DNA from: Chryseobacterium gleum
Lineage (GTDB): Bacteria > Bacteroidota > Bacteroidia > UBA10329
Reading direction: 5' to 3'
Assembly (NCBI GenBank): GCA_945903645.1
Contig: CAMDOM010000010.1
Location: forward strand, 1-64,000
Length of the DNA stretch: 64,000 bases
Shown: positions 1 to 64,000 of the stretch, one piece after another
Layout of the letters: each line of letters begins with the position of its first letter
Position numbering within the stretch: position 1 is the first letter of the stretch
The notes under the pieces: generated by a model
Databases searched by the model: none
Told to the model about the DNA's origin: nothing
The model's input: the letters and a program-made list of their open reading frames with translations, nothing else
Made by a program: the position numbers and the translations under genes

Positions 1-2
1 AA

Positions 3-377
3 ACCAAACGAGGCAATCCACTCTCACTTAGCATTCTATATATAATCCTTGCCCAGCAACTCGATATTCCTGTAGTGGGCATCAACTTGCCCGAACATTT
101 CTCCTTGGGTTATCAAGACCTACATCAACCCGACCCACTAGAAATGCAGTTCTATATCAACCCGTTCAACCGAGGTGCCGTGTTTGGAAAAGGCGAAGTG
201 CTCCGATTTCTCAAAAAAATGAATGTAGAACCCGAAGCCCGCATCCTTCGGCCTGCATCTCCCTTGGAAATGATTTATCGCATGACCAATAACCTCATGT
301 TGTCCTACCAAAAAATGGGATACACTGCCAAAGCAGACGAAATCAAGCTGTTGCAAGAAGTTTTTTCGCGTTCGTAA
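3..377 (+). CDS. SirB1/transglutaminase-like family protein, C-terminal part
   Basis: The frame is open from base 3 without an upstream stop, so this is the 3' end of a gene beginning outside the window. The visible product (about 124 residues) contains NPLSLSILY, then GINLPEHF, then FYINPFNRGAVF, which are the usual blocks of SirB1-family proteins: a transglutaminase-like fold followed by tetratricopeptide-like helices. The family has no firmly established biochemical role. The GTG at 75 is an internal valine codon, not a start. The next gene begins 21 bases downstream on the same strand. Family assignment is from the conserved blocks; the catalytic N-terminal part cannot be inspected. Confidence 0.75.
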   Translation, partial: TKRGNPLSLSILYIILAQQLDIPVVGINLPEHFSLGYQDLHQPDPLEMQFYINPFNRGAVFGKGEVLRFLKKMNVEPEARILRPASPLEMIYRMTNNLMLSYQKMGYTAKADEIKLLQEVFSRS

Positions 378-398
378 TTAGCGAAGTTCAGCCCGCTG

Positions 399-1328
399 AT
401 GACCAACAAGGAGATTTTTAGAAAATGGTGCGCCTCTCGGCACGACATTCCCCTATTTCTTCGTTCCGATTGGATGGAGTGCATCACCGACCAAAACCAT
501 TGGGATGTGGCACTTATTGGAAAAGAGAATGATATACAAGCGTTTCTGCCCTATTTCAGAAAGCGTAAAGTAGGGTTCCAATTGATTACGATGCCTCCGC
601 TAACGCCCTACATGGGGCCATGGTTGCACTATCCCGAAGGACAAAAACATGCCACTCGTCTTTCTTTCGAGAAGAAAATGATGGATGGCCTAATCGAACA
701 ACTTCCCGAAACCGATAGGTTCATTCAATACTTCTACCCCTCAGTGTCTAACTGGCTACCTTTTCAATGGAAAGGATTTGAGCAAACTACCCGCTATACC
801 TATATCCTTCCCGACCTCAATAGCTTGGACTCTATTTATGCGGGCTTGCAGAATAATGTGAAGCGCGAGATAAAAAAAGCGGAGTCCTTGCTAACCATTG
901 CTCCCGCAGAAGAGATTGCAACGCTATTTCAGTTGTTGGGAAAAGACTACGCTGCCAAAGCCGAGAAACTACCCATCACGCAAGCCTATCTTACCCGTAT
1001 ATTTAGGTATCTTCAGGAGAAAAATTGTGGACAAGTATTTCATGCTGTGGATGCCAACGGACAAGTTATCGCCTCCATCCTGCTCGCTTGGGACAGTCAC
1101 AGCGCCTATTTTCTTGCTGGCGCTGCAGAACCTACTGCCAAAACAACCGGTGCTATGAGTTTATTGCTTTGGACAGCCATTCAGCATTCGGCCTCGGTTA
1201 CCAAAGCCTTCAATTTCGAAGGAAGTATTATAGAACCCATTGAGCGATTCTTTAGAGCATTTGGCGCGGAGCAAACTCCCTACTTCGAAATCCGAAAAAC
1301 CAACTCGAAGCTGTTAAAGTTGCTTTAA
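399..1328 (+). CDS. GNAT/FemAB-like N-acyltransferase
   Basis: A 309-residue cytoplasmic protein with the layout of FemAB/BioF2-like acyltransferases (double GNAT fold). The segment around residues 145-165 (LQNNVKREIKKAE) and the later block with HAVDANGQVIASILLAW followed by AYFLAGAA are typical of this group, in which the second GNAT half binds the acyl donor. Members transfer acyl or aminoacyl groups to peptidoglycan precursors, lipids or sugars; the substrate here cannot be told. The ATG at 399 follows the SirB1-like gene by 21 bases, so the two are probably co-transcribed. No signal peptide or membrane segment is visible. Confidence 0.7.
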   Translation: MTNKEIFRKWCASRHDIPLFLRSDWMECITDQNHWDVALIGKENDIQAFLPYFRKRKVGFQLITMPPLTPYMGPWLHYPEGQKHATRLSFEKKMMDGLIEQLPETDRFIQYFYPSVSNWLPFQWKGFEQTTRYTYILPDLNSLDSIYAGLQNNVKREIKKAESLLTIAPAEEIATLFQLLGKDYAAKAEKLPITQAYLTRIFRYLQEKNCGQVFHAVDANGQVIASILLAWDSHSAYFLAGAAEPTAKTTGAMSLLLWTAIQHSASVTKAFNFEGSIIEPIERFFRAFGAEQTPYFEIRKTNSKLLKLL

Positions 1329-1350
1329 AGATGCAATGCATTGAGGATTA

Positions 1351-1989
1351 TCAACCTGCCAATTCGCGCAAAAAGCCAAGGTAGTGACACACTACTGCGG
1401 CCAATACTAAAAGATGCCAAATGGTATGCCCCCACACCAGGCTTTTCCATAAGTAGAAAATGGCCCCAACAGTATAGAAAAGCCCACCTGCAATAAGCAA
1501 CACAGCACCATCACGCGATAATACCGTAAGAAAGGCCCACGGCTGAAACAATAATATATAGCCCATGAAAATGTAAATCATGGTGCTGAAAAAGTTGAAT
1601 CGATGCGCATACTTGGCCTTAAACCAAATGCCCACAAGCGCCATAGCCCACAAGGCCACCAAAAAAGTATATCCCATTTCGGTCATCATTCTATTCAGAA
1701 TAATGAAGGTGTAGCTACCCGCAATCAAAAAGTAAATGGCAATGTGGTCCATTTTCTTCATCACGAGCTTTGCCTTGGGTTCGTGAAGCGCATGATATAC
1801 CGTGGAGCACGAAAACATCAACAATAGAGAAAAGGCGTAAATCATTGTGCCCAACATTCCTATTGTGGTGCTGCGCTCGTAGCTCACCACCACCAAAACT
1901 GGCAACGCCACCAATGCAAACAAAAACCCAACCCCGTGAGTAATGGCATTCGCCATTTCCTCATTCGCACTCAATACCCGTTGTTTCAT
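1351..1989 (-). CDS. trhA: Hemolysin III / TrhA family membrane protein
   Basis: A 212-residue integral membrane protein with about seven hydrophobic segments. It has the PAQR/hemolysin III signature residues: E-x3-NA-x-THG near the N-terminus (residues 10-20), STVYHA around residue 63, DHIAIY around residue 82, and H-x3-H (HTIWH) near residues 188-192; these histidines and the aspartate form a metal site in this superfamily. Bacterial members are linked to membrane energetics and fatty-acid homeostasis rather than to proven haemolysis. Length is normal for the family. It converges with the acyltransferase gene, 22 bases away, and stands alone on its strand. Confidence 0.88.
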   Translation of the reverse strand: MKQRVLSANEEMANAITHGVGFLFALVALPVLVVVSYERSTTIGMLGTMIYAFSLLLMFSCSTVYHALHEPKAKLVMKKMDHIAIYFLIAGSYTFIILNRMMTEMGYTFLVALWAMALVGIWFKAKYAHRFNFFSTMIYIFMGYILLFQPWAFLTVLSRDGAVLLIAGGLFYTVGAIFYLWKSLVWGHTIWHLLVLAAVVCHYLGFLRELAG

Positions 1990-2069
1990 GTTTTATGTAA
2001 GTGGCCAAAGGTACTCAACTGCCTATTCAAGATTCACATGGTGCAAGTCTCCAACCAAAGTACCCGCAT

Positions 2070-2102
2070 AAAAAAAGGCCAGTGCGCTAGCACCAGCCTT
2101 TC
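2070..2102 (-). terminator. Rho-independent terminator of the chalcone-isomerase-like gene
   Basis: Arms AAGGC-xx-GTGC and GCAC-xx-GCCTT around the loop GCTA form a stem with a two-base internal mismatch. On the minus strand the stem is followed by seven T. It lies about 20 bases beyond the stop codon of the minus-strand gene that ends at 2125. Confidence 0.75.
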
Positions 2103-2124
2103 CAAACCTCGATAATTTAGAATG

Positions 2125-2685
2125 TTAACTTCCTAATAGTCCCTTTTTCAAATCGGCATCTACAGGGTCTTCTCCCAACCAAATTCCAAAAAGCGCTTTC
2201 TTAAAGTCCAATCCTTCAATTGTACCCAATAGTTTTCCGTTTTTGTGGGTTTCAACGCCTTTTCCTGGCACATATTTCAACTCAAAAATGTTTCCCTCAG
2301 TGATTGGGTCTTTCTTAAATGTTGCAATAAAGCTATCCACACGTTTTTGCAGCGCTGCCAAATTACCTCCAGTCGATTTGCCAAATCCTTCTTTAATTGC
2401 TTCGCTCATATTATCGCTGCTCACCATGCTAGATGTGATTTGTAATCGCACAGCCAACGGAGCATCAGCAGCCACTAGCTCTTTTCCGCTCGTAGTTTTC
2501 TTAGCCGAGTAAAGACCAGCCACATACAATTTGAAAAAAGCCTTTTTCCGCATTCCAGCACCATTCAAAACGAGTTCTTTATCTCCAACTTTGGTTTTGG
2601 CAGGAACTACCACATCGTTCAAGGTTACTTGAGAAAAAGCTGGAAACATGAGCATTGTAAAAGCAAGAGTTAAGGCAGTTTTCAT
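2125..2685 (-). CDS. Secreted chalcone-isomerase-like protein
   Basis: A 186-residue protein with a cleavable signal peptide (hydrophobic residues 4-18 ending AFSQ). The rest matches the bacterial chalcone-isomerase-like family: LNGAGMRKKAFFKLYVAGLY near residues 41-60 and the late GLDFKKALFGIWLGEDPVD block, which in these proteins ends the domain. Bacterial members are periplasmic and lack a demonstrated isomerase activity, so the name describes fold only; a lipid- or fatty-acid-binding role has been suggested for relatives. The minus-strand sequence TATTTTTG at 2720-2727 fits the -7 box TAnnTTTG, 34 bases before the start codon. Confidence 0.82.
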   Translation of the reverse strand: MKTALTLAFTMLMFPAFSQVTLNDVVVPAKTKVGDKELVLNGAGMRKKAFFKLYVAGLYSAKKTTSGKELVAADAPLAVRLQITSSMVSSDNMSEAIKEGFGKSTGGNLAALQKRVDSFIATFKKDPITEGNIFELKYVPGKGVETHKNGKLLGTIEGLDFKKALFGIWLGEDPVDADLKKGLLGS

Positions 2686-2768
2686 GATTTATTTAGGTTT
2701 ATAGGGTTTAATTAACGTCCAAAAATAACAAACTTGATGATAAAAAGTTCGCTATCGGACTCCGATGA

Positions 2769-3074
2769 TCAATCTTCGAACCAATCTGTAGCTTTATCTA
2801 ATTCTACTTTATAAAATTTATTGGGCTGACTCCAAATCACGAAGTAAGCAGTGCTATCCTTGATTCCCAAACCAACTGCACCCCGCAAGGTTTCATCCCA
2901 AGGTGCCACCTTTGCTTGAGGCGACCAATCTTCTGCTTTGGCCGAACCAACCCAATTTACACTTAGCACAAGCAATGCGCCACTTACCAAAAGTGCCGAG
3001 CATCCAATAGTAACAGCCAGAATGCGTTGGCTCAAATGATCTTTAAACAACATGGTTTCGATTTTATGAACCAT
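2769..3074 (-). CDS. Small single-span membrane protein, unknown
   Basis: I do not recognise this 101-residue protein. It has a short basic N-terminus, one hydrophobic segment (about residues 18-43, SGALLVLSVNW), and a soluble tail with the end KATDWFED. A second ATG lies seven codons in (3053) and could be the true start; neither has a clear ribosome-binding site. It lies 83 bases upstream of the chalcone-isomerase-like gene on the same strand and might be co-transcribed, though that gene has its own promoter-like sequence. Coding potential is supported by the membrane-protein pattern and the absence of a better frame. Confidence 0.5.
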   Translation of the reverse strand: MVHKIETMLFKDHLSQRILAVTIGCSALLVSGALLVLSVNWVGSAKAEDWSPQAKVAPWDETLRGAVGLGIKDSTAYFVIWSQPNKFYKVELDKATDWFED

Positions 3075-3241
3075 AAAAGTAGGCTAAATCATATTGCGAC
3101 CAACTTCTTCATCAACTTTCCGTTACGCTCCAGCTTTTACAAACTGCGCAGCAAATGATAACCTGTACCCATCGGTCAATTCCTATTTCATTTCTTAACA
3201 AACCTTTTATCCGGGTTAAAATCTACTGGATACTAAATCCC

Positions 3242-3249
3242 TAGATTTG
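3242..3249 (+). promoter_or_regulatory. Putative -7 promoter box TAGATTTG
   Basis: TAGATTTG matches the Bacteroidota -7 consensus TAnnTTTG and lies 22 bases before the start codon of the metallophosphatase gene, in the 197-base gap between divergent genes. I see no clear -33 TTG at the expected distance, so this is a weak call. Confidence 0.35.
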
Positions 3250-3271
3250 AGCTCTCAAGAAACCAATAGAA

Positions 3272-4951
3272 ATGAAGATTTTTTTCCTCTCCAGTTTCTC
3301 GCTTTTGCTTTCTGTTGCAGTTTCTGCGCAAGAATTGATTCGCGGTCCTTACCTCCAATTCCCTACCTCAAGTAGCATGAAAGTGATGTGGCGCACGCAG
3401 TTTCCTACTTCGGGCAGAGTGTACTACGGAGCTTCCGTTGCTACCTTGATGGACAACTTTGTCGATTCCATTAACCCACTAACCGACCATACGGTAAACA
3501 TTTCTGGACTTCAGCCTTACACCGAATACTATTATGCGGTAAGTGATGGTCAAAACATGTTGAGCGGAGGCGATGAAATGCACCGTTTCCGCACATCTCC
3601 TTTAATTGGAACCGAACAACCCATTTCTATGTGGGCAATTGGCGATTTCGGAAAAGGAAGCCCAAAACAAAAGGATGTGATGGATTCCTATAGAGCTCAC
3701 ATGGGCGAAGAAGTTTCGGACGTATGGCTTTGGTTAGGCGACAATGTGTATGACGATGGATTGGACGAAGAATACCAAGCAAAAGTGTTTAACCCAGAAT
3801 GGGGCATGACCGATATTTTTAAGCGTATGCCATTTATGTCTATTCCAGGGAATCACGACTATGGTTCAATTGCCCCGCCTACTGCAAGCATCAATCCCTT
3901 GCTGCACACAGGTGCTTATTATGATATAGTTGATGTTCCAACCAATGGAGAAATTGGTGGAACGCCGTCAGGCAGCGAATTATATTACTCCTTCGATTAT
4001 GGAAATGTGCATTTTATTGGCCTCAATTCTGAATTGGGTTCAATCTTAAGCACGAGCAATGACTGGATTGGTGCCAATCCATTTGGGTCGTTTGACGGTT
4101 CGCCCATGACCGAATGGTTGCATGCCGATCTTGCAGCTAACGATAAGAAATGGGTGGTAGCATTTTTTCATCAACCCCCTCACACAGGTGGGTCCCACTC
4201 CTCTGCCGACTTATGGGAAAGATTCATGCTGGCAATGCGCGAAAATATTTGCCCTATTCTAGAAAGCTATGGCGTGGACTTGGTGGTAAATGGCCATAGC
4301 CATGTGTACGAACGCAGCTACTTGCTTCACGACTTTTTCGGTGTTCCCGATCAGTTTAATGCCGCCCAACATGTGGTAGATGGTGGAAGTGGAAGTTTGG
4401 CCGCTGGCACACCCTACATTAAATATACCGAAGGACCCACAGCAGGAATTGGCACCGTTTACCTCATTCAAGGCAATAGCGGAAGTTCTGAAACAGACGC
4501 GCCACTCGACCATCCTGCCATGTACAGCACCGTGGGTTGTGACTCATGTTTTGGTTCGTCTTTGTTATATGTGCATGGCGATACCCTCAAAGGCCGCTAT
4601 TTGGCAAGCACCGGAGAGCTAATGGATGAATTTGCCATTATAAAACGTATAGCTCCATCTGGAGTAAGCGAAACAACCAAACCGTTATTTGGCGAAGTGA
4701 AAGTGTACCCAAATCCTTTTAGAGAGGAGACGATGGTTACCTTCAATGTGTACGAAGAAATGAACGCCACTATTGAACTCGTTTCACTTACTGGCCAGAT
4801 AATTCATGTGTTCAATTCGGGCACTTTAGCAAAAGGACAGCAGAACTATAAAATCAATGCTAGCGAATTGAAGTTGGCGAAAGGAGCATACTTAGTGCGC
4901 ATCAATTCGTCTGTGCAGCCTAGCGTAACCCGCCTAATTAAGGTAGAATAA
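3272..4951 (+). CDS. Purple-acid-phosphatase-like metallophosphoesterase with T9SS sorting domain
   Basis: A 559-residue exported phosphoesterase. Order: signal peptide (1-19), fibronectin-III-like purple acid phosphatase N-domain (about 20-110), calcineurin-like catalytic domain, and C-terminal type A sorting domain. The dimetal motifs are complete: GDFG (124-127), GDN (156-158), GNHD (193-196), H300 in FHQPP and NGHSH (340-344). The last 85 residues begin VYPNPF (478-483) and end with a basic LIKVE tail, the hallmark of T9SS cargo. It should hydrolyse phosphomonoesters or diesters at the cell surface or outside the cell. It heads a two-gene operon, three bases before the thioredoxin-like gene. 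Confidence 0.88.
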   Translation: MKIFFLSSFSLLLSVAVSAQELIRGPYLQFPTSSSMKVMWRTQFPTSGRVYYGASVATLMDNFVDSINPLTDHTVNISGLQPYTEYYYAVSDGQNMLSGGDEMHRFRTSPLIGTEQPISMWAIGDFGKGSPKQKDVMDSYRAHMGEEVSDVWLWLGDNVYDDGLDEEYQAKVFNPEWGMTDIFKRMPFMSIPGNHDYGSIAPPTASINPLLHTGAYYDIVDVPTNGEIGGTPSGSELYYSFDYGNVHFIGLNSELGSILSTSNDWIGANPFGSFDGSPMTEWLHADLAANDKKWVVAFFHQPPHTGGSHSSADLWERFMLAMRENICPILESYGVDLVVNGHSHVYERSYLLHDFFGVPDQFNAAQHVVDGGSGSLAAGTPYIKYTEGPTAGIGTVYLIQGNSGSSETDAPLDHPAMYSTVGCDSCFGSSLLYVHGDTLKGRYLASTGELMDEFAIIKRIAPSGVSETTKPLFGEVKVYPNPFREETMVTFNVYEEMNATIELVSLTGQIIHVFNSGTLAKGQQNYKINASELKLAKGAYLVRINSSVQPSVTRLIKVE

Positions 4952-4954
4952 CTC

Positions 4955-6400
4955 ATGTTGAAATCCATTTTCACATGTATTTTAATCCTTTGTACTAAAT
5001 CGTTATTTGCTCAGGTACTTATCACCGGACAAATAAGCGGCAATACCGATGAGAAGATAACCGTTTCATTCCCTAAGGATTTGTACAGCTCGAAATCCGA
5101 AGTGCAAGTTGGGCTTTCGGATGGTCGTTTTGCAATTACAATAGATTTAGCAAACTCTTCGTGGGTAACACTTACCTACAAAGACAAGCAACGTACCATC
5201 TACGTTTGGAAACAAGCCAAGGATATTGCTATTGCTTTTGATGCCGATTTTCTTGATGGTGAAGTGAAGATTACTGGAGATGGAGCAGCAACTCACACGT
5301 TTATGGAGGCCATTCAAAAGGACTTTGGCCAGCAATTGCATCCAAATTGGTTAGATGGACGGGCCAAAGAAGCCACCAACATTGACGGTATGGAAATGGA
5401 AGTGTTCAAACTTCGCAATACCCTAATCAAAGCCCTCAACGATTTCAATACTACCACTCCTCTACCCGAGTCTTTTGTTACTGCATTCAAAAAGCATTGT
5501 GGCTATTACTATTACCTATCTCTTTTTCGATTTTCTGCTGTAAAATCCGCTGGCAGTTCTATTCCAAAAGCCACCGAAATTCCCAAAGTGCTGATAGAAA
5601 ACCTAACGTGGGATAAAATGAGTTCGGTTGCGGACCTCAACGGCAGCTTCTTCAGAAAGCTTCTGTTAGAATATGTGCATTATAAAGCGCTGGAGAGTTT
5701 CGATTTCATGAAATTCGCAAATCATGATGCAGCTGTGAATGAAAGTTGGAACACAGCCCGCGAGCATTTGCCCGCAGATATTCAGCGTTACTATTTGGCA
5801 AGCGTAATGCTGCAAGAGGCCGATACTATTGCGTCATCCTTATTAAGAAGATTCCATGCGGCATTGAGATCACTGCCCGATGATGGCCAAACTTATGCCA
5901 TGGTGAGCACCAAACTTGCGGTTCAATTGGCTGCCAAGGAATCGGAAATAGTTGCTGAATCAAAATCTGCTGTGCAAAAGGATGACATTAGTTTTTCGGG
6001 ATTGAATGGAAAATCCTTTAACTTGTATGACTTTAAAGGTCAAGTGGTTTACTTAGATGTTTGGGCCAGTTGGTGCGGCCCGTGCCGTCAGCAATTTCCT
6101 CATGCTAAAGCACTAAAGGAACAACTCAGCAAGAAAGAACTAAAAGATATTGTATTTCTCTACGTTAGCATTGATAATACCGAAGATGCATGGAAAAAGG
6201 CGATAAACGATTTAGGACTGGAAGGAACGCATGGTTTTTCTCCTGGTGGTTGGGGCGCACCAATTACCTCAAAATTTCAGATAAGCAGCATTCCGCGCTA
6301 CTTGATTATTGATAAGCAGGGCAATGTGGTCATGTCCAATGCACCTCGCCCAAGTGACCCAAGTTTATTGGACACCCTGCGGATGTTGATGGCCAAGTAA
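4955..6400 (+). CDS. TlpA-like thioredoxin-fold protein
   Basis: A 481-residue periplasmic protein: signal peptide (1-19), an N-terminal beta domain of the DUF4369 type found before many Bacteroidota TlpA proteins (about 20-115), a helical middle region, and a C-terminal AhpC/TSA-TlpA thioredoxin domain (about 345-481). The redox site is C374-G-P-C377 inside WASWCGPCRQQFP, and the conserved cis-proline loop is SSIPRYLIID. Such proteins reduce disulfides in exported proteins or cytochrome apoproteins. The ATG follows the phosphatase stop codon by three bases, so the pair is translated from one message; the partner may help keep exported cysteines reduced, which is inference. Confidence 0.85.
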   Translation: MLKSIFTCILILCTKSLFAQVLITGQISGNTDEKITVSFPKDLYSSKSEVQVGLSDGRFAITIDLANSSWVTLTYKDKQRTIYVWKQAKDIAIAFDADFLDGEVKITGDGAATHTFMEAIQKDFGQQLHPNWLDGRAKEATNIDGMEMEVFKLRNTLIKALNDFNTTTPLPESFVTAFKKHCGYYYYLSLFRFSAVKSAGSSIPKATEIPKVLIENLTWDKMSSVADLNGSFFRKLLLEYVHYKALESFDFMKFANHDAAVNESWNTAREHLPADIQRYYLASVMLQEADTIASSLLRRFHAALRSLPDDGQTYAMVSTKLAVQLAAKESEIVAESKSAVQKDDISFSGLNGKSFNLYDFKGQVVYLDVWASWCGPCRQQFPHAKALKEQLSKKELKDIVFLYVSIDNTEDAWKKAINDLGLEGTHGFSPGGWGAPITSKFQISSIPRYLIIDKQGNVVMSNAPRPSDPSLLDTLRMLMAK

Positions 6401-6406
6401 ACTGAA

Positions 6407-7567
6407 CTAGCGCAGCTGGCTGATTTTTACCAAGGACACTCCCGAATAATAGTGTCCCAAAATTTCGCTAAACGTAAAGCCTTGTTGCGCCATTTTCATT
6501 GCGCCCTGTTGGCATAACCCCACTCCATGCCCAAATCCTTTTCCTTTGAAAAGAGCAACGTCACCTTTGACCTCCATATCAAAGAAAGCAGATTTCAACT
6601 TAAAGTTTCGTCTCACATCTGCAACTTTAAACGCCTTATTTTCAAGCATTAACTTCGATTGACGCGTGGATTGATTCCAGCTAAAACCTTCCGTTACAAG
6701 AGAATCAACTTCAGTTCCAACAAACTTCTTCAAGTCGGCAATAGCAATAGAATCAGTCCAAGTTGCACTTCGCTCTTTTAGGCAAAATGTATCTGAAACC
6801 GAAACTAGATATGTCCGCGACTCCACCCAAACATCTTGCGAATTAGCGGTTTGACCCCCACAATTAGAGTGATACGCTGCCAATATGGTACGAAAAGATG
6901 TGTCCGCCAACACTATTCCACTTGTGGCCGCTGTGGCTTTTACAATTGCTTCGTTGGGCTCCTTTTTACCTTCATACACTTGACAATGTTGATGATCGCA
7001 CACATCAAATCCTTGAGCTTCATGGCGCTTGAGGTGCCCCATTACAAATGTTCTGCACAAGATGCTTTGCACGGGGTAATAGGCATCAACCGCACTATTT
7101 CCCACTTCGCTTTGCACCACACGACTCACATAGGTATCCAAATCAACGGTGTTTACTAATGTGAGTTTACCAGCCACACTTGTAATAGTCAAATCCCCTC
7201 GATAACGGGTTTCCTTTCCATCGCGACTCAGCTTTAGGATAAACGCAGGGAGCACACCAGAACCGATTAGCGTCATCGCATTGGTACGAATGTCCATACC
7301 ATACACACCTCGAACCACAATGCTATCGCCAACTGCCTGAACGGATACCACATCGTCAGTTCGACATTGATACACGGTTATTCCAGCACCATCTTTAACT
7401 AAATAACTTCCAGCATGAGGTGAAATAAGCACAGAACTCTCTGATATGCGTTCGTTAAGCCCGACTCTAATTACCAAAATTTGTCCTTGAGAAGTATGAA
7501 AACAAAGAAACAATGCGCTTAGTAGGTAGGAAATTCTTAGGGGTTTGGTAAGGGGAAAAAGCATCAT
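6407..7567 (-). CDS. SpoIID/LytB-domain protein
   Basis: A 386-residue exported protein whose hydrophobic N-terminus ends near SQGQ at residue 29. The SpoIID domain spans roughly residues 130-380: VDLDTYVSRVVQSEVG, AVDAYYPVQSILCRTF, AYHSNCGGQTA, and the end block GFGHGVGLCQQGA followed by ILGHYYSGV. SpoIID is a lytic transglycosylase acting on denuded peptidoglycan in spore formers; non-sporulating Bacteroidota keep homologues of unclear role in the envelope. It converges with the thioredoxin-like gene (6 bases apart). The minus-strand CACCTTTG just before the start is a near match to the -7 box, implying a very short leader. Confidence 0.85.
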   Translation of the reverse strand: MMLFPLTKPLRISYLLSALFLCFHTSQGQILVIRVGLNERISESSVLISPHAGSYLVKDGAGITVYQCRTDDVVSVQAVGDSIVVRGVYGMDIRTNAMTLIGSGVLPAFILKLSRDGKETRYRGDLTITSVAGKLTLVNTVDLDTYVSRVVQSEVGNSAVDAYYPVQSILCRTFVMGHLKRHEAQGFDVCDHQHCQVYEGKKEPNEAIVKATAATSGIVLADTSFRTILAAYHSNCGGQTANSQDVWVESRTYLVSVSDTFCLKERSATWTDSIAIADLKKFVGTEVDSLVTEGFSWNQSTRQSKLMLENKAFKVADVRRNFKLKSAFFDMEVKGDVALFKGKGFGHGVGLCQQGAMKMAQQGFTFSEILGHYYSGVSLVKISQLR

Positions 7568-7667
7568 TCTGCAAAGGTGGCAAACTTCTATTCAAATGAA
7601 ACCAATGGTTGATTAAGATTGCGCTGATTACTAGCATTTTCATCTTATCAGTTTTCAAAAAGGACAA

Positions 7668-7675
7668 TACCTTCG
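7668..7675 (+). promoter_or_regulatory. Putative -7 box variant TACCTTCG
   Basis: TACCTTCG differs from TAnnTTTG by one base and ends four bases before the ATG at 7680, which would give an almost leaderless message. No clear -33 element was found. Confidence 0.25.
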
Positions 7676-7679
7676 AAGC

Positions 7680-8894
7680 ATGAAGCAATTTGGATTATGC
7701 CTTTGGTTTTTGGCGTTCATGCTCTCCGAAAGTATGGCTCAGCAAACCATCACTATTGAGTCGCACGAACCAACGCCTGTGAATTTTCAGTACCTGTTGC
7801 TCGACAATAGTAGAGTGAGTAGTAACGACTCTATCAACGAAATTCTTGTGGATTTGGTGCAGCCAATGTTGCTCGATTCAGTCATAGAGAAGAAAAAGCA
7901 ACACCACAAAGTTTTTCTTGTGGGTTGGGGTATTCATGCCTTTGGAGGATACAACTGGCGGGCGATGGGCATGAATAAACAAAAATTCGTAGGTACTGTA
8001 GCAAGAACTACGCGGAGCAGCGAAGAGCATTTTACGGAGTACGACATCAATTTCGATTTGTACTTCAAACTGCCTCATTATCTCAAGAAGATTACCCTCG
8101 CCTATGATAGACAGCGCGAACTTAGCCGTCAGGATTATCGCAAATCGCACCGAACAGATTACAGCAAATCGCCTTTTGTTCGGGATACATCAAACATTAT
8201 CAATGCCCATTACAGGTTGCATTGCGAGCTAACTCCCGCTGAGCCATTTCGCGACCAACTGCACCACGCCTTCTATCCTACTCGACCAGGAATTACACTA
8301 GAACAACATCGAAACTTTGGTACCAATATGCCAACAATGGGCATGTACGGTGCATGGTGCCTAGACTGCAACCACAGTTGTCATCCCGAAGTGCATCCCT
8401 ATGAATGGATTTGGTGGCTTAAAGCAACGGACACGGATACCACTACCCAGAAAGAATGGTTGATTGGACTGTTTCATGAGAGTAGCAATCGCCTTAAAAA
8501 CTGGAGCAAAAACCCAATGACGGGCACAATCAGCATTCCTTTTGCCTTCAATGCCTTGGAATATAAAAATGAGGCATTTCCAATTGCGGTTGAGCATTTG
8601 GTATTCAATAGTTTTAAGGCCATTGATTCGACACTCACTTCGGGCTCTAGCAGCTCCTTCGCTTCAAGCGAAACAGGCCACGTTGTAAAACTAAATTCTG
8701 GGTCAAGCACGGCCCAAATAGTTGTTACCTTTAACCATACCCTTCCGTCCAAAAACCTGCAGTATTGGTTCAGTAGCTTGAATCACGATTTGGAAACGCA
8801 TATTATTTCGGGATACTTGAATTTTGCCATTTCTGCTAACGACCTTTACACCGCGCGCATTCGAATGGGTAAGAGACAAACTTATAGAAACTAG
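7680..8894 (+). CDS. Secreted protein of unknown function with a Cys/His cluster
   Basis: I do not recognise this 404-residue protein. It has a signal peptide (1-20, ending SMAQ) and no membrane segment afterwards. The notable part is a cysteine- and histidine-rich stretch: C227, C230, H232, C234, H235 and H239, followed by PYEWIWW and, further on, a beta-rich tail. Such spacing could bind a metal, but no named domain is clear. Many aromatic residues and an N-terminal QHHKVFLVGWGIHAFGGY block also stand out. The lipoprotein gene follows after 11 bases on the same strand, so the two are likely one operon acting in the envelope. Confidence 0.6.
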   Translation: MKQFGLCLWFLAFMLSESMAQQTITIESHEPTPVNFQYLLLDNSRVSSNDSINEILVDLVQPMLLDSVIEKKKQHHKVFLVGWGIHAFGGYNWRAMGMNKQKFVGTVARTTRSSEEHFTEYDINFDLYFKLPHYLKKITLAYDRQRELSRQDYRKSHRTDYSKSPFVRDTSNIINAHYRLHCELTPAEPFRDQLHHAFYPTRPGITLEQHRNFGTNMPTMGMYGAWCLDCNHSCHPEVHPYEWIWWLKATDTDTTTQKEWLIGLFHESSNRLKNWSKNPMTGTISIPFAFNALEYKNEAFPIAVEHLVFNSFKAIDSTLTSGSSSSFASSETGHVVKLNSGSSTAQIVVTFNHTLPSKNLQYWFSSLNHDLETHIISGYLNFAISANDLYTARIRMGKRQTYRN

Positions 8895-8905
8895 ATACTG
8901 TAATC

Positions 8906-9313
8906 ATGAAACATCCCATCGCCTTATTTTTAATACTGATAATGACAGCGACTTCATGCGAGGAACATGAGCATGAAGGCACGAAGCTTGAAGATGGAAT
9001 GTACACTGGCAAGTTTAACCGTTCGAGCCCTACGGGAGATTATATTACTTCAAACATCACCATTACGCTAGAAGATGGTGCATTTTCTGGGACCAGTGAT
9101 GTTGAAAAGTATCCAGCAATTTGTAATGGAACTTTTTCTGGTAATCAGAATAAAGTTGATTTGGAAGACGTTTGTGTTTGGACTGCCGATTTCGATTGGA
9201 CCCTTATTATGGATGGCACCTTTGATATTACTATCGAGGAAGACGAGATAATTCTTTCGCGCAGCTATGAAGGTGATGTGTTCGACCAATACCGTATTAC
9301 CAAGCATCACTAA
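8906..9313 (+). CDS. Small lipoprotein, lipocalin-like beta protein
   Basis: A 135-residue protein with a lipoprotein signal peptide: hydrophobic stretch followed by TATSC, Cys18 being the predicted lipidated residue. The mature part is acidic and made of alternating strands (GMYTGKF near the start, GTFDITIEEDEIILS near the end), a pattern like the small lipocalin-like or META-like lipoproteins of this phylum that report or bind small ligands. No exact family is recognised. It sits between the unknown secreted protein (11 bases upstream) and rlmF (9 bases downstream), so it is probably part of a three-gene message. Confidence 0.65.
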   Translation: MKHPIALFLILIMTATSCEEHEHEGTKLEDGMYTGKFNRSSPTGDYITSNITITLEDGAFSGTSDVEKYPAICNGTFSGNQNKVDLEDVCVWTADFDWTLIMDGTFDITIEEDEIILSRSYEGDVFDQYRITKHH

Positions 9314-9322
9314 CTGAAAAAG

Positions 9323-10318
9323 GTGAATGTTCGCAACGGGAAATCTCCCACAAAAAAGGAACATCCTTCTGAGAAAATTGAATTGCATTTGCGCAATGCC
9401 CATCGGCAGCGCTATCCGTTGGAAGAATTAATGTTGGGCTGCCCAGAGTTGTCGGCTTTCGTTCAACCGAATGCCTACAATGATTTATCCATTAATTTTC
9501 ATGATTCCAATGCTGTTTTAGCACTGAATAAAGCGCTGATTCTTCATTATTACAGCATTACATGGTGGCAAATTCCGAAGGGTTATTTATGCCCCCCAAT
9601 ACCAGGACGTGCCGACTACATCCACAATGTGGCAGATATTCTCGTAACAAGCAATCATGGTAAAATTCCAACAGGAAACGCAATTACCTGCCTTGACATT
9701 GGCGTGGGAGCAAATTGTATTTACCCCATTATTGGGAATCACTCCTACGGTTGGTCTTTTATTGGGAGTGATGTGGATACCCTTGCATTGCAAAATGCAA
9801 GTGCGATAGTGGCAAATAATTCTGCCCTAAAAGGAAAGGTAGATGTTCGATTACAACCCAACGCTAATCACATTTTTCAAGGATTGCTAGCTAAAGACGA
9901 CCGCATTGATATAGTGGTTTGCAATCCTCCATTTCATGCCTCGTTGAAAGATGCGCAGAAGGGAACTGCTCAAAAACTAAGTCGTTTGCACCAAAAGAAG
10001 GTCAGTAAGCCCGAATTAAACTTTGGTGGACAAGGCCATGAATTGTGGTGCACTGGTGGCGAAGCGCAGTTTATCGAGACCATGATAACTGAAAGCAAAT
10101 CCTTTGGCAAAACGTGCTTATGGTTTTCTACCCTAGTTTCTAAATCAAGCAACTTGTCCAACATCTTAGAAAAGCTTGAAGCAACTGGCGCTGTAGAAAT
10201 ACGAACACTTCCAATGGGTCAGGGAAATAAAATAAGCAGATTGGTAGCTTGGACATTTCTGCAATCAGAGGAACATAAGAGGTGGGCTGAAATTCGGTGG
10301 TTTGGCGCGGAGAATTGA
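9323..10318 (+). CDS. rlmF: 23S rRNA (adenine(1618)-N6)-methyltransferase RlmF
   Basis: A 331-residue cytoplasmic methyltransferase. The N-terminal LHLRNAHRQRYPLEEL, the YNDLSINFHDSNAVLALNKA block and WQIPKGYLCPPIPGRADYIH are diagnostic of RlmF (YbiN), which methylates A1618 of 23S rRNA using S-adenosylmethionine. CLDIGVGANCIYPIIG is the SAM-binding loop and N201-P-P-F is the catalytic NPPF motif of N6-adenine methyltransferases. The frame begins with GTG at 9323, nine bases after the lipoprotein stop; there is no in-frame ATG before the conserved region, so GTG is accepted as start. Confidence 0.92.
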   Translation: MNVRNGKSPTKKEHPSEKIELHLRNAHRQRYPLEELMLGCPELSAFVQPNAYNDLSINFHDSNAVLALNKALILHYYSITWWQIPKGYLCPPIPGRADYIHNVADILVTSNHGKIPTGNAITCLDIGVGANCIYPIIGNHSYGWSFIGSDVDTLALQNASAIVANNSALKGKVDVRLQPNANHIFQGLLAKDDRIDIVVCNPPFHASLKDAQKGTAQKLSRLHQKKVSKPELNFGGQGHELWCTGGEAQFIETMITESKSFGKTCLWFSTLVSKSSNLSNILEKLEATGAVEIRTLPMGQGNKISRLVAWTFLQSEEHKRWAEIRWFGAEN

Positions 10319-10367
10319 ACATACTTTCGTGAATACACTTTTAACCTGAGATCAGGATAAGCATTGT

Positions 10368-10392
10368 CAATTATATTGTTTATATATAATTG
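10368..10392. repeat. AT-rich inverted repeat after rlmF
   Basis: CAATTATAT and ATATAATTG form a perfect 9-base stem with a 7-base loop, 49 bases beyond the rlmF stop. There is no adjacent T-run, so a terminator role is uncertain. A shorter dyad CCTGA-ga-TCAGG lies just upstream at 10345-10356. Confidence 0.5.
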
Positions 10393-10463
10393 ATTATCAG
10401 TTAAATATCAGCATAGGTTTTGGGTATTTTAGAAGTGCAAACCAAACAAAAAACCTTTGACCC

Positions 10464-10601
10464 ATGCTACTGAAAAAAGTATCTGATATTTTTCTAAAGA
10501 TTGATGACTTCTGTTTGGAGTTCGGGACGGAGTTCAAACGTGCCCGTCTGGAAGGTTCCGAAGGGAAACCTTCGAGGGAAAGCTGGTCTTTGCGACTCTG
10601 A
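10464..10601 (+). pseudogene. IS982-like transposase, N-terminal remnant
   Basis: The short frame encodes MLLKKVSDIFLKIDDFC, then LEFGTEFKRARLEG and KPSRESWSLRL before a stop. The KIDDFCxEF block followed by a basic segment is how IS982-family transposases of Bacteroidota begin (the normal protein is about 290 residues). Shifting one frame near position 10590 gives CDSEV, resembling the LSxSEV motif that should follow, so a frameshift is likely. Nothing of the DDE catalytic core is seen downstream. The 457 bases between rlmF and the MazG-like gene otherwise hold only this decayed fragment and AT-rich repeats. Confidence 0.5.
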
Positions 10602-10775
10602 GGTAGGGAGTGTTCAACGAACTGTGCATCTACTATAATTGGCAGGAATCGCATCATGAGCCGCATTCTAAACTTTCGAGAGAAAATCACATTTCCGATT
10701 GCGAACAAACAGCATAATCTAAGAAAGTAGAATTGGTAATGTTCGCGTTCTTTGTCTGGTTCTAAATCTCAATCG

Positions 10776-11102
10776 ATGACTATAAAAGATGCCCAAATGA
10801 ATGTGGACAGATGGATTAACTCAGCTGGAATTCGATATTACAACGAGCTTACCAACATGACCATTTTAACTGAAGAAGTAGGCGAAGTGGCGCGAATAAT
10901 GGCAAGGCGATATGGAGAGCAATCGGAAAAGGAATCTGACAAAGGAAAGGACTTGGGCGATGAAATGGCCGATGTGCTTTTTGTACTCATTTGTCTAGCA
11001 AACCAAACTGGTGTTGATTTGACTACTGCACTTGAGCGAAACATGGAGAAAAAAACTGCACGCGACTCGGAACGTCACGCGAACAACCCAAAGTTGAAAT
11101 AA
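10776..11102 (+). CDS. MazG-like nucleotide pyrophosphohydrolase
   Basis: A 108-residue all-alpha NTP pyrophosphohydrolase. The magnesium-binding EExxE...ExxD signature is complete: TEEVGE near residues 31-36 and GDEMADVL near residues 62-69. Single-domain MazG-like enzymes hydrolyse (d)NTPs to monophosphates and limit damaged or modified nucleotides. The open frame extends upstream to a TTG, but the ATG at 10776 (MTIKDAQMNVD) fits the family start. Its stop overlaps the start of a 38-codon membrane peptide gene (TAATG), indicating translational coupling. Confidence 0.85.
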   Translation: MTIKDAQMNVDRWINSAGIRYYNELTNMTILTEEVGEVARIMARRYGEQSEKESDKGKDLGDEMADVLFVLICLANQTGVDLTTALERNMEKKTARDSERHANNPKLK

Positions 11103-11218
11103 TGGAAGAAGAGAAATCAAACTGGGAGAAATATCGTCCTTACATTATGAACGATATGACCTTCACTTTCGCTGTGATGGTATTGATGTTTATTCTTGCC
11201 GCGATTTTCGTTTTCTAA
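11102..11218 (+). CDS. 38-residue single-span membrane peptide coupled to the MazG-like gene
   Basis: The ATG overlaps the upstream stop by one base (TAATG at 11100-11104). The product begins MEEEKSNWEKYRPYIMND and continues with one hydrophobic helix of about 18 residues (residues 21-38, ending FVF). An acidic/basic cytoplasmic head, a clean transmembrane segment and tight coupling argue for a real gene rather than chance. I know no family for it. It may tether or accompany the pyrophosphohydrolase at the membrane, but that is inference only. Confidence 0.55.
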   Translation: MEEEKSNWEKYRPYIMNDMTFTFAVMVLMFILAAIFVF

Positions 11219-11231
11219 AGCAAGTTCAAAC

Positions 11232-11972
11232 TCAACTATCCTTCTTCAAAGTTTGAAGGAAGTTAATCAGCTGAATCCAGTATTCGGTTTGTCCTTCGGT
11301 ATCGCGCATCAAACACTTAGCGCCATGTGCTCCTCCTTTAGCTGGCATGTAGAAAATTCTTTTCCCTTCAGGAATACCGGAAATTAATTCGGCTACCCAC
11401 TTTTTTTCGGATGCAGCGCATGCCACGAATGTAGGCTTGTTAAGTCCTGAAATAGCTTGTTGAACATTCAATTCCTTTTCAAAAAACTCCCCTGGACTAA
11501 AGGCGATTACTGCCTTAACCTCCTTGCGTTCTTTTGCCAATTTGAGCGCCAATGATGCGGAATACGAACTTCCAAGAATAATAACAGGCCGTTTTCCAAT
11601 GCCATAAGCGCGCTCAATAGCAGCTACCATATCTTGTTCTGAATCGATGAAATCGTGGGGCAAATTAGCCTCCTTGGCCAAATATGCGGTTTCGTTTACA
11701 CGAAAATTTTTCTCCTTGCCAGAACGTAAGTCGACCGCCATACAGTTCATTTCCAATTTATTGAGTCTTGCTGCTATATCTCGAAATTCACCTCTACTAC
11801 TATTGGCTTGGTGAAACAACACAATCCAAGGATTATTAGCGTCTGTCTCATACAGATCTGCGGTGATTGTAAGTCCATCCTTTGATGGAAATACCACTTT
11901 TCGCTGCGCAAAAACTGAAAATGCGCTCATTACTAGCGCGGACGTAACCACTAAAAAACCAAATCGAATCAT
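11232..11972 (-). CDS. Exported alpha/beta hydrolase
   Basis: A 246-residue protein with a signal peptide (1-22, ending FAQ) and a dienelactone-hydrolase-like alpha/beta fold. LFHQANSSRGEF supplies the oxyanion-hole region, G134-S-S136-Y-S carries the likely nucleophile Ser136 (the usual final glycine of GxSxG is serine), and KGGAHGAKCL near residue 222 supplies the histidine. The substrate is unknown; small ester or carboxymethyl substrates are typical of this group. It converges with the membrane-peptide gene, 13 bases apart, without a visible terminator between them. Confidence 0.75.
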   Translation of the reverse strand: MIRFGFLVVTSALVMSAFSVFAQRKVVFPSKDGLTITADLYETDANNPWIVLFHQANSSRGEFRDIAARLNKLEMNCMAVDLRSGKEKNFRVNETAYLAKEANLPHDFIDSEQDMVAAIERAYGIGKRPVIILGSSYSASLALKLAKERKEVKAVIAFSPGEFFEKELNVQQAISGLNKPTFVACAASEKKWVAELISGIPEGKRIFYMPAKGGAHGAKCLMRDTEGQTEYWIQLINFLQTLKKDS

Positions 11973-12043
11973 GGTTGAAAATTAAGAATGCTTTCGGCTT
12001 CTACCAAAATGTGTTCCATCATTTTTTAAAACTTCCTGAACAC

Positions 12044-12080
12044 AAAAAAACCCCAATCGGTTGAACAGATTGGGGTTTTT
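12044..12080 (-). terminator. Bidirectional terminator after atpC
   Basis: CCCCAATC and GATTGGGG form an 8-base stem extended by A/T pairs, with loop GGTTGAACA. A-tracts on one side and T-tracts on the other give U-runs in both directions. It lies 19 bases beyond the atpC stop and would end the atpD-atpC message. Confidence 0.9.
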
Positions 12081-12098
12081 ATTTGCAATTCGAAAATG

Positions 12099-12344
12099 CT
12101 AAATTACCTTATCAGCAAGAACAATCACTTTATCATTATTAACTTCAACCACACCACCAGAAATCTTGAAGATTTGAATATCACCATCCTCTGCCTCCAC
12201 CTTCACTTTGCCTTCTACCAAAGTAGAGATAATTGGAGCATGACCTTTTAAAATCCCAAAAAGTCCACTTTTTCCAGGAAGTTGCACATGACGTACTTCT
12301 CCTTCAAAAACCTTGGCATCTGGTGTTACAATTTCTACGTTCAT
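12099..12344 (-). CDS. atpC: ATP synthase F1 epsilon subunit (short form)
   Basis: An 81-residue protein containing only the N-terminal beta-sandwich of epsilon: MNVEIVTPDAKVFEGEV, the conserved LPGKSGLFGILKGHAPII block, and VEVNNDKVIVLAD at the end. The C-terminal helical hairpin that inhibits ATP hydrolysis in E. coli (about 50 further residues) is absent; short epsilon subunits are common in Bacteroidota. It binds gamma in the central stalk of F1. It lies 35 bases after atpD on the same strand and is followed by a strong terminator, so the two genes form a separate operon. Confidence 0.93.
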   Translation of the reverse strand: MNVEIVTPDAKVFEGEVRHVQLPGKSGLFGILKGHAPIISTLVEGKVKVEAEDGDIQIFKISGGVVEVNNDKVIVLADKVI

Positions 12345-12379
12345 AGAGCTGATAATTAGCGAATGGTGCTACGATTGTA

Positions 12380-15002
<2,623 letters not shown>

Positions 15003-15006
<4 letters not shown>

Positions 15007-15596
15007 AAATTTCCGTAGCCTTTCTTTTAGTGTTTTTTTCGTTTCAGGGAGTAAGTCAAAACGTATCGCTTGACCAAATTGAAGATTGGCACGAATTCAC
15101 TTCAATGGAAGAAGCATTGACTAAACCAGACAGTGTAATTCGATTGCGACTTCGGGCTCGATTGACTGAGATTCCTGCAGAAGTGTTTACTGCATTTCCA
15201 AATCTTGTAGAGTTAAATCTTAGCAGAAACCAGCTAAAGACATTACCCGCGGCAATTTCGTTGTTAAAGAATGTTAAAAGATTGATTGTAGACAGGAATA
15301 AATTAGTCGCTCTACCACCCGAAATAGGGCAAATGGAAAGCCTTCAAGAACTGATTTTGAACAGAAACGAATTATCCACACTACCCAAAGAGATAGGCAA
15401 GATTACAAATCTATATCTCATTGATTTGTGGAGTAATAACATCGATAACCTTCCTAAATCGATGAAGGAAATGAAAAACTTAAAGGAGGTTGATTTACGA
15501 GTGATTGATATGTCTAATGAGCGGAAAGAGGTGTTGCGAGAAATGCTCCCAAATGTGAAGGTACACTTGGATAAAGGATGCGATTGCGGGAACTAA
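15003..15596 (+). CDS. Exported leucine-rich-repeat protein
   Basis: A 197-residue protein with a signal peptide (1-18, ending GVSQ) and about five leucine-rich repeats between residues 55 and 175, for example LVELNLSRNQLKTLPAAI and LQELILNRNELSTLPKEI, with a 23-residue period. It ends KGCDCGN. Such repeats bind proteins; there is no enzymatic domain. The start overlaps the ribF stop (ATGA), which suggests coupled translation although no functional link with FAD synthesis is evident. Repeat type resembles the bacterial LPxxI group. Confidence 0.8.
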
Positions 15597-15652
15597 CTGG
15601 TTGCAGATATAGTTTACATCAGTATCTTTCAACCGTATTAAACTTGAGCCCC

Positions 15653-16012
15653 ATGAAAACGCAATTTCCCTCCTTATTACTTGTATGCTCTGTAATTTTT
15701 GGATGCATCACACTGGGTTCTTGGACTGGTGGTTCGACCAAAGATGCCAAATCGGACAGTTTGGCAATAGTGCGTGTGGTTAAACCCGTAAATGAAAAGT
15801 TTAATATCAATGCCGCTGTTTTCGTGTCGAAAGGATTGGGCAAAATATCAACTGTTTAAGTAAATAATCTACCTGTATTGAACAGCGAAACGGCCGTAAG
15901 CAGAGCACTTTCCCGTTTTTTGAGCAACGGATACACATTGGAAAACTCCACGGAATTAATGCAAGACGGAGTGCTGACAAATACGTTTTACTTAAAAAAG
16001 AAATTAATCTGA
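15653..16012 (+). pseudogene. Small exported protein gene interrupted by an in-frame stop
   Basis: From the ATG at 15653 the frame runs 68 codons (signal-like start MKTQFPSLLLVCSVIFGC, then GGSTKDAKSDSLAIVRVV and INAAVFVSKGLGKISTV), meets TAA at 15857-15859, and then stays open in the same frame for 50 more codons (VNNLPVLNSETAVSRALS, FLSNGYTLENSTELM, GVLTNTFYLKKKLI) to TGA at 16010. One base change (for example CAA to TAA) would explain it. The continuing half has normal codon use, so I read this as a recently inactivated gene; recoding or a sequencing error are alternatives. The family is not recognised. Confidence 0.55.
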
Positions 16013-16058
16013 GTAGTTTCGGTGAGCTATTAGCATTCGTTTTGGATTGAAAAAATCG

Positions 16059-18509
16059 CTAAAATTTTACCGTTAGCATGGTCATAAAATTAAACCCAGC
16101 CTGAGGATAGTAGAAATTCTCGGTTGTAGTTTGACCACCTGCAACATAAGAGAAAGTATATCCATTCGCCTCATAGAGTTCGTTTGTAATATTATTCAGC
16201 TGAACGGCCAATCCAATTTCTTTAAAAAACATCCATTTGAACGTGTAACTCAATTGGATATTGTTCAAAATCCAAGGATCCAATTTTCGATTATCATCTG
16301 AAGTATTATCTAAATACTGTTCGCCTACATATTTGGTAATTAATGCAATGCGCAGCTGACGTATTGGGTTGTATGATAGCTGACTTCCAACCACAATATT
16401 CGGGGAAAACGCGATATCCGTTGTTCCATGATTCACCACAATTTGGCCGCCATTAGAATAATCATCAATAGATTCATCAAAATTCAAAATCTTGTTCTGG
16501 CTAAACGATGCGTTTACATTCCAGAATAGGCGTTTTACAATATTCCAAGTGCCGTTTAACTCAATTCCGTAACGGTCGCTTTGCGGCACATTGATTCGGG
16601 TATAAGCACCAACATCGTTGACTTTTCCAGACAAAACCAACTGATTTTGATAGTGCATCCAGTAGATATTTGCGGCAAGTTTATACTTGGTTGACTGCCG
16701 TTGATACCCAATTTCGGAATTGTAGAGTGATTCGTGCCTTGGTCTGGTTAGCTGTGTGCTTTCAGTTAAATCATTGCGCGTAGGTTCTCTGTTTCCAACC
16801 GAAAATGATGCATAGACTCTATCTTTCCCAGTAATCTCATAGTTTATTCCTGCTTTTGGATTTATGAAATTCCACGCCAAATTTTGCCTTTGAAAATCAA
16901 CTGTTGTATCGTTTTGAACCACTGGTCCATTAAATAAATAGTCAATTCTTCGGTATTGAAAATCAGCGAATAAACTGACTTTGGCATGAACGAAATAGGT
17001 TCCTTTTAAATAGATATTAAAATCATTTTTTCGGGCAAAATCATCATAATAGTGGTCACGTATTTCACTATTTCCCGCAAACTGAGCCCATACAACCTCA
17101 CCAAAGTGATTTCCTAAATACTGATTCCAACCACCACCAACGCTGACATTCAAACGTTTTCCATTGGTATAATTGACGGAAAAAGTCGCTCCGTAGAAAT
17201 GATTGTCAAGCCAGCGCCTTCGAATAATATCAGAAGTTGAAATGGTGTCGCCTCCCAAAATCACATCGTCAATACCATAATCCGCTAGGTTGTCTTGAGC
17301 TTTGAACTGCTCAAAGTAACCTTTGCCTCTGGTGTAATGCCCTGCCAGATTTAGATTGAACTTGGAATTAAATTGATGAGAAAAAATTAGCTGATAATGA
17401 TCCTGTTGGTAATTGTCGATTTCATTATCGTAGGTGTAAAAATTGTAGGTTCTACCGCTATTTAAGAGGTTATACCTATCGGTTTGACTGAGATAATTGC
17501 GGTCTGCATAAGCGTTCATTTCGTCCACATTTCCAGTTATTCTGCTTTCTGGAGTTCCATACCAGGCTTGGTAGGTTTTTTCCAATCCCGAAAAAATATT
17601 GAATCGTAAAAGGCTCTTTTTTCCATGAAATGCCGCACTTACGTACAATGATTTTAAGTCGGAAAAAGCTCTGTCGATATACCCATCAGAAGAGATTTTG
17701 GATAATCGGGCATCTAGTGAAAAGCGATTTGCAATAAGCCCAGTGCCCGCAGAGATGGTATGTCTCCACGTGTTAAATGAGCCAAATCCATTAACAACTG
17801 TGGCATAAGGAAAATTATTCAAAGTATTGGTTTGCATGTTTATGCTTGCGCCAAAGGCAGCGGCACCATTTCCAGAAGTACCTACTCCACGCTGTATTTG
17901 AATATTGTCGACACTTGATGCAAAATCGGGCATATTGACCCAAAAAACACCATGAGATTCGGAATCGTTAATTGGAATTCCATTTACGGTGACGTTAATT
18001 CGTGTAGGGTCAGTTCCTCGAATACGGATTCCAGTATATCCCACACCGGCCCCAGCATCCGAGTTAACTACCACATTTGGCTCCTGATCTATGATGTAAG
18101 GCAGGTCTTGGCCAAAATTTCGGGTTGAAATGGTCTCAGAATCAATTTCGGAATAGGTAGTAGCTGTGGATCTGTTAGCTCTCGAGGCTTGCAATACCAC
18201 TTCATCCAATTGATGCAGGGAAGGCTCTAATTTAACCGAAATGGAGTTTTCAGAAGATGGCAATACACGCTTAGATACAGGCTGATAGCCAATGGCCGAG
18301 AAGCGGAGAGATACGGAATCCGCGGAATTTGACTGCAATTGAAACTTGCCGTTAATATCGGTGAAAGCACCACTGAAAGTTCCAACAATAACGACATTGA
18401 CCCCAGGCTCAGGCAAACCTGCATTATTTAAGACTACCCCATTTATAGTTTGCGCCTGCAATAAATTGGCGCTTAAAAGGAACACACTGATAAAAGAAAC
18501 AACTTTCAT
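16059..18509 (-). CDS. TonB-dependent outer-membrane receptor, TPP-riboswitch controlled
   Basis: An 816-residue receptor: signal peptide (1-19), CarboxypepD-regulatory-like beta domain (about 20-105, INGVVLNNAGLPEPGVNV), plug domain (about 120-235, with GIRIRGTDPTRINVTVNG and FWVNMPDFASSV), and a 22-strand beta-barrel ending in aromatic MLTVKF. It imports a ligand through the outer membrane using TonB energy. A TPP riboswitch lies in its leader, so the ligand is predicted to be thiamine, its phosphate, or a precursor. The gene is not flanked by thiamine synthesis genes. Length is normal for receptors without a SusD partner, and none is adjacent. Confidence 0.9.
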   Translation of the reverse strand: MKVVSFISVFLLSANLLQAQTINGVVLNNAGLPEPGVNVVIVGTFSGAFTDINGKFQLQSNSADSVSLRFSAIGYQPVSKRVLPSSENSISVKLEPSLHQLDEVVLQASRANRSTATTYSEIDSETISTRNFGQDLPYIIDQEPNVVVNSDAGAGVGYTGIRIRGTDPTRINVTVNGIPINDSESHGVFWVNMPDFASSVDNIQIQRGVGTSGNGAAAFGASINMQTNTLNNFPYATVVNGFGSFNTWRHTISAGTGLIANRFSLDARLSKISSDGYIDRAFSDLKSLYVSAAFHGKKSLLRFNIFSGLEKTYQAWYGTPESRITGNVDEMNAYADRNYLSQTDRYNLLNSGRTYNFYTYDNEIDNYQQDHYQLIFSHQFNSKFNLNLAGHYTRGKGYFEQFKAQDNLADYGIDDVILGGDTISTSDIIRRRWLDNHFYGATFSVNYTNGKRLNVSVGGGWNQYLGNHFGEVVWAQFAGNSEIRDHYYDDFARKNDFNIYLKGTYFVHAKVSLFADFQYRRIDYLFNGPVVQNDTTVDFQRQNLAWNFINPKAGINYEITGKDRVYASFSVGNREPTRNDLTESTQLTRPRHESLYNSEIGYQRQSTKYKLAANIYWMHYQNQLVLSGKVNDVGAYTRINVPQSDRYGIELNGTWNIVKRLFWNVNASFSQNKILNFDESIDDYSNGGQIVVNHGTTDIAFSPNIVVGSQLSYNPIRQLRIALITKYVGEQYLDNTSDDNRKLDPWILNNIQLSYTFKWMFFKEIGLAVQLNNITNELYEANGYTFSYVAGGQTTTENFYYPQAGFNFMTMLTVKF

Positions 18510-18587
18510 AATAGGTCAGATAGATAAATTTGACCAAGGGCCACAACTTGCAGCCTATACCGAATAATCCAAAACAAACTTTGGTTC

Positions 18588-18668
18588 TTCATTCTCCTTT
18601 CGCCAGCATTACCTGGATCAAGTAAGAGGGTATAATCTCAGCCCCAATTTAGAGCACCCCTGATGCGT
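18588..18668 (-). promoter_or_regulatory. TPP (thiamine pyrophosphate) riboswitch
   Basis: Read on the minus strand, the leader contains the conserved THI-element blocks in order: CAGGGGTGC, GGGGCTGAGATTATACCC, then TTGATCCAGGTAATGCTGGC and GAAAGGAGAATGA. The P4 stem CCAG/CTGG, the CTGAGA pyrimidine-sensing loop and the TAATGC diphosphate-sensing loop are all present, and TCA/TGA can close P1. It ends about 80 bases before the receptor start codon, with room for an expression platform; no terminator with a T-run is obvious, so control may act on translation. TPP binding would lower receptor synthesis. Confidence 0.92.
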
Positions 18669-18725
18669 CAAACGTAGACAATAAATTTAACCCTAGAAAA
18701 AAGATAAAAGAAAATATTTAGAAAA

Positions 18726-19223
18726 ATGTCAAAACCAAAAAGACAATTGTACCTTTGGGGGATGAAAAAGTATGGGGAATTGGAAAATCGAACACCACCT
18801 TTGATGAAAGAACCTGCGGCTATATACTCTAGTTATGGACATGATATTGATACCACCATGACCATAGCCATAAAAGCAGCCGAAGGGCTAAAAGCCCAAG
18901 CCCTCAATGATTTTGAACGTATTTCTGGATTGAGCAAACAAATGGTTGCCAAGTTTCTTCATGTTACTTCGCGTTCGTTGAGCCGATATATAGAAGACGA
19001 CAGGAAGTTGGATGCCTCCAAAAGCGAGGCGATACTCAAACTAATAGCCCTGTATAAAAAAGGAACTGATGTTCTCGGTTCAAAAGATGAATTCAATTCT
19101 TGGCTAGCTAAGCCTGCATTTGGTTTACGCAATATGGTTCCATTCCAATTGATGGAAACTTCGTCTGGAATTGACCTTATCGATGAAGAATTAGATCGCA
19201 TTGCCTACGGAGACGTGCTATAG
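18726..19223 (+). CDS. Xre/MbcA/ParS-type antitoxin of a RES-Xre pair
   Basis: A 165-residue DNA-binding antitoxin. The helix-turn-helix part covers about residues 58-90 (FERISGLSKQMVAKFL, SRSLSRYIED), and the C-terminal DUF2384-type toxin-binding part covers about 95-165 (SEAILKLIALYKKGTDVLGS, FNSWLAKPAFGLRNMVPFQL, ending LDRIAYGDVL). It should repress its own promoter and block the RES toxin active site. The start is uncertain: an exact -7 box lies inside the first codons (18750-18757), so translation may begin at the ATG at 18804 (MKEPAAIYSS). The toxin gene follows directly. Confidence 0.88.
   Translation: MSKPKRQLYLWGMKKYGELENRTPPLMKEPAAIYSSYGHDIDTTMTIAIKAAEGLKAQALNDFERISGLSKQMVAKFLHVTSRSLSRYIEDDRKLDASKSEAILKLIALYKKGTDVLGSKDEFNSWLAKPAFGLRNMVPFQLMETSSGIDLIDEELDRIAYGDVL
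18750..18757 (+). promoter_or_regulatory. Putative -7 box TACCTTTG of the toxin-antitoxin operon
   Basis: TACCTTTG matches TAnnTTTG exactly and sits within the first ten codons of the longest antitoxin reading frame. If used, the antitoxin must start at a later ATG (18762 is too close for a leader; 18804 fits). No clear -33 TTG is seen. Confidence 0.35.
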
Positions 19224-19229
19224 TTGCCG

Positions 19230-19685
19230 ATGGAATTATTTCGGATTGCGCTGGCAAAATACAGCGATTCTTTGGTAGCATCTGGCCGCTCGGCTCGTTG
19301 GAATAGCAAGGGAAAGCAGGTAATTTATTGTGCGGAAAACAGGTCGTTGGCTTGCCTTGAAAACTTGGTTCACAGAAGTGGTGTTGCATTGCTCCAAGAT
19401 TTCAGAACATTGACCATTGCAATTCCTAATGACGTAGCGATTGAAGAACTGGACCAAACGAAATTGCCCGATAACTGGCGCAGTTCCCTGGATTTCAATT
19501 ACAGTCAGCGCATTGGCGATAATTGGCTAGCGCGGCAGCAAGCGCTGTTGCTCAAAGTTCCTTCCGTTATTATTCCAGAGGAATTCAACTACGTCATCAA
19601 TATTCAGCACGCAGACTTCAAACACGTTTCCATTCTCAAGAATGAACCGTTTTTGTTTGACCCCAGAGTGGCCTTGCAGCACTAA
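19230..19685 (+). CDS. RES-domain toxin (NAD+ phosphorylase family)
   Basis: A 151-residue RES-domain protein. The conserved residues are present: the N-terminal LFRIA followed by the arginine region SGRSARWNSKGKQVIYCAEN (catalytic Arg and the fold residues of the ART-like site), the central ALLQDFRTLTIAIP, and the late Ser/Asn block around LLKVPSVIIPEEFNYVIN. RES toxins degrade NAD+ by phosphorolysis and halt growth unless bound by the Xre antitoxin. The frame opens at TTG 19224, but ATG 19230 gives MELFRIALAKYS, the usual family start, six bases after the antitoxin stop. The pair is complete and probably functional. Confidence 0.88.
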   Translation: MELFRIALAKYSDSLVASGRSARWNSKGKQVIYCAENRSLACLENLVHRSGVALLQDFRTLTIAIPNDVAIEELDQTKLPDNWRSSLDFNYSQRIGDNWLARQQALLLKVPSVIIPEEFNYVINIQHADFKHVSILKNEPFLFDPRVALQH

Positions 19686-19692
19686 TCAGAAT

Positions 19693-20301
19693 TTAGACCG
19701 TTGCCTTGTGCACTTTATTGCGAATTCGGCTTAGTGTTTCGGGGGTGATACCCAACATGGAAGCGATGTAGCGTAACGGAACGTTTTTGAACACATTGGG
19801 GTCGTCTTCCAGCATTTTTCGGTAGCGATCTTCGGCACTAAGGGTGAGAAAATCAACCACGCGATCTTCCATTACACCATAAATCTGTTCCATAATGAGG
19901 CGACCAAGGCGTTCCCATTTGGGATAGCGATCATAGAGCATGTACATGCTTTTGTGGTCTATCACCAGCAAATCGGTATTAGAAATGGCCTGGATGTATT
20001 CCAACGAAGGTCGTTTCATGGTGAAACTGCCATGCGAAGTGACGATGTGATGGCGCAACAGCACCGAACGCGTCACTTCCACCTCATTTATCTCATAATA
20101 AGCACGCATATAGCCTTTGGTTACAAAGCCAATATGCTCACAAACAGTGCCTTCGTCCACCAGATATTCACCAGCCGGAATGTGCATGGCGTGAAAGTGC
20201 GACAGAATATCGGTGAGCTCAGCTTCGGTAAATGGCACCAATCCGCTGATATAATTGCGGAGCGACACCATTCCATCTGGCATTTTTTTATCGCTTTCCA
20301 T
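19693..20301 (-). CDS. Crp/Fnr-family transcription regulator
   Basis: A 202-residue regulator with a cyclic-nucleotide-binding-like N-domain (about 20-135: IPAGEYLVDEGTVCEHIGFV) and a C-terminal winged-helix region (about 150-200: LTLSAEDRYRKMLEDDP, VPLRYIASMLGITPETLSRI). The recognition helix is ITPETLSRIR. It lacks the FNR cysteines, so an iron-sulfur sensor role is unlikely, and the ligand is unknown. This short Crp-like type is very common in Bacteroidota. It converges with the RES toxin gene (seven bases apart) and stands alone. Confidence 0.85.
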   Translation of the reverse strand: MESDKKMPDGMVSLRNYISGLVPFTEAELTDILSHFHAMHIPAGEYLVDEGTVCEHIGFVTKGYMRAYYEINEVEVTRSVLLRHHIVTSHGSFTMKRPSLEYIQAISNTDLLVIDHKSMYMLYDRYPKWERLGRLIMEQIYGVMEDRVVDFLTLSAEDRYRKMLEDDPNVFKNVPLRYIASMLGITPETLSRIRNKVHKATV

Positions 20302-20392
20302 TTGTATGTCTTTACTTAGAATTAGGATAAGAATTTTGGGGTAAACCTAATTTGAAAGACAAAGATACGGCAAACGGAGCAATCGCTCCGCT

Positions 20393-21322
20393 TTACTTTT
20401 CCAGAAACGGCAACACGTCTTTCATGGTTCTTGCAGGGTCTTCTTCCATCGGCACATGGCCCATGTTATCATATACTATGAGCTGTGCATTGGGAATATC
20501 ACGCTTAAACTTAGGTGCATCCTCAGGAGTCACCACCCGGTCGTGGTCGCCCCAAAGGATTAAAGTAGGGCATTTCACTTGCTTTACCGCCTCAGCGTTT
20601 TCGTGTTTCACTTGCTGAATGCGTCCCATAAGCGCACCTCTATTGCCTTCGCGCAGTAGCATGTCGGAATACAGATCTACCAATTCATCCGTAATTTTAC
20701 TTTGGTCGAAATACACAGCCTCAACTGTTCTTCTCACCAAAAACTTTGGAGTGATAGAAGTGAACACAGGTCGCATGGATTCCATCATGGCCAACTTAAA
20801 CCCAAGTGGCGTAGGCTGGTCTCCTCTAGGATAGCCACTCGAATTGAGCAAAATGAGCTTACTCACTTGGTCGGGATGCACCACAGCATAGCGCCACGCC
20901 AAAAACCCACCGAAGGAATTACCTGCCAAATGAAAGGTGTCTAAATCGAGGGCTTGAAATAGCTTTTCGAGGAATTGCAGGTAGTTCTCAGGCGAATAAT
21001 CTCCGTTAGGAAACGGCCCCGTAAGCCCAAACGCTGGCAAATCCATGCTCACCACGCGGTAGTGCGGATTGAGCAACGTAGTCCACCCTTCCCAGGTGTG
21101 CAACGAAGACGAAGTGCCGTGCAGCAACACTATGGTTTGCGGGCCTGTTCCCGTGATGCGGTAATGCACATCCATACCATCCAGCGGCAAAAACTTCGAT
21201 TCGGGATAGCTGTGTTTAGCCTTCAGTTCGGCTACTGGAATATCCGCTTTGTAGCTTGTGGCAAGGCCAATACCCAACAGGGCTATTCCAACAATTGAGG
21301 CAATGATGAGTGCTTTTTTCAT
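20393..21322 (-). CDS. Membrane-anchored alpha/beta hydrolase
   Basis: A 309-residue hydrolase anchored by one N-terminal hydrophobic helix (about 4-24). The alpha/beta fold is complete: oxyanion region LLHGTSSSLHTW, nucleophile Ser136 in G134-N-S-F-G, acid D259 or D261 in WGDHDRVV, and catalytic H289 in MGHVPMEEDP. It resembles haloalkane-dehalogenase/epoxide-hydrolase-like and C-C-bond hydrolases; the substrate is unknown. Its start overlaps the rpoN stop by four bases on the same strand, so it is translated as the second gene of the rpoN message, an arrangement with no obvious functional reason. Confidence 0.83.
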   Translation of the reverse strand: MKKALIIASIVGIALLGIGLATSYKADIPVAELKAKHSYPESKFLPLDGMDVHYRITGTGPQTIVLLHGTSSSLHTWEGWTTLLNPHYRVVSMDLPAFGLTGPFPNGDYSPENYLQFLEKLFQALDLDTFHLAGNSFGGFLAWRYAVVHPDQVSKLILLNSSGYPRGDQPTPLGFKLAMMESMRPVFTSITPKFLVRRTVEAVYFDQSKITDELVDLYSDMLLREGNRGALMGRIQQVKHENAEAVKQVKCPTLILWGDHDRVVTPEDAPKFKRDIPNAQLIVYDNMGHVPMEEDPARTMKDVLPFLEK

Positions 21323-22845
21323 AGTTCTTTGCGTAAGCGTGCTACTGGAATATCCAGTTGTTCGCGGTATTTGGCAATGGTTCTTCGGGCTATGTTGTAG
21401 CCTTTTTCGTGCAGAATGTCGGCAAGCTTTTCGTCTGCAAGCGGGTTGCGTTTGTCTTCGGCTTCGATGGCATCTTTCAGTATTTTCTTCACCTCTCGGC
21501 TGCTCACCTCTTCGCCACTATCGGTGGAAAGCGATTCGGAAAAGAACGTTTTCAGCAAGAACGTGCCGAATTGCGTTTGCACATATTTGCTATTGGCCAC
21601 CCGCGAAATAGTCGAAATATCCAAGCCCACGATATCCGAAATATCCTTCAAAATCATCGGTTTCAGCTTGGTTTCATCTCCCGTTAGGAAATAATCGCGT
21701 TGGTATTCCATAATGGCATCCATGGTGCCCAACAGGGTCATTTCGCGTTGCTTTATGGCATCTATAAACCATTTGGCACCGTCCAATTTCTGCTTCACAA
21801 ACTGAACAGCCTCTTGCTGGTCGCGGCTGGGGTTTTTCTTGTTTTCAGAATAAATCTGCAGCATTTCCTTGTATTCGCTGCTGATGCGCAATTGGGGCGT
21901 GTTGCGCCCATTGAGGCTCAGTTCCAACTTGCCATCTGCGCTTTGAATGAAGAAATCGGGCACCACGTTTTGCACCATTTTACTGGTGTCTGACGCGCTA
22001 CTGCCCGGCCGTGGATTGAGCCGCAATATCTCATCCATCACGTGTTTCAACTCGTGCTCATCTATCTTCAACCGTTGGCAAATGCGGGTGTAATGCTTGC
22101 GCGAAAACTCGTCCATCATCTTATCGATAAGCTGAATGGCGTATTTCACATAGGGCGTTTGTTTGCGTCTGCGCAGCTGCAATAGCAGGCATTCTTGCAG
22201 GTTGCGCGCACCCACGCCTTCGGGGTCGAAGGTTTGAATAATGGCCAGCAATTGCTGCAATTCTACCTCGGTGGTAGTAATGTTTTGGGCAAAGGCAAGG
22301 TCGTCCACGATGGCATACAGCTCCCTGCGCAGGTAGCCATCATCGTCAATGTTGCCTATAATGTGGTTGGCAATAATCATTTGGCGCTCGTCTAGCACCT
22401 GCATGCGCAGTTGGTCCAGCAATATTTCCTGAAACCCCACACCACCCGTCAAAGGCGATTCGCGCTCTTCGTCATCGGGGCTAGTGTTGTTGGCATAGAG
22501 CTTATAGTCGGGAATGTCGTCTTCGTCAAAATAATCGGCAATGTCAAACTCGTCATTGGCATCCTTCACGTCCACTTCCACCTCGTCAAAGGTCTCGTCC
22601 GTGGTGTCGGTGTCGGCATCCATGGTATCGTCTTCCGAGTCTGGCCCTTCGTTTTGCATGTCCAATTCCTCCTGCGAAGCCTCGTCTCCCTCCTCGCCTT
22701 CTTCTAGCGCAGGATTAGCTTCCAGCTCCTCTTTTATGCGCTGCTCCAAGGCCAAGGTAGGCACCTGCAATAGCTTCATCAATTGTATTTGTTGGGGCGA
22801 CAGCCGTTGCAGCTGCTTTTGATGCAATCCTTGTTTGAGAGCCAT
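21319..22845 (-). CDS. rpoN: RNA polymerase sigma-54 factor
   Basis: A 508-residue sigma-54. Region I is glutamine/leucine rich (LHQKQLQRLSPQQIQLMKLL), region II is a long acidic linker (about 45-115, rich in D and E), the core-binding domain follows (about 130-330), and the C-terminal DNA-binding domain has the helix-turn-helix DISTISRVANSKYVQT and the RpoN box ARRTIAKYRE at residues 486-495 for the -24 element. It needs AAA+ activators, none of which is in this window. GC content here is visibly higher than in the AT-rich pair upstream. The downstream hydrolase gene overlaps its stop by four bases. Confidence 0.96.
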   Translation of the reverse strand: MALKQGLHQKQLQRLSPQQIQLMKLLQVPTLALEQRIKEELEANPALEEGEEGDEASQEELDMQNEGPDSEDDTMDADTDTTDETFDEVEVDVKDANDEFDIADYFDEDDIPDYKLYANNTSPDDEERESPLTGGVGFQEILLDQLRMQVLDERQMIIANHIIGNIDDDGYLRRELYAIVDDLAFAQNITTTEVELQQLLAIIQTFDPEGVGARNLQECLLLQLRRRKQTPYVKYAIQLIDKMMDEFSRKHYTRICQRLKIDEHELKHVMDEILRLNPRPGSSASDTSKMVQNVVPDFFIQSADGKLELSLNGRNTPQLRISSEYKEMLQIYSENKKNPSRDQQEAVQFVKQKLDGAKWFIDAIKQREMTLLGTMDAIMEYQRDYFLTGDETKLKPMILKDISDIVGLDISTISRVANSKYVQTQFGTFLLKTFFSESLSTDSGEEVSSREVKKILKDAIEAEDKRNPLADEKLADILHEKGYNIARRTIAKYREQLDIPVARLRKEL

Positions 22846-22934
22846 GGCGTATAAATTGCGGCTAATATCGGGATTTAGCGGCAGTGATACCGAGGCTTTT
22901 TGGCAGTACGCTAATGCATCCCGGTTCTAAGAAA

Positions 22935-22962
22935 TACCCCCAAAAGGCCGTATGTTTGGGGT
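22935..22962. repeat. Inverted repeat upstream of rpoN
   Basis: CCCC-AAA and TTT-GGGG can pair as a 7-8 base stem (ACCCCCAAA to TTTGGGGT) around an AGGCCGTATG loop. It lies in the 223-base gap between rpoN and the divergent nuclease-like gene. TATGTTTG at 22951-22958 also fits the plus-strand -7 box. No T-run follows the stem. Confidence 0.35.
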
Positions 22963-23068
22963 TAGAAAATTGAAAACAAACGATTAAACGGATAAGGCAA
23001 AAAGGAATAGGAGAAGTTGGTTTCTTATGTCCGATTGTTGTGTGTAATGTTGAGAATATTCCCACTTT

Positions 23069-24397
23069 ATGATTGACTTAGAGCACAAGACCCAACAGTT
23101 TATCAGCCAAGAGTTCCCTTCACTGGCTAAGAAATACTTCGAGGAATTTGCCCTAGAGTTACCCTACCGATATAAACCGTTAGGGACTGCAACTTATGAC
23201 GGTAAGAGATACAATACTTTCGATTTCATTGAATTAATGGTACAGAGTGAGTTCGGAATTCATTTTGAATTACCGAAATATTTTGACTTTCATTCACAAT
23301 CAATTTTTCGCTCTCAGCCTATTGATTTCGGTTTTACTGCTGTCAACCAGTATCCAACTGCTTTCCAAAACCAAAAACTACTTGACCCTCCTTTTAATTA
23401 CGTCAACTTTCACTTATTTGAAGGGCATCCCTTTGGAGGGCTATCTAGCCTATCTTCCAACATCATCAAAGACAAGATAAAGCAAGATGATGAGTTGTAC
23501 TTCGAGTACAAACGACTTCAACTCAGAGCGCATTTAAAACGCTTTTTTCTATACGGTATGGTCGAGTGGAGATGGATTGTTTTGGATCAATTGGTATACC
23601 ATGGAATCGATTATTTCCCAAACTGTCTGAATGGCGAGTTTAATTTTCTGGAGTATAGCATGGACTTCTTCTTTCGTTGCGGAGATTTGGGCATTCATAA
23701 TTCTGGTATTCCTTACAAGGAAACAGATTATTACAAAATAGAGCTTGAGTTTTATAATGACTTGAAAACAAGAGTCGCAGAAGACTTCACTTACATTGAT
23801 GTCCTCAAGCGGTATCAAATGGCGCGAAATATAAGAATGCCCCATGCGCTATCGGATAAGTTGGTAATAAATGCTAAGTGTGAAGCCTTGGGCAATGTTC
23901 TTCTTGTCGATGCTAATTCGATTTCAAATTGGAATATAGTGTCACCTGTATTTAAGATTGATTTGGCAGATGTAATAGAGGATGACGCGAGGATTCATGA
24001 CATTTTAGCCACGTATAACGAACCTGAAAATGCTCTAAGACAAATGTTCAACCTTCCAAAAATAGGGGAAGGATGGATTTCCGAAACCAATTTATACTAT
24101 GAAATAAAGGAATATTTCGCATTAGAAATTGTTGTTCAACATGGGAAACCCAAGTGGCTAGGCAAACAGCATTTGGATATATGGCTTCCAAAACTCAACT
24201 TAGGTATAGAATATCAAGGTGATCAACATTATTACCCCGTTGATTTTTTTGGAGGCGAAACTTCTCTTGTAAAAAACAAGGCGCGAGATAAAAGAAAAAA
24301 AGAGCTCTGTGAAGAATTCGGGTGTAAGCTTATTTATGTTCTACCTGGCTATAATATTAACGTGGTATTAAGCCAGATTAAGGAACTCATTTTATAA
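23069..24397 (+). CDS. Large protein with C-terminal PD-(D/E)XK-like nuclease domain
   Basis: A 442-residue protein. I do not recognise the first 340 residues, which are rich in aromatics and may be helical. The last 80 residues look like a restriction-endonuclase-like fold: D370 in LDIWLPKLNLGIEYQG, then E381-x-Q383 followed by QHYYPVDFFGG, and a late segment KKELCEEFGCKLIYVLPG. The I-E-Y-x-G-x-Q-H block is shared with small PD-(D/E)XK nucleases of the VSR/homing type. Base composition is more AT-rich than rpoN or the sortase gene on either side, which suggests acquisition. A role in defence or DNA processing is inference. Confidence 0.6.
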   Translation: MIDLEHKTQQFISQEFPSLAKKYFEEFALELPYRYKPLGTATYDGKRYNTFDFIELMVQSEFGIHFELPKYFDFHSQSIFRSQPIDFGFTAVNQYPTAFQNQKLLDPPFNYVNFHLFEGHPFGGLSSLSSNIIKDKIKQDDELYFEYKRLQLRAHLKRFFLYGMVEWRWIVLDQLVYHGIDYFPNCLNGEFNFLEYSMDFFFRCGDLGIHNSGIPYKETDYYKIELEFYNDLKTRVAEDFTYIDVLKRYQMARNIRMPHALSDKLVINAKCEALGNVLLVDANSISNWNIVSPVFKIDLADVIEDDARIHDILATYNEPENALRQMFNLPKIGEGWISETNLYYEIKEYFALEIVVQHGKPKWLGKQHLDIWLPKLNLGIEYQGDQHYYPVDFFGGETSLVKNKARDKRKKELCEEFGCKLIYVLPGYNINVVLSQIKELIL

Positions 24398-24501
24398 ATC
24401 CATCCGAAGGCTGACGTTTGTAACGCATGCCAAATGTATTTCGGCTAAAAGCCACAAAACCTTAATTTTTAAAACTGTAAAACTTTGACATCTATTTTAA
24501 A

Positions 24502-24846
24502 ATGAAGACACTTCGCGAAGTATTTACAGGTAAAGACGATTTAGAATTACAACGAAATGACCGCGAAACCGAAAAGCACGGAATAGAAAAAGAGTACTTT
24601 CTTAAATCCATGAAACACATGGACAATGAACCGTGGAGAAACCTATTATTCACAATCATTGGAGCAGCTTCGACATTGTTTGCAACACTTTTAGTATCTC
24701 AGAACGATGCAGTACAATCAGAACTGAAGTCAGTTCACCAAGAGTATAAATCCACTTTGATTGAACTCGAAAATTTTCGTAACGAACTCCAAGAATTGAA
24801 GCAACACGTTCGTCAAACGACTGAAATAGACACTACAAAAAACTAA
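24502..24846 (+). CDS. Small coiled-coil membrane protein, unknown
   Basis: A 114-residue protein that I do not recognise. A charged N-terminal region (about 1-44, with TGKDDLELQRNDRETEKHG) is followed by one membrane helix (about 46-67, NLLFTIIGAASTLFATLLVS) and a charged coiled coil (about 70-108, LKSVHQEYKSTLIELENF). It lies 104 bases after the nuclease-like gene on the same strand and shares its AT-rich composition, so the two could be one mobile unit. No export signal or catalytic motif is visible. Confidence 0.55.
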   Translation: MKTLREVFTGKDDLELQRNDRETEKHGIEKEYFLKSMKHMDNEPWRNLLFTIIGAASTLFATLLVSQNDAVQSELKSVHQEYKSTLIELENFRNELQELKQHVRQTTEIDTTKN

Positions 24847-24955
24847 CACCAACACCAAAGTAGCCCTGCCGCAACCCCTCCCAAAACCAATTAATCCCAA
24901 CTACTCACCAAGCGCGGAACAACCATTAGCGTAACTCCACCTATCCGTCCATATC

Positions 24956-24995
24956 AAAAAATCCCCACTGCACAGTTCGCGCAGTGGGGATTTTT
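24956..24995. terminator. Bidirectional terminator between the AT-rich pair and the sortase gene
   Basis: ATCCCCACTGC and GCAGTGGGGAT form a perfect 11-base stem with a 9-base loop, flanked by A and T tracts that give U-runs on both strands. It lies 26 bases past the sortase stop on the minus strand and also 110 bases past the small membrane protein gene on the plus strand. Confidence 0.92.
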
Positions 24996-25021
24996 CATGT
25001 TGAGTAGCTCCGTAAATCGCC

Positions 25022-28000
25022 CTACCGTATCAGCATCATTTTGCCAAAACCGCTTTCTATCCAGTTGTCGGCACCGCTTTCGCGCAGCTCCATATAGTTG
25101 CCGTCTAGCTTGGCCACCACGCGGTAGAGGTATACCCCATTGGCCAGCTGATCGCCATAGCGGTCTTTGCCATCCCAAGCGTAGGCAGTTACGTTGCGGC
25201 CTATGTTCATGGGGCCAATTTCGTCTGAGGTTATTTCTTTCACCACCTTGCCCGTAATGGTGAGGATTTGAATTTTGAAATAATCGGGCTGTTCCGATCC
25301 CGTCATGGTAAACACAAACTGGGTACTGGTAGAAAACGGGTTGGGGTAGTTGAGCACGTTGGTAATGCTCGGTTTGTTTACCACCTCAAAACTGATGCGG
25401 TAATACGTATCGCCCGATGCGTTGCTCGATTTGTCGTAGGCCTGCACCCATAGTTCATACACTCCGTCTACCATCAAGGTGGGGTTCCATTCCAAGCGGG
25501 CCTTGTTGTCGGGCAATTCGCCCGGGTAAAACTGCATCACTTGGTAGTTGGCAAACCAAATGCGGGTAAGGTTTTCGGCCTCGGGTTCTTTCAAAAACAC
25601 CTGAAAATCGGAGGTATCGTTCAGCAAGCGAAACTGGCTTTCGTCCTTCACCTCCATCACTATCATGGGCCGCGATGACACAATATCGCCATCCAAAATA
25701 TGCACGGCATCAAACGTTACATCCAATATGGGGTTGATGCGGTCGCCCGCCACCGAAAACTGCAAACTGCCAATGTTATTGAAATGGTATTGCTCCAATT
25801 GGTCGTTGATGGGGTTGACCTCTACCCAAAATTTGTTGCCGCCCACAAAGTCAATCGGGTTGGTGTATATGGTATCGATAAGCACATCGCCCACCAACAA
25901 TGGGGCTTGCCGCGCGTAGGGGATGTCGTGCCGCACGCGGTTTTCATCCTCAATCCAATAATGCACCAGCAGGCTATCCATGTCATAGTCGCCAATGTTT
26001 TCGATGGCCACGGTAAACATGAGCAATTCGCCTTCTTGCAGCGTATCGCCCACAAATCCATATTGAATGTCGGGATTGAGGGCTGCTTCGGGCACACCTT
26101 CAAACAGCACTTGCCAGCGGTCGAGTTGCGGTGGGGTGCTCACCAGCGAATCATCAAGCAAGTAGGAACTTAACCGCAACCGTGGAAACTCGGCCGCATC
26201 TATCTGTGCTCCAAGGGTTACTATATCTTGACTCCAGCCTTGTATGCCGGTTATCACCACTTCTTGCGCACCATTGGGCCGCACTCCAATCACATTCACG
26301 GCTATGCTATCCAAATTGGGCACTTCAAGCGGGTTGGACCTCAAGTGCAGTGAATTCCATTGGGTGGCAGGGCCTATAAAATCGGTAGTTATTTGCCCGC
26401 TACCAAAGCATCCCACCATATCAACCGATAGGTTTATGTTGTCTGAAATAACCGAACCCGCTACTTCCATCGTGGTCGTATTGTCGCCTTTTCGGGTGTA
26501 GAATATGTAGGGAACGTTGGTCAATGTGGATACTTGCGTAGCACCCAAATCGGTGAATACTTGCAGATGCTGAGGTTGCATGGCGGTAAAATCCACACTC
26601 AACCAACTAAGGATGGCAATGTGGTGGCTATCGGGCACCACGTTGTTTACAAAGTTGGCAAAGGCATCCATAGATGTGGGGCTGTTTACCTGAAATGCAT
26701 ACCATTTCTCGGGACGTGTGCGGCAGTTCATTTGTCCATGAACTCCATTTCCGGGGAGAAAAATGTTGGTTACGGGTTCCACTCCCGGGGTTTGCCAAGG
26801 CACCAAACTGCAGGGGTCTACCACTGCTACCAAAAGTTGTGGCGCATAGATATTGCCCACACAACCGAGGTATTCCTCGCGGCCATTGTCTACAAAATAG
26901 TTGATGGCTTCGCCTTGTGAAAGCGTGGTGGGCGAACCAAAATTATTGACCGAAAGCTGCTTAAAGGCTTGCAGAAAATCGAAGGTGCGCGCGGGGCGGT
27001 TGTAGTTTAAACTCGTGAAATCGTCCTTCTTGTATTGGAAGAAATGCGCCTGTCCCCAGCCATATTTATCCGCGATGTATTGAAACGAACTCTCGCGCCA
27101 TTTGTAGAACCCGTAGGTGGCCGAATCCACACTAGCACGCCAAAAATAAACGGTGCTGTCAGGCATCCCAGCCAGTAACGATGGCGTCCATGTCACCACT
27201 CCCCCACCCTGCGTTATGGTGGTTACTTGCTTCAATGGGCTGTTAAACAAATCGGTAGTATCTACCTCAAATCGGTAGGTTTTCTCGGCTGCAAACGGAT
27301 TACCTGTGCTGGCTTTTAGCGTTATGCCTTGGTTGGGCATCACCGCAAATTCGTAGGGATAAACGGGTACGATATCGGGCGAAATCACGTTGACGCCAAT
27401 GCACGCCTGATTGTTCATTTCGTTGGATTCGGCAATGGTGTCGGTGGCATCCACGTACACGCAAATGTTGTTGATGCCCAGTCCATCCACAAAATCAACA
27501 GGAATCATCACCTGCATGGTGTCTATGTAATTCACAGGGCGATGAATGATATTGGCGGTGAAATCGCTGGTACCATTGGGCAACGCCCTCACCACATCTA
27601 CCACAAACGAATCGGTGAACGCGCGGCCTAGGTTCGAAATGATGATGTTGAGGGCAAACGAATCTTGCTCGGTGGTTACCTCCGTTGGGGTGTAAAACAG
27701 GTTTGGTGCAGTTACCTCCAAATCGGGCAGCGGACGGTTGGTAATGTTGAAAGCTGGGTCGCCATGCAAGGTGTAAAGCAGATTGTGAATCCGCGTAACC
27801 GGATTGTTGGGTTGGGCATTATCAGCAACCGTTTTCTTCATCGCCATACCCACACTTTGGCCATAGGTGCCATAGCTTAGGTTTTTCACAAAGCGCGTGG
27901 CATAGTTATTCAAATAGAACTTATTTCCAACGCTAGTTGTGCTTAAAAAAGCCATAGCACCGCGCGGGTACAATACCCATTCTTCAGAAATTGTGATAGG

Positions 28001-30031
28001 TGCAGTGATGGGCAAATGAATATCACCCGCGTTGCAAGAATTCGCCATCATCAACGGATATTTGCCATTGGCGTTCTCAAATTGCGATGGATGGTCGATG
28101 CTCACATCAAACCCAACACTAGAGCCATGACCAAAAAAGTTGGTCATCTGCACCCCAGCGTTTATCAAATTGCGAATGCTATCCACCTGTGTAATTTGAA
28201 ACGGCTCGGAGCTCGTTTTTTGAAACGTTATCACATTGGCGCCTATCAAGGTATCCTCCAAAATGGTTTTGTACGAATCGATGTACGAACGCAATTGGGT
28301 TACTTCTGCTTGTATGCCACCGCCCGAAAAATGCAGCATCCGCTTCATCCAAAGCTCTGGATCGAGGGCTTCGTATTCCTGCATTTTGCTCAAATAATCG
28401 CTCACCTGTTGTGGGTTTTGAGCCGCCAAACGACCAGTAGCCAAGGCAGGTTCTTCTAAAACGGTGTTTCCCAAGCGGGAAGTGAACATCATATCGCTAG
28501 GTGGATAGCCATAGCTTGGCACCTCAATCATGGCATAGTTGGCCACATTGGTGCGGGCATCTTTGCTGGCAATAGACTTGCCCACCAAGAACAAATGCTT
28601 TGGGGCATCCAAGTTGGCAAGGGTCCAATTGGCGAAGTTGCGGATGCCCAACGGATGCTTTCGAATTCCCCATGCAAACTGCGAATACAACTCATCTACA
28701 TCGATGGCAATACCTGTGTGTCCAGTGGTATTGCGATGCAGCGCATACGCCTGAGCCTCGGCAAGCATAGAGGCGTTGCTAATGGTGAAGTGGTCGGTAG
28801 CAGGATTCAGCACTGCAAAATCGGTGAAATACGGTGAGCCATTTGGTCCAGCAGGAATGAGCTGCGCAATGGCATTTCCATTTATGGATGTTTCACTGGT
28901 GATGTAGCATTCCTTTAGCGACCCATTATCAGGAATCAGGAAACCATAACTGCCTGGACTTCCCGAAACGGAGATGCGTTTGTGGGTAGTGAGGTCATAC
29001 ACGCGCGGTGTGCTTTCGTTATATCCGGCCAATTGCACATAGCTTTTGGGCTGCGTTGGGAAGTTTGGATTATCAGGTACAAAAAACTTAGCCGATGCAG
29101 CACCTCCAAGGTTTGGCGTCATCGGATATCGAACTTTTACGTAGGCCACCAATGCCCGAAACTGAAAATTAACCGGACTATTGGTAATATCAAAGGTGAA
29201 GTTGGATGTGGTTGCACCAAGCGTAGAAGCGGGCACCGTGTAGTTATAGCGGTAGCCGTTGAAGCCCTGCATCACGGTTGTGGTATTGATGCCTGGGCCT
29301 ATAATGGTGAGGTTCTTATTATCGCCCGATAAGCCAACCAAACTTATTTCCACCTCGGCATCTGGGCCACTTGCTAGGCGGAATGATGTGTTTAAATTCC
29401 AAAAACTATCGGTGAATCCACCATCAAAGTAGTAGCCATAAAAACCTTCACCTCCCGTATATTCAGGGCTTGTAACTCCCTCCACTTGCACGTAGCCTTC
29501 ACCATAATAATAGGTGTCGTGCAATTCGTCCACCTCATCTCGAATCACATACGGTGAAGCCACACTTCCTGTAAAATCAATATCCGCCTCCAATGTCATG
29601 CGGGCATTGGTAGTCGAATTATTCCATGTTAAGAAGTAGGAAATGGTATCATTAAAATGGCTGTAATAGGGATTTCCGTGGTTTGAAGGCACATCATAAA
29701 TAGGCGTATCGTACGTGCCATCGTTGCCATAGGCGTAGAATTCCACATAATCGTTTTGGTCGAAAACCCCATCGCCTTCACCGCCAACAAATATGAACTG
29801 CTGCTGACCACGAGCAAAAATTTGAAGATTTCTAGGGTCTATCGTGCTAAGGTTAAACCCGTTTGCAGCAATGGCATCGCTCAGCACCTGATAGCTGATG
29901 CGATACACACCTTCACGGGTAATATCGAACTTGAAATGAGGTTGGTCGGCATTCACCCATTCGTTGCCAAAAGGCTGGGCAGTTGCGAATACCGATTGGA
30001 GAATAAGAACAGCGAGTACGAGTTTCTTCAT
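25022..30031 (-). CDS. porU2: Type IX secretion sortase, C25-peptidase family (PorU/PorU2-like)
   Basis: A 1669-residue exported protein. After the signal peptide (1-18) comes a beta-rich region, then the gingipain-type C25 cysteine peptidase domain (about 400-790) with catalytic H635 in FFGHGSSVGFD and C666 in MANSCNAGD. CARDB-like beta domains follow (for example LIISNLGRAFTDSFVVDV), and the C-terminus is a FlgD-like block (LNYPNPFSTSTQF, ANGVYLYRVVAKLDG). PorU cleaves T9SS sorting domains and joins cargo to A-lipopolysaccharide. At this length, with CARDB domains, it resembles the longer PorU2 type rather than the 1100-1300-residue classical PorU. The PorV-like gene lies directly upstream. 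Confidence 0.8.
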   Translation of the reverse strand: MKKLVLAVLILQSVFATAQPFGNEWVNADQPHFKFDITREGVYRISYQVLSDAIAANGFNLSTIDPRNLQIFARGQQQFIFVGGEGDGVFDQNDYVEFYAYGNDGTYDTPIYDVPSNHGNPYYSHFNDTISYFLTWNNSTTNARMTLEADIDFTGSVASPYVIRDEVDELHDTYYYGEGYVQVEGVTSPEYTGGEGFYGYYFDGGFTDSFWNLNTSFRLASGPDAEVEISLVGLSGDNKNLTIIGPGINTTTVMQGFNGYRYNYTVPASTLGATTSNFTFDITNSPVNFQFRALVAYVKVRYPMTPNLGGAASAKFFVPDNPNFPTQPKSYVQLAGYNESTPRVYDLTTHKRISVSGSPGSYGFLIPDNGSLKECYITSETSINGNAIAQLIPAGPNGSPYFTDFAVLNPATDHFTISNASMLAEAQAYALHRNTTGHTGIAIDVDELYSQFAWGIRKHPLGIRNFANWTLANLDAPKHLFLVGKSIASKDARTNVANYAMIEVPSYGYPPSDMMFTSRLGNTVLEEPALATGRLAAQNPQQVSDYLSKMQEYEALDPELWMKRMLHFSGGGIQAEVTQLRSYIDSYKTILEDTLIGANVITFQKTSSEPFQITQVDSIRNLINAGVQMTNFFGHGSSVGFDVSIDHPSQFENANGKYPLMMANSCNAGDIHLPITAPITISEEWVLYPRGAMAFLSTTSVGNKFYLNNYATRFVKNLSYGTYGQSVGMAMKKTVADNAQPNNPVTRIHNLLYTLHGDPAFNITNRPLPDLEVTAPNLFYTPTEVTTEQDSFALNIIISNLGRAFTDSFVVDVVRALPNGTSDFTANIIHRPVNYIDTMQVMIPVDFVDGLGINNICVYVDATDTIAESNEMNNQACIGVNVISPDIVPVYPYEFAVMPNQGITLKASTGNPFAAEKTYRFEVDTTDLFNSPLKQVTTITQGGGVVTWTPSLLAGMPDSTVYFWRASVDSATYGFYKWRESSFQYIADKYGWGQAHFFQYKKDDFTSLNYNRPARTFDFLQAFKQLSVNNFGSPTTLSQGEAINYFVDNGREEYLGCVGNIYAPQLLVAVVDPCSLVPWQTPGVEPVTNIFLPGNGVHGQMNCRTRPEKWYAFQVNSPTSMDAFANFVNNVVPDSHHIAILSWLSVDFTAMQPQHLQVFTDLGATQVSTLTNVPYIFYTRKGDNTTTMEVAGSVISDNINLSVDMVGCFGSGQITTDFIGPATQWNSLHLRSNPLEVPNLDSIAVNVIGVRPNGAQEVVITGIQGWSQDIVTLGAQIDAAEFPRLRLSSYLLDDSLVSTPPQLDRWQVLFEGVPEAALNPDIQYGFVGDTLQEGELLMFTVAIENIGDYDMDSLLVHYWIEDENRVRHDIPYARQAPLLVGDVLIDTIYTNPIDFVGGNKFWVEVNPINDQLEQYHFNNIGSLQFSVAGDRINPILDVTFDAVHILDGDIVSSRPMIVMEVKDESQFRLLNDTSDFQVFLKEPEAENLTRIWFANYQVMQFYPGELPDNKARLEWNPTLMVDGVYELWVQAYDKSSNASGDTYYRISFEVVNKPSITNVLNYPNPFSTSTQFVFTMTGSEQPDYFKIQILTITGKVVKEITSDEIGPMNIGRNVTAYAWDGKDRYGDQLANGVYLYRVVAKLDGNYMELRESGADNWIESGFGKMMLIR

Positions 30032-30097
30032 GCCTTTGTGTTCAGTTCTACCTCTACTTATTGCTCCAATCTATTTGCCGCTCTGCAACTAAACATT

Positions 30098-31207
30098 CTA
30101 ACCTGCAGTTTTCTTCTTGAACAAGTCTTTATGCAAATCCACTCTTAGAGAAAACACATTGCTGAATAGGGCAACACTTTGGTCTCCAATATCTGTGAGT
30201 GCATAGTCGATATAGAATCCTTTAATACGAACGCCCACACCCACGTTTGGCTGCCACGACCAAATGGCCTCACCATCATCATTGGTATAATCCTGAATAT
30301 TGGTTACGCCAAACCGAACAAAAATGAAATCGGAATAAAACAGTTCCATTCCCCAATGCGGCTCAATGCTAATGGGATCGCCTTTAATCAACACAGACCG
30401 TTTGCCATCAAAAGTTAAGTCGAAATCAATTTCGGTGTAGAGACCGAATTTCTTGTAGATATCGAAACGCTTACCTGCTGCGAGTATCAATTTTGGCAAG
30501 GTGACCTCAAGCGAATTTTTTGGAATTTCATTTTTCGTTTTCAGCCAAACCTTCTTGGTAATATCATTCAAAGTGAAAATCCATGCATTGTAGGTGCTGG
30601 TTACATCGCGCGCCATCACTCCAAATTTCCATTTCTTTAAATCGTACTGCGCACCAGCATCAAGACCAAATCCCCAAGAAGTGGCAAAATCACCCACATG
30701 GCGATAGACCACCTTTACTGTCCCGCCATACCGTAATCCAGGAACTTTAGGACTTCTACGGGCAATGCTAATTTGGAAACTGTAGTCAGCAGCGGTAAAC
30801 GAAGTTACCCTATCGTAGTCAATGTTCCCTTCATCATTAATAAGCTCGGTAGTATTCGGAATATCATCTATACCAAAACGAATAAAACTGAACGCCCCCG
30901 TAGTGTATTCGTCAATTATTGGTGCCGAAATGGCTGCGTAATCATATTTGGCAATGCCGGCAAAGTACTCGGCATGCATTAAATCAACTTGAAAATTTTG
31001 CCCAGCAAGGGCAATACCAGCTGGATTCCAATAACCTCCAGTAATATCGTCAACTCCCGCCACCATGGCGTTACCCATTCCAAAAGCCCTACCGCCAACA
31101 CCTATGGCTAAAAATTCGTTACTAAACTTGGGAGCCTGAGCTTTAACGTCTTGAAAAAGAGTAGCTAAAACAATAAACAGGAAAAACGCGCGGGTTAGTG
31201 ATTGCAT
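30098..31207 (-). CDS. PorV-like T9SS outer-membrane protein
   Basis: A 369-residue outer-membrane barrel of the PorV/PorQ (FadL-like) family. After the signal peptide (1-23) it has FLAIGVGGRAFGMGNAMVAG, then DITGGYWNPAGIAL, the defining N-terminal hatch motif of this family, and YFAGIAKYDYAAIS; the rest alternates amphipathic strands. PorV carries T9SS cargo to the sortase PorU and forms the attachment complex. Its position 66 bases upstream of the C25 sortase gene, same strand, supports a working pair; it may be a second PorV paralogue. No FadL lipid-transport neighbours are present. Confidence 0.82.
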   Translation of the reverse strand: MQSLTRAFFLFIVLATLFQDVKAQAPKFSNEFLAIGVGGRAFGMGNAMVAGVDDITGGYWNPAGIALAGQNFQVDLMHAEYFAGIAKYDYAAISAPIIDEYTTGAFSFIRFGIDDIPNTTELINDEGNIDYDRVTSFTAADYSFQISIARRSPKVPGLRYGGTVKVVYRHVGDFATSWGFGLDAGAQYDLKKWKFGVMARDVTSTYNAWIFTLNDITKKVWLKTKNEIPKNSLEVTLPKLILAAGKRFDIYKKFGLYTEIDFDLTFDGKRSVLIKGDPISIEPHWGMELFYSDFIFVRFGVTNIQDYTNDDGEAIWSWQPNVGVGVRIKGFYIDYALTDIGDQSVALFSNVFSLRVDLHKDLFKKKTAG

Positions 31208-31403
31208 ACCTTTTATAGAGCGTTAAAAGTAGAAAAAAGACCCACCATAATATGGAAAGCAACAGTAACGTGGAATTGTTCTGAATATTTGGTTCAAAAA
31301 AAAATATTTTTGATTGACCTTCTCCAGCAAAAAACAACTTGCCAACATTCGAGGTATGTATAATTGCAATACATCCCGATTTTTCCTTTCATTCGCAAGC
31401 CAA

Positions 31404-32171
31404 ATGACGCTACGGACGAAGATATATTTTGCCTCAGACTTTCATCTTGGGGTTCCCTATGGCGAACCAAGCCGTTTGCGAGAAAAGCAAGCCGTAGCAT
31501 GGTTAGATGCAATTGCACCTGACGCCAAAGAAGTTTATTTGATTGGCGATTTATTTGATTTTTGGTACGAATACAAAACTGTTATTCCAAAAGGTTTTGT
31601 GCGCTTTCAAGCGAAAATTGCAGAATTGGTTGACCAAGGTGTTGCTGTTCACATTTTCACAGGCAATCACGACATGTGGATGTTTCGCTATTTCGAGGAA
31701 GAGCTTGGTGCTGTAATGCACCGCGATTCAATTACGCCCGATTGGGATGGTAATCGTTTCTTTATTGGGCATGGTGATGGTTTAGGACCAGGCGACAATG
31801 GATATAAAATCATAAAGCGCGTATTTGCCAATCCACTTTGCATTTGGCTATTTGGCTGGCTTCACCCCGATATAGGCCAGCGATTGGCAGCATTTTGGTC
31901 AGGCAAAAGCAGGGCTGTAAATGCACCGCTAGATGAAGTGTTTCAAGGAAATGACAAGGAGTTTCTAGTGCAATTTTGCAATCAAACGCTTCAAAAATCG
32001 CATTACGACTACTTCATATTTGGCCATCGCCACCTAGCGCTGGATTTGAAGGTGGGGCAGAATTCGCGCTACATCAACCTTGGGGCGTGGTTCAAAAATC
32101 CACACTATGCCGTGTGGGACGGCCATGAATTGAAATTAGAATCGGTATCGAATCTTCTTTCTCTCAAATAA
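31404..32171 (+). CDS. lpxH: UDP-2,3-diacylglucosamine diphosphatase (LpxH-like)
   Basis: A 255-residue metallophosphoesterase. All calcineurin-like motifs are in place: D12-F-H (SDFHLG), G48-D-L-F-D-F, G87-N-H-D, FIGHGDGLG and the final FGHRH. LpxH removes UMP from UDP-2,3-diacylglucosamine, the fourth step of lipid A synthesis; DLFDFWYEY and the late HLALDL pattern match the LpxH group. The frame is open upstream to a TTG, but the ATG at 31404 gives a family-length enzyme starting MTLRTKIYFASDFHLG. It faces the divergent PorV-like gene across a 196-base gap. Confidence 0.85.
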   Translation: MTLRTKIYFASDFHLGVPYGEPSRLREKQAVAWLDAIAPDAKEVYLIGDLFDFWYEYKTVIPKGFVRFQAKIAELVDQGVAVHIFTGNHDMWMFRYFEEELGAVMHRDSITPDWDGNRFFIGHGDGLGPGDNGYKIIKRVFANPLCIWLFGWLHPDIGQRLAAFWSGKSRAVNAPLDEVFQGNDKEFLVQFCNQTLQKSHYDYFIFGHRHLALDLKVGQNSRYINLGAWFKNPHYAVWDGHELKLESVSNLLSLK

Positions 32172-32188
32172 TTTTAAGACTACGGAAA

Positions 32189-33355
32189 TTATTCCAATGC
32201 CTGTTCGATATCGCTAATGATGTCGGCAATGTTTTCCAACCCAACTGAAACACGCACCAAACCAAGAGTAATACCCACCGACTGACGTTCTTCTTCAGTT
32301 AATTTGGCGTGAGTTGTAGATGCAGGATGTGTTACAATCGTTCGGGTATCACCCAAATTTGCCGAAAGCGAACACATTTTCAACTCATCTAAAAATTGTT
32401 TCCCATGCGCTTTGCCTCCTTTCACTTCGAAGGTGATTAGTCCGCCTCCCTTTTTCATTTGCTGTCTGGCAATGGCATATTGCGGATGCGAAATGAGCCC
32501 TGGATAGCGCACATTTTGCAATTGCGGATGATGCTCGATGCAATTGGCAAGGGTCAATGCATTTTCGCAATGGCGGTCCATGCGCACGGCCAAAGTTTCC
32601 AAACTCTTGGACAAAATCCAAGCATTAAACGGAGATAGCGCGGGTCCAGTAGAACGGCAAAACGTATAAATAGAATCAATCAGCTTCTTGTCTCCAACCA
32701 ATACACCACCCATCACTCTGCCTTGTCCATCAATCCATTTTGTGCCTGAATGACTCACCAAATGAGCACCAAAATCAATGGGGCGTTGTAAATAGGGCGT
32801 TGCGAAGCAATTATCTACATGAAAGATTAAACCATGTTTTCGGCAGATGTTGCCTGCCCACTCCAAATCAATAATATCCAACCCCGGATTGGACGGAGTT
32901 TCGATAAAGAGCATTTTGGTATTGGGTTGAATGGCTTTTTCCCACGCATCAGTATCGTTGGCATCCACATACGTGTGGGTAATCCCAAATCGCGGAAGGA
33001 TTTTGGTGATTACCGTATGCGTAGATCCAAAAATGGACCGACAACATAAAATATGATCTCCTTGACTTAGCAGCGCTGCAAAACCAACATACATGGCGGC
33101 CATTCCTGTGGCAGTGGCATAGCCAGCTTCTGCGCCTTCCAAAGCACACATTTTGGCTACAAACTCATCCACATTGGGATTGGTGAAACGGCTGTAAATG
33201 TTGCCTTCCATCTCATCGGCAAACATGGCGCGCATTTGCTCTGCGTCATCAAACGTGAAACTAGAGGTGAGATATAACGGAACACTATGTTCGCGCTGCT
33301 GAGAACGCTCGGCTTGAATGCGAATTGCGTCTGTTTCGAACTTATTACTTCTCAT
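32189..33355 (-). CDS. metZ: O-succinylhomoserine sulfhydrylase (trans-sulfuration PLP enzyme)
   Basis: A 388-residue PLP-dependent enzyme of the Cys/Met metabolism family, which joins O-succinylhomoserine and sulfide to give homocysteine. The Schiff-base lysine is K206 in SHSGTKWIDGQGRV; NIYSRFTNPNVDEF, ATGMAAMYVGF, FIETPSNPGLDIIDL and HVDNCFATPYLQ are the conserved blocks, and the GGLITFEVKGG and HPASTTH segments are typical of MetZ. The longest frame begins four codons earlier (33367), but MRSNKFETDAIRIQ is the normal N-terminus. It lies 84 bases downstream of the OsmC gene on the same strand. Confidence 0.9.
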   Translation of the reverse strand: MRSNKFETDAIRIQAERSQQREHSVPLYLTSSFTFDDAEQMRAMFADEMEGNIYSRFTNPNVDEFVAKMCALEGAEAGYATATGMAAMYVGFAALLSQGDHILCCRSIFGSTHTVITKILPRFGITHTYVDANDTDAWEKAIQPNTKMLFIETPSNPGLDIIDLEWAGNICRKHGLIFHVDNCFATPYLQRPIDFGAHLVSHSGTKWIDGQGRVMGGVLVGDKKLIDSIYTFCRSTGPALSPFNAWILSKSLETLAVRMDRHCENALTLANCIEHHPQLQNVRYPGLISHPQYAIARQQMKKGGGLITFEVKGGKAHGKQFLDELKMCSLSANLGDTRTIVTHPASTTHAKLTEEERQSVGITLGLVRVSVGLENIADIISDIEQALE

Positions 33356-33439
33356 ATAGAAATCCAATGATTGGGATGGTCAAACTTAAGAGCAAATACG
33401 AGAACCGTTTTAATGAGGCGAAGTGCAGAATTCAAATTA

Positions 33440-33859
33440 CTATTCACCATTCACTGTAAATCCCCACGTTATCTTGGCTGTTGGCTCCAATATTTTGGAA
33501 ACAGAACAATATTTCTCTGCCGATAATTCAATAGCCCGATGCACTCGTTCGCGGTCTAAAACTCCTGTAAGCGCATATTGAATGTGAATTTCAGTGAAAA
33601 GCGAAGGCACTTTCCCTTCTTCGCGCTGCGCCTCTACCACCACATCGTAGGTATCAACCTGCTGTTTCATCTTTTTCAAAATGCTCACCACATCAACAGA
33701 AGTGCAACCCGCAAGTGCCATCAGTATCAATTGCATAGGGCGCGCACCCAAATTTTCGCCCCCAATATCAGGCGAACCATCCATTTGTACTGTATTTCCA
33801 GTATCGTTGGTGGCTTCAAAATGATACGCAGTGTTCAATCGCGTTAAGGTGACTTTCAT
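33440..33859 (-). CDS. OsmC-family protein
   Basis: A 139-residue OsmC/Ohr-like protein. The two reactive cysteines of the family are present: C52 in LMALAGCTSVDVV and C118 in SAEKYCSVSKIL. PSLFTEIHIQYALTG and the DRERVHRAIELS helix also match. OsmC proteins are thiol peroxidases for organic hydroperoxides or bind small electrophiles; this short form is widespread in Bacteroidota. It lies upstream of metZ on the same strand, but a 84-base gap separates them. A near -7 box (TTCCTTTG, minus strand) precedes the start by about 20 bases. Confidence 0.9.
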   Translation of the reverse strand: MKVTLTRLNTAYHFEATNDTGNTVQMDGSPDIGGENLGARPMQLILMALAGCTSVDVVSILKKMKQQVDTYDVVVEAQREEGKVPSLFTEIHIQYALTGVLDRERVHRAIELSAEKYCSVSKILEPTAKITWGFTVNGE

Positions 33860-33927
33860 GGCTAGGTTTTAGAAAAACAAAGGAACGGAAAAGGATTATG
33901 TGATGCATTAAAAAGGCTGATGCCAAC

Positions 33928-33960
33928 TTGCCAACGCAAGAATCATAAAACCTATCTTTG
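33928..33960 (+). promoter_or_regulatory. Promoter of the BatA-like gene
   Basis: TTG at 33928-33930 and TATCTTTG at 33953-33960 are separated by 22 bases, matching the Bacteroidota -33/-7 pattern. The -7 box ends seven bases before the ATG at 33968, so the transcript would be leaderless or nearly so. Confidence 0.55.
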
Positions 33961-33967
33961 ACCCTTG

Positions 33968-36001
33968 ATGAGTTTTGTTTATCCCGGGTTTCTTTTTGCC
34001 CTCGCGGCCATCTCCGTCCCCATTATTGTGCATCTTTTCAATTTCCGAAGGTTTCGGAAGGTGTTCTTCAGCGACATTCGTTTTCTGAAAAATGTGGAAA
34101 TGCAAACCCGCAGTCGCAATCAGCTGCGGCATTTGCTCATACTGGCATCCCGCATTTTGGCTATCATCTGTTTGGTTTTAGCTTTTGCACAGCCTTTTAT
34201 TCCAGCAGATGGAAACCGCGCCAATTCGCCATTTGAGCAAGCCACAATTTATCTCGACAACTCTTTTAGCATGAATGCCGAAGGCGAGCAAGGCAGTTTG
34301 CTCGATGAGGCCAAGGCAAAAGCGTTGGAAGTAGCCACCGCCTATTCCAATGGCAGCAATCTTCGGCTATTAACCAACGATTTCGACCCGAAGCATCAGC
34401 GCACCATGAGCCTAGAGGAGTTCAAAAGCGAAATTGCTGGGGTATCCGTTTCTCCCGCTGTGCGAAAAATGAGTGATATTACTTCTCGCGCCCATGCCGA
34501 TGATAACGAGGGAAATGGGCACGACATCTTTCTAATCACCGATTTGCAGCGCAATGCCGCAGATATAGCCGAAGTGAAAATAGATACGCTTGCCAACATT
34601 TTCATCCTTCCTGTTGCGGCTTCATCCGTCAATAATATCTACGTTGATTCGTGTTGGTTCACAAGCCCAGTGCGCCTTCCAGGGCAACCCGATGTACTTA
34701 TGGCGCGTATTCGAAACACTTCTGAAAATGCCATCGAAAACCTCACGGTTAAGTTGACCATCAACGGCACGCAACGGGCCATTGGAACCCTGAATCTGCC
34801 CGAAAAATCGTTTGAAAACGTAGAACTGGCCTTCACCAACAATGATAGAGGAGTGCAACTGGCCGAGATTCAAGTGGAAGATTACCCGATTGTATACGAC
34901 AATCGTTACTTGCTATCCTACAACGTGGCTAAGTCGGTGGCCATTTTGCACATTAAAGGCGAAGATGGAGATGATGCCATCAGTCGTCTATTCAAGGATG
35001 ATGCGTATTGTGTTTTTACCGAAACAGCCGCTTCAGGTGTTGATTACTCTGCGTTTGCGCAGCAAAATTTTATTGTGGTTAATGGATTGCGAAAACTATC
35101 GTCTGGGCTAAATCAGGAGTTGGCGCGGTTTGCAAACAATGGCGGTCATATGCTTTTCATTCCATCCGAAAAAGCTGATAAAACCGCCCAAAACGAGCTC
35201 CTAGCTACTTTGGGAGTTGAGTTATTCACCTCAATAGACAGTACCAATGTGAAAGTGGAACGCATCAATTTGCAAAGTGCGCTAATGCGAAATGTGTTTG
35301 TAGAATGGAACGAGCGCATCGACTTGCCCAATGTTAGCAGTCATTTCCGCACGTCAACAAACGCAAAAAGTGGCAGAGAACCCTTGATGACCCTTGCCAA
35401 CGGTGACCCTTATCTAAGTCGATATGCTGCTGGAAAAGGAAGTGTGTATGTGCTTTCATCTTCTTTGCAAGCCAGCATGTGTAATTTTCAGCGGCATGCG
35501 CTATTTGTGCCATCCCTTTACAACATGGCGTTGAATAGCAGTGCCAATGGCGTTAGTTCCGAAACGTTAGAAAGCGACCAACTTATCCCCGTAAAGCTGA
35601 TTTCTGAACGGAAAGAAAACCTCGCGCTTCAAGCCATCGAAAATGGCGAACGATTTATTCCAGAACTTTTGGTTCAAGGCGATTTAACGGGAATTATGAT
35701 ACACGGTCAGGTTAAAAATGATGGCCATTTTCTGCTGCTATCTAATAAAGACACCTTACAGCCCATAAGTTTCAATTACAATCGCTTGGAAAGTGCATTG
35801 GAGTATTACTCAGAAGATGAGTTTAAAACGTTGGCGGGAAATGTGGGAATAACACAGTTGGAATTCGTTTCCGAAAAAGTTGGAAACATTGCCAATTCAG
35901 TGAACGAAATTCAGGAAGGAAAACGACTTTGGAAGTTGTTTTTAGTGCTTGCACTGCTTTTTCTTGCCGCTGAAACCGTATTAATTCGCATCGTCAAATA
36001 G
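33968..36001 (+). CDS. BatA-type membrane protein with von Willebrand-like domain
   Basis: A 677-residue inner-membrane protein. The first 80 residues are the BatA N-terminal double-transmembrane domain (FLFALAAISVPIIVHLFNF, then RRFRKVFFSDIRFL and a second helix at about 58-78). The middle holds a von Willebrand-like segment (TIYLDNSFSMNAEGEQGS, with D-x-S-x-S like metal residues, then DIFLITDLQRNA), a beta region, and one C-terminal membrane helix. Bat proteins are linked to aerotolerance and stress in Bacteroidota. The frame also opens one codon earlier at TTG. The dihydroorotase-like gene follows after two bases, so they share a transcript. Confidence 0.82.
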   Translation: MSFVYPGFLFALAAISVPIIVHLFNFRRFRKVFFSDIRFLKNVEMQTRSRNQLRHLLILASRILAIICLVLAFAQPFIPADGNRANSPFEQATIYLDNSFSMNAEGEQGSLLDEAKAKALEVATAYSNGSNLRLLTNDFDPKHQRTMSLEEFKSEIAGVSVSPAVRKMSDITSRAHADDNEGNGHDIFLITDLQRNAADIAEVKIDTLANIFILPVAASSVNNIYVDSCWFTSPVRLPGQPDVLMARIRNTSENAIENLTVKLTINGTQRAIGTLNLPEKSFENVELAFTNNDRGVQLAEIQVEDYPIVYDNRYLLSYNVAKSVAILHIKGEDGDDAISRLFKDDAYCVFTETAASGVDYSAFAQQNFIVVNGLRKLSSGLNQELARFANNGGHMLFIPSEKADKTAQNELLATLGVELFTSIDSTNVKVERINLQSALMRNVFVEWNERIDLPNVSSHFRTSTNAKSGREPLMTLANGDPYLSRYAAGKGSVYVLSSSLQASMCNFQRHALFVPSLYNMALNSSANGVSSETLESDQLIPVKLISERKENLALQAIENGERFIPELLVQGDLTGIMIHGQVKNDGHFLLLSNKDTLQPISFNYNRLESALEYYSEDEFKTLAGNVGITQLEFVSEKVGNIANSVNEIQEGKRLWKLFLVLALLFLAAETVLIRIVK

Positions 36002-36003
36002 CC

Positions 36004-37278
36004 ATGAGAATACTAATCCGCAACGCCTACATTATAAATCCAGCTTCGTCCCATCATGCCACTAGTAAAGATGTGTTGATTGAGGATGGAATAATCACCA
36101 AAATTGACAATTCCATTGATGTTATTGAAGTAGATGAATTGGTAGAAGGCGAAGGCATTTATGTTTCGGCAGGCTGGGTTGACCTCTTCGCCACTATTGG
36201 CGATCCTGGTTTGGAACATCGCGAAACCATAGCTTCTGGATTAGATGCTGCTGCAAATGGTGGATTTACTAAAGTTGTGATTTCGCCCGATGTGTTGCCC
36301 ACTGCCGATAGCAAAAGTGGAATCGAATATCTGCGGAAACAAGCTACCGGGCACATTGTAGATGCCTTGCCGCTTGGGGCTATTACCAAAAAGCTGCACG
36401 GCAAAGAATTGGCCGAGATGTATGATATGGTGAATTCAGGAGCAGCGGGTGTAAGTAACGCCAAACACACCATTGCTGATGCAAAAGTGATGCAAGTGGC
36501 CATGCAATATGGCAAAGGGTTAAACGTGCCATTTTACAGTTTTACTGAAGATGAACGCTTGGCGCATGGCGGCCAGATGCACGAAGGTGTGGTGAGCACC
36601 ATGCTTGGCTTGAAAGGAATTCCCGCTTTGGCTGAGGAATTGGCCGTAACCCGCGATTTGTATTTGGCGCGCTACACCGAATCGCCCATCCATTTTTCGC
36701 ATATCACTACTGCTGGTTCTGTTGCCCTAATTCGCGAGGCAAAAGCACAAGGAATAAGTGTTACTGCAAGTGTGCCAGCACATCATCTTGCCTTGCTAGA
36801 CGACAGCATTCAGGATTTTGATAGCAACTATAAAGTTCAACCGCCCTTGCGCGATGCCAGTCATGTCAATGCATTGTTGGAAGGTTTGAAAGATGGCACG
36901 TTGGATGCCATTATCTCCGACCACGAACCTTTAGAGTCGGAAGTGAAAATAATGGAATTCGGTCAGGCAAAACCAGGAATTACCACCTTAGAAACTCTAT
37001 TCCCATTAATAATAAAAGCAGCTGCAGGAAGAATTCCCTTGGAAGTTTTGATAGAGAAACTAACCACTGGTCCGCGTAAAGTTTTGGGGTTGAAACAGCC
37101 CGTAATTGCAGAAAACGAACCCGCTGAACTCACCTTGTTTGCCCCAGAAATGGTCTGGAACTACAACGAAACTACTGCCAGTTCGTTATCATCGAATACT
37201 CCATTTTGGAATACAGAAATTGTAGGACAAGCCTTCGCAGTGATTAACCACGGTGCCATTGCATTCTCAAAAGCGTAA
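36004..37278 (+). CDS. Dihydroorotase homologue lacking the metal-binding HxH motif
   Basis: A 424-residue protein with overall dihydroorotase (amidohydrolase) fold and order of blocks. However the DxHxHxR metal motif is replaced by VDLFATIGDPGLEHRE: both metal histidines and the following arginine are lost, and the late DHxPH motif reads SDHEPL. Only scattered residues such as SHITTAGS and VPAHHLALLDD remain. It is therefore probably not a hydrolase; similar non-catalytic PyrC-like proteins occur in Bacteroidota and may act as partners of aspartate carbamoyltransferase or of BatA. It is transcribed with the BatA-like gene (two bases apart), a conserved-looking link worth noting. Confidence 0.85.
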   Translation: MRILIRNAYIINPASSHHATSKDVLIEDGIITKIDNSIDVIEVDELVEGEGIYVSAGWVDLFATIGDPGLEHRETIASGLDAAANGGFTKVVISPDVLPTADSKSGIEYLRKQATGHIVDALPLGAITKKLHGKELAEMYDMVNSGAAGVSNAKHTIADAKVMQVAMQYGKGLNVPFYSFTEDERLAHGGQMHEGVVSTMLGLKGIPALAEELAVTRDLYLARYTESPIHFSHITTAGSVALIREAKAQGISVTASVPAHHLALLDDSIQDFDSNYKVQPPLRDASHVNALLEGLKDGTLDAIISDHEPLESEVKIMEFGQAKPGITTLETLFPLIIKAAAGRIPLEVLIEKLTTGPRKVLGLKQPVIAENEPAELTLFAPEMVWNYNETTASSLSSNTPFWNTEIVGQAFAVINHGAIAFSKA

Positions 37279-37309
37279 CGGATTTAGCACCGTTTAACCG
37301 AAAAGTAGG

Positions 37310-37972
37310 TTACGACAACGCTTTCGTTTTTGCCTTTAAATTGCTTGCATAGTATTTACAGAAAGCGGTAAGTCCGCACGCTGTGCACTTTGGGTTTCGA
37401 GCCACGCAAGTGTAGCGCCCATGCAGTATGAGCCAATGATGGGCCGTGGCAATATACTTTTCGGGGATATGCTTCACCAACTGTTGCTCGGTAGCCAACG
37501 GTGTTTTGGCATTTGCAGTAAGTCCCAATCGCTCTGAAACCCGAAAAACGTGGGTATCTACGGCCATTGTTGGTTTATCGTAAACAACCGAAGCAATCAC
37601 ATTGGCTGTTTTGCGCCCCACACCTGGCATCTTTTGCAATTGGTCCACATCCGCAGGAACAACGCTCCCAAAATCATGCACAAGCATGTGCGCCATTCCG
37701 ACCAAATGCTTGGCCTTGTTGTTGGGATAGCTGACACTTCTGATGTACTGAAAAACCTCATCCACCGAAGCATTTGCAAGGCTTTCGGCATCAGGAAACT
37801 GCATAAAAAGTTGGCGCGTCACGATATTCACCCGTTTATCGGTGCATTGTGCCGAAAGGATAACCGCCACAAGCAACTCAAAAGGATTACGGTATTCCAA
37901 CTCCGTTTCGGCAACGGGCATGTTCGTAAGGAAATACTCTATTACCCGTTCGTAGCGTTCTTTCTTGGTCAT
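37310..37972 (-). CDS. nth: Endonuclease III
   Basis: A 220-residue DNA glycosylase/AP lyase of base-excision repair, removing oxidised pyrimidines. The helix-hairpin-helix reads LQKMPGVGRKTANVI, with catalytic K121; the second catalytic residue is D139 in MAVDTHVFRV. The C-terminal [4Fe-4S] cluster loop has C189-x6-C196-x2-C199-x5-C205. Length and order are normal. It converges with the dihydroorotase-like gene (31 bases apart) and diverges from the methyltransferase gene that starts at 38063. Confidence 0.95.
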   Translation of the reverse strand: MTKKERYERVIEYFLTNMPVAETELEYRNPFELLVAVILSAQCTDKRVNIVTRQLFMQFPDAESLANASVDEVFQYIRSVSYPNNKAKHLVGMAHMLVHDFGSVVPADVDQLQKMPGVGRKTANVIASVVYDKPTMAVDTHVFRVSERLGLTANAKTPLATEQQLVKHIPEKYIATAHHWLILHGRYTCVARNPKCTACGLTAFCKYYASNLKAKTKALS

Positions 37973-38062
37973 GGGTGCAAAAGTCGGTTATTGCCCAATG
38001 AGAAAGTGAATTTGGGAAATTGAAATTTCGAATACGGCTTTGTAATTACCTTCACCGTTGCA

Positions 38063-38764
38063 ATGGATTACAAGAGAAAAAGGCGGCTATCGTGGTTGGA
38101 TTATCTCCTCTACTCTATTCGAAAACGCGGCCTTTTTCGGACGTGTTTCATGGGCTATAGCGAATGGCGAAAAGAGCAGCAGCTTGGCATTCATACGTTT
38201 GGGACTGCATCTTCCAATCAACTTTCTATAGTGTGTGATGGTGGCGAAGGAGGCCACTTATACCAACCTTCAAGTTCGGTTTTGTTTGTTAAAGCCATTG
38301 CAGCATTGCCTATACAACCAGAAGATTCCGTTTTTCTAGATGTTGGTTCGGGCAAAGGACGCGTGCTTGTGTTGGCAGCAGAGGCTGGATTCAGAAAGGT
38401 CGTTGGCATTGAATACGCAGCCGAACTTTGCGATATTGCCCAGGTCAACATTGAAAAAGTACGTTCCCGCTTTAGCAATACCACCTTCGAACTGCACGAA
38501 GGCGATGCCATTGCATTTGGATTACCCGAGGATGTAAACGTGGTGTATTTGTTCAATCCTTTTGACGAAGCTACTTTGCTGCGGTGGATTGCAATAATCA
38601 TCCAACAAATTGAACGAACCGTGCATATTATCTACATGCATCCCGCTTTTCATGAAGCGCTAATTCACTCAACCCCTGTCTTATCTATAACTCAAAGTTC
38701 ACCCGACAAGGAGTTTGTCATCTATTCCTTAGATCCAAAAACTACTCTGCAGGAACTTGCATAA
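38063..38764 (+). CDS. Class I SAM-dependent methyltransferase
   Basis: A 233-residue methyltransferase with no signal peptide. Motif I is FLDVGSGKGRVLVLAAEAG (D93), followed by the acidic residue in VVGIEYAAELC (motif II), and VNVVYLFNPFDEATLL (motif IV). The N-terminal 65 residues are basic and have no known domain. The substrate is unknown. Its last 23 bases overlap, tail to tail, the end of the minus-strand gene that spans 38742-39113. It is preceded by TACCTTCA, a degenerate -7-like box 9 bases before the ATG. Confidence 0.78.
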   Translation: MDYKRKRRLSWLDYLLYSIRKRGLFRTCFMGYSEWRKEQQLGIHTFGTASSNQLSIVCDGGEGGHLYQPSSSVLFVKAIAALPIQPEDSVFLDVGSGKGRVLVLAAEAGFRKVVGIEYAAELCDIAQVNIEKVRSRFSNTTFELHEGDAIAFGLPEDVNVVYLFNPFDEATLLRWIAIIIQQIERTVHIIYMHPAFHEALIHSTPVLSITQSSPDKEFVIYSLDPKTTLQELA

Positions 38765-39113
38765 TTGCGGCTTGTTCCATCTGCTGCGCCAAAGTCCAAC
38801 TATCAGTTACCGTAGTTTCGAGCCAAAGCTTTCCAGAAAGGCGAAACACTTGCGCATACAGGCCAAACTTATCCTGAAACGCGCTTTCAACTTGCGCTAC
38901 GGTCATATCAGCTGTGATTACCAAATCGCCACTGGTGTGTTTGGTGCGCAATGATTGAAGTGATGTGTTGTTTGGAATAAGTTCACTCTTATTTGAACCT
39001 TTTCCCGATTTGTGTGGCGCAACAAAAAACTCAAGCTTCAAAAACTCAAAAGCTACCATAAACTCTTGTTTTACATGGTTGATTGTGCGGGTATCATCAA
39101 TGTGAATTTTCAT
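38742..39113 (-). CDS. Conserved cytoplasmic protein, unknown
   Basis: A 123-residue protein with no signal peptide or membrane helix. The pattern is of a conserved uncharacterised Bacteroidota family: an N-terminal MKIHIDDTRTINHVKQEF, the middle LKLEFFVAPHKSGKGS, a segment ITADMTVAQVESAFQDKFG, and the end RLSGKLWLETTVTDSWTLA. The two beta/helix repeats look like a small alpha-beta sandwich. No enzymatic residue set is recognised. Its 3' end overlaps the 3' end of the methyltransferase gene by 23 bases; transcripts from the two genes would be antisense there. Confidence 0.75.
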   Translation of the reverse strand: MKIHIDDTRTINHVKQEFMVAFEFLKLEFFVAPHKSGKGSNKSELIPNNTSLQSLRTKHTSGDLVITADMTVAQVESAFQDKFGLYAQVFRLSGKLWLETTVTDSWTLAQQMEQAAIMQVPAE

Positions 39114-39257
39114 TTTGGTAAGTTGTTTGAAGTTTTAGCAAGGATAGTATGCCCTTGGGGATAGCAAACTGACAAACACCATATGTAAAAATGACCAAAG
39201 TCACAGTTTCAAATACAAACCAGCAATTACGTAGCGAAAGAAGCCCTGCCAAAAAGG

Positions 39258-39265
39258 TAACTTTG
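39258..39265 (+). promoter_or_regulatory. Putative -7 box TAACTTTG
   Basis: TAACTTTG fits TAnnTTTG and lies 23 bases before the ATG at 39289. No -33 TTG at the expected distance is seen. Confidence 0.35.
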
Positions 39266-39288
39266 CCCGGAAATCAATTCAACGCTGA

Positions 39289-39822
39289 ATGTCGAACATC
39301 CTTCTAGTGCTTTTAGAAATTCTGAAATATGTGTTGCCCGCAGCTATTGTTGCTGCCACGTCCTATTTTCTGATCAAACAGTTTTTGGATGCTAAAAGCA
39401 AGCAAACTCTGCTTGAACTTCGACTTAAAAATAGGCAAGACCTCCTTCCTACCAAATTCCAAGCGTATGAACGGTTATTGCTTTTTCTAGAACGCTGCGA
39501 ACCTGCTAACCTCCTTTTGCGCGTACATCGTCCTGGCATGAGTGCAGAGTTTCTTCAAGCAGAACTTTTACGCACCATTCGCGAAGAATACGAACACAAT
39601 TTGACGCAACAACTGTACGTGTCTACCCCAACGTGGAAAATGGTGCAAGAAGCCAAAGACACCACCCTTCAATTGGTGCGCATTGCCAATTCGCGGATGG
39701 GAAAAACCTCTACAGGAATTGATTTAAGCAGTGTGATATTTGAGATTATAGAGAAATCTGGAGCATCACCCACCCAAGGTGCTATTGATGCCTTGAAGCA
39801 AGAAGCCCGAGAGTTGCTTTAA
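39289..39822 (+). CDS. Membrane-anchored conserved protein, unknown
   Basis: A 177-residue protein with one N-terminal membrane helix (about 5-27, EILKYVLPAAIVAATSYFLI) and a long helical cytoplasmic part (about 30-177). The recurring block LKNRQDLLPTKFQAYERLLLF and LLRVHRPGMSAEFLQAELL is conserved in uncharacterised Bacteroidota proteins that I remember only as a DUF family. No catalytic motif is seen. It converges with meaB, which ends five bases away on the other strand. Function cannot be inferred. Confidence 0.68.
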   Translation: MSNILLVLLEILKYVLPAAIVAATSYFLIKQFLDAKSKQTLLELRLKNRQDLLPTKFQAYERLLLFLERCEPANLLLRVHRPGMSAEFLQAELLRTIREEYEHNLTQQLYVSTPTWKMVQEAKDTTLQLVRIANSRMGKTSTGIDLSSVIFEIIEKSGASPTQGAIDALKQEARELL

Positions 39823-39826
39823 CTAT

Positions 39827-40813
39827 TCACCGCAACGCATTCCACGTTTTTACGAGTTGTTGCGCGGCATCAAAAGGACTCATTTTACCCGTATTCACCA
39901 AAGCTCGCAGTAAAGTAAGTTTGCTCTTCACCTGCGTTTGCTGCATTAGCGAATGCAACAGTTCTTCTTCAATGGCTTTATCCAACCATTGATTGCTCTG
40001 CTCCTTTCGGTGCTCTTCCAAATAGCCATTCAGCGCTATAAGTCGAAAATATTCGTCCATTTTTGAAGCAATCGCCTCGAAACCCTGTGCGTTTATGGAC
40101 GAACAACTCAACACTGGAACTGTCCATCCGCTTGGTTTTGCTGGAAACAAATGCAAGGCATGATGATACGATGCTTTAGCAATAGCAGTTTGTGTGGCAT
40201 TATATCCATCGTCTTTATTGATAATCACCAAATCGGCCATTTCCATAATGCCACGTTTTATTCCCTGCAATTCGTCACCAGCAGCGGCCAGCACAAGCAG
40301 AATAAACATATCTACCATGGCATGCACCGCAGTTTCTGACTGACCAACACCCACGGTTTCGATAAGGATGGTATCGTAGCCCGCAGCTTCGCAAAGGGTT
40401 ATGGTTTCTTTGGTTCTGCGCGCCACTCCACCCAACGAACCACTAGAAGGTGTAGGCCGAATGAAGGCATTGGGATGGGCTGACAGGCGGTCCATTCGCG
40501 TTTTATCTCCCAAAATGCTGCCCTTTCCAATTTCACTGCTTGGGTCCACGGCCAACACTGCCACGTGCTTTCCCGAATCGGCCAGTAGTGTTCCAAACGT
40601 ATCTATAAACGTGCTTTTCCCCACTCCAGGAACGCCTGTAATTCCAATGCGTTGGCTGCTTTTAGCACTACCACCACAACGGCCCATGAGCTCTGCTGCA
40701 AGGCTGCGATGCTGTTCCAGATTACTTTCTACCAACGTGATAGCGCGACCAAGGGCCACTCTATCGCCTTGGCAAAGTGCTTCATATAGCTTCGAAATAT
40801 CTACGCGTTGCAT
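39827..40813 (-). CDS. meaB: Methylmalonyl-CoA mutase-associated GTPase
   Basis: A 328-residue G3E P-loop GTPase that guards and loads the cobalamin cofactor of methylmalonyl-CoA mutase (a MeaB/ArgK protein). Walker A is GITGVPGVGKST (GVPGVGKS at residues 60-67), the switch and Walker B region is ILIETVGVGQSE, and the guanine motif is NKDD; VDPSSEIGKGSILGDKTRM is also characteristic. The frame runs 29 codons further upstream, but a strong terminator for the OmpA gene lies in that stretch (40866-40898), so the ATG at 40813 is the real start. The mutase genes are not in this window. Confidence 0.94.
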   Translation of the reverse strand: MQRVDISKLYEALCQGDRVALGRAITLVESNLEQHRSLAAELMGRCGGSAKSSQRIGITGVPGVGKSTFIDTFGTLLADSGKHVAVLAVDPSSEIGKGSILGDKTRMDRLSAHPNAFIRPTPSSGSLGGVARRTKETITLCEAAGYDTILIETVGVGQSETAVHAMVDMFILLVLAAAGDELQGIKRGIMEMADLVIINKDDGYNATQTAIAKASYHHALHLFPAKPSGWTVPVLSCSSINAQGFEAIASKMDEYFRLIALNGYLEEHRKEQSNQWLDKAIEEELLHSLMQQTQVKSKLTLLRALVNTGKMSPFDAAQQLVKTWNALR

Positions 40814-40865
40814 CTCTGCGAAATTAAAAGAAGGAGCGTATTGAATTCTAATCTGGATGGGTTGC

Positions 40866-40898
40866 AAAAAGAAAGGGCACGAAAATCGCGCCCTTTCC
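40866..40898 (-). terminator. Terminator of the OmpA lipoprotein gene
   Basis: GAAAGGGC and GCCCTTTC form an 8-base stem (plus partial CG pairs) around a short loop; on the minus strand it is followed by TTTTTGC. It lies 24 bases past the OmpA stop and before the meaB start, so it separates the two transcription units. Confidence 0.82.
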
Positions 40899-40921
40899 AA
40901 TCAAACAGATTGTATAGCTGC

Positions 40922-41770
40922 TTATTTCTTCTTCAATTCTTCTTCAATCATACCAAAAAACTGATCGAGTTTTGGCATTATGATGATGCGTGTTCTGCGA
41001 TTGGCCGAACGTCCTTCTGCAGTTTCGTTGGGTTGCAATGGCACATACTCGCTGCGACCTGCTGCGGTCATTCTGCCGGGAGCAATACCGTAGTCTTTTT
41101 GCAAGGTGCGCACCAAGGCTGTTGCTCTTTTCACGCTCAAGTCCCAGTTGTCCAGCAAATCGCCTCTGCGGAAAGCAACATTGTCGGTGTGACCTTCAAT
41201 CATCACTTCTAAGTCTGGCTTGGCTTCTACTACTTTGGCCACTTTGGCTAGCACTTCTTTAGCCCGTGCGTTGATATCGTAGCTACCGCTTTTGAAAAGG
41301 AATTTGTCGGAAATAGAAACGAATACCACTCCTTTCTCCACATTGATTTCAATGTCCTCATCGTTCATACCAACTGCTCCTTTAAGGCTAGTAACCAAAG
41401 CAATGGTTACCGAATCTTTGCGGGTAAGGGCTTCACTCAACGATTTGATGCGCAAGTCCTTTTCTTGAATGTTTTCGAGCGATTTCTCCAAGTTTTCAGC
41501 TTCTTTTCTGGTCAATGTGGCCATTTCGCCCATGCTACCCGTAAGCCTTTCGTTCATTTTGCGCAGATATTCGAGCTCTTCTGAGGTGCGCTTTTGCTCC
41601 GAAAGACAGCTTACCAATTCGCGCTGGGTACGGCCTAGGTCAGACGAATTTTTGTCGTACAACTCTTGCAAAGCTGCATAATCAGTGTCCAATTTCTTAA
41701 ACTTCTTGGAAGAAACACACGAAGAAAGTGCCACTAGTGGAAGAATGGCGATTAACAAATACTTATTCAT
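40922..41770 (-). CDS. OmpA-family peptidoglycan-binding lipoprotein
   Basis: A 282-residue lipoprotein: lipobox LVALSSC with C18, a long coiled coil (about 25-115, LDTDYAALQELYDKNSSDL), and a C-terminal OmpA/MotB domain (about 150-275) with IEGHTDNVAFRRGD and the basic NRRTRI. The aspartate and arginine in those segments bind diaminopimelate of peptidoglycan. It should tether the outer membrane to the cell wall. A helix-rich coiled coil of this length is normal in Bacteroidota relatives of Pal. A terminator follows at 40866-40898. Confidence 0.88.
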   Translation of the reverse strand: MNKYLLIAILPLVALSSCVSSKKFKKLDTDYAALQELYDKNSSDLGRTQRELVSCLSEQKRTSEELEYLRKMNERLTGSMGEMATLTRKEAENLEKSLENIQEKDLRIKSLSEALTRKDSVTIALVTSLKGAVGMNDEDIEINVEKGVVFVSISDKFLFKSGSYDINARAKEVLAKVAKVVEAKPDLEVMIEGHTDNVAFRRGDLLDNWDLSVKRATALVRTLQKDYGIAPGRMTAAGRSEYVPLQPNETAEGRSANRRTRIIIMPKLDQFFGMIEEELKKK

Positions 41771-42034
41771 TTCAAATTATTTTAAGGTGAGCCTATGCGT
41801 AGTGACGAAAAGCGAATTTACGCTCGAAAATTAGCCATGTAACAGTAACGGGACTTATTTATCAATACATCAATAAATTGATTTACAATGATTTACGATT
41901 AATAATGTCAATATCTTAGTGCTCTATGCTATTTTCTCTTCCTTAGCTAATCCGTAGTCCTAACGTTTACATTGAATGGGAAAGCAGGATAAATATTGCG
42001 CAATGGAAATACGTTTTGAAGTTACTTTTAGCAC

Positions 42035-42865
42035 GTGAAACAAGCGCTACCGTTCTTCTTTCTGCTTATGCCGTTCACTGCTTTGGCGCAAGAAGAAGAC
42101 GACTATTACGCCCCCGAACAAAAACGGGAAGTAGTGACCAAAGACCAAGTGCGCGATATATCGCGTTGGGGCCCAAAATTGGGCATTGAACTGCATGTAG
42201 CGATCGACTACAATCATTTGATGGTGCCGGGCACTATAGCAGGCGCTTTTAAGAAATCGATGGGTGGTGTGGGTATGGATGCCGGTGGTGGTATTCGGGT
42301 GCGGCTCTACCATAAATTGGCTATGGCAGGCGGTTTCAATTTTGCCATTCGCAACTTTAGTCTAAGCTATGAGGCCACCAATGGCGACACTATAAACCCC
42401 CACAATTTGGCGGTAGATGAAGATGTGACCATGTACTTCATGGGTTTTTATCACAAAACAATCTTTGAGCTCAGCCGAAAAATTCATTTGGCCTTGGCGT
42501 TTCAATACACCTGGATAAACCAATATAAAGGCCACGCTGCCGTTGAAGATTTGACCGACCCCACTATTATATATGCTCCTATGGACTTAGATCGTCCGCT
42601 GTTGGATGGATGGGAATCGACCACCGAGCAAGCCGAATTGGGTATCGAATTTGCGTATAAACTCCATATAGCCCCCGAGCTAATTATCAAGCCTTATCTT
42701 GGCTTGGGGATGGTATTTAGTCCTGCTGTGCACACGGGCTATTCGTTAGTGGGTTTATTTGGCGAAAGCGAGCAAAACCCAAACTTTGTCAACCTGCGCT
42801 TAGGCGTAATTATCGAAACGGGATTGTGGTTGGATAAACTGAAACTCCAAAGCGCTGCCCGTTAG
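42035..42865 (+). CDS. Outer-membrane beta-barrel protein, unknown
   Basis: A 276-residue exported protein: signal peptide (1-18, ending ALAQ), a polar linker (about 19-45), then alternating amphipathic strands (KLGIELHVAIDYNH, AGGFNFAIRNFSLSYEA, IHLALAFQYTWINQY), as in small outer-membrane barrels. The last residues are not a typical aromatic barrel end. The frame starts with GTG (42035), with no nearby in-frame ATG. TTTTGaagTTACTTTTA just upstream resembles a promoter. The 264-base gap before it contains AT-rich short repeats (ATCAAT-aa-ATTGAT and the palindrome ATTGCGCAAT) and no gene. Confidence 0.65.
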   Translation: MKQALPFFFLLMPFTALAQEEDDYYAPEQKREVVTKDQVRDISRWGPKLGIELHVAIDYNHLMVPGTIAGAFKKSMGGVGMDAGGGIRVRLYHKLAMAGGFNFAIRNFSLSYEATNGDTINPHNLAVDEDVTMYFMGFYHKTIFELSRKIHLALAFQYTWINQYKGHAAVEDLTDPTIIYAPMDLDRPLLDGWESTTEQAELGIEFAYKLHIAPELIIKPYLGLGMVFSPAVHTGYSLVGLFGESEQNPNFVNLRLGVIIETGLWLDKLKLQSAAR

Positions 42866-42899
42866 GCGCAAATTAAATTAACATTCCACAGTTACTAAT

Positions 42900-42922
42900 T
42901 CCTTTTTACCGCTCAAAAAGGA
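42900..42922. repeat. Inverted repeat after the beta-barrel gene
   Basis: TCCTTTTT and AAAAAGGA form a perfect 8-base stem with loop ACCGCTC, 35 bases past the barrel gene stop. It may act as a weak terminator, although the stem is AT rich. The 268-base gap up to the sigma factor otherwise holds only the short, low-quality frame 42878-43117 on the minus strand. Confidence 0.45.
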
Positions 42923-43133
42923 CATTACCCTTTGGAGGATATTGTGCTGTAAATGAAGCGTGCTGAAATTGCAAAATGAGTCGTGGCACATTTCGGAAGT
43001 AATGAGAGGTATTTTGGCTTGAATGCCGAAAAGTAATTTTGTAAAACGAATTGAGCTGATGACTAAACCTTCACTAGCAATCTGCGTATCAGTTCCAACA
43101 AATTTCCTTTTTAACACGGATTAATAGTCGCCC

Positions 43134-43718
43134 ATGTTCAGTCTGAACTCGGACAGTCGCCAACAACTAAGCGATAGGGAACTGGTAGAACGCTACCGGT
43201 ATTCGTATGACACCACCTATATGGGTGTGCTTTTTCAGCGGTATGCCCATCTTTTGTTTGGCGTGTGCATGAAGTACTTGAAAAATGATGAGCGCGCGAA
43301 AGATGCTGTAATGGAGGTGTTCGAAAAAGTGCTTACGGACATGCGCAGGCATGATGTAGAAGATTTTCGGCCTTGGATTTACACGGTTACCAAAAATCAT
43401 TGCCTTATGGGGCTTCGCAAAGAGAAGGTCCAAAACGTAAAACAGGAAGATTACACCCGATTTACACAAGAAATTATGGAAACCGAGGATGTAAGGCATC
43501 TGAACGGTATGTCGGCCATTGAAATGGATAAAAACTTGTTTGCCGCCATAGAAACCCTCAAAAATGAGCAGCAGCAATGTGTCAAATTGTACTTCTTCGA
43601 AAAGAAATCGTACGAAGAAATACAGGAGCAAACTGGATTTACCTACAATGAAGTAAAAAGTCATCTTCAAAATGGCAAACGGAATCTTCGACTACAGTTG
43701 ACAAAAGGACATGAGTAA
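43134..43718 (+). CDS. ECF-type RNA polymerase sigma factor
   Basis: A 194-residue extracytoplasmic-function sigma factor. Sigma region 2 is at about 20-90 (GVLFQRYAHLLFGVCMKYL, KDAVMEVFEKVL, PWIYTVTKNH) and region 4 at about 130-185 (IETLKNEQQQCVKLYFF, SYEEIQEQTGFTYNEVKSHL, QNGKRNLRLQL) as recognition helix. ECF sigma factors transcribe stress or envelope regulons under control of an anti-sigma factor. Its end overlaps the next gene by eight bases, so it is translated together with the TonB-domain protein that probably regulates it. Confidence 0.88.
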   Translation: MFSLNSDSRQQLSDRELVERYRYSYDTTYMGVLFQRYAHLLFGVCMKYLKNDERAKDAVMEVFEKVLTDMRRHDVEDFRPWIYTVTKNHCLMGLRKEKVQNVKQEDYTRFTQEIMETEDVRHLNGMSAIEMDKNLFAAIETLKNEQQQCVKLYFFEKKSYEEIQEQTGFTYNEVKSHLQNGKRNLRLQLTKGHE

Positions 43719-44925
43719 CGTGATATTCATAAATGACTTGAAAGGCAACAGCGTAGCGCTAATGGATGGCTTTGGCAACCTTAGCGAAGAGGCAACAATG
43801 CTTTATGCCGAAGGCAAATTGAACGAGGCCGACAAAGCCACTATTGACGCCATTGCCGATGCTGATGAGATGACGCGCGATGCAATTGATGGGTTTATGG
43901 CCATGCAGCAAGGAAGAAGATTGGCTGTATCTGAACTAAAAATAACACTGGCCGAACGCACTGGCACGGCAATTATCTCCACTTCGAGCGCTTCTAATTT
44001 CCCCTTCTTTCGAATAGCTGCGGGCCTTGCTTTGCTTATGGCACTAGGATTGGGCACTTATTTTGCTTCGAAGTATATTAATGAACACCAAATGGCCTCC
44101 ACAGATACCCTTGAAGTGGAAACGCCAATGATGGAGCCCGCTTTGGCCCCAATTGTTGAAGAACGAGTAACTGAAATCTTAGTTGTGGATACTGCTGCGA
44201 TTTCTCAAGAACCATTACCACTAGCAGTTGCTCCTCAACCCGCAACCCTTACTACTGCTGCACCCGCAAAACCAGAACCAAAAATTGTAACTGCAGCAGA
44301 AAAGGCACAATTGGCCAAAGCAAAGGCTACACTTGCTGATGCAGAGAAAAAACCTGCTGTTGCTGATACAAGTTCTAAACCAAAAAATGATCCCGTGGAT
44401 ATGGCTGGGGCAGCTGCACCAGCCCAACGGGATAATGATGAAGTAAATGTAATTGTGCAGTCTGCTGCAGTGCAGGAAACAACAGATAGCAAGAAAAAAG
44501 GCAAAGCCAAAAAAGAAGAACCTGTGCCAAGCGCAAGCGCAACCAGAAATGCTGCAATGCGTGAAGCATCGTCAGCTGAGGTGGTATCACAATCCGAAAA
44601 AACTCAGAAAGAATCTGTTTCGTTCGATTTGGTTGAAAATCCTCCGCGTTTTCCGGGAGGTGACTTGGAAATGTTTCGGTTCATAAACCGCAACAAGAGT
44701 TACCCAGAAGCGCTAAAGAACGAGGGTGTTTCAGGCAATGTATTCGTCAATTTTACGGTCGAAAAAGACGGAAAACTTACTGGAATTATAGTAACGAAAG
44801 GCGTTAGCACCGTTTTGGACGAAGATGCCAAGCGTGTGTTGCGAGCAATGCCCAAATGGAACCCAGGAGAGCAAGGTGGAGAACCTGTGCGCACCTCGCG
44901 TACCTTAGTTATTAAATACGAATAA
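43711..44925 (+). CDS. Anti-sigma-like N-terminus fused to TonB-type C-terminus
   Basis: A 404-residue protein. The first about 95 residues are cytoplasmic and acidic (LSEEATMLYAEGKLNEADKA, EMTRDAIDGFMA), in the position of an anti-sigma domain; one membrane helix covers about 98-120 (IAAGLALLMALGLGTYF); a long Ala/Pro/Lys linker follows (about 125-300); and the last about 95 residues are a TonB C-terminal domain (RFPGGDLEMFRFINRNKSYP, GNVFVNFTVEKDGKL, ending LVIKYE). It overlaps the ECF sigma gene by eight bases. It looks like a single protein that both restrains the sigma factor and contacts TonB receptors. The N-terminus lacks zinc-binding cysteines, unlike the HCC type. Confidence 0.82.
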   Translation: MSNVIFINDLKGNSVALMDGFGNLSEEATMLYAEGKLNEADKATIDAIADADEMTRDAIDGFMAMQQGRRLAVSELKITLAERTGTAIISTSSASNFPFFRIAAGLALLMALGLGTYFASKYINEHQMASTDTLEVETPMMEPALAPIVEERVTEILVVDTAAISQEPLPLAVAPQPATLTTAAPAKPEPKIVTAAEKAQLAKAKATLADAEKKPAVADTSSKPKNDPVDMAGAAAPAQRDNDEVNVIVQSAAVQETTDSKKKGKAKKEEPVPSASATRNAAMREASSAEVVSQSEKTQKESVSFDLVENPPRFPGGDLEMFRFINRNKSYPEALKNEGVSGNVFVNFTVEKDGKLTGIIVTKGVSTVLDEDAKRVLRAMPKWNPGEQGGEPVRTSRTLVIKYE

Positions 44926-44927
44926 CG

Positions 44928-46199
44928 CTAGTCTATATTTCGCGATACGAAATCGTGTCCAGACGGACGCTGAAACACGTGTAAATCGAATAAGGGCGCT
45001 GCCGCAATAAGATGGTCGAAAATATCGCTTTGGATGTTTTCATAATCCACCCAAACAGTGGTATTTGCAAAGCAATAAATCTCCAAAGGAATTCCGTTTT
45101 CAGTTGGATTTAGTTGACGCACCACCTGACTTACCTCTTTGCTGATATTCGCATTGTTTTCTAAAAATTGCTCTATATATTTTCTAAAAACGCCAATATT
45201 GGTAAGGTGCCGGCCGTTTATGGGGTAGGTTTTATCAATCTCGCGGTCGGCATTGTATTGTTCAATTTCCTTAGACCGTGATGCGATATATTCTTTCAAA
45301 AAATGGAACTCCGAGAAGCGCTCTAACATTTCCTGATCGCAGAAACGCACAGTTGACGTATTGATGAGCAAGGTGCGCTTGATGCGTCTCACTCCCGAAT
45401 CTGTCATGCCCCGCCAATTCTTAAACGAATCGGAAACGAAGGCATAAGATGGAATGTGCGATATGGTTTTGTCTGAATTTTGGATGGTAATGGTATTGAG
45501 CGTAATCTTCACCACATCGCCATCTGCATTGTATTTCTCCATTGTAATAACGTCACCCACACGAAGCATATCGTTGGCCGAAATTTGAATACTTGCAACC
45601 AAACCAAGAATAGTGTCCTTAAAAACGAACAATAAAACTGCGGCAACTGCTCCAAATGCACTGAGTACTACTAGCGGAGACTTGTCGAATAATGTGGAAA
45701 AAATAAGAATACTCGCTAGCATATAGGCTATGAGCTTTCCTACTTGAATGTAGCTCTGCATAGGTTTATCTTTGAGATAAACAGATCGTTTTGAGAACTC
45801 CAAGAGCGCATCGAGAAAGGCACTGATAAACCAAACCAAAGTACCAATGATATAAACCCCAACAGCCTTGGAGATGAATGGAACTATGACTGGAAGATCA
45901 TCAAATACAATAGGTGCACCTGCTTGAATTACCAAAGCTGGAGCAATGTGAACTAAGGCATTGAATACACGATTTTCGAAAAGCACATCGTCCAAATCGG
46001 TCTTTGATTTGGAGACAGCCTTTTGAATAGCTGGCAAAATCAACTGTTTTGCAACTAAATCGGCCAAAAGGGCGATGACCAAAAGTATGAGGATGTCGAT
46101 ACCTAAAGCCGTTAAGGAAACTAAGTTTTGAGGCACACCACACTCCAACAACCAATCTCCAATCCAATGATTGGCATTAAACTCCGCTAAACGGTCCAT
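44928..46199 (-). CDS. MscS-type mechanosensitive ion channel
   Basis: A 423-residue membrane protein with several N-terminal helices (about 28-190) and an MscS domain (about 165-300), including the pore-lining helix ILIFSTLFDKSPLVVLSAFGAVAAV-like region and QISANDMLRVGDVI, then the upper vestibule KITLNTITIQNSDKTI. A C-terminal tail of about 100 residues follows. Size and order match the YbdG/miniconductance group. It releases solutes at osmotic downshift. The -7 box TACTTTTG (minus strand, 46219-46226) precedes the start by 19 bases. It converges with the TonB-domain gene two bases away. Confidence 0.88.
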   Translation of the reverse strand: MDRLAEFNANHWIGDWLLECGVPQNLVSLTALGIDILILLVIALLADLVAKQLILPAIQKAVSKSKTDLDDVLFENRVFNALVHIAPALVIQAGAPIVFDDLPVIVPFISKAVGVYIIGTLVWFISAFLDALLEFSKRSVYLKDKPMQSYIQVGKLIAYMLASILIFSTLFDKSPLVVLSAFGAVAAVLLFVFKDTILGLVASIQISANDMLRVGDVITMEKYNADGDVVKITLNTITIQNSDKTISHIPSYAFVSDSFKNWRGMTDSGVRRIKRTLLINTSTVRFCDQEMLERFSEFHFLKEYIASRSKEIEQYNADREIDKTYPINGRHLTNIGVFRKYIEQFLENNANISKEVSQVVRQLNPTENGIPLEIYCFANTTVWVDYENIQSDIFDHLIAAAPLFDLHVFQRPSGHDFVSRNID

Positions 46200-46278
46200 A
46201 GGAATTCTAAATTTTTCGCAAAAGTAACCTTCTTAAAAAGGAGGTGAAAGGAAATCTGGCCTCAAATCAGAGACTTAT

Positions 46279-49200
46279 TCAATCGCGAAGTAGGTGAACA
46301 ATGCCCGATACTTGGTACCTGTCGAGGTCGGCAAACTCCCTAAATGTGATGTGATAGGAATAGATTCCTTGCGGAAGAAGTTCGAGCGAACTCATGTGAG
46401 TGCCGTCCCACTTTTTGGAGAAATTTCCTGTTTGCCAAACGATTTTACCCCAACGGTCATAAATAAACATATCATAACTATCCAATTCAATTCCTTCTCC
46501 TTGTGGATAGAAGTAGTCGTTTATGGAGTTGATACCCGGGGTAAAGGCATTAGGAATGAACAGCGTAAGCAATGGGTCGATATTCACATAACCATAGGCT
46601 GTATCGTTGCAAAATCCATTGGAAGCCAACAATTGAACGAGATAATCGCCTGCCCTTGAATACCTATGGCGGGGTTCTTCTACAAAGGCGGCATCTCCAT
46701 CTCCAAAATTCCATGCCCAGGATATAGTACCGCTCGAATTATTAACGAATTGCACTTCTTGTTCCAGTACATGTTCGCCTTCTATTCTGCTTTCAAACGC
46801 TGCCGTTGGATAGGGCAAATCATCTAAAACTGTTACTTCGACCGAATCCATGCAACCATTTGCATCTGAAACAATTACTTGATAAATCCCCGAGTTAAGA
46901 TTGTCTTCTCGATAAGCTGTTCCTGCATTAGCTGTTTGCCACAAATAATTGTAAGGAGGCGTCCCTAATGAAACGTTGACCACGGCCGCAGCTTTTCCTA
47001 AACCACAAGTATCTGTAAAGTATTCGCCTTGCAAACGCATTTCGAATGGCTCGGCAAGCTGAAAACTGAGCACTAATTCGCAGCCGTTGGCATCAGAAAC
47101 CGTGGCAGTTACATTACCAGCTTGCAAATTAGTGGCTAAACTCCCTGTTTGAGTTCCGGGAAGCCAAACTGTAGCTGGATAAGGTGTTGTTCCACCTGTG
47201 ACTGACGTAATCTGAATTTGCCCATCATTTGCTCCAAAACACGAAATTTCGGTTACCAATGCCTCGGCAACCAAAAGGCTCGGTTCGGAAATCAGAACGG
47301 TATCGATATTCTGACAGCCGTTATTATCAATGACCGAAACGAAATAGGTATCGGCATACAAGCCAGTAAAAGTGTGCGCACCAGCTGCAACTGCAATGCC
47401 CACGGGTGTTCCGAATATGTCTGAAATAGAATATTGAAACGGAGACAACCCATTTTGTGATGCTGTAACCTCACCATCGCCCGACTCGAAGCACTGTAAA
47501 TTTTGAGGAGTAAGCGTTAGGTTAAGAGGTTGTGCGGGTTGGGTAATGGTAACCGTGCTCACATTAAGGCATCCTATCGCGTCTTGAACGCTTACATTAT
47601 ATACTCCAGTTGGAAGCCCTATTAGGGTCGATAAGCCATTGCTAGCGGCATTCACTTGTATGGGAGCACCAAAGGCATCCGTCCAAATAATATCGTAGGG
47701 TTGAACACCATTGGTGACTGTTAAAGAAGCCTGACCTGTTGAACCTCCAAAACATACGTTATCCGTGATGTTGAAGGTGAAGATTAGGCCCGTTCCTGGA
47801 GCTATCACGAAATTCTCCGTAACTACACAGGCATTGTCGTCTGTTACTGTTACAGCATACTGACCTTCAGCAAAGGTTGTAGGGTCAAATCCAGCCCAAT
47901 CAGTAACGTAAGGTGCTGTGCCACCCGAAATAGTTACTGTGGCTGAACCATTTGGAATTCCCGGACATGAGGTATTTACTTCGTTTGCAATCACATTTAG
48001 GCTATTTGGCTGGGTTACAATCACCGCATCGGTTGCAGTGCATCCATTGGCATCGGTGGCGGTAGCGGTCAAGTTTGCTGGACATAGGTCAATTATTGGC
48101 GACCCAACTCCGCCATTACTCCATGCGATGTTGATTGGCGCTGTTCCTCCAACTACTACGGCATCAGCTGTGCCATCGCAAAATCCAAAACAGGTTACAT
48201 TTGTACCTGTAACAGTAAGAGTGGGCAAAGGATTAACGGTTATTTGCTGGGTTGTTTGATGCACGCAGCCCGCAGCTGTAGCCACTCCAAGCGTTACTGG
48301 AAACGTTCCAGGCGAGGCAAACGTGAAAGTTGCATCGGTAGAAAGCACAGGTCCTGCTCCAAAATCCCATGCACTGCCTGCAATAGCGCCTGTGGTTACT
48401 GTGGAAGTATTGGTAAAAACAGTGGCATCTCCCTCACATTCGGTTGTAAACGTGAAATCGGCCACAGGATTTGGCGAAACAGTTGCTATCACAGCTTGTG
48501 TTCCTGAGGCACATCCATTTTCCGTTACTTGAAGGGTTAAGTTCTTTGCGCCTTCTGCAGTCCATCCAACCGAATAAGGTCCTTGAGGGCTTCCAGATGA
48601 ACTAACCCCACCATCAAAAAACCATGTATAAGTAGCAGCAGAAGTTCCTGTTCCAGTATAGGTTACTGTGGCTGGGATATTCACACAAATGTCCGCATAT
48701 ACCGTAAAAGTAGGCGTTGGAATGGGGTTCACTGTAATCGTAACATTCTGTTGCACAAAGCATCCGTATCGATCGGTAGAAGTAACGGTATAGGTAGTAG
48801 TTACTAACGGAGAAGCCACAGGATTTGCCACATTATCAGCACTTAAACCCGCAGCAGGCGACCATGAATAGGCATAGGGAAACGAACCAAGAATGGTAGA
48901 CGCGGTGAGCGTAACACTTCCACCCGCACAAAACGTTGTTGGACCCGATGGAACTACCGTAAGCTGCGGACACAAGTTAACCTCAATAACCGACTTCGAA
49001 TTGCCTGAGGTACACGAAAGGTCGTTCCATTGCCCATTTGGAAAAATCTGCGTGCAATCTTCATTGCCACTATTGTTGGGTTCTCCGCCCGCCCAATTGG
49101 TATAGCCAGCAGGACTTTGGTCATACCACACATAGCTTCCCTCTTGAATTTCATCACTGTATCCAATCCAAATGATGCCACCAAAACCATTGGCAACAAG

Positions 49201-49551
49201 TGCATTGGCCAAGCAGGCATTCTCCGCACCTGATTGTACGGATACAAGACTAGCCCCAAAGTTTTGAGCAAATGCTTGCGCTTGCACACCCGTTTGTCCT
49301 ACAGGATTGTAGAAATACATGCTGCATGCATCGTTGCAAACAGAAAGAGGTGTGCATCCTGCTCCGGTAAATGTTTGGGTTATCAACGCTTGGTCGCAGC
49401 CCTGCTGCGCATTAACAGCTTTTGGCAGCATGAACACTCCAATGAACAAAACCACCACGCTCCCCAAGCTCACACTCCATTGCAGGACAGCATCCATTGC
49501 TCCGAAGGGTCTCACTGGGCTTAGGGATTGGTTGTTTAAAGTGTGCTTCAT
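46279..49551 (-). CDS. C-type-lectin adhesin with SprB-type repeats and T9SS type B sorting end
   Basis: A 1090-residue exported protein. Order: signal anchor (residues 25-50), C-type-lectin domain (about 75-195) with the carbohydrate motif EPN (157-159) and calcium motif WND (175-177), PKD-like domains (TYTVTSTDRYGC, PNPVADFTF), about seven SprB-type repeats (for example TNVTCFGFCDGTADAVVV and QNLQCFESGDGEV), then the gliding-associated C-terminus (FIPNAFTPGINSINDYF, IYDRWGKIVW). SprB repeats and this C-terminus mark surface adhesins of the T9SS. The longest frame starts 26 codons earlier, but a promoter lies inside it (49561-49590), so the ATG at 49551 is used. It should bind glycans at the surface. 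Confidence 0.9.
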   Translation of the reverse strand: MKHTLNNQSLSPVRPFGAMDAVLQWSVSLGSVVVLFIGVFMLPKAVNAQQGCDQALITQTFTGAGCTPLSVCNDACSMYFYNPVGQTGVQAQAFAQNFGASLVSVQSGAENACLANALVANGFGGIIWIGYSDEIQEGSYVWYDQSPAGYTNWAGGEPNNSGNEDCTQIFPNGQWNDLSCTSGNSKSVIEVNLCPQLTVVPSGPTTFCAGGSVTLTASTILGSFPYAYSWSPAAGLSADNVANPVASPLVTTTYTVTSTDRYGCFVQQNVTITVNPIPTPTFTVYADICVNIPATVTYTGTGTSAATYTWFFDGGVSSSGSPQGPYSVGWTAEGAKNLTLQVTENGCASGTQAVIATVSPNPVADFTFTTECEGDATVFTNTSTVTTGAIAGSAWDFGAGPVLSTDATFTFASPGTFPVTLGVATAAGCVHQTTQQITVNPLPTLTVTGTNVTCFGFCDGTADAVVVGGTAPINIAWSNGGVGSPIIDLCPANLTATATDANGCTATDAVIVTQPNSLNVIANEVNTSCPGIPNGSATVTISGGTAPYVTDWAGFDPTTFAEGQYAVTVTDDNACVVTENFVIAPGTGLIFTFNITDNVCFGGSTGQASLTVTNGVQPYDIIWTDAFGAPIQVNAASNGLSTLIGLPTGVYNVSVQDAIGCLNVSTVTITQPAQPLNLTLTPQNLQCFESGDGEVTASQNGLSPFQYSISDIFGTPVGIAVAAGAHTFTGLYADTYFVSVIDNNGCQNIDTVLISEPSLLVAEALVTEISCFGANDGQIQITSVTGGTTPYPATVWLPGTQTGSLATNLQAGNVTATVSDANGCELVLSFQLAEPFEMRLQGEYFTDTCGLGKAAAVVNVSLGTPPYNYLWQTANAGTAYREDNLNSGIYQVIVSDANGCMDSVEVTVLDDLPYPTAAFESRIEGEHVLEQEVQFVNNSSGTISWAWNFGDGDAAFVEEPRHRYSRAGDYLVQLLASNGFCNDTAYGYVNIDPLLTLFIPNAFTPGINSINDYFYPQGEGIELDSYDMFIYDRWGKIVWQTGNFSKKWDGTHMSSLELLPQGIYSYHITFREFADLDRYQVSGIVHLLRD

Positions 49552-49560
49552 TAGAAACCT

Positions 49561-49590
49561 CAAAAATACCGTTGGAACTGTCCCATTCAA
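49561..49590 (-). promoter_or_regulatory. Promoter of the lectin adhesin gene
   Basis: On the minus strand TTG (49590-49588), a 19-base spacer, and TATTTTTG (49568-49561) match the Bacteroidota -33/-7 pattern. The box ends nine bases before the ATG at 49551, so the transcript is nearly leaderless. It decides against the longer reading frame. Confidence 0.55.
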
Positions 49591-49768
49591 CATGAAACGA
49601 AACGGGTTAATCCCATTAAGTTGCTTCAAAGAGGTAGCAGAATGACCAAAGTGCAGATATTTGGAATGCCTGCAATGTCCTCCGTATGTGGTTTAATCTG
49701 TTCATCTGCGGTTCATAATTCATTCTGCACGAGCGCCTTTGGCGGTATCGCTCCAATAATTTTGCTCC

Positions 49769-51502
49769 ATGCAAGCGACTACCTCCTACCGCCTTATTTA
49801 TCAGAATCCCCATCGCCAGTTTCTTCATGTAGAAATGACGGTAAACGATATTTCTGGAAGCACACTTCAATTGCAACTGCCCGCATGGAGGCCCGGGAGA
49901 TATGAACTTGCCAACTTCGCCAAAAACATCCAACAGTTTAAAGCCTTTGGCGATAACGGACAGGCATTGGTGTTTCGTAAGATGACCAAAGACTTGTGGG
50001 AAATTGATTGTGCGGGGTGTTATAAGGTTAAGATTGACTACAACTACTATGCAGCCATTATCAATGCGGGCAGCACTTACGTTAGCGAAGGCCAGCTGTA
50101 TGTGAACCCCGTAAACTGCCTATTCTACGTACCTGAGCGCATTAATGCCCCTGTAACGGTGCAGCTTTCAGTTCCAGAACATTGGCAAGTGGCGTGTGCC
50201 ATGCAGCAGCCGAAACGCTTTGAATTTATTGCTGCCGATTACCACGAATTGGCCGATTCGCCATTCATTGCCAGTCCTAGTTTGCAACACAATAGTTTTG
50301 AGACAGGAGATGTACTTTTTCATGTGTGGTTTCAAGGGCAGTTTAAGCCCGATTGGGAGCGCATTTTGCGTGACTTCCAGAAGTTTGCGGCAAATCAGAT
50401 TGAAGCCATGGGCGATTTCCCCGTAAAGGAATATCACTTCATCTTCCAAATACGCACCTACCCCACCTACCATGGCGTGGAGCATCAAAACTCAACGGTT
50501 ATAACCCTTGGCCCGAGCTACGACATACTGAAAGAGGTGTTGTATGATGAATTTCTAGGTATCAGTTCGCACGAATTATACCATGCATGGAATGTGAAAG
50601 CCCTGCGCCCTGCCGATATGTTGCCCTACGATTATACCCGCGAAAACTACACGCGGTTGGGCTATGTGGCCGAGGGAGTGACCACATACGCGGGCGATTT
50701 GTTCCTCTATCGCTCTGGGGTGTTTAGCGATTTCGATTTTTTTAAGAATGTCCACAAGCTGTTTCAGCGGCATTTTCACAACTACGGACGCTTCAACCTT
50801 TCTGTGGCCGATAGTTCGTTTGACACTTGGCTGGATGGATACGACAAAGGAATTCCCGACCGTAAAACATCTATCTACACCGAAGGCGCAGTATTAGCCA
50901 TGATGATGGATATCTCCATTCGCAGAGATACTGCTAATCGCAGTGGACTTATGGATGTGATGCGCTTGCTGTATGAGCGCCATGCCAAGCAAGGAAAGGG
51001 CTACACCGAAGCAGACTATCAAGCAGCCATAGAAGAACTGGCAGGGCGCTCGTACGCTTCGTTTTTCACCGATTTCTATTACGGCACCAAGGACTTAGAC
51101 CCGTTGCTCACCGAATTGCTCGCCTATGTTGGGCTATCCATTCGCAACATTCGGTCAAGGTTGTATTTCGAGAATCGCTTTGGATTTAAAGTGAAATACA
51201 TTCGCGAGAAATCTGCTGAAATAACGGACATTGCCCCCGACTCTATTGCCGACAAAGCAGGATTGAAAGCAGGCGATGAGATTACGGCCATCAACGACAT
51301 TCGCCTATTGGGCAACTTGAAGGAATGGTGCAAGTATTTTATGGAAGAAACCGTCATCTTGACTGTGAACTCGGGCGGAGATACTACTAAAATAGCCCTT
51401 ACACCAACAGACGAATTCTACTACCGCACCCGCTGGCCCGAGAAAGACCGCACTGCCACCGATGCCCAGAAAGCAAATTACTTGGCGTGGACGGGGAGGT
51501 AG
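49769..51502 (+). CDS. M61-family metallopeptidase with PDZ domain
   Basis: A 577-residue peptidase of family M61 (glycyl aminopeptidase-like). The N-terminal beta domain (about 1-190, with LQLPAWRPGRYELANFAKNI) precedes the thermolysin-like catalytic domain: zinc motif H268-E-L-Y-H272 in SSHELYHAWNVKALRP and the third ligand region YVAEGVTTYAGDLF. A PDZ domain (about 455-545, SAEITDIAPDSIADKAGLKAGD) ends the protein. There is no signal peptide, so it appears cytoplasmic, which is usual in this family in Bacteroidota. It removes N-terminal residues from peptides. Divergent from the adhesin gene. Confidence 0.9.
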   Translation: MQATTSYRLIYQNPHRQFLHVEMTVNDISGSTLQLQLPAWRPGRYELANFAKNIQQFKAFGDNGQALVFRKMTKDLWEIDCAGCYKVKIDYNYYAAIINAGSTYVSEGQLYVNPVNCLFYVPERINAPVTVQLSVPEHWQVACAMQQPKRFEFIAADYHELADSPFIASPSLQHNSFETGDVLFHVWFQGQFKPDWERILRDFQKFAANQIEAMGDFPVKEYHFIFQIRTYPTYHGVEHQNSTVITLGPSYDILKEVLYDEFLGISSHELYHAWNVKALRPADMLPYDYTRENYTRLGYVAEGVTTYAGDLFLYRSGVFSDFDFFKNVHKLFQRHFHNYGRFNLSVADSSFDTWLDGYDKGIPDRKTSIYTEGAVLAMMMDISIRRDTANRSGLMDVMRLLYERHAKQGKGYTEADYQAAIEELAGRSYASFFTDFYYGTKDLDPLLTELLAYVGLSIRNIRSRLYFENRFGFKVKYIREKSAEITDIAPDSIADKAGLKAGDEITAINDIRLLGNLKEWCKYFMEETVILTVNSGGDTTKIALTPTDEFYYRTRWPEKDRTATDAQKANYLAWTGR

Positions 51503-51655
51503 TTTTGAAAATAAGGTTTTAGGTACTGGGTAATAGGTTTTAATTGGAACACTTCGATTAAACCAAGGAGCTGAAGCCAAGCACCAATTCCTTTGGCGGT
51601 AATGCAACGGAGCAAAATATCATACATAAATCCCCATTTTCATGCCTTCCAATTC

Positions 51656-51663
51656 TACCTTTG
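51656..51663 (+). promoter_or_regulatory. Putative -7 box TACCTTTG of pyrD
   Basis: TACCTTTG is an exact TAnnTTTG match ending seven bases before the ATG at 51670, which would give a leaderless message. The last three bases form the upstream in-frame TTG, so that TTG is unlikely to be the start codon. No clear -33 TTG is seen. Confidence 0.4.
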
Positions 51664-51669
51664 CTGTGC

Positions 51670-52707
51670 ATGTACAAGCTCCTCCTCCGCCCAATTTTCT
51701 TTCTTTTTGCTCCCGAAAAAGCCCATCATTTGGTGGTTGGTCTGTTTAAAGGGGTGATGAAAATACCCGGAATCCGCAGCCTAGTGGGCAGTCTATTTCG
51801 GGTGAACGACCCTCGATTGCAGCGCAAAGTGTTTGGCCTCACCTTCCCCAATCCTGTGGGTTTAGCCGCTGGGTTCGACAAGGATGCCGCGTTTTACGAA
51901 GAGTTTTCGCACCTTGGGTTTGGGTTTATAGAAGTGGGCACCATTACCCCCAAAGGGCAAGAGGGCAACCCGCAGCCGCGCATGTTTCGCTTGCCCAAAG
52001 ATGGTGGACTCATCAATAGAATGGGGTTTAACAATAGCGGTGTGGCGGTGGCCAAAGCACGCCTCACGGGGCGCAATCCGAAGTTTATTATTGGTGGAAA
52101 CATTGGCAAAAACAAGCTAACGCACAACGATGATGCGGTGAACGACTACCTCATTTGCTTTCGCGAGCTGCACGCTGTGGTCGATTATTTTGTGGTGAAT
52201 GTGAGTTCGCCCAACACGCCCGGCCTGCGCGAGCTGCAAGACAAAGAACCACTGATGCGCATTCTAAACGCCCTGAAAATCGAGAATCTGAACTTCGCCA
52301 TCCAGCGGCCCATTTTGCTCAAAATTGCCCCCGACCTTACCGATGCCCAGCTGGACGACATTATAGATTTAGTGCGCCAAACCAAGATTGACGGCATCAT
52401 TGCTACCAACACCACCATTTCGCGCAGCGGATTGCAAACCTCATCCGCAGAAATAGAACAGATAGGTATGGGCGGACTTAGCGGCAAACCTGTGCGGCAA
52501 CGCAGCACCGAGGTGATTCGCTATTTGCACAGCAACAGCAAAGGCGCATTTCCCATTATTGGCGTGGGCGGCATTCATAGCGCTACCGATGCGTTAGAAA
52601 AGCTAGAAGCAGGCGCCACCCTTGTGCAACTCTACACAGGCTTTATCTATGAAGGACCAAAGCTTATCAAAGACATTAACAACAAGCTGCTAGCAGTTAA
52701 AAGCTAA
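51670..52707 (+). CDS. pyrD: Dihydroorotate dehydrogenase (quinone), class 2
   Basis: A 345-residue membrane-associated enzyme that oxidises dihydroorotate to orotate in pyrimidine synthesis, passing electrons to quinone. The N-terminal amphipathic helices ([18 protein letters not shown]) define class 2. [13 protein letters not shown] is the FMN-proximal motif, [14 protein letters not shown] holds the catalytic serine, [10 protein letters not shown] and GIIATNTTI bind FMN, and [19 protein letters not shown] the phosphate. A TTG-initiated longer frame is rejected because the -7 box overlaps it. HMG-CoA lyase follows 20 bases later on the same strand. Confidence 0.95.
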
Positions 52708-52727
52708 CAGCCAAAAGCATTTGTATC

Positions 52728-53579
52728 ATGCCCAATCTTCACCTAACCGAATGCCCACGCGATGCGATGCAAGGCATTCACGAATTTATTCCCACCTATA
52801 AAAAGGTAGAATACATCAACGCGCTGCTGCAATGCGGTTTTCACACACTCGACTGTGGCAGTTTTGTTTCGGCCAAGGCCATACCCCAAATGCAAGACAC
52901 TGCCGAGGTGCTAAGCCAGTTGGATGCATCGCCCACCAAACTATCGGTAATTGTTGCCAATGTGCGCGGTGCGCAAGATGCCGTTGCCCACCCAAGGGTG
53001 GATGTTCTTGGCTTTCCCTTCTCCATTTCCGAAACCTTTCAGCACCGCAACACCAATAGCACTATCGAAGAATCGCTGGAAAGAGTGAAGGAAATCAGAC
53101 AGCTATGCGCTGCCCAAAACAAAGGCCTTATCATCTATATGAGCATGGCGTTTGGCAATCCGTATGGCGACAAATGGAACCAAGGCATAGTTGCCGAATG
53201 GGCCGAGCAACTGGCTGCCATAGGTGCCGATGTGATTATGGCATCAGACACGATAGGCTCCTCAACTCCCGATAGCATTCGCGATGTGTTTGAATTGCTG
53301 AATGGTGCGTTTCCAAAAACCGAAGTGGGCGCCCACCTGCACACCACACCCCTCACGTGGGAACCGAAAATTCGGGCTGCATGGGAAAGCGGAGTGCGCA
53401 GGTTCGACTCGGCCATCAAAGGGTTTGGCGGTTGCCCCATGGCTACCGACAAACTAACGGGAAACATGCCTACCGAGAGAATACTCGAATTCCTCAAAGA
53501 CCACCACATCCCATCGGGCATCGACCAAGCAAAGTTTAATGCAGCTATGGTGCTTGCTGGAGAAACGTTTCCATCTTAA
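52728..53579 (+). CDS. mvaB: Hydroxymethylglutaryl-CoA lyase
   Basis: A 283-residue TIM-barrel lyase of leucine breakdown, cleaving HMG-CoA to acetoacetate and acetyl-CoA. The N-terminal ECPRDAMQGI contains the metal-binding Asp and nearby Arg, VGAHLHTTP contributes the metal histidines, and GFGGCPMATDKLTGNMPTE holds the catalytic cysteine loop. VIMASDTIGSSTPDS is also typical. It sits 20 bases downstream of pyrD and 13 bases before the Nudix gene, so it may be part of a long transcript of mixed function. Confidence 0.92.
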   Translation: MPNLHLTECPRDAMQGIHEFIPTYKKVEYINALLQCGFHTLDCGSFVSAKAIPQMQDTAEVLSQLDASPTKLSVIVANVRGAQDAVAHPRVDVLGFPFSISETFQHRNTNSTIEESLERVKEIRQLCAAQNKGLIIYMSMAFGNPYGDKWNQGIVAEWAEQLAAIGADVIMASDTIGSSTPDSIRDVFELLNGAFPKTEVGAHLHTTPLTWEPKIRAAWESGVRRFDSAIKGFGGCPMATDKLTGNMPTERILEFLKDHHIPSGIDQAKFNAAMVLAGETFPS

Positions 53580-53592
53580 AACATAAAGTGAC

Positions 53593-54138
53593 ATGAACTT
53601 TTGTAGCTCCTGCGGCTCTTCCGATATACGTTTGCAGGTGCCTGCTGGCGATAGCAGCGAGCGGCATGTGTGCGGTCAATGCGCTACCATCCATTATTCC
53701 AATCCAAAAATGATTGTAGGATGCTTGGTAGAAAATGATGGTAAAGTGCTGCTATGCAAACGCGCCATAGAACCCCGCTATGGCCTATGGAATTTACCCT
53801 GCGGCTTTCTCGAAAATGGCGAAACCATAGAGCAAGGTGCCTTGCGCGAAACTTGGGAAGAGGCCCTTGTGAAGGTGGCGAACCCGCGATTGCACTGCAT
53901 TTACAACATTCCCAAAGTCAATCAGGTGTACATCATTTTTATAGGAGGACTGCTGCATCGTTCAGAAGGCACCACCACCGAGAGCCTTGAGGTTGAGTTC
54001 TTTGCCGAAGAAGATATTCCATGGAAAGACATTGCGTTTACCAGCACTGCATTTGCCCTAGAGAAGTACTTTGCCCACCGCGAACAGGAAAACGTACCTG
54101 TGCATGTGGGAACATTCCATAATTTCGCACCCCGATGA
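53593..54138 (+). CDS. Nudix hydrolase with N-terminal zinc ribbon
   Basis: A 181-residue cytoplasmic protein. Two CxxC pairs (C4-x2-C and C27-x2-C, FCSSCGSS and VCGQC) form a zinc ribbon; the Nudix box is GFLENGETIEQGALRETWEE with alanine at the usual glycine position after EE. The substrate is a nucleoside diphosphate derivative, and the ribbon type resembles NADH or ADP-ribose pyrophosphatases. Its last bases overlap the HAD-like gene start (ATGA), and the methionine aminopeptidase gene follows in the same way, so the three form one translationally coupled operon. Confidence 0.87.
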   Translation: MNFCSSCGSSDIRLQVPAGDSSERHVCGQCATIHYSNPKMIVGCLVENDGKVLLCKRAIEPRYGLWNLPCGFLENGETIEQGALRETWEEALVKVANPRLHCIYNIPKVNQVYIIFIGGLLHRSEGTTTESLEVEFFAEEDIPWKDIAFTSTAFALEKYFAHREQENVPVHVGTFHNFAPR

Positions 54139-54578
54139 GAGAACTACCATTACCCGGAAAAACATTGACCATTGCTGTAGATTTTGACGGCACAATTGTA
54201 GAACATAGGTTTCCAGCCATTGGCAAAACCATTCCGTTTGCTTTCGAAACCCTGCGCGAATTGAACAAACGCGGTCACCGCTTGCTATTATGGACCTACC
54301 GTCATGGCGAAACCTTGAATGCAGCCGTTGAGTTTTGCAGGGAGAATGGAGTTGAGTTTTATGCCATAAATGCTAGCTATCCAGACGAAAAGTTTGACCC
54401 TGCCACTGCTAGTCGCAAGCTAGACTGCGATATGTTTATTGACGACCGCAATGTGGGTGGTTTGCTGGGTTGGGGCGAGGTGTTTCGCCTAATTCATCCC
54501 GAAGAAAGTGGCGAGCGCCCCGCAAAAGAATCCAAATCTTCGGGGGGCTTGCTGGGTAAATTGTTTGGCGGCAAATGA
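54135..54578 (+). CDS. HAD-superfamily hydrolase (BT0820-like)
   Basis: A 147-residue HAD-like phosphatase. Motif I is DFDGTIVE (nucleophile and acid aspartates); the later KLDCDMFIDDRNVGGL supplies motif IV acidic residues. GHRLLLWTYRHGETL is a conserved block. The group includes BT0820 of Bacteroides, of unknown substrate. The C-terminal segment (KSSGGLLGKLFGGK) is low in complexity and basic. Start and stop overlap the neighbours (ATGA with the Nudix gene, ATGA with map), so translation is coupled along the operon. Confidence 0.82.
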   Translation: MRELPLPGKTLTIAVDFDGTIVEHRFPAIGKTIPFAFETLRELNKRGHRLLLWTYRHGETLNAAVEFCRENGVEFYAINASYPDEKFDPATASRKLDCDMFIDDRNVGGLLGWGEVFRLIHPEESGERPAKESKSSGGLLGKLFGGK

Positions 54579-55393
54579 TCATTACCAAAACTAGAGAACA
54601 GATTGAACTGATGCGTCAAAGCGCGTTGGTGGTATCGCGCACTTTGGGCGAAATAGCTAAGATTATTCGTCCGGGAATCACTCCGCTAGAGCTGGATAAA
54701 GTTGCCGAAACCTACATCCGCGATCAGGGTGCTGTGCCGTGTTTCTTAGGCTATGGTGGTTTTCCAAACACGTTGTGTACTTCGGTGAACGAACAAGTGG
54801 TGCATGGTATTCCTAACAATCGTCCATTGCAAGAAGGCGATATTATTGCTGTTGATTGTGGCACAATACTTAACGGTTGGGTAGGCGATCATGCTTTCAC
54901 GTTTGCCATTGGAGAGGTGAAACCCGAAGTGCAAAAACTGCTAAAAGTGACACTCGAATCGCTCTATCTCGGCATTGCCGAAATAAAAGCGGGCAACTAT
55001 ACAGGCGATGTAGGCTTTGCAGTGCAGCTGCATGCCGAGCGGAACGGCTACAGCGTAGTGCGCGAATTGGTTGGTCATGGTCTAGGTCGCGATTTACATG
55101 AAGACCCTGAATTGCCCAACTACGGCCGCAGAGGTCATGGCAAAAAATTGCAAGAAGGCACAGTGCTTGCCATCGAACCTATGATAAATATGGGTAGCCG
55201 CAACGTAATCACGCTCAACGACAAGTGGACTGTAGTTACCAAAGACGGCAAACCATCGGCCCATTTCGAACACGATGTGGCAATTGTGGATGGCAAACCC
55301 GAAATATTGTCAACGTTCGAATATGTTTATGAAGCGCTAGGAATTGCAGACCCTTTTGCAACGTTAAATTCCTCTGAGTTGGCTACTAGTTAA
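54575..55393 (+). CDS. map: Methionine aminopeptidase, type I
   Basis: A 272-residue enzyme that removes the initiator methionine from new proteins. The pita-bread fold has all metal ligands: D in VDCGTILNGWVGDHAF (two aspartates), H in GHGLGRDLHEDPELPNYG, E in AIEPMINMG, and E in SAHFEHDVAI. VNEQVVHGIP contains the substrate-binding histidine. Length is normal for type I. The start overlaps the HAD-like gene by four bases. Downstream, a 14-base tandem repeat separates it from the methyltransferase gene. Confidence 0.95.
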   Translation: MIITKTREQIELMRQSALVVSRTLGEIAKIIRPGITPLELDKVAETYIRDQGAVPCFLGYGGFPNTLCTSVNEQVVHGIPNNRPLQEGDIIAVDCGTILNGWVGDHAFTFAIGEVKPEVQKLLKVTLESLYLGIAEIKAGNYTGDVGFAVQLHAERNGYSVVRELVGHGLGRDLHEDPELPNYGRRGHGKKLQEGTVLAIEPMINMGSRNVITLNDKWTVVTKDGKPSAHFEHDVAIVDGKPEILSTFEYVYEALGIADPFATLNSSELATS

Positions 55394-55416
55394 GGAGTTA
55401 ACTAGAATCGCGTTAT

Positions 55417-55444
55417 TCGTAATTCATAATTCGTAATTCATAAT
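55417..55444. repeat. Two direct copies of a 14-base AT-rich unit
   Basis: The 14-base unit TCGTAATTCATAAT occurs twice in tandem without change, in the 56-base gap between map and the methyltransferase gene. The second copy runs directly into TACCCTTG (55445-55452), a loose -7-like box that overlaps the methyltransferase start codon. Confidence 0.85.
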
Positions 55445-55449
55445 TACCC

Positions 55450-56217
55450 TTGTTTCACTTCCTCCTCCGCACCATTCCACGTCCTATCCTTATCCGACTG
55501 AGCTTCGTGTTCAGTTGGTTTGCCCCAGTGCTATTGCGCGGCAATATGGTAGAATGCCCGGTATGCGAAAAGCAATTCCGCAAATTTCTCCCCTACGGAT
55601 ACGATGGATTGGCCAAACGAAGTAATGTGCTTTGCCCCTCTTGCCTTACCTTAGAGCGCCATCGAGTGTTATGGTTATACCTAAAAGAGCGCACTGACTT
55701 CTTTTCCAAGTCCAGAAAAATGCTGCACATTGCTCCCGAGCAACCTTTTCTTGGTCGCTTGCGCAAAATGAGCCATTTGCAACTTACCACGGCCGATTTA
55801 TTCTCGCCCCTTGCTGATGTGCGTTGCGACATAATGGATATGCCTTTTGAGGCCAACACCTTCGATGTCATTTTTTGCAACCACGTGCTAGAGCATGTTT
55901 CCGATGACCATAAGGCCATGCAAGAGCTTTTCCGTGTGATGAAGCCTGGTGGTTTTGGCATTTTTCAAGTACCTGTAGACTATACCCGCGAGCAGACATA
56001 CGAAGATGCTTCCATCACCACGGAAGCTGACCGCGCCACTCATTTTTGGCAAAAAGACCACGTGCGCTTGTATGGAAAAGACTATCTCGCCAAGCTAGAA
56101 GCCGTGGGGTTCAAGGCACAACGTATAGATATGGCTACCGAAGTGGGCGAAGCGCTTTGCGAACGGTATCGCCTTGGCCACGCTGACAATATCTATCGTT
56201 GCGATAAACCTGCCTAA
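55450..56217 (+). CDS. SAM-dependent methyltransferase with N-terminal cysteine motif
   Basis: A 255-residue methyltransferase (methyltransferase-11 type). A basic hydrophobic N-terminus (about 1-28) is followed by the CxxC pair in VECPVCEKQFRKFLPYG and CPSCLTLERHR, a zinc-ribbon-like start known from Bacteroidota glycolipid or cell-surface methyltransferases. The SAM-binding part has DVIFCNHVLEHVSDDHKAM (motif IV-V) and LFRVMKPGGFGIFQVP. The start is TTG at 55450; no nearby ATG precedes the cysteine region except M33, which would remove the helix. Substrate unknown. Confidence 0.78.
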   Translation: MFHFLLRTIPRPILIRLSFVFSWFAPVLLRGNMVECPVCEKQFRKFLPYGYDGLAKRSNVLCPSCLTLERHRVLWLYLKERTDFFSKSRKMLHIAPEQPFLGRLRKMSHLQLTTADLFSPLADVRCDIMDMPFEANTFDVIFCNHVLEHVSDDHKAMQELFRVMKPGGFGIFQVPVDYTREQTYEDASITTEADRATHFWQKDHVRLYGKDYLAKLEAVGFKAQRIDMATEVGEALCERYRLGHADNIYRCDKPA

Positions 56218-56223
56218 TTGTTT

Positions 56224-57789
56224 TTAGTGCTGAATAAGCACCTTTCGGCTGCTTGTGGCTCCATTCATTTCTACTTGCAACTGATACAGGCCATTAGCAA
56301 AGCCCAGCACATCTATGGCTTGATTGGCAAATTGCTGTTGCATCACTACCCGACCCAAAGCATCTATCAACCGAATAGTGGCCATTTCTCCTAAAGGGAG
56401 ATGTACATGCAGTTGCCCATTGGTTGGGTTTGGATAGGCACTAAACTGAGGCATAGCTAACTCATCCGCCACCCCTACCAACTGATAATTGCAATCGTTG
56501 TAGGAAGTGACAACTGTAGAAGTATCCACCACAATATTCTCATCGCCTTGAGAATAAAGCGTGTAACTAAAATAAATGAGCATCATTTCATCCGTGGTAG
56601 CCTCTCCTAACGTTACCAATTGAGGAGGATTATTCGGATTCCATGGGTTGGCCGTTGTGTTGTCGTACAAGGCTTCGCTGTAAAGTACACTACCTCCTGG
56701 AATCCTGAGTGGCTGACGAAAATCGTAGAACCCTTGCCAGTGGAAATTCCAACTGGGAATATCAATAAGTGGTATGGTCACGTTAGATGGGGTAACTGCC
56801 CATGCCTTTATCGACCTTCCAATAAGGTGCATGTGTGGCGCCACATCCAAGACGGTGATATTCGCATTTGATGGCACTTGATATGTGGCTGTAAACGTGC
56901 GTGTTTGATTTGCGGGTATTATGAGTGCCCCTTCATTCAAATCACCATGATTAAGGGCAGAAGCTATAGAAACCTCACGCACCGTCCCTGTGGTGTATTT
57001 GATATTTACTTTGGTTTGATCAAATTGCCCATTGGCGTTCGCTGGGTAATGAACTTGCATAATGATATTAGCCCCAGCGGGAATTTTAACGCCCATAATT
57101 CCAGGATACACCTTTACTCCTTGACCTGGAACCCAACCACCAACCAAAGTAGAAGCGTTGCTGCCTGTACCACCAAAACTCACATAACCCGGTAATGGGT
57201 CATTTGCATCCAACTGTACTGGTGTGTTTGAAGCATCAGTATACAACAACACATGATGCACCGCTTCCCTATTTCCCGGCACTACTTCAATTTCTTTGAT
57301 AAACACATCTTCTGACAATCCTGTGGGAATTACAAAGCAGCGGTATACATCATTTCCTACAGTTGAAACAGTATAATTGGGCATGGTTAAAACCAAATCA
57401 GGATCTGTAATTACCTCCGAACTGGTATAAACAGGAGCCATTGGAGCTGTTCCGTTTCCTTCGGGCATTCCACTATTTACCCATTCGTTTATTACAGCAA
57501 TCTCTTCGGGTGTAAGCACCCGCTCGTGCGCCAATGAGCGGTATGTTGCATCGGGTGGCCATGGCGGCATGGTGCCAGCATTTACGGCATACTGCATTCC
57601 AAATGCCGCAGAAGAAGCATCTTGATAGGTCATTAATGAAAACGGACCAATTCCGCCTTCATGATGGCACGAGGTGCATCTGGTGTATAGAATACACGCC
57701 ACATTGTCGTTCCAAGAAGCTGTCTGGGCTTTACCATTCGAAAGAAAAAATAGCGATATGAAAATCAGTGAAGTAAAACGTAGCTTCAT
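56224..57789 (-). CDS. Exported cytochrome c/copper-monooxygenase-like protein with T9SS sorting end
   Basis: A 521-residue exported protein: signal peptide (1-21), a short region with one haem-c motif C38-x2-C-H (CTSCHHEGGIGPF), then a copper-type-II ascorbate-dependent monooxygenase-like part (about 115-395) with MQVHYP, DVAPHMHLIGR and the histidine pair in AVHHVLLYTD, and a C-terminal type A sorting domain (YPNPTNGQLHVHL, ending KVLIQH). A haem plus copper-monooxygenase fold suggests oxidative work on an external substrate, but the activity is unknown. Divergent from serC across a 152-base gap holding a perfect inverted repeat. Confidence 0.82.
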   Translation of the reverse strand: MKLRFTSLIFISLFFLSNGKAQTASWNDNVACILYTRCTSCHHEGGIGPFSLMTYQDASSAAFGMQYAVNAGTMPPWPPDATYRSLAHERVLTPEEIAVINEWVNSGMPEGNGTAPMAPVYTSSEVITDPDLVLTMPNYTVSTVGNDVYRCFVIPTGLSEDVFIKEIEVVPGNREAVHHVLLYTDASNTPVQLDANDPLPGYVSFGGTGSNASTLVGGWVPGQGVKVYPGIMGVKIPAGANIIMQVHYPANANGQFDQTKVNIKYTTGTVREVSIASALNHGDLNEGALIIPANQTRTFTATYQVPSNANITVLDVAPHMHLIGRSIKAWAVTPSNVTIPLIDIPSWNFHWQGFYDFRQPLRIPGGSVLYSEALYDNTTANPWNPNNPPQLVTLGEATTDEMMLIYFSYTLYSQGDENIVVDTSTVVTSYNDCNYQLVGVADELAMPQFSAYPNPTNGQLHVHLPLGEMATIRLIDALGRVVMQQQFANQAIDVLGFANGLYQLQVEMNGATSSRKVLIQH

Positions 57790-57831
57790 AGTTGTACGGA
57801 TTAGGCTGGGAATTTTTTAAAACGAAAGTAG

Positions 57832-57855
57832 TGGTTATCAGACAACTGATAACCA
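57832..57855. repeat. Perfect dyad between divergent genes (candidate operator)
   Basis: TGGTTATCAG and CTGATAACCA form a perfect 10-base dyad with a 4-base centre (ACAA), midway between the divergent cytochrome-like gene (start 57789) and serC (start 57942). No T-run follows, so a terminator is unlikely; a DNA-binding operator is possible. Confidence 0.55.
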
Positions 57856-57941
57856 GATTGGTTTAAAGCCCAAAGAGCAATCAACACTGCGTTCCGAATA
57901 AATTACCAACTTCGCGGCCATACGCTTATCAACATATCCCA

Positions 57942-59015
57942 ATGACCAAGATTCACAATTTTAGTGCTGGACCAAGCATTCTTCCGCAAGAAGTGTTTGA
58001 GAAGGCAAGTGCTGCCGTTCTAAACTTCAACGGACTAAACTTATCTCTTCTTGAAGTATCGCATCGCAGCAAAGATGTGGTAGATATGACCGACCATGCC
58101 ATTGCCTTGGTAAAGGAATTACTTGGCGTTCCTGAAGGATATTCAGTAGTTTTTCTTCAAGGAGGAGCCAGTTTGCAGTTTTACATGAGTGCGCTTAACT
58201 TCTTGAAAGTGGGTGGCAAAGGCGGCTACATTGACACAGGAGTGTGGAGCACCAAAGCAATCAAAGAAGCAAAACGTATCGGCACCATTGATGTTGTTGC
58301 AAGTTCGAAAGACCGCAACTTCTGCTATATACCTAAGGACTACAGCATACCTACAGACTTAGATTTCTTGCATTACACCACCAACACCACGATTTTCGGA
58401 ACTCAGTTCACTGCATTTCCGATGCCAGTTGTTCCACTTTTGGCCGATATGTCGTCTGACATTTTTAGCCAACCTATAAACGTAGCCGACCACGCACTTA
58501 TCTACGCTGGTGCTCAGAAAAACATGGGGCCAGCTGGAGTTACCCTAGCAATTGTAAAAGATAGCTTACTCGGAAAAACAGGCCGTGATTTGCCCGCCAT
58601 GCTCGATTATCAAGTGCAGATTAAAGGCGAGAGCATGTTTAATACGCCTCCTGTTTTTAGCATTTATGTTTCTATGCTTACCCTCGAATGGCTGAAAGCC
58701 AAAGGTGGAGTGGCTTGGGCCGAGAAAAACAATAAAGCCAAGGCGGAGCTCTTCTACAATGAATTGGATCGAAATTCACTATTTGTTGGCACAGCAGACA
58801 AACCAGATCGTTCACGAATGAATGCCACGTTCTTACTGAAGGACGAAGCTTTGGATGCTGATTTTAGCGCATTGCTAAAGGCTGCCAATATTAGCGGACT
58901 AAAAGGCCATCGCGATGTAGGTGGCTACCGCGCCAGCATGTACAACGCCCTTCCATTGGAAAGCGTGCAAGTTTTGGTAGATGTGATGCGCGATTTAGAG
59001 AACAAAAAAGGTTAA
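57942..59015 (+). CDS. serC: Phosphoserine aminotransferase
   Basis: A 357-residue PLP enzyme that converts 3-phosphohydroxypyruvate and glutamate to phosphoserine. The first residues IHNFSAGPSILPQEV are typical of SerC; the Schiff-base lysine is K193 in YAGAQKNMGPAGV, and EVSHRSKDVVDM and MNATFLLKDE are further conserved blocks. The serA-like gene starts three bases after its stop, so the two enzymes act in sequence (SerA product is the SerC substrate) and are co-transcribed. Confidence 0.95.
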   Translation: MTKIHNFSAGPSILPQEVFEKASAAVLNFNGLNLSLLEVSHRSKDVVDMTDHAIALVKELLGVPEGYSVVFLQGGASLQFYMSALNFLKVGGKGGYIDTGVWSTKAIKEAKRIGTIDVVASSKDRNFCYIPKDYSIPTDLDFLHYTTNTTIFGTQFTAFPMPVVPLLADMSSDIFSQPINVADHALIYAGAQKNMGPAGVTLAIVKDSLLGKTGRDLPAMLDYQVQIKGESMFNTPPVFSIYVSMLTLEWLKAKGGVAWAEKNNKAKAELFYNELDRNSLFVGTADKPDRSRMNATFLLKDEALDADFSALLKAANISGLKGHRDVGGYRASMYNALPLESVQVLVDVMRDLENKKG

Positions 59016-59018
59016 TTC

Positions 59019-59978
59019 ATGGCGCTGATTCTTGCTAATGACGGATTAGATGCTGCTGGCAGAATTTTGCTAGAGCAAGCTGGGCATGAAGTGCAGACTA
59101 ATAAGGTTGCTCAAAATGAATTGGCCGTTTTCATTGTTCAGCATAATGTTGCCGCCATTTTAGTACGTAGCGCAACGCTAGTTACTGAAGCTGAACTGCA
59201 GGTAGGAACGCTCAAAGTAGTTGGTCGCGCTGGGGTTGGCATGGATAATATCGACCTAAAATGTGCCGAAAAACTTGGGATTCCTGTGGTTAACACACCC
59301 GCTTCTTCCTCTCGTTCAGTGGCAGAACTCGTAATTGCCCACGCTTTGAGTTTATTACGTTTTTTACCCGAAAGTAATCGTGGCATGCCCGAGTTTGGGG
59401 CTACAGATTTCGAGAGGCTTAAGAAGCAGTTTGCAAGTGGGCGCGAGTTACAAAATCGAACTATGGGCATTATTGGTTTTGGGCGCATTGGTCGCACTAC
59501 GGCTGAGTTGGCCTTGGGATTAGGAATGAAAGTGGTGGCATTCGACCCGTATGTCTCCCAATGCACTGTAAGTTTTCATATCCACGGGTTTGGGGATGTG
59601 GCCGTACCCATTACCCCAATTTCGTTTGATGATGTGTTGGCGCAAAGCGATATTCTTTCGCTTCACGTGCCCAAACCAAAAGATGGTGCGGTCATTAACA
59701 CTGAGGCATTTCTCAAAATGAAACAGGGCGCAATAATTATCAATGCATCACGAGGTGGAGTAATTGACGAAAGTGCTTTGATTGATGCCCTAAACGCTGG
59801 TAAAATTGCTGGTGCTGGCTTGGATGTATTCGAAAATGAACCTACTCCTGACGCTCGCTTACTGCAGCATCCACGCATTTCTCTAACGCCACACATTGGG
59901 GCTGCCACCGAAGAAGCCCAAGCACGCATCGGGATTGAATTGGCCGTAAAGGTGCTCGAAGTATTGCATTTAAATTGA
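59019..59978 (+). CDS. serA: D-3-phosphoglycerate dehydrogenase-like enzyme
   Basis: A 319-residue D-2-hydroxyacid dehydrogenase, short form without the ACT regulatory domain. The NAD-binding motif is GIIGFGRIGRTTAELALG; catalytic Arg lies in ASRGGVIDE, Glu in FENEPTPD, and His in TPHIGAATEEAQ. With serC directly upstream it should be the first serine-pathway enzyme. Absence of the ACT domain means that it cannot be feedback-inhibited by serine in the E. coli manner; this short form is common in Bacteroidota. DUF1015 follows 17 bases later. Confidence 0.9.
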   Translation: MALILANDGLDAAGRILLEQAGHEVQTNKVAQNELAVFIVQHNVAAILVRSATLVTEAELQVGTLKVVGRAGVGMDNIDLKCAEKLGIPVVNTPASSSRSVAELVIAHALSLLRFLPESNRGMPEFGATDFERLKKQFASGRELQNRTMGIIGFGRIGRTTAELALGLGMKVVAFDPYVSQCTVSFHIHGFGDVAVPITPISFDDVLAQSDILSLHVPKPKDGAVINTEAFLKMKQGAIIINASRGGVIDESALIDALNAGKIAGAGLDVFENEPTPDARLLQHPRISLTPHIGAATEEAQARIGIELAVKVLEVLHLN

Positions 59979-59995
59979 GTCGAATTTAGAAGTAC

Positions 59996-61243
59996 ATGGC
60001 AAAGGTTCGCCCTTTTCTCGGAATACATCCTCATGCAGCCAATGCTGCTGACGTGGTTATTCGCCCGTTTGATTCGTACTCAAATCGTGAACTCACGGAG
60101 ATTTTAAATGCCAATGCACACTCGTTTCTGCATGTCATCAAGCCCGAGCATGGCGAATCCAAAAAGAGCCCAATCAACTCGCATGCCCTGTTTCAAAAGA
60201 GCAAAAACAAGTTTAATGAGCTGCTTACAAATGATACTCTTTCAGCCGATAAGAAGCCCTCATTTTACGTGTACACCCAGCATTTTGGGAACATAAATTT
60301 CACGGGCATCATTGGCTGTGCAGCAGTCCAAGACTATGATTCTGGCGTAATTCGAATTCATGAGCAAACCATTTCAAGTCGCGAGCGCCAATTAAAGGAA
60401 TATCTCAGCGTTTGCGATATCAATGCAGAGCCGGTTTGCTTCACCTATCCACGAACAGGTAGCCTTGAATTACTTACGGAAATAGTGAAGCAAAATCCGC
60501 CTATGCTCGATTTTGCTCATGGCGATGGCAAGCGCCATCAACTTTGGCCCGTTAGTGACCCGCATTGGGTAAATAAATTCATTGAGAAGTTTGTGTTGCT
60601 ACCCCATGTATACATAGCGGATGGGCATCATCGATCGGCATCTTCCGTTTTGCTTGCTCACGATAAATGGAAAGAAACGGGTGGAAATTCGACTCCAGAT
60701 GCACCATTCAACTATTTCTTAGGTATTTTCTTTCCAGACGATCAGCTGAAAATATTCGAGTTTAATCGCGTGGTTAAAAATCTAGGAGCCCACGGAGTCG
60801 CCTCATTTCTAGAAGCATTGAGTAGCGATTTTGTGGTGCATCCTCGCGATAGGCATCCCATTAGTCCTGATGAACGCGGATTGTTTGGAATGTATTTGGC
60901 TGGCAAATGGTATAAATTGCGGTATAAGCACCAGAAAAGCTCGGAAGTGGTCAACGCATTAGACGTGTCTATTCTCTCCGATAAAATTCTTGGGCCGATT
61001 CTCGGAATCACCGATTTGCGCAATGACACACGCATTGGTTTTGTGCCTGGCACATTAGGAACTTCCGCATTAGAAAAACTGGTGAATACAGGGAAATACG
61101 ATTTAGCTTTTTCTCTTTTCCCAGTTTCTGGTGAAGAGTTTTACGCCATTTCAGACCAAGGAAAAACTATGCCTCCAAAAAGCACCTACGTAGTACCAAA
61201 ATTACTTAATGGACTAGTGGTGTATAGCTTAAGTCACGGGTAG
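59996..61243 (+). CDS. DUF1015-family protein
   Basis: A 415-residue protein of the DUF1015 family. Conserved blocks include VRPFLGIHPHAANAADVV near the N-terminus, HSFLHVIKPEHG, the central YIADGHHRSASSVLLAHD, and the C-terminal FVPGTLGTSALEKLV. Its activity is unproven; the DGHHR block resembles a metal- or phosphate-binding site, and the family is usually next to serine-pathway genes in Bacteroidota, as here (17 bases after serA). It has no signal peptide and is likely cytoplasmic. A role in serine metabolism is supported only by context. Confidence 0.88.
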   Translation: MAKVRPFLGIHPHAANAADVVIRPFDSYSNRELTEILNANAHSFLHVIKPEHGESKKSPINSHALFQKSKNKFNELLTNDTLSADKKPSFYVYTQHFGNINFTGIIGCAAVQDYDSGVIRIHEQTISSRERQLKEYLSVCDINAEPVCFTYPRTGSLELLTEIVKQNPPMLDFAHGDGKRHQLWPVSDPHWVNKFIEKFVLLPHVYIADGHHRSASSVLLAHDKWKETGGNSTPDAPFNYFLGIFFPDDQLKIFEFNRVVKNLGAHGVASFLEALSSDFVVHPRDRHPISPDERGLFGMYLAGKWYKLRYKHQKSSEVVNALDVSILSDKILGPILGITDLRNDTRIGFVPGTLGTSALEKLVNTGKYDLAFSLFPVSGEEFYAISDQGKTMPPKSTYVVPKLLNGLVVYSLSHG

Positions 61244-61313
61244 AAAAGCAATAGTTTCGAAACTCGCATGCTTCTTATGCATTTCGCCTTGCTACTTAAG
61301 ACTCATTTCTTCC

Positions 61314-62105
61314 CTACCCTTCTGGTCCTTCTCCTACGCTGCTGTAACCTCCATCGTGAAACAGGTTTTGCATGGTTACTTTGCGTGTAAGGTCAGAAAA
61401 TAACGTGACGCAATAATCAGCGCATTCCTCTGCCGAAGCATTGCCCAATGGCGAACACCTGTCAGCATTTCCAATAAAATCCTCAAAACCAGCCACTCCA
61501 CTTCCTGCGGTGGTCACTGTGGGACTCTGCGAAATGGTGTTAACCCGAACCTTTTTGGCATACCCATAATGATAACCAAAGCTACGCGCGATACTCTCAA
61601 GCATGGCTTTAGCATCGGCCATATCTCCATAACCAGGATAGGTCCGTTGGGCAGCTATGTAGGTAAGTGCCACCACCGAACCCCATTCGCTAATCGCATC
61701 AGCTTTCATACATGTTTGCAACAAACGATGCAACGACATGGCCGAAATATCTAGGGTTTTGTGATAGAAATCGTAGTTCAAATCATTATAAGTACGACCT
61801 TTACGCACGTTGGGCGACATGCCTACTGAATGGAGAACGAAATCGACCTTACCGTACTTCTCTTTAGCGGTGTTAACCAACAATTCCAAATCTTCCATCA
61901 CCGTCACATCGGCAGGAACAATTGTTGCCCCAACTTTCTCTGCCAACGCATTTATAGTACCCATACGCAATGCTACGGGTGCATTGGTTAGAATAAATTC
62001 AGCGCCTTCTTCATGGCACTTTTCAGCCACCTTCCATGCTATACTTCTATTGTCTAAAGCACCGAAAATGATGCCTTTTTTACCTTTCAAAAGATTGTAT
62101 GCCAT
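61314..62105 (-). CDS. fabI: Enoyl-[acyl-carrier-protein] reductase (NADH)
   Basis: A 263-residue short-chain dehydrogenase-like enzyme that reduces trans-2-enoyl-ACP in each round of fatty acid elongation. LKGKKGIIFGALDNRSIAW is the FabI-type NAD-binding start (with N-x-x-SIAW rather than the usual SDR glycine motif), and the catalytic Y-x6-K is in YPGYGDMADAKAMLES. SQSPTVTTAGSGVAGFEDF is the mobile substrate loop. It is the sole SDR-type enoyl reductase in the window. Its gene lies 71 bases past the DUF1015 gene, converging. Confidence 0.94.
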   Translation of the reverse strand: MAYNLLKGKKGIIFGALDNRSIAWKVAEKCHEEGAEFILTNAPVALRMGTINALAEKVGATIVPADVTVMEDLELLVNTAKEKYGKVDFVLHSVGMSPNVRKGRTYNDLNYDFYHKTLDISAMSLHRLLQTCMKADAISEWGSVVALTYIAAQRTYPGYGDMADAKAMLESIARSFGYHYGYAKKVRVNTISQSPTVTTAGSGVAGFEDFIGNADRCSPLGNASAEECADYCVTLFSDLTRKVTMQNLFHDGGYSSVGEGPEG

Positions 62106-62175
62106 AGCCTAATGCTTTTGTTTTAATCGGTGAGATTATTCTTGCAAAGCAAGTGAATTCTATTTTACTGTTCGG

Positions 62176-63138
62176 TTAATTGTGAGGAACCTTTGGTTTT
62201 GGCACCGTATTAATTACGAATTGCAAGGCTTTTGGAAGCACAGTGAAGCGTGCTGGTGTTTGTCCAATAGACTCTCCATCCGCTTCTACTAAATCGGGTT
62301 TACCGATGCCATCTACTTCCAATTCGGCAGTGCGAAACCAAGTGATATTAGGATTGGAAAAGAACGTGCCCTTACTCAGTTTTGGAAGGTCGCGAACGGT
62401 CATCCAAAGCGGCATGGCTCCAAAAACGGTTACATCCAATTTACCATCTGCTGGGTCGGCATAAGGCGTGGGCATCATGCCACCTCCATTGAAACGACAA
62501 ATACTGATGGCCATGTTAAAAACGGGCTTCTGCGTTACATTTCCATCATAGCTATACTCCAAAGTTGGAAGTTTGTAGGAAAGCAATTCGCTAGCAACTA
62601 CCATGTCATAGAGCATTTTGCCTTGAATAAAGCCATGCTTCATGCGTTTATCATCAATCTTTTGCACCACATGACTATCGTAGCTCATGCCCACTATGTT
62701 TATAAAATACTGTCGATGAGGAGTACCTCCGCGCTGCACATCAGCCACACCTGCATCATGTGAAAAGCGCAAATCACGCTCAATCATTTTAACCCAAGTG
62801 CTAGCATCTTGAGGCACTTCAAACGTTTTGCACCAATCGTTGCCCGTTCCGCACGACAAATGGGCCAATACTATTTCATGCGTAGGGCAGATAGTTTGCG
62901 TCATCACCCCATTCACGAGTGCATTTAAGGTTCCATCTCCTCCATACGAAGCGATTTTTCGAAAACCTAATTGAACAGCTTTGTGCACCAATTCTTCAAT
63001 GTTACCAGGTCGAGCCGAAATCCAAACTTCAGGATGAAGCCCTGCCTGCTTTAGTTCAGCAAACTTTTTATCCCATGACTTTTGTCCACGACCATTGCCC
63101 GAGGCTGGATTTACAATGAATAGCCATTTATCTTCCAT
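62176..63138 (-). CDS. Diacylglycerol/lipid kinase family protein
   Basis: A 320-residue lipid kinase of the DgkB/YegS type. The nucleotide-binding start is IVNPASGNGRGQKSW, and the catalytic signature is YGGDGTLNALVNGVM; SCGTGNDWCKTF follows and the C-terminal part (INIVGMSYDSHVV, ADPADGKLDVTVFG) belongs to the same fold. It phosphorylates diacylglycerol or a related lipid, returning it to the phospholipid cycle. The frame opens three codons earlier at 63147, but MEDKWLFIVNPASG is the likelier start. It lies 70 bases upstream of fabI, same strand, possibly one transcript. Confidence 0.88.
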   Translation of the reverse strand: MEDKWLFIVNPASGNGRGQKSWDKKFAELKQAGLHPEVWISARPGNIEELVHKAVQLGFRKIASYGGDGTLNALVNGVMTQTICPTHEIVLAHLSCGTGNDWCKTFEVPQDASTWVKMIERDLRFSHDAGVADVQRGGTPHRQYFINIVGMSYDSHVVQKIDDKRMKHGFIQGKMLYDMVVASELLSYKLPTLEYSYDGNVTQKPVFNMAISICRFNGGGMMPTPYADPADGKLDVTVFGAMPLWMTVRDLPKLSKGTFFSNPNITWFRTAELEVDGIGKPDLVEADGESIGQTPARFTVLPKALQFVINTVPKPKVPHN

Positions 63139-63207
63139 TCCTTTCAATTTCGATGGCGATACTAGCTAAATAAGTGTTGCCCAATTCATTCCAAAGGCTC
63201 AAGTTGT

Positions 63208-64000
63208 TCACTTACCCACACTGGCTTTAAACGCCTCAATGCGATGTTTCACATTGGCGCGAATGTCCATGTAAAATAGCCCGTAATCAGCCACGTGCAG
63301 GTTCTTCATCACCTGAAACCATGGTGCTTTGGTGCGCACCCAAAGTATTTCCATTTCTCCTACTTTGCGATGAATACGGGCCGAAGACGCTTGTTTTTTC
63401 ACTCTTCGTGGGTTAAACACGACCGAACCTAAATTCGAATTGCGCCCCACTTCTAGGGTATCTGTTCGCCAAGATAATGGATTGACACATTCAGTTGTTA
63501 GGTGATACTCCCAATCGGGCAAGGTTCCTTCTTTGTAGCTCATCCAACTGAGGTAACAGCCTGTTTCATCAGCCGACTGGCACATGTGTAAATCCTTATA
63601 CATGCCTTTATTCACCGTGAGCCCAACAATATAACCTGCTACAAACTGACTGCGTAAAGTGGTAGTATCAACAAACTCGGCTAGCAGCCTCCGAGCGTGG
63701 TGCGTGCCTTGGCTGTGGCTTGCAATCACAAATGGTCTGCCTTGATTGTAGTGCTTCAAAAAGTAGCGAAATGCTTCGCGAACATCATTGTAGGCCAAAT
63801 CTAATGCAAGTACACCATCGGGGCTGGGATGATAAAACACATCTACCACCGCTTGCCTATAGCGCGGAGCATAAACCCTGCAACTGGCGTTGAACACACT
63901 GGCCTGCAACCGCACAGGATAGTTATCAACCAACCTATTTTGCTTGCTATTGTCTAACGAGGCATTCCATAAATCTCCTTTTTGGTATGTGGTAGGATGC
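63208..64000 (-). CDS. DUF3089 lipase-like protein, N-terminus cut by window end
   Basis: A minus-strand frame open to the window end. From the edge it reads HPTTYQKGDLWNASLDNSK, then QASVFNASCRVYAPRYRQA, FVIASHSQGTHHARRLL and later CVNPLSWRTD. These are the blocks of DUF3089 proteins, alpha/beta-hydrolase-like, with the nucleophile serine in SHSQG. The first in-frame possible start in the window (TTG, 63933) lies after the conserved start, so the gene begins beyond base 64000. It is probably exported and lipase-like, but no substrate is known. The lipid kinase gene follows on the same strand 69 bases on. Confidence 0.8.
   Translation of the reverse strand, partial: HPTTYQKGDLWNASLDNSKQNRLVDNYPVRLQASVFNASCRVYAPRYRQAVVDVFYHPSPDGVLALDLAYNDVREAFRYFLKHYNQGRPFVIASHSQGTHHARRLLAEFVDTTTLRSQFVAGYIVGLTVNKGMYKDLHMCQSADETGCYLSWMSYKEGTLPDWEYHLTTECVNPLSWRTDTLEVGRNSNLGSVVFNPRRVKKQASSARIHRKVGEMEILWVRTKAPWFQVMKNLHVADYGLFYMDIRANVKHRIEAFKASVGK

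Follow-up and report, generated by a model that had tools for sequence, protein, structure and literature searches.

A putative class I anti-sigma factor with a TonB-domain tail encoded beside an ECF sigma factor gene in Chryseobacterium gleum

A gene pair consisting of an ECF sigma factor gene and a gene encoding a putative anti-sigma-TonB fusion protein was identified on the forward strand of contig CAMDOM010000010.1 of Chryseobacterium gleum, of which positions 1 to 64,000 (the window) were analysed. The sigma gene (43134..43718, +) encodes a protein of 194 aa in which regions 2 and 4 are both matched by Pfam (Sigma70_r2, 6.7e-12; Sigma70_r4_2, 1.5e-10), and the top NCBIfam model, TIGR02985, stays under its cut-off (88.6 vs 126.4 bits). 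The genome contains eight sigma-region-2 loci, of which this is one. The second gene (43711..44925, +), recognized from its open reading frame and conserved architecture, encodes a protein of 404 aa that contains no Cys. TonB_C is the only Pfam match in this protein, and no match to the FecR domain was found in it.

A preliminary description of the locus had listed an overlap of eight bases between the two genes, an acidic cytoplasmic head without zinc ligands, a single membrane helix, a long Ala/Pro/Lys linker and a complete TonB C-terminal domain, and each of these elements was recovered. The stop of the sigma gene and the start of the next gene share 8 bp (ATGAGTAA; 43711..43718, +). The head (residues 1-95; 43711..43995, +) contains 15 D/E vs 8 K/R and neither Cys nor His. 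One strong hydrophobic segment, placed by hydropathy and by a helix of the model at residues ~98-122 (44002..44076, +), follows the head. The periplasmic linker (residues ~126-310; 44086..44640, +) was delimited by composition and is a low-confidence coil in the model; its ~185 residues include 35 A, 19 E, 18 V, 17 K and 16 P, so that Glu and Val are also abundant. The linker, if extended, would be long enough to cross the periplasm, judging from its length. The TonB C-terminal domain (residues 328-403; 44692..44919, +) is matched by PF03544 at 2.2e-14 and by TIGR01352 at 1.3e-9, and it shows a helix-strand-strand-helix-strand order in the full-length model, which has a pLDDT of 45 and is usable for the order of elements only.

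Several other genes are located around the pair. The gene at 42035-42865 (+) encodes a 276-aa protein with a signal-peptide-like start and no Pfam or NCBIfam match, which is perhaps an outer-membrane barrel; it is kept upstream of the pair in the congeneric genome G007. A gene for an MscS-type mechanosensitive channel (44928-46199, -) is convergent to the fusion gene, with the same order in G007 (L002/L021), and is missing at that spot in G002, G005 and G006. It is followed by a gene (46279-49629, -) for a T9SS-type surface protein of 1116 aa, which carries a C-type lectin domain, SprB repeats, PKD domains and a CHU_C sorting signal; a related gene is also convergent to the sigma-TonB pair at four congeneric loci (L003, L004, L006 and L021). 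No TonB-dependent receptor bearing an STN domain is present in the operon, whose neighbours are the 276-aa protein gene and the channel gene on the opposite strand. A TPP riboswitch (65.5 bits) was detected elsewhere in the window at 18577-18671 (-).

The pair is kept in five of eight congeners (G002 and G004-G007), with sigma factors that are 60-65% identical. The 8-bp overlap is identical in these five genomes, which indicates that the two genes are not adjacent by chance. In G001, G003 and G008 the head is absent, as is a close orthologue of the sigma factor; completeness is 98% for G008 and only 70-76% for G001 and G003. Sigma factor and head are thus jointly present or jointly absent across the nine genomes of the genus. 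The fusion protein is 28-40% identical among genus members, and conservation is limited to the head, the helix and the TonB domain. The TonB_C residues Y331, G342, D353, G354 and W383 are invariant across the genus; of six congeners, only two retain the YP motif.

The ancestry of the head was traced with a profile of six heads (A1), built from sequence only and run on 395 genomes of the class and 296 genomes of the phylum. Matches were obtained in 68 class genomes, and the heads of genus g4, which bear the zinc-binding pattern CxnHxxxCxxC, were matched at 1e-17 to 1e-20. The resulting set comprises 76 non-redundant proteins, or 75 without one (L022) that was retrieved via its sigma gene. The motif HxxxCxxC is present in 44 of the 76 heads, most of them with a Cys upstream; 30 are matched by the Pfam family zf-HC2, which covers zinc-binding anti-sigma domains, and 30 by the NCBIfam model 'antisigma'. 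In the genus of the window all four zinc ligands have been replaced. Alignment to the relatives places N23 (codon 43777..43779, +) at their first zinc ligand, a Cys, and codons 48-55 (IADADEMT; 43852..43875, +) at their HxxxCxxC, with I48 in the place of the His and D52 and T55 in the places of the two Cys, so that the Hx3Cx2C motif is missing from the head in the window.

This head alone has no direct match to any anti-sigma family, and its connection to such families runs through intermediates. The family profile reaches ChrR, RslA and DdvA at a borderline E of 0.016-0.09, and a head profile limited to the genus gave nothing but unrelated weak matches in the PDB. An hhalign comparison of A1 with a broader profile (A7) was discarded as circular, since the A1 sequences are included in A7. 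The predicted structure of the head (pLDDT 75, pTM 0.51) has helices at residues 26-33, 39-51 and 53-84, at positions expected for a class I domain, in which a three-helix bundle is joined by a fourth helix; when it was compared by Foldseek with 350,542 chains, ChrR, RskA, RslA and RsiW were within the first 23 matches, every E being above 1 and none significant. The zinc motif in 44 of 76 relatives, its ligands being lost in the genus of the window, together with the gene context described below, suggests that the head is very probably a derived class I (zf-HC2/ZAS) anti-sigma domain.

The gene context of the head is nearly constant in Bacteroidota. An ECF sigma gene lies directly 5' on the same strand in all 75 heads collected without reference to sigma genes (76/76 including L022). 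The overlap of the two genes is most commonly 4, 8 or 11 bp, and gaps of 130-170 bp occur in two FecR-type cases. In a second survey with profile A7, 29 of 30 heads adjoin a sigma gene, the exception being L182; about eight of the 30 are loci already found before. Homologues encoded away from sigma genes had been named in the preliminary description as the outcome that would speak against a functional pair, and with 75/75 and 29/30 beside sigma genes the surveys do not give that outcome. The description of the protein as an anti-sigma-like head on a TonB tail is well supported by this context and by an ancestry among zinc-binding class I domains.

The same head is joined to different tails. 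Among the 76 proteins, 31 carry TonB_C, approximately 27 carry TPR-like repeats (a count that depends partly on manual sorting of the remaining C-termini), eight have nothing past the helix, and a few are RskA_C, FecR or unassigned. The RskA and FecR cases, few in number, belong to the weakest matches and may represent separate anti-sigma families. A minimal form of ~120 aa, consisting of an anti-sigma-like head and one membrane helix with no periplasmic domain and always following an ECF sigma gene, is found in family f35 (L054, L056, L058, L059, L060 and L066) and at L022. In a tree of the sigma factors the tail labels cluster and 14 label changes are needed; multiple independent tail swaps are likely from this topology, beyond what the strongly supported branches force, which is just one origin per tail label. 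The view that the fusion is unusual, set against a norm of separate anti-sigma and TonB proteins, is not supported, as 31 of 76 homologues carry a TonB tail.

A putative ECF-type promoter, AACC-N15-CGT, is located 5' of the sigma gene (43066..43087, +) and was recognized as a conserved site with conserved spacing, which we take to be an ECF-type -35/-10 arrangement. It occurs 5' of the sigma gene in five of six genus members and in six of seven genomes of genus g4, always with the 15-base spacing. It occurs in none of the 63 other head loci, and at most two of six were obtained across 5000 shuffles. The motif was first spotted by eye at L003-L005, so that those three loci are not independent; the other loci are, though members of one genus share ancestry; within the window alone its frequency is not significant (4 found vs 5.5 expected). 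The conserved site suggests predicted autoregulation of the sigma gene. A regulon search with AACC-N13-TTCGTC in four congeners yielded 19 sites, which is below the reversed control, and the only genes with sites close before them were the sigma gene and a TonB-dependent receptor gene in G002. This receptor was rejected as a sigma target, since its orthologues in G004 and G005, both of which contain the sigma gene, have no site. No conserved further targets of the motif were found in the congeners.

The fusion protein shares features with several known systems. Like the class I anti-sigma domains (ASDI) of ChrR, RslA and RsiW and the zinc-free RseA and RskA, it has an N-terminal cytoplasmic helical domain, an ECF sigma gene as partner and then one membrane helix, and relatives of its head keep HxxxCxxC; it differs from them in the loss of all four zinc ligands in the genus of the window and in a periplasmic part formed by a TonB domain. 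The motif Hx3Cx2C is present in about 56% of ASDIs and hence is not strictly defining, and zinc-free domains such as those of RseA and RskA are well known (PMC7406223). A TonB-like periplasmic domain also occurs in the ECF system VreA-VreI-VreR (PUMA3) of Pseudomonas aeruginosa, where the TolA/TonB-like C-terminal domain is part of VreA, a periplasmic protein in its own right with an STN-type signalling domain (PMC2729926), whereas in the window the TonB domain and the anti-sigma-like protein form one chain and an STN domain is absent. The FecI-FecR-FecA system likewise combines an ECF sigma factor with a single-pass sigma regulator, and a link to outer-membrane receptors is conceivable for the pair described here; however, the pair lacks the FecR domain and an STN receptor gene in the operon. 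With the TonB energy transducers the fusion protein shares the TonB_C domain, the long linker and the membrane anchor, but it has a cytoplasmic anti-sigma-like head of ~95 residues before a non-canonical helix. Class I anti-sigma factors bound to the membrane are a known kind, of which the TonB tail is a variant; it is common in Bacteroidota genomes at large and not specific to the window. No description of an anti-sigma-TonB fusion was found in the literature searched; the 2021 ECF reclassification, which may list the fusion, lay outside that search.

The fusion protein probably acts as a class I anti-sigma factor that is anchored in the membrane, ends in a TonB domain and holds and releases the ECF sigma factor. 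From the gene pair, the anti-sigma ancestry of the head, the tail and the conserved site of autoregulatory type, all read from sequence, we infer sigma binding by the head, a ligand and a release step. The zinc-free head derived from zf-HC2/ZAS domains would sequester the co-translated sigma factor at the inner membrane and so silence it, and the single helix and the linker would bring the TonB domain across the periplasm. The ligand contacted there may be the wall, an outer-membrane receptor that offers a TonB-box-like peptide, or a different periplasmic partner; the analysis found neither a partner nor a signal for the domain. Altered contact with the ligand would change the head via a conformational change or regulated proteolysis, and the freed sigma factor would then transcribe its own operon and further targets. 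A stronger version, in which one polypeptide turns engagement of the TonB domain (occupancy or pulling) at the outer membrane directly into sigma release, as one-protein cell-surface signalling widespread in Bacteroidota, is tentative and seems somewhat unlikely. The proposal of the preliminary description that sigma activity is coupled to force at receptors found no support, as the canonical Bacteroidota TonB motif is missing from the helix and no receptor is genomically linked.

Two other roles for the protein were weighed against that of a sigma-releasing anti-sigma factor. If the fusion protein were a working TonB, energised by ExbB/ExbD and driving a receptor, the head would only report sigma status or tether the sigma factor. 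Its complete TonB_C domain with the genus-invariant residues is in keeping with this role, but the poorly kept YP motif is not. By motif, the helix of the fusion protein (R-x-AA-x-x-ALL...), like the helices of all 31 proteins with a TonB tail, matches those of the other heads. It does not match the helix of the unfused TonB proteins of the class, which in the TonB of this genome ends in AFEW, although a comparison of motifs falls short of proof. The genome also encodes two TonB proteins of canonical size, side by side on contig C5. The non-canonical helix and these two separate proteins cast doubt on the fusion as an energy transducer, a role that we regard as quite unlikely, and a periplasm-spanning sensor is favoured from these sequence features over an energiser. 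Mere co-transcription of the two genes, with a head that makes no sigma contact and a protein with an envelope role, would fit the divergence of the head and the loss of its zinc site; it is nevertheless highly improbable given that nearly all head homologues adjoin a sigma gene in many families while the tails change.

A further alternative is that the head acts on the sigma factor in the opposite sense. Its nearest ancestry lies among the zf-HC2 class I domains, of which the studied members ChrR, RslA and RsiW are inhibitors, and it is rather unlikely that it serves as a sigma activator or chaperone, partly as FecR and VreR do, in place of or besides inhibition. Precedents for such a role are that the N-terminus of FecR is required for sigma activity (PMC7406223) and that VreR inhibits its sigma factor yet is also needed for it (PMC2729926).

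The preferred reading of the protein as a sigma-holding anti-sigma factor bears on the wider distribution of such domains. In a published survey, class I anti-sigma domains were recognised beside only 6% of Bacteroidetes ECF genes vs 32% overall, and the reason was left open (PMC7406223). The head family described here, zinc-bearing or zinc-free and with a TonB tail, a TPR tail or no tail, adjoins ECF genes across many families of Bacteroidota, and its members are easily annotated as 'TonB' or 'TPR protein'. It may explain part of the Bacteroidetes gap in class I anti-sigma domains, and the fusion offers a testable way in which a single protein would link the cell envelope to transcription.
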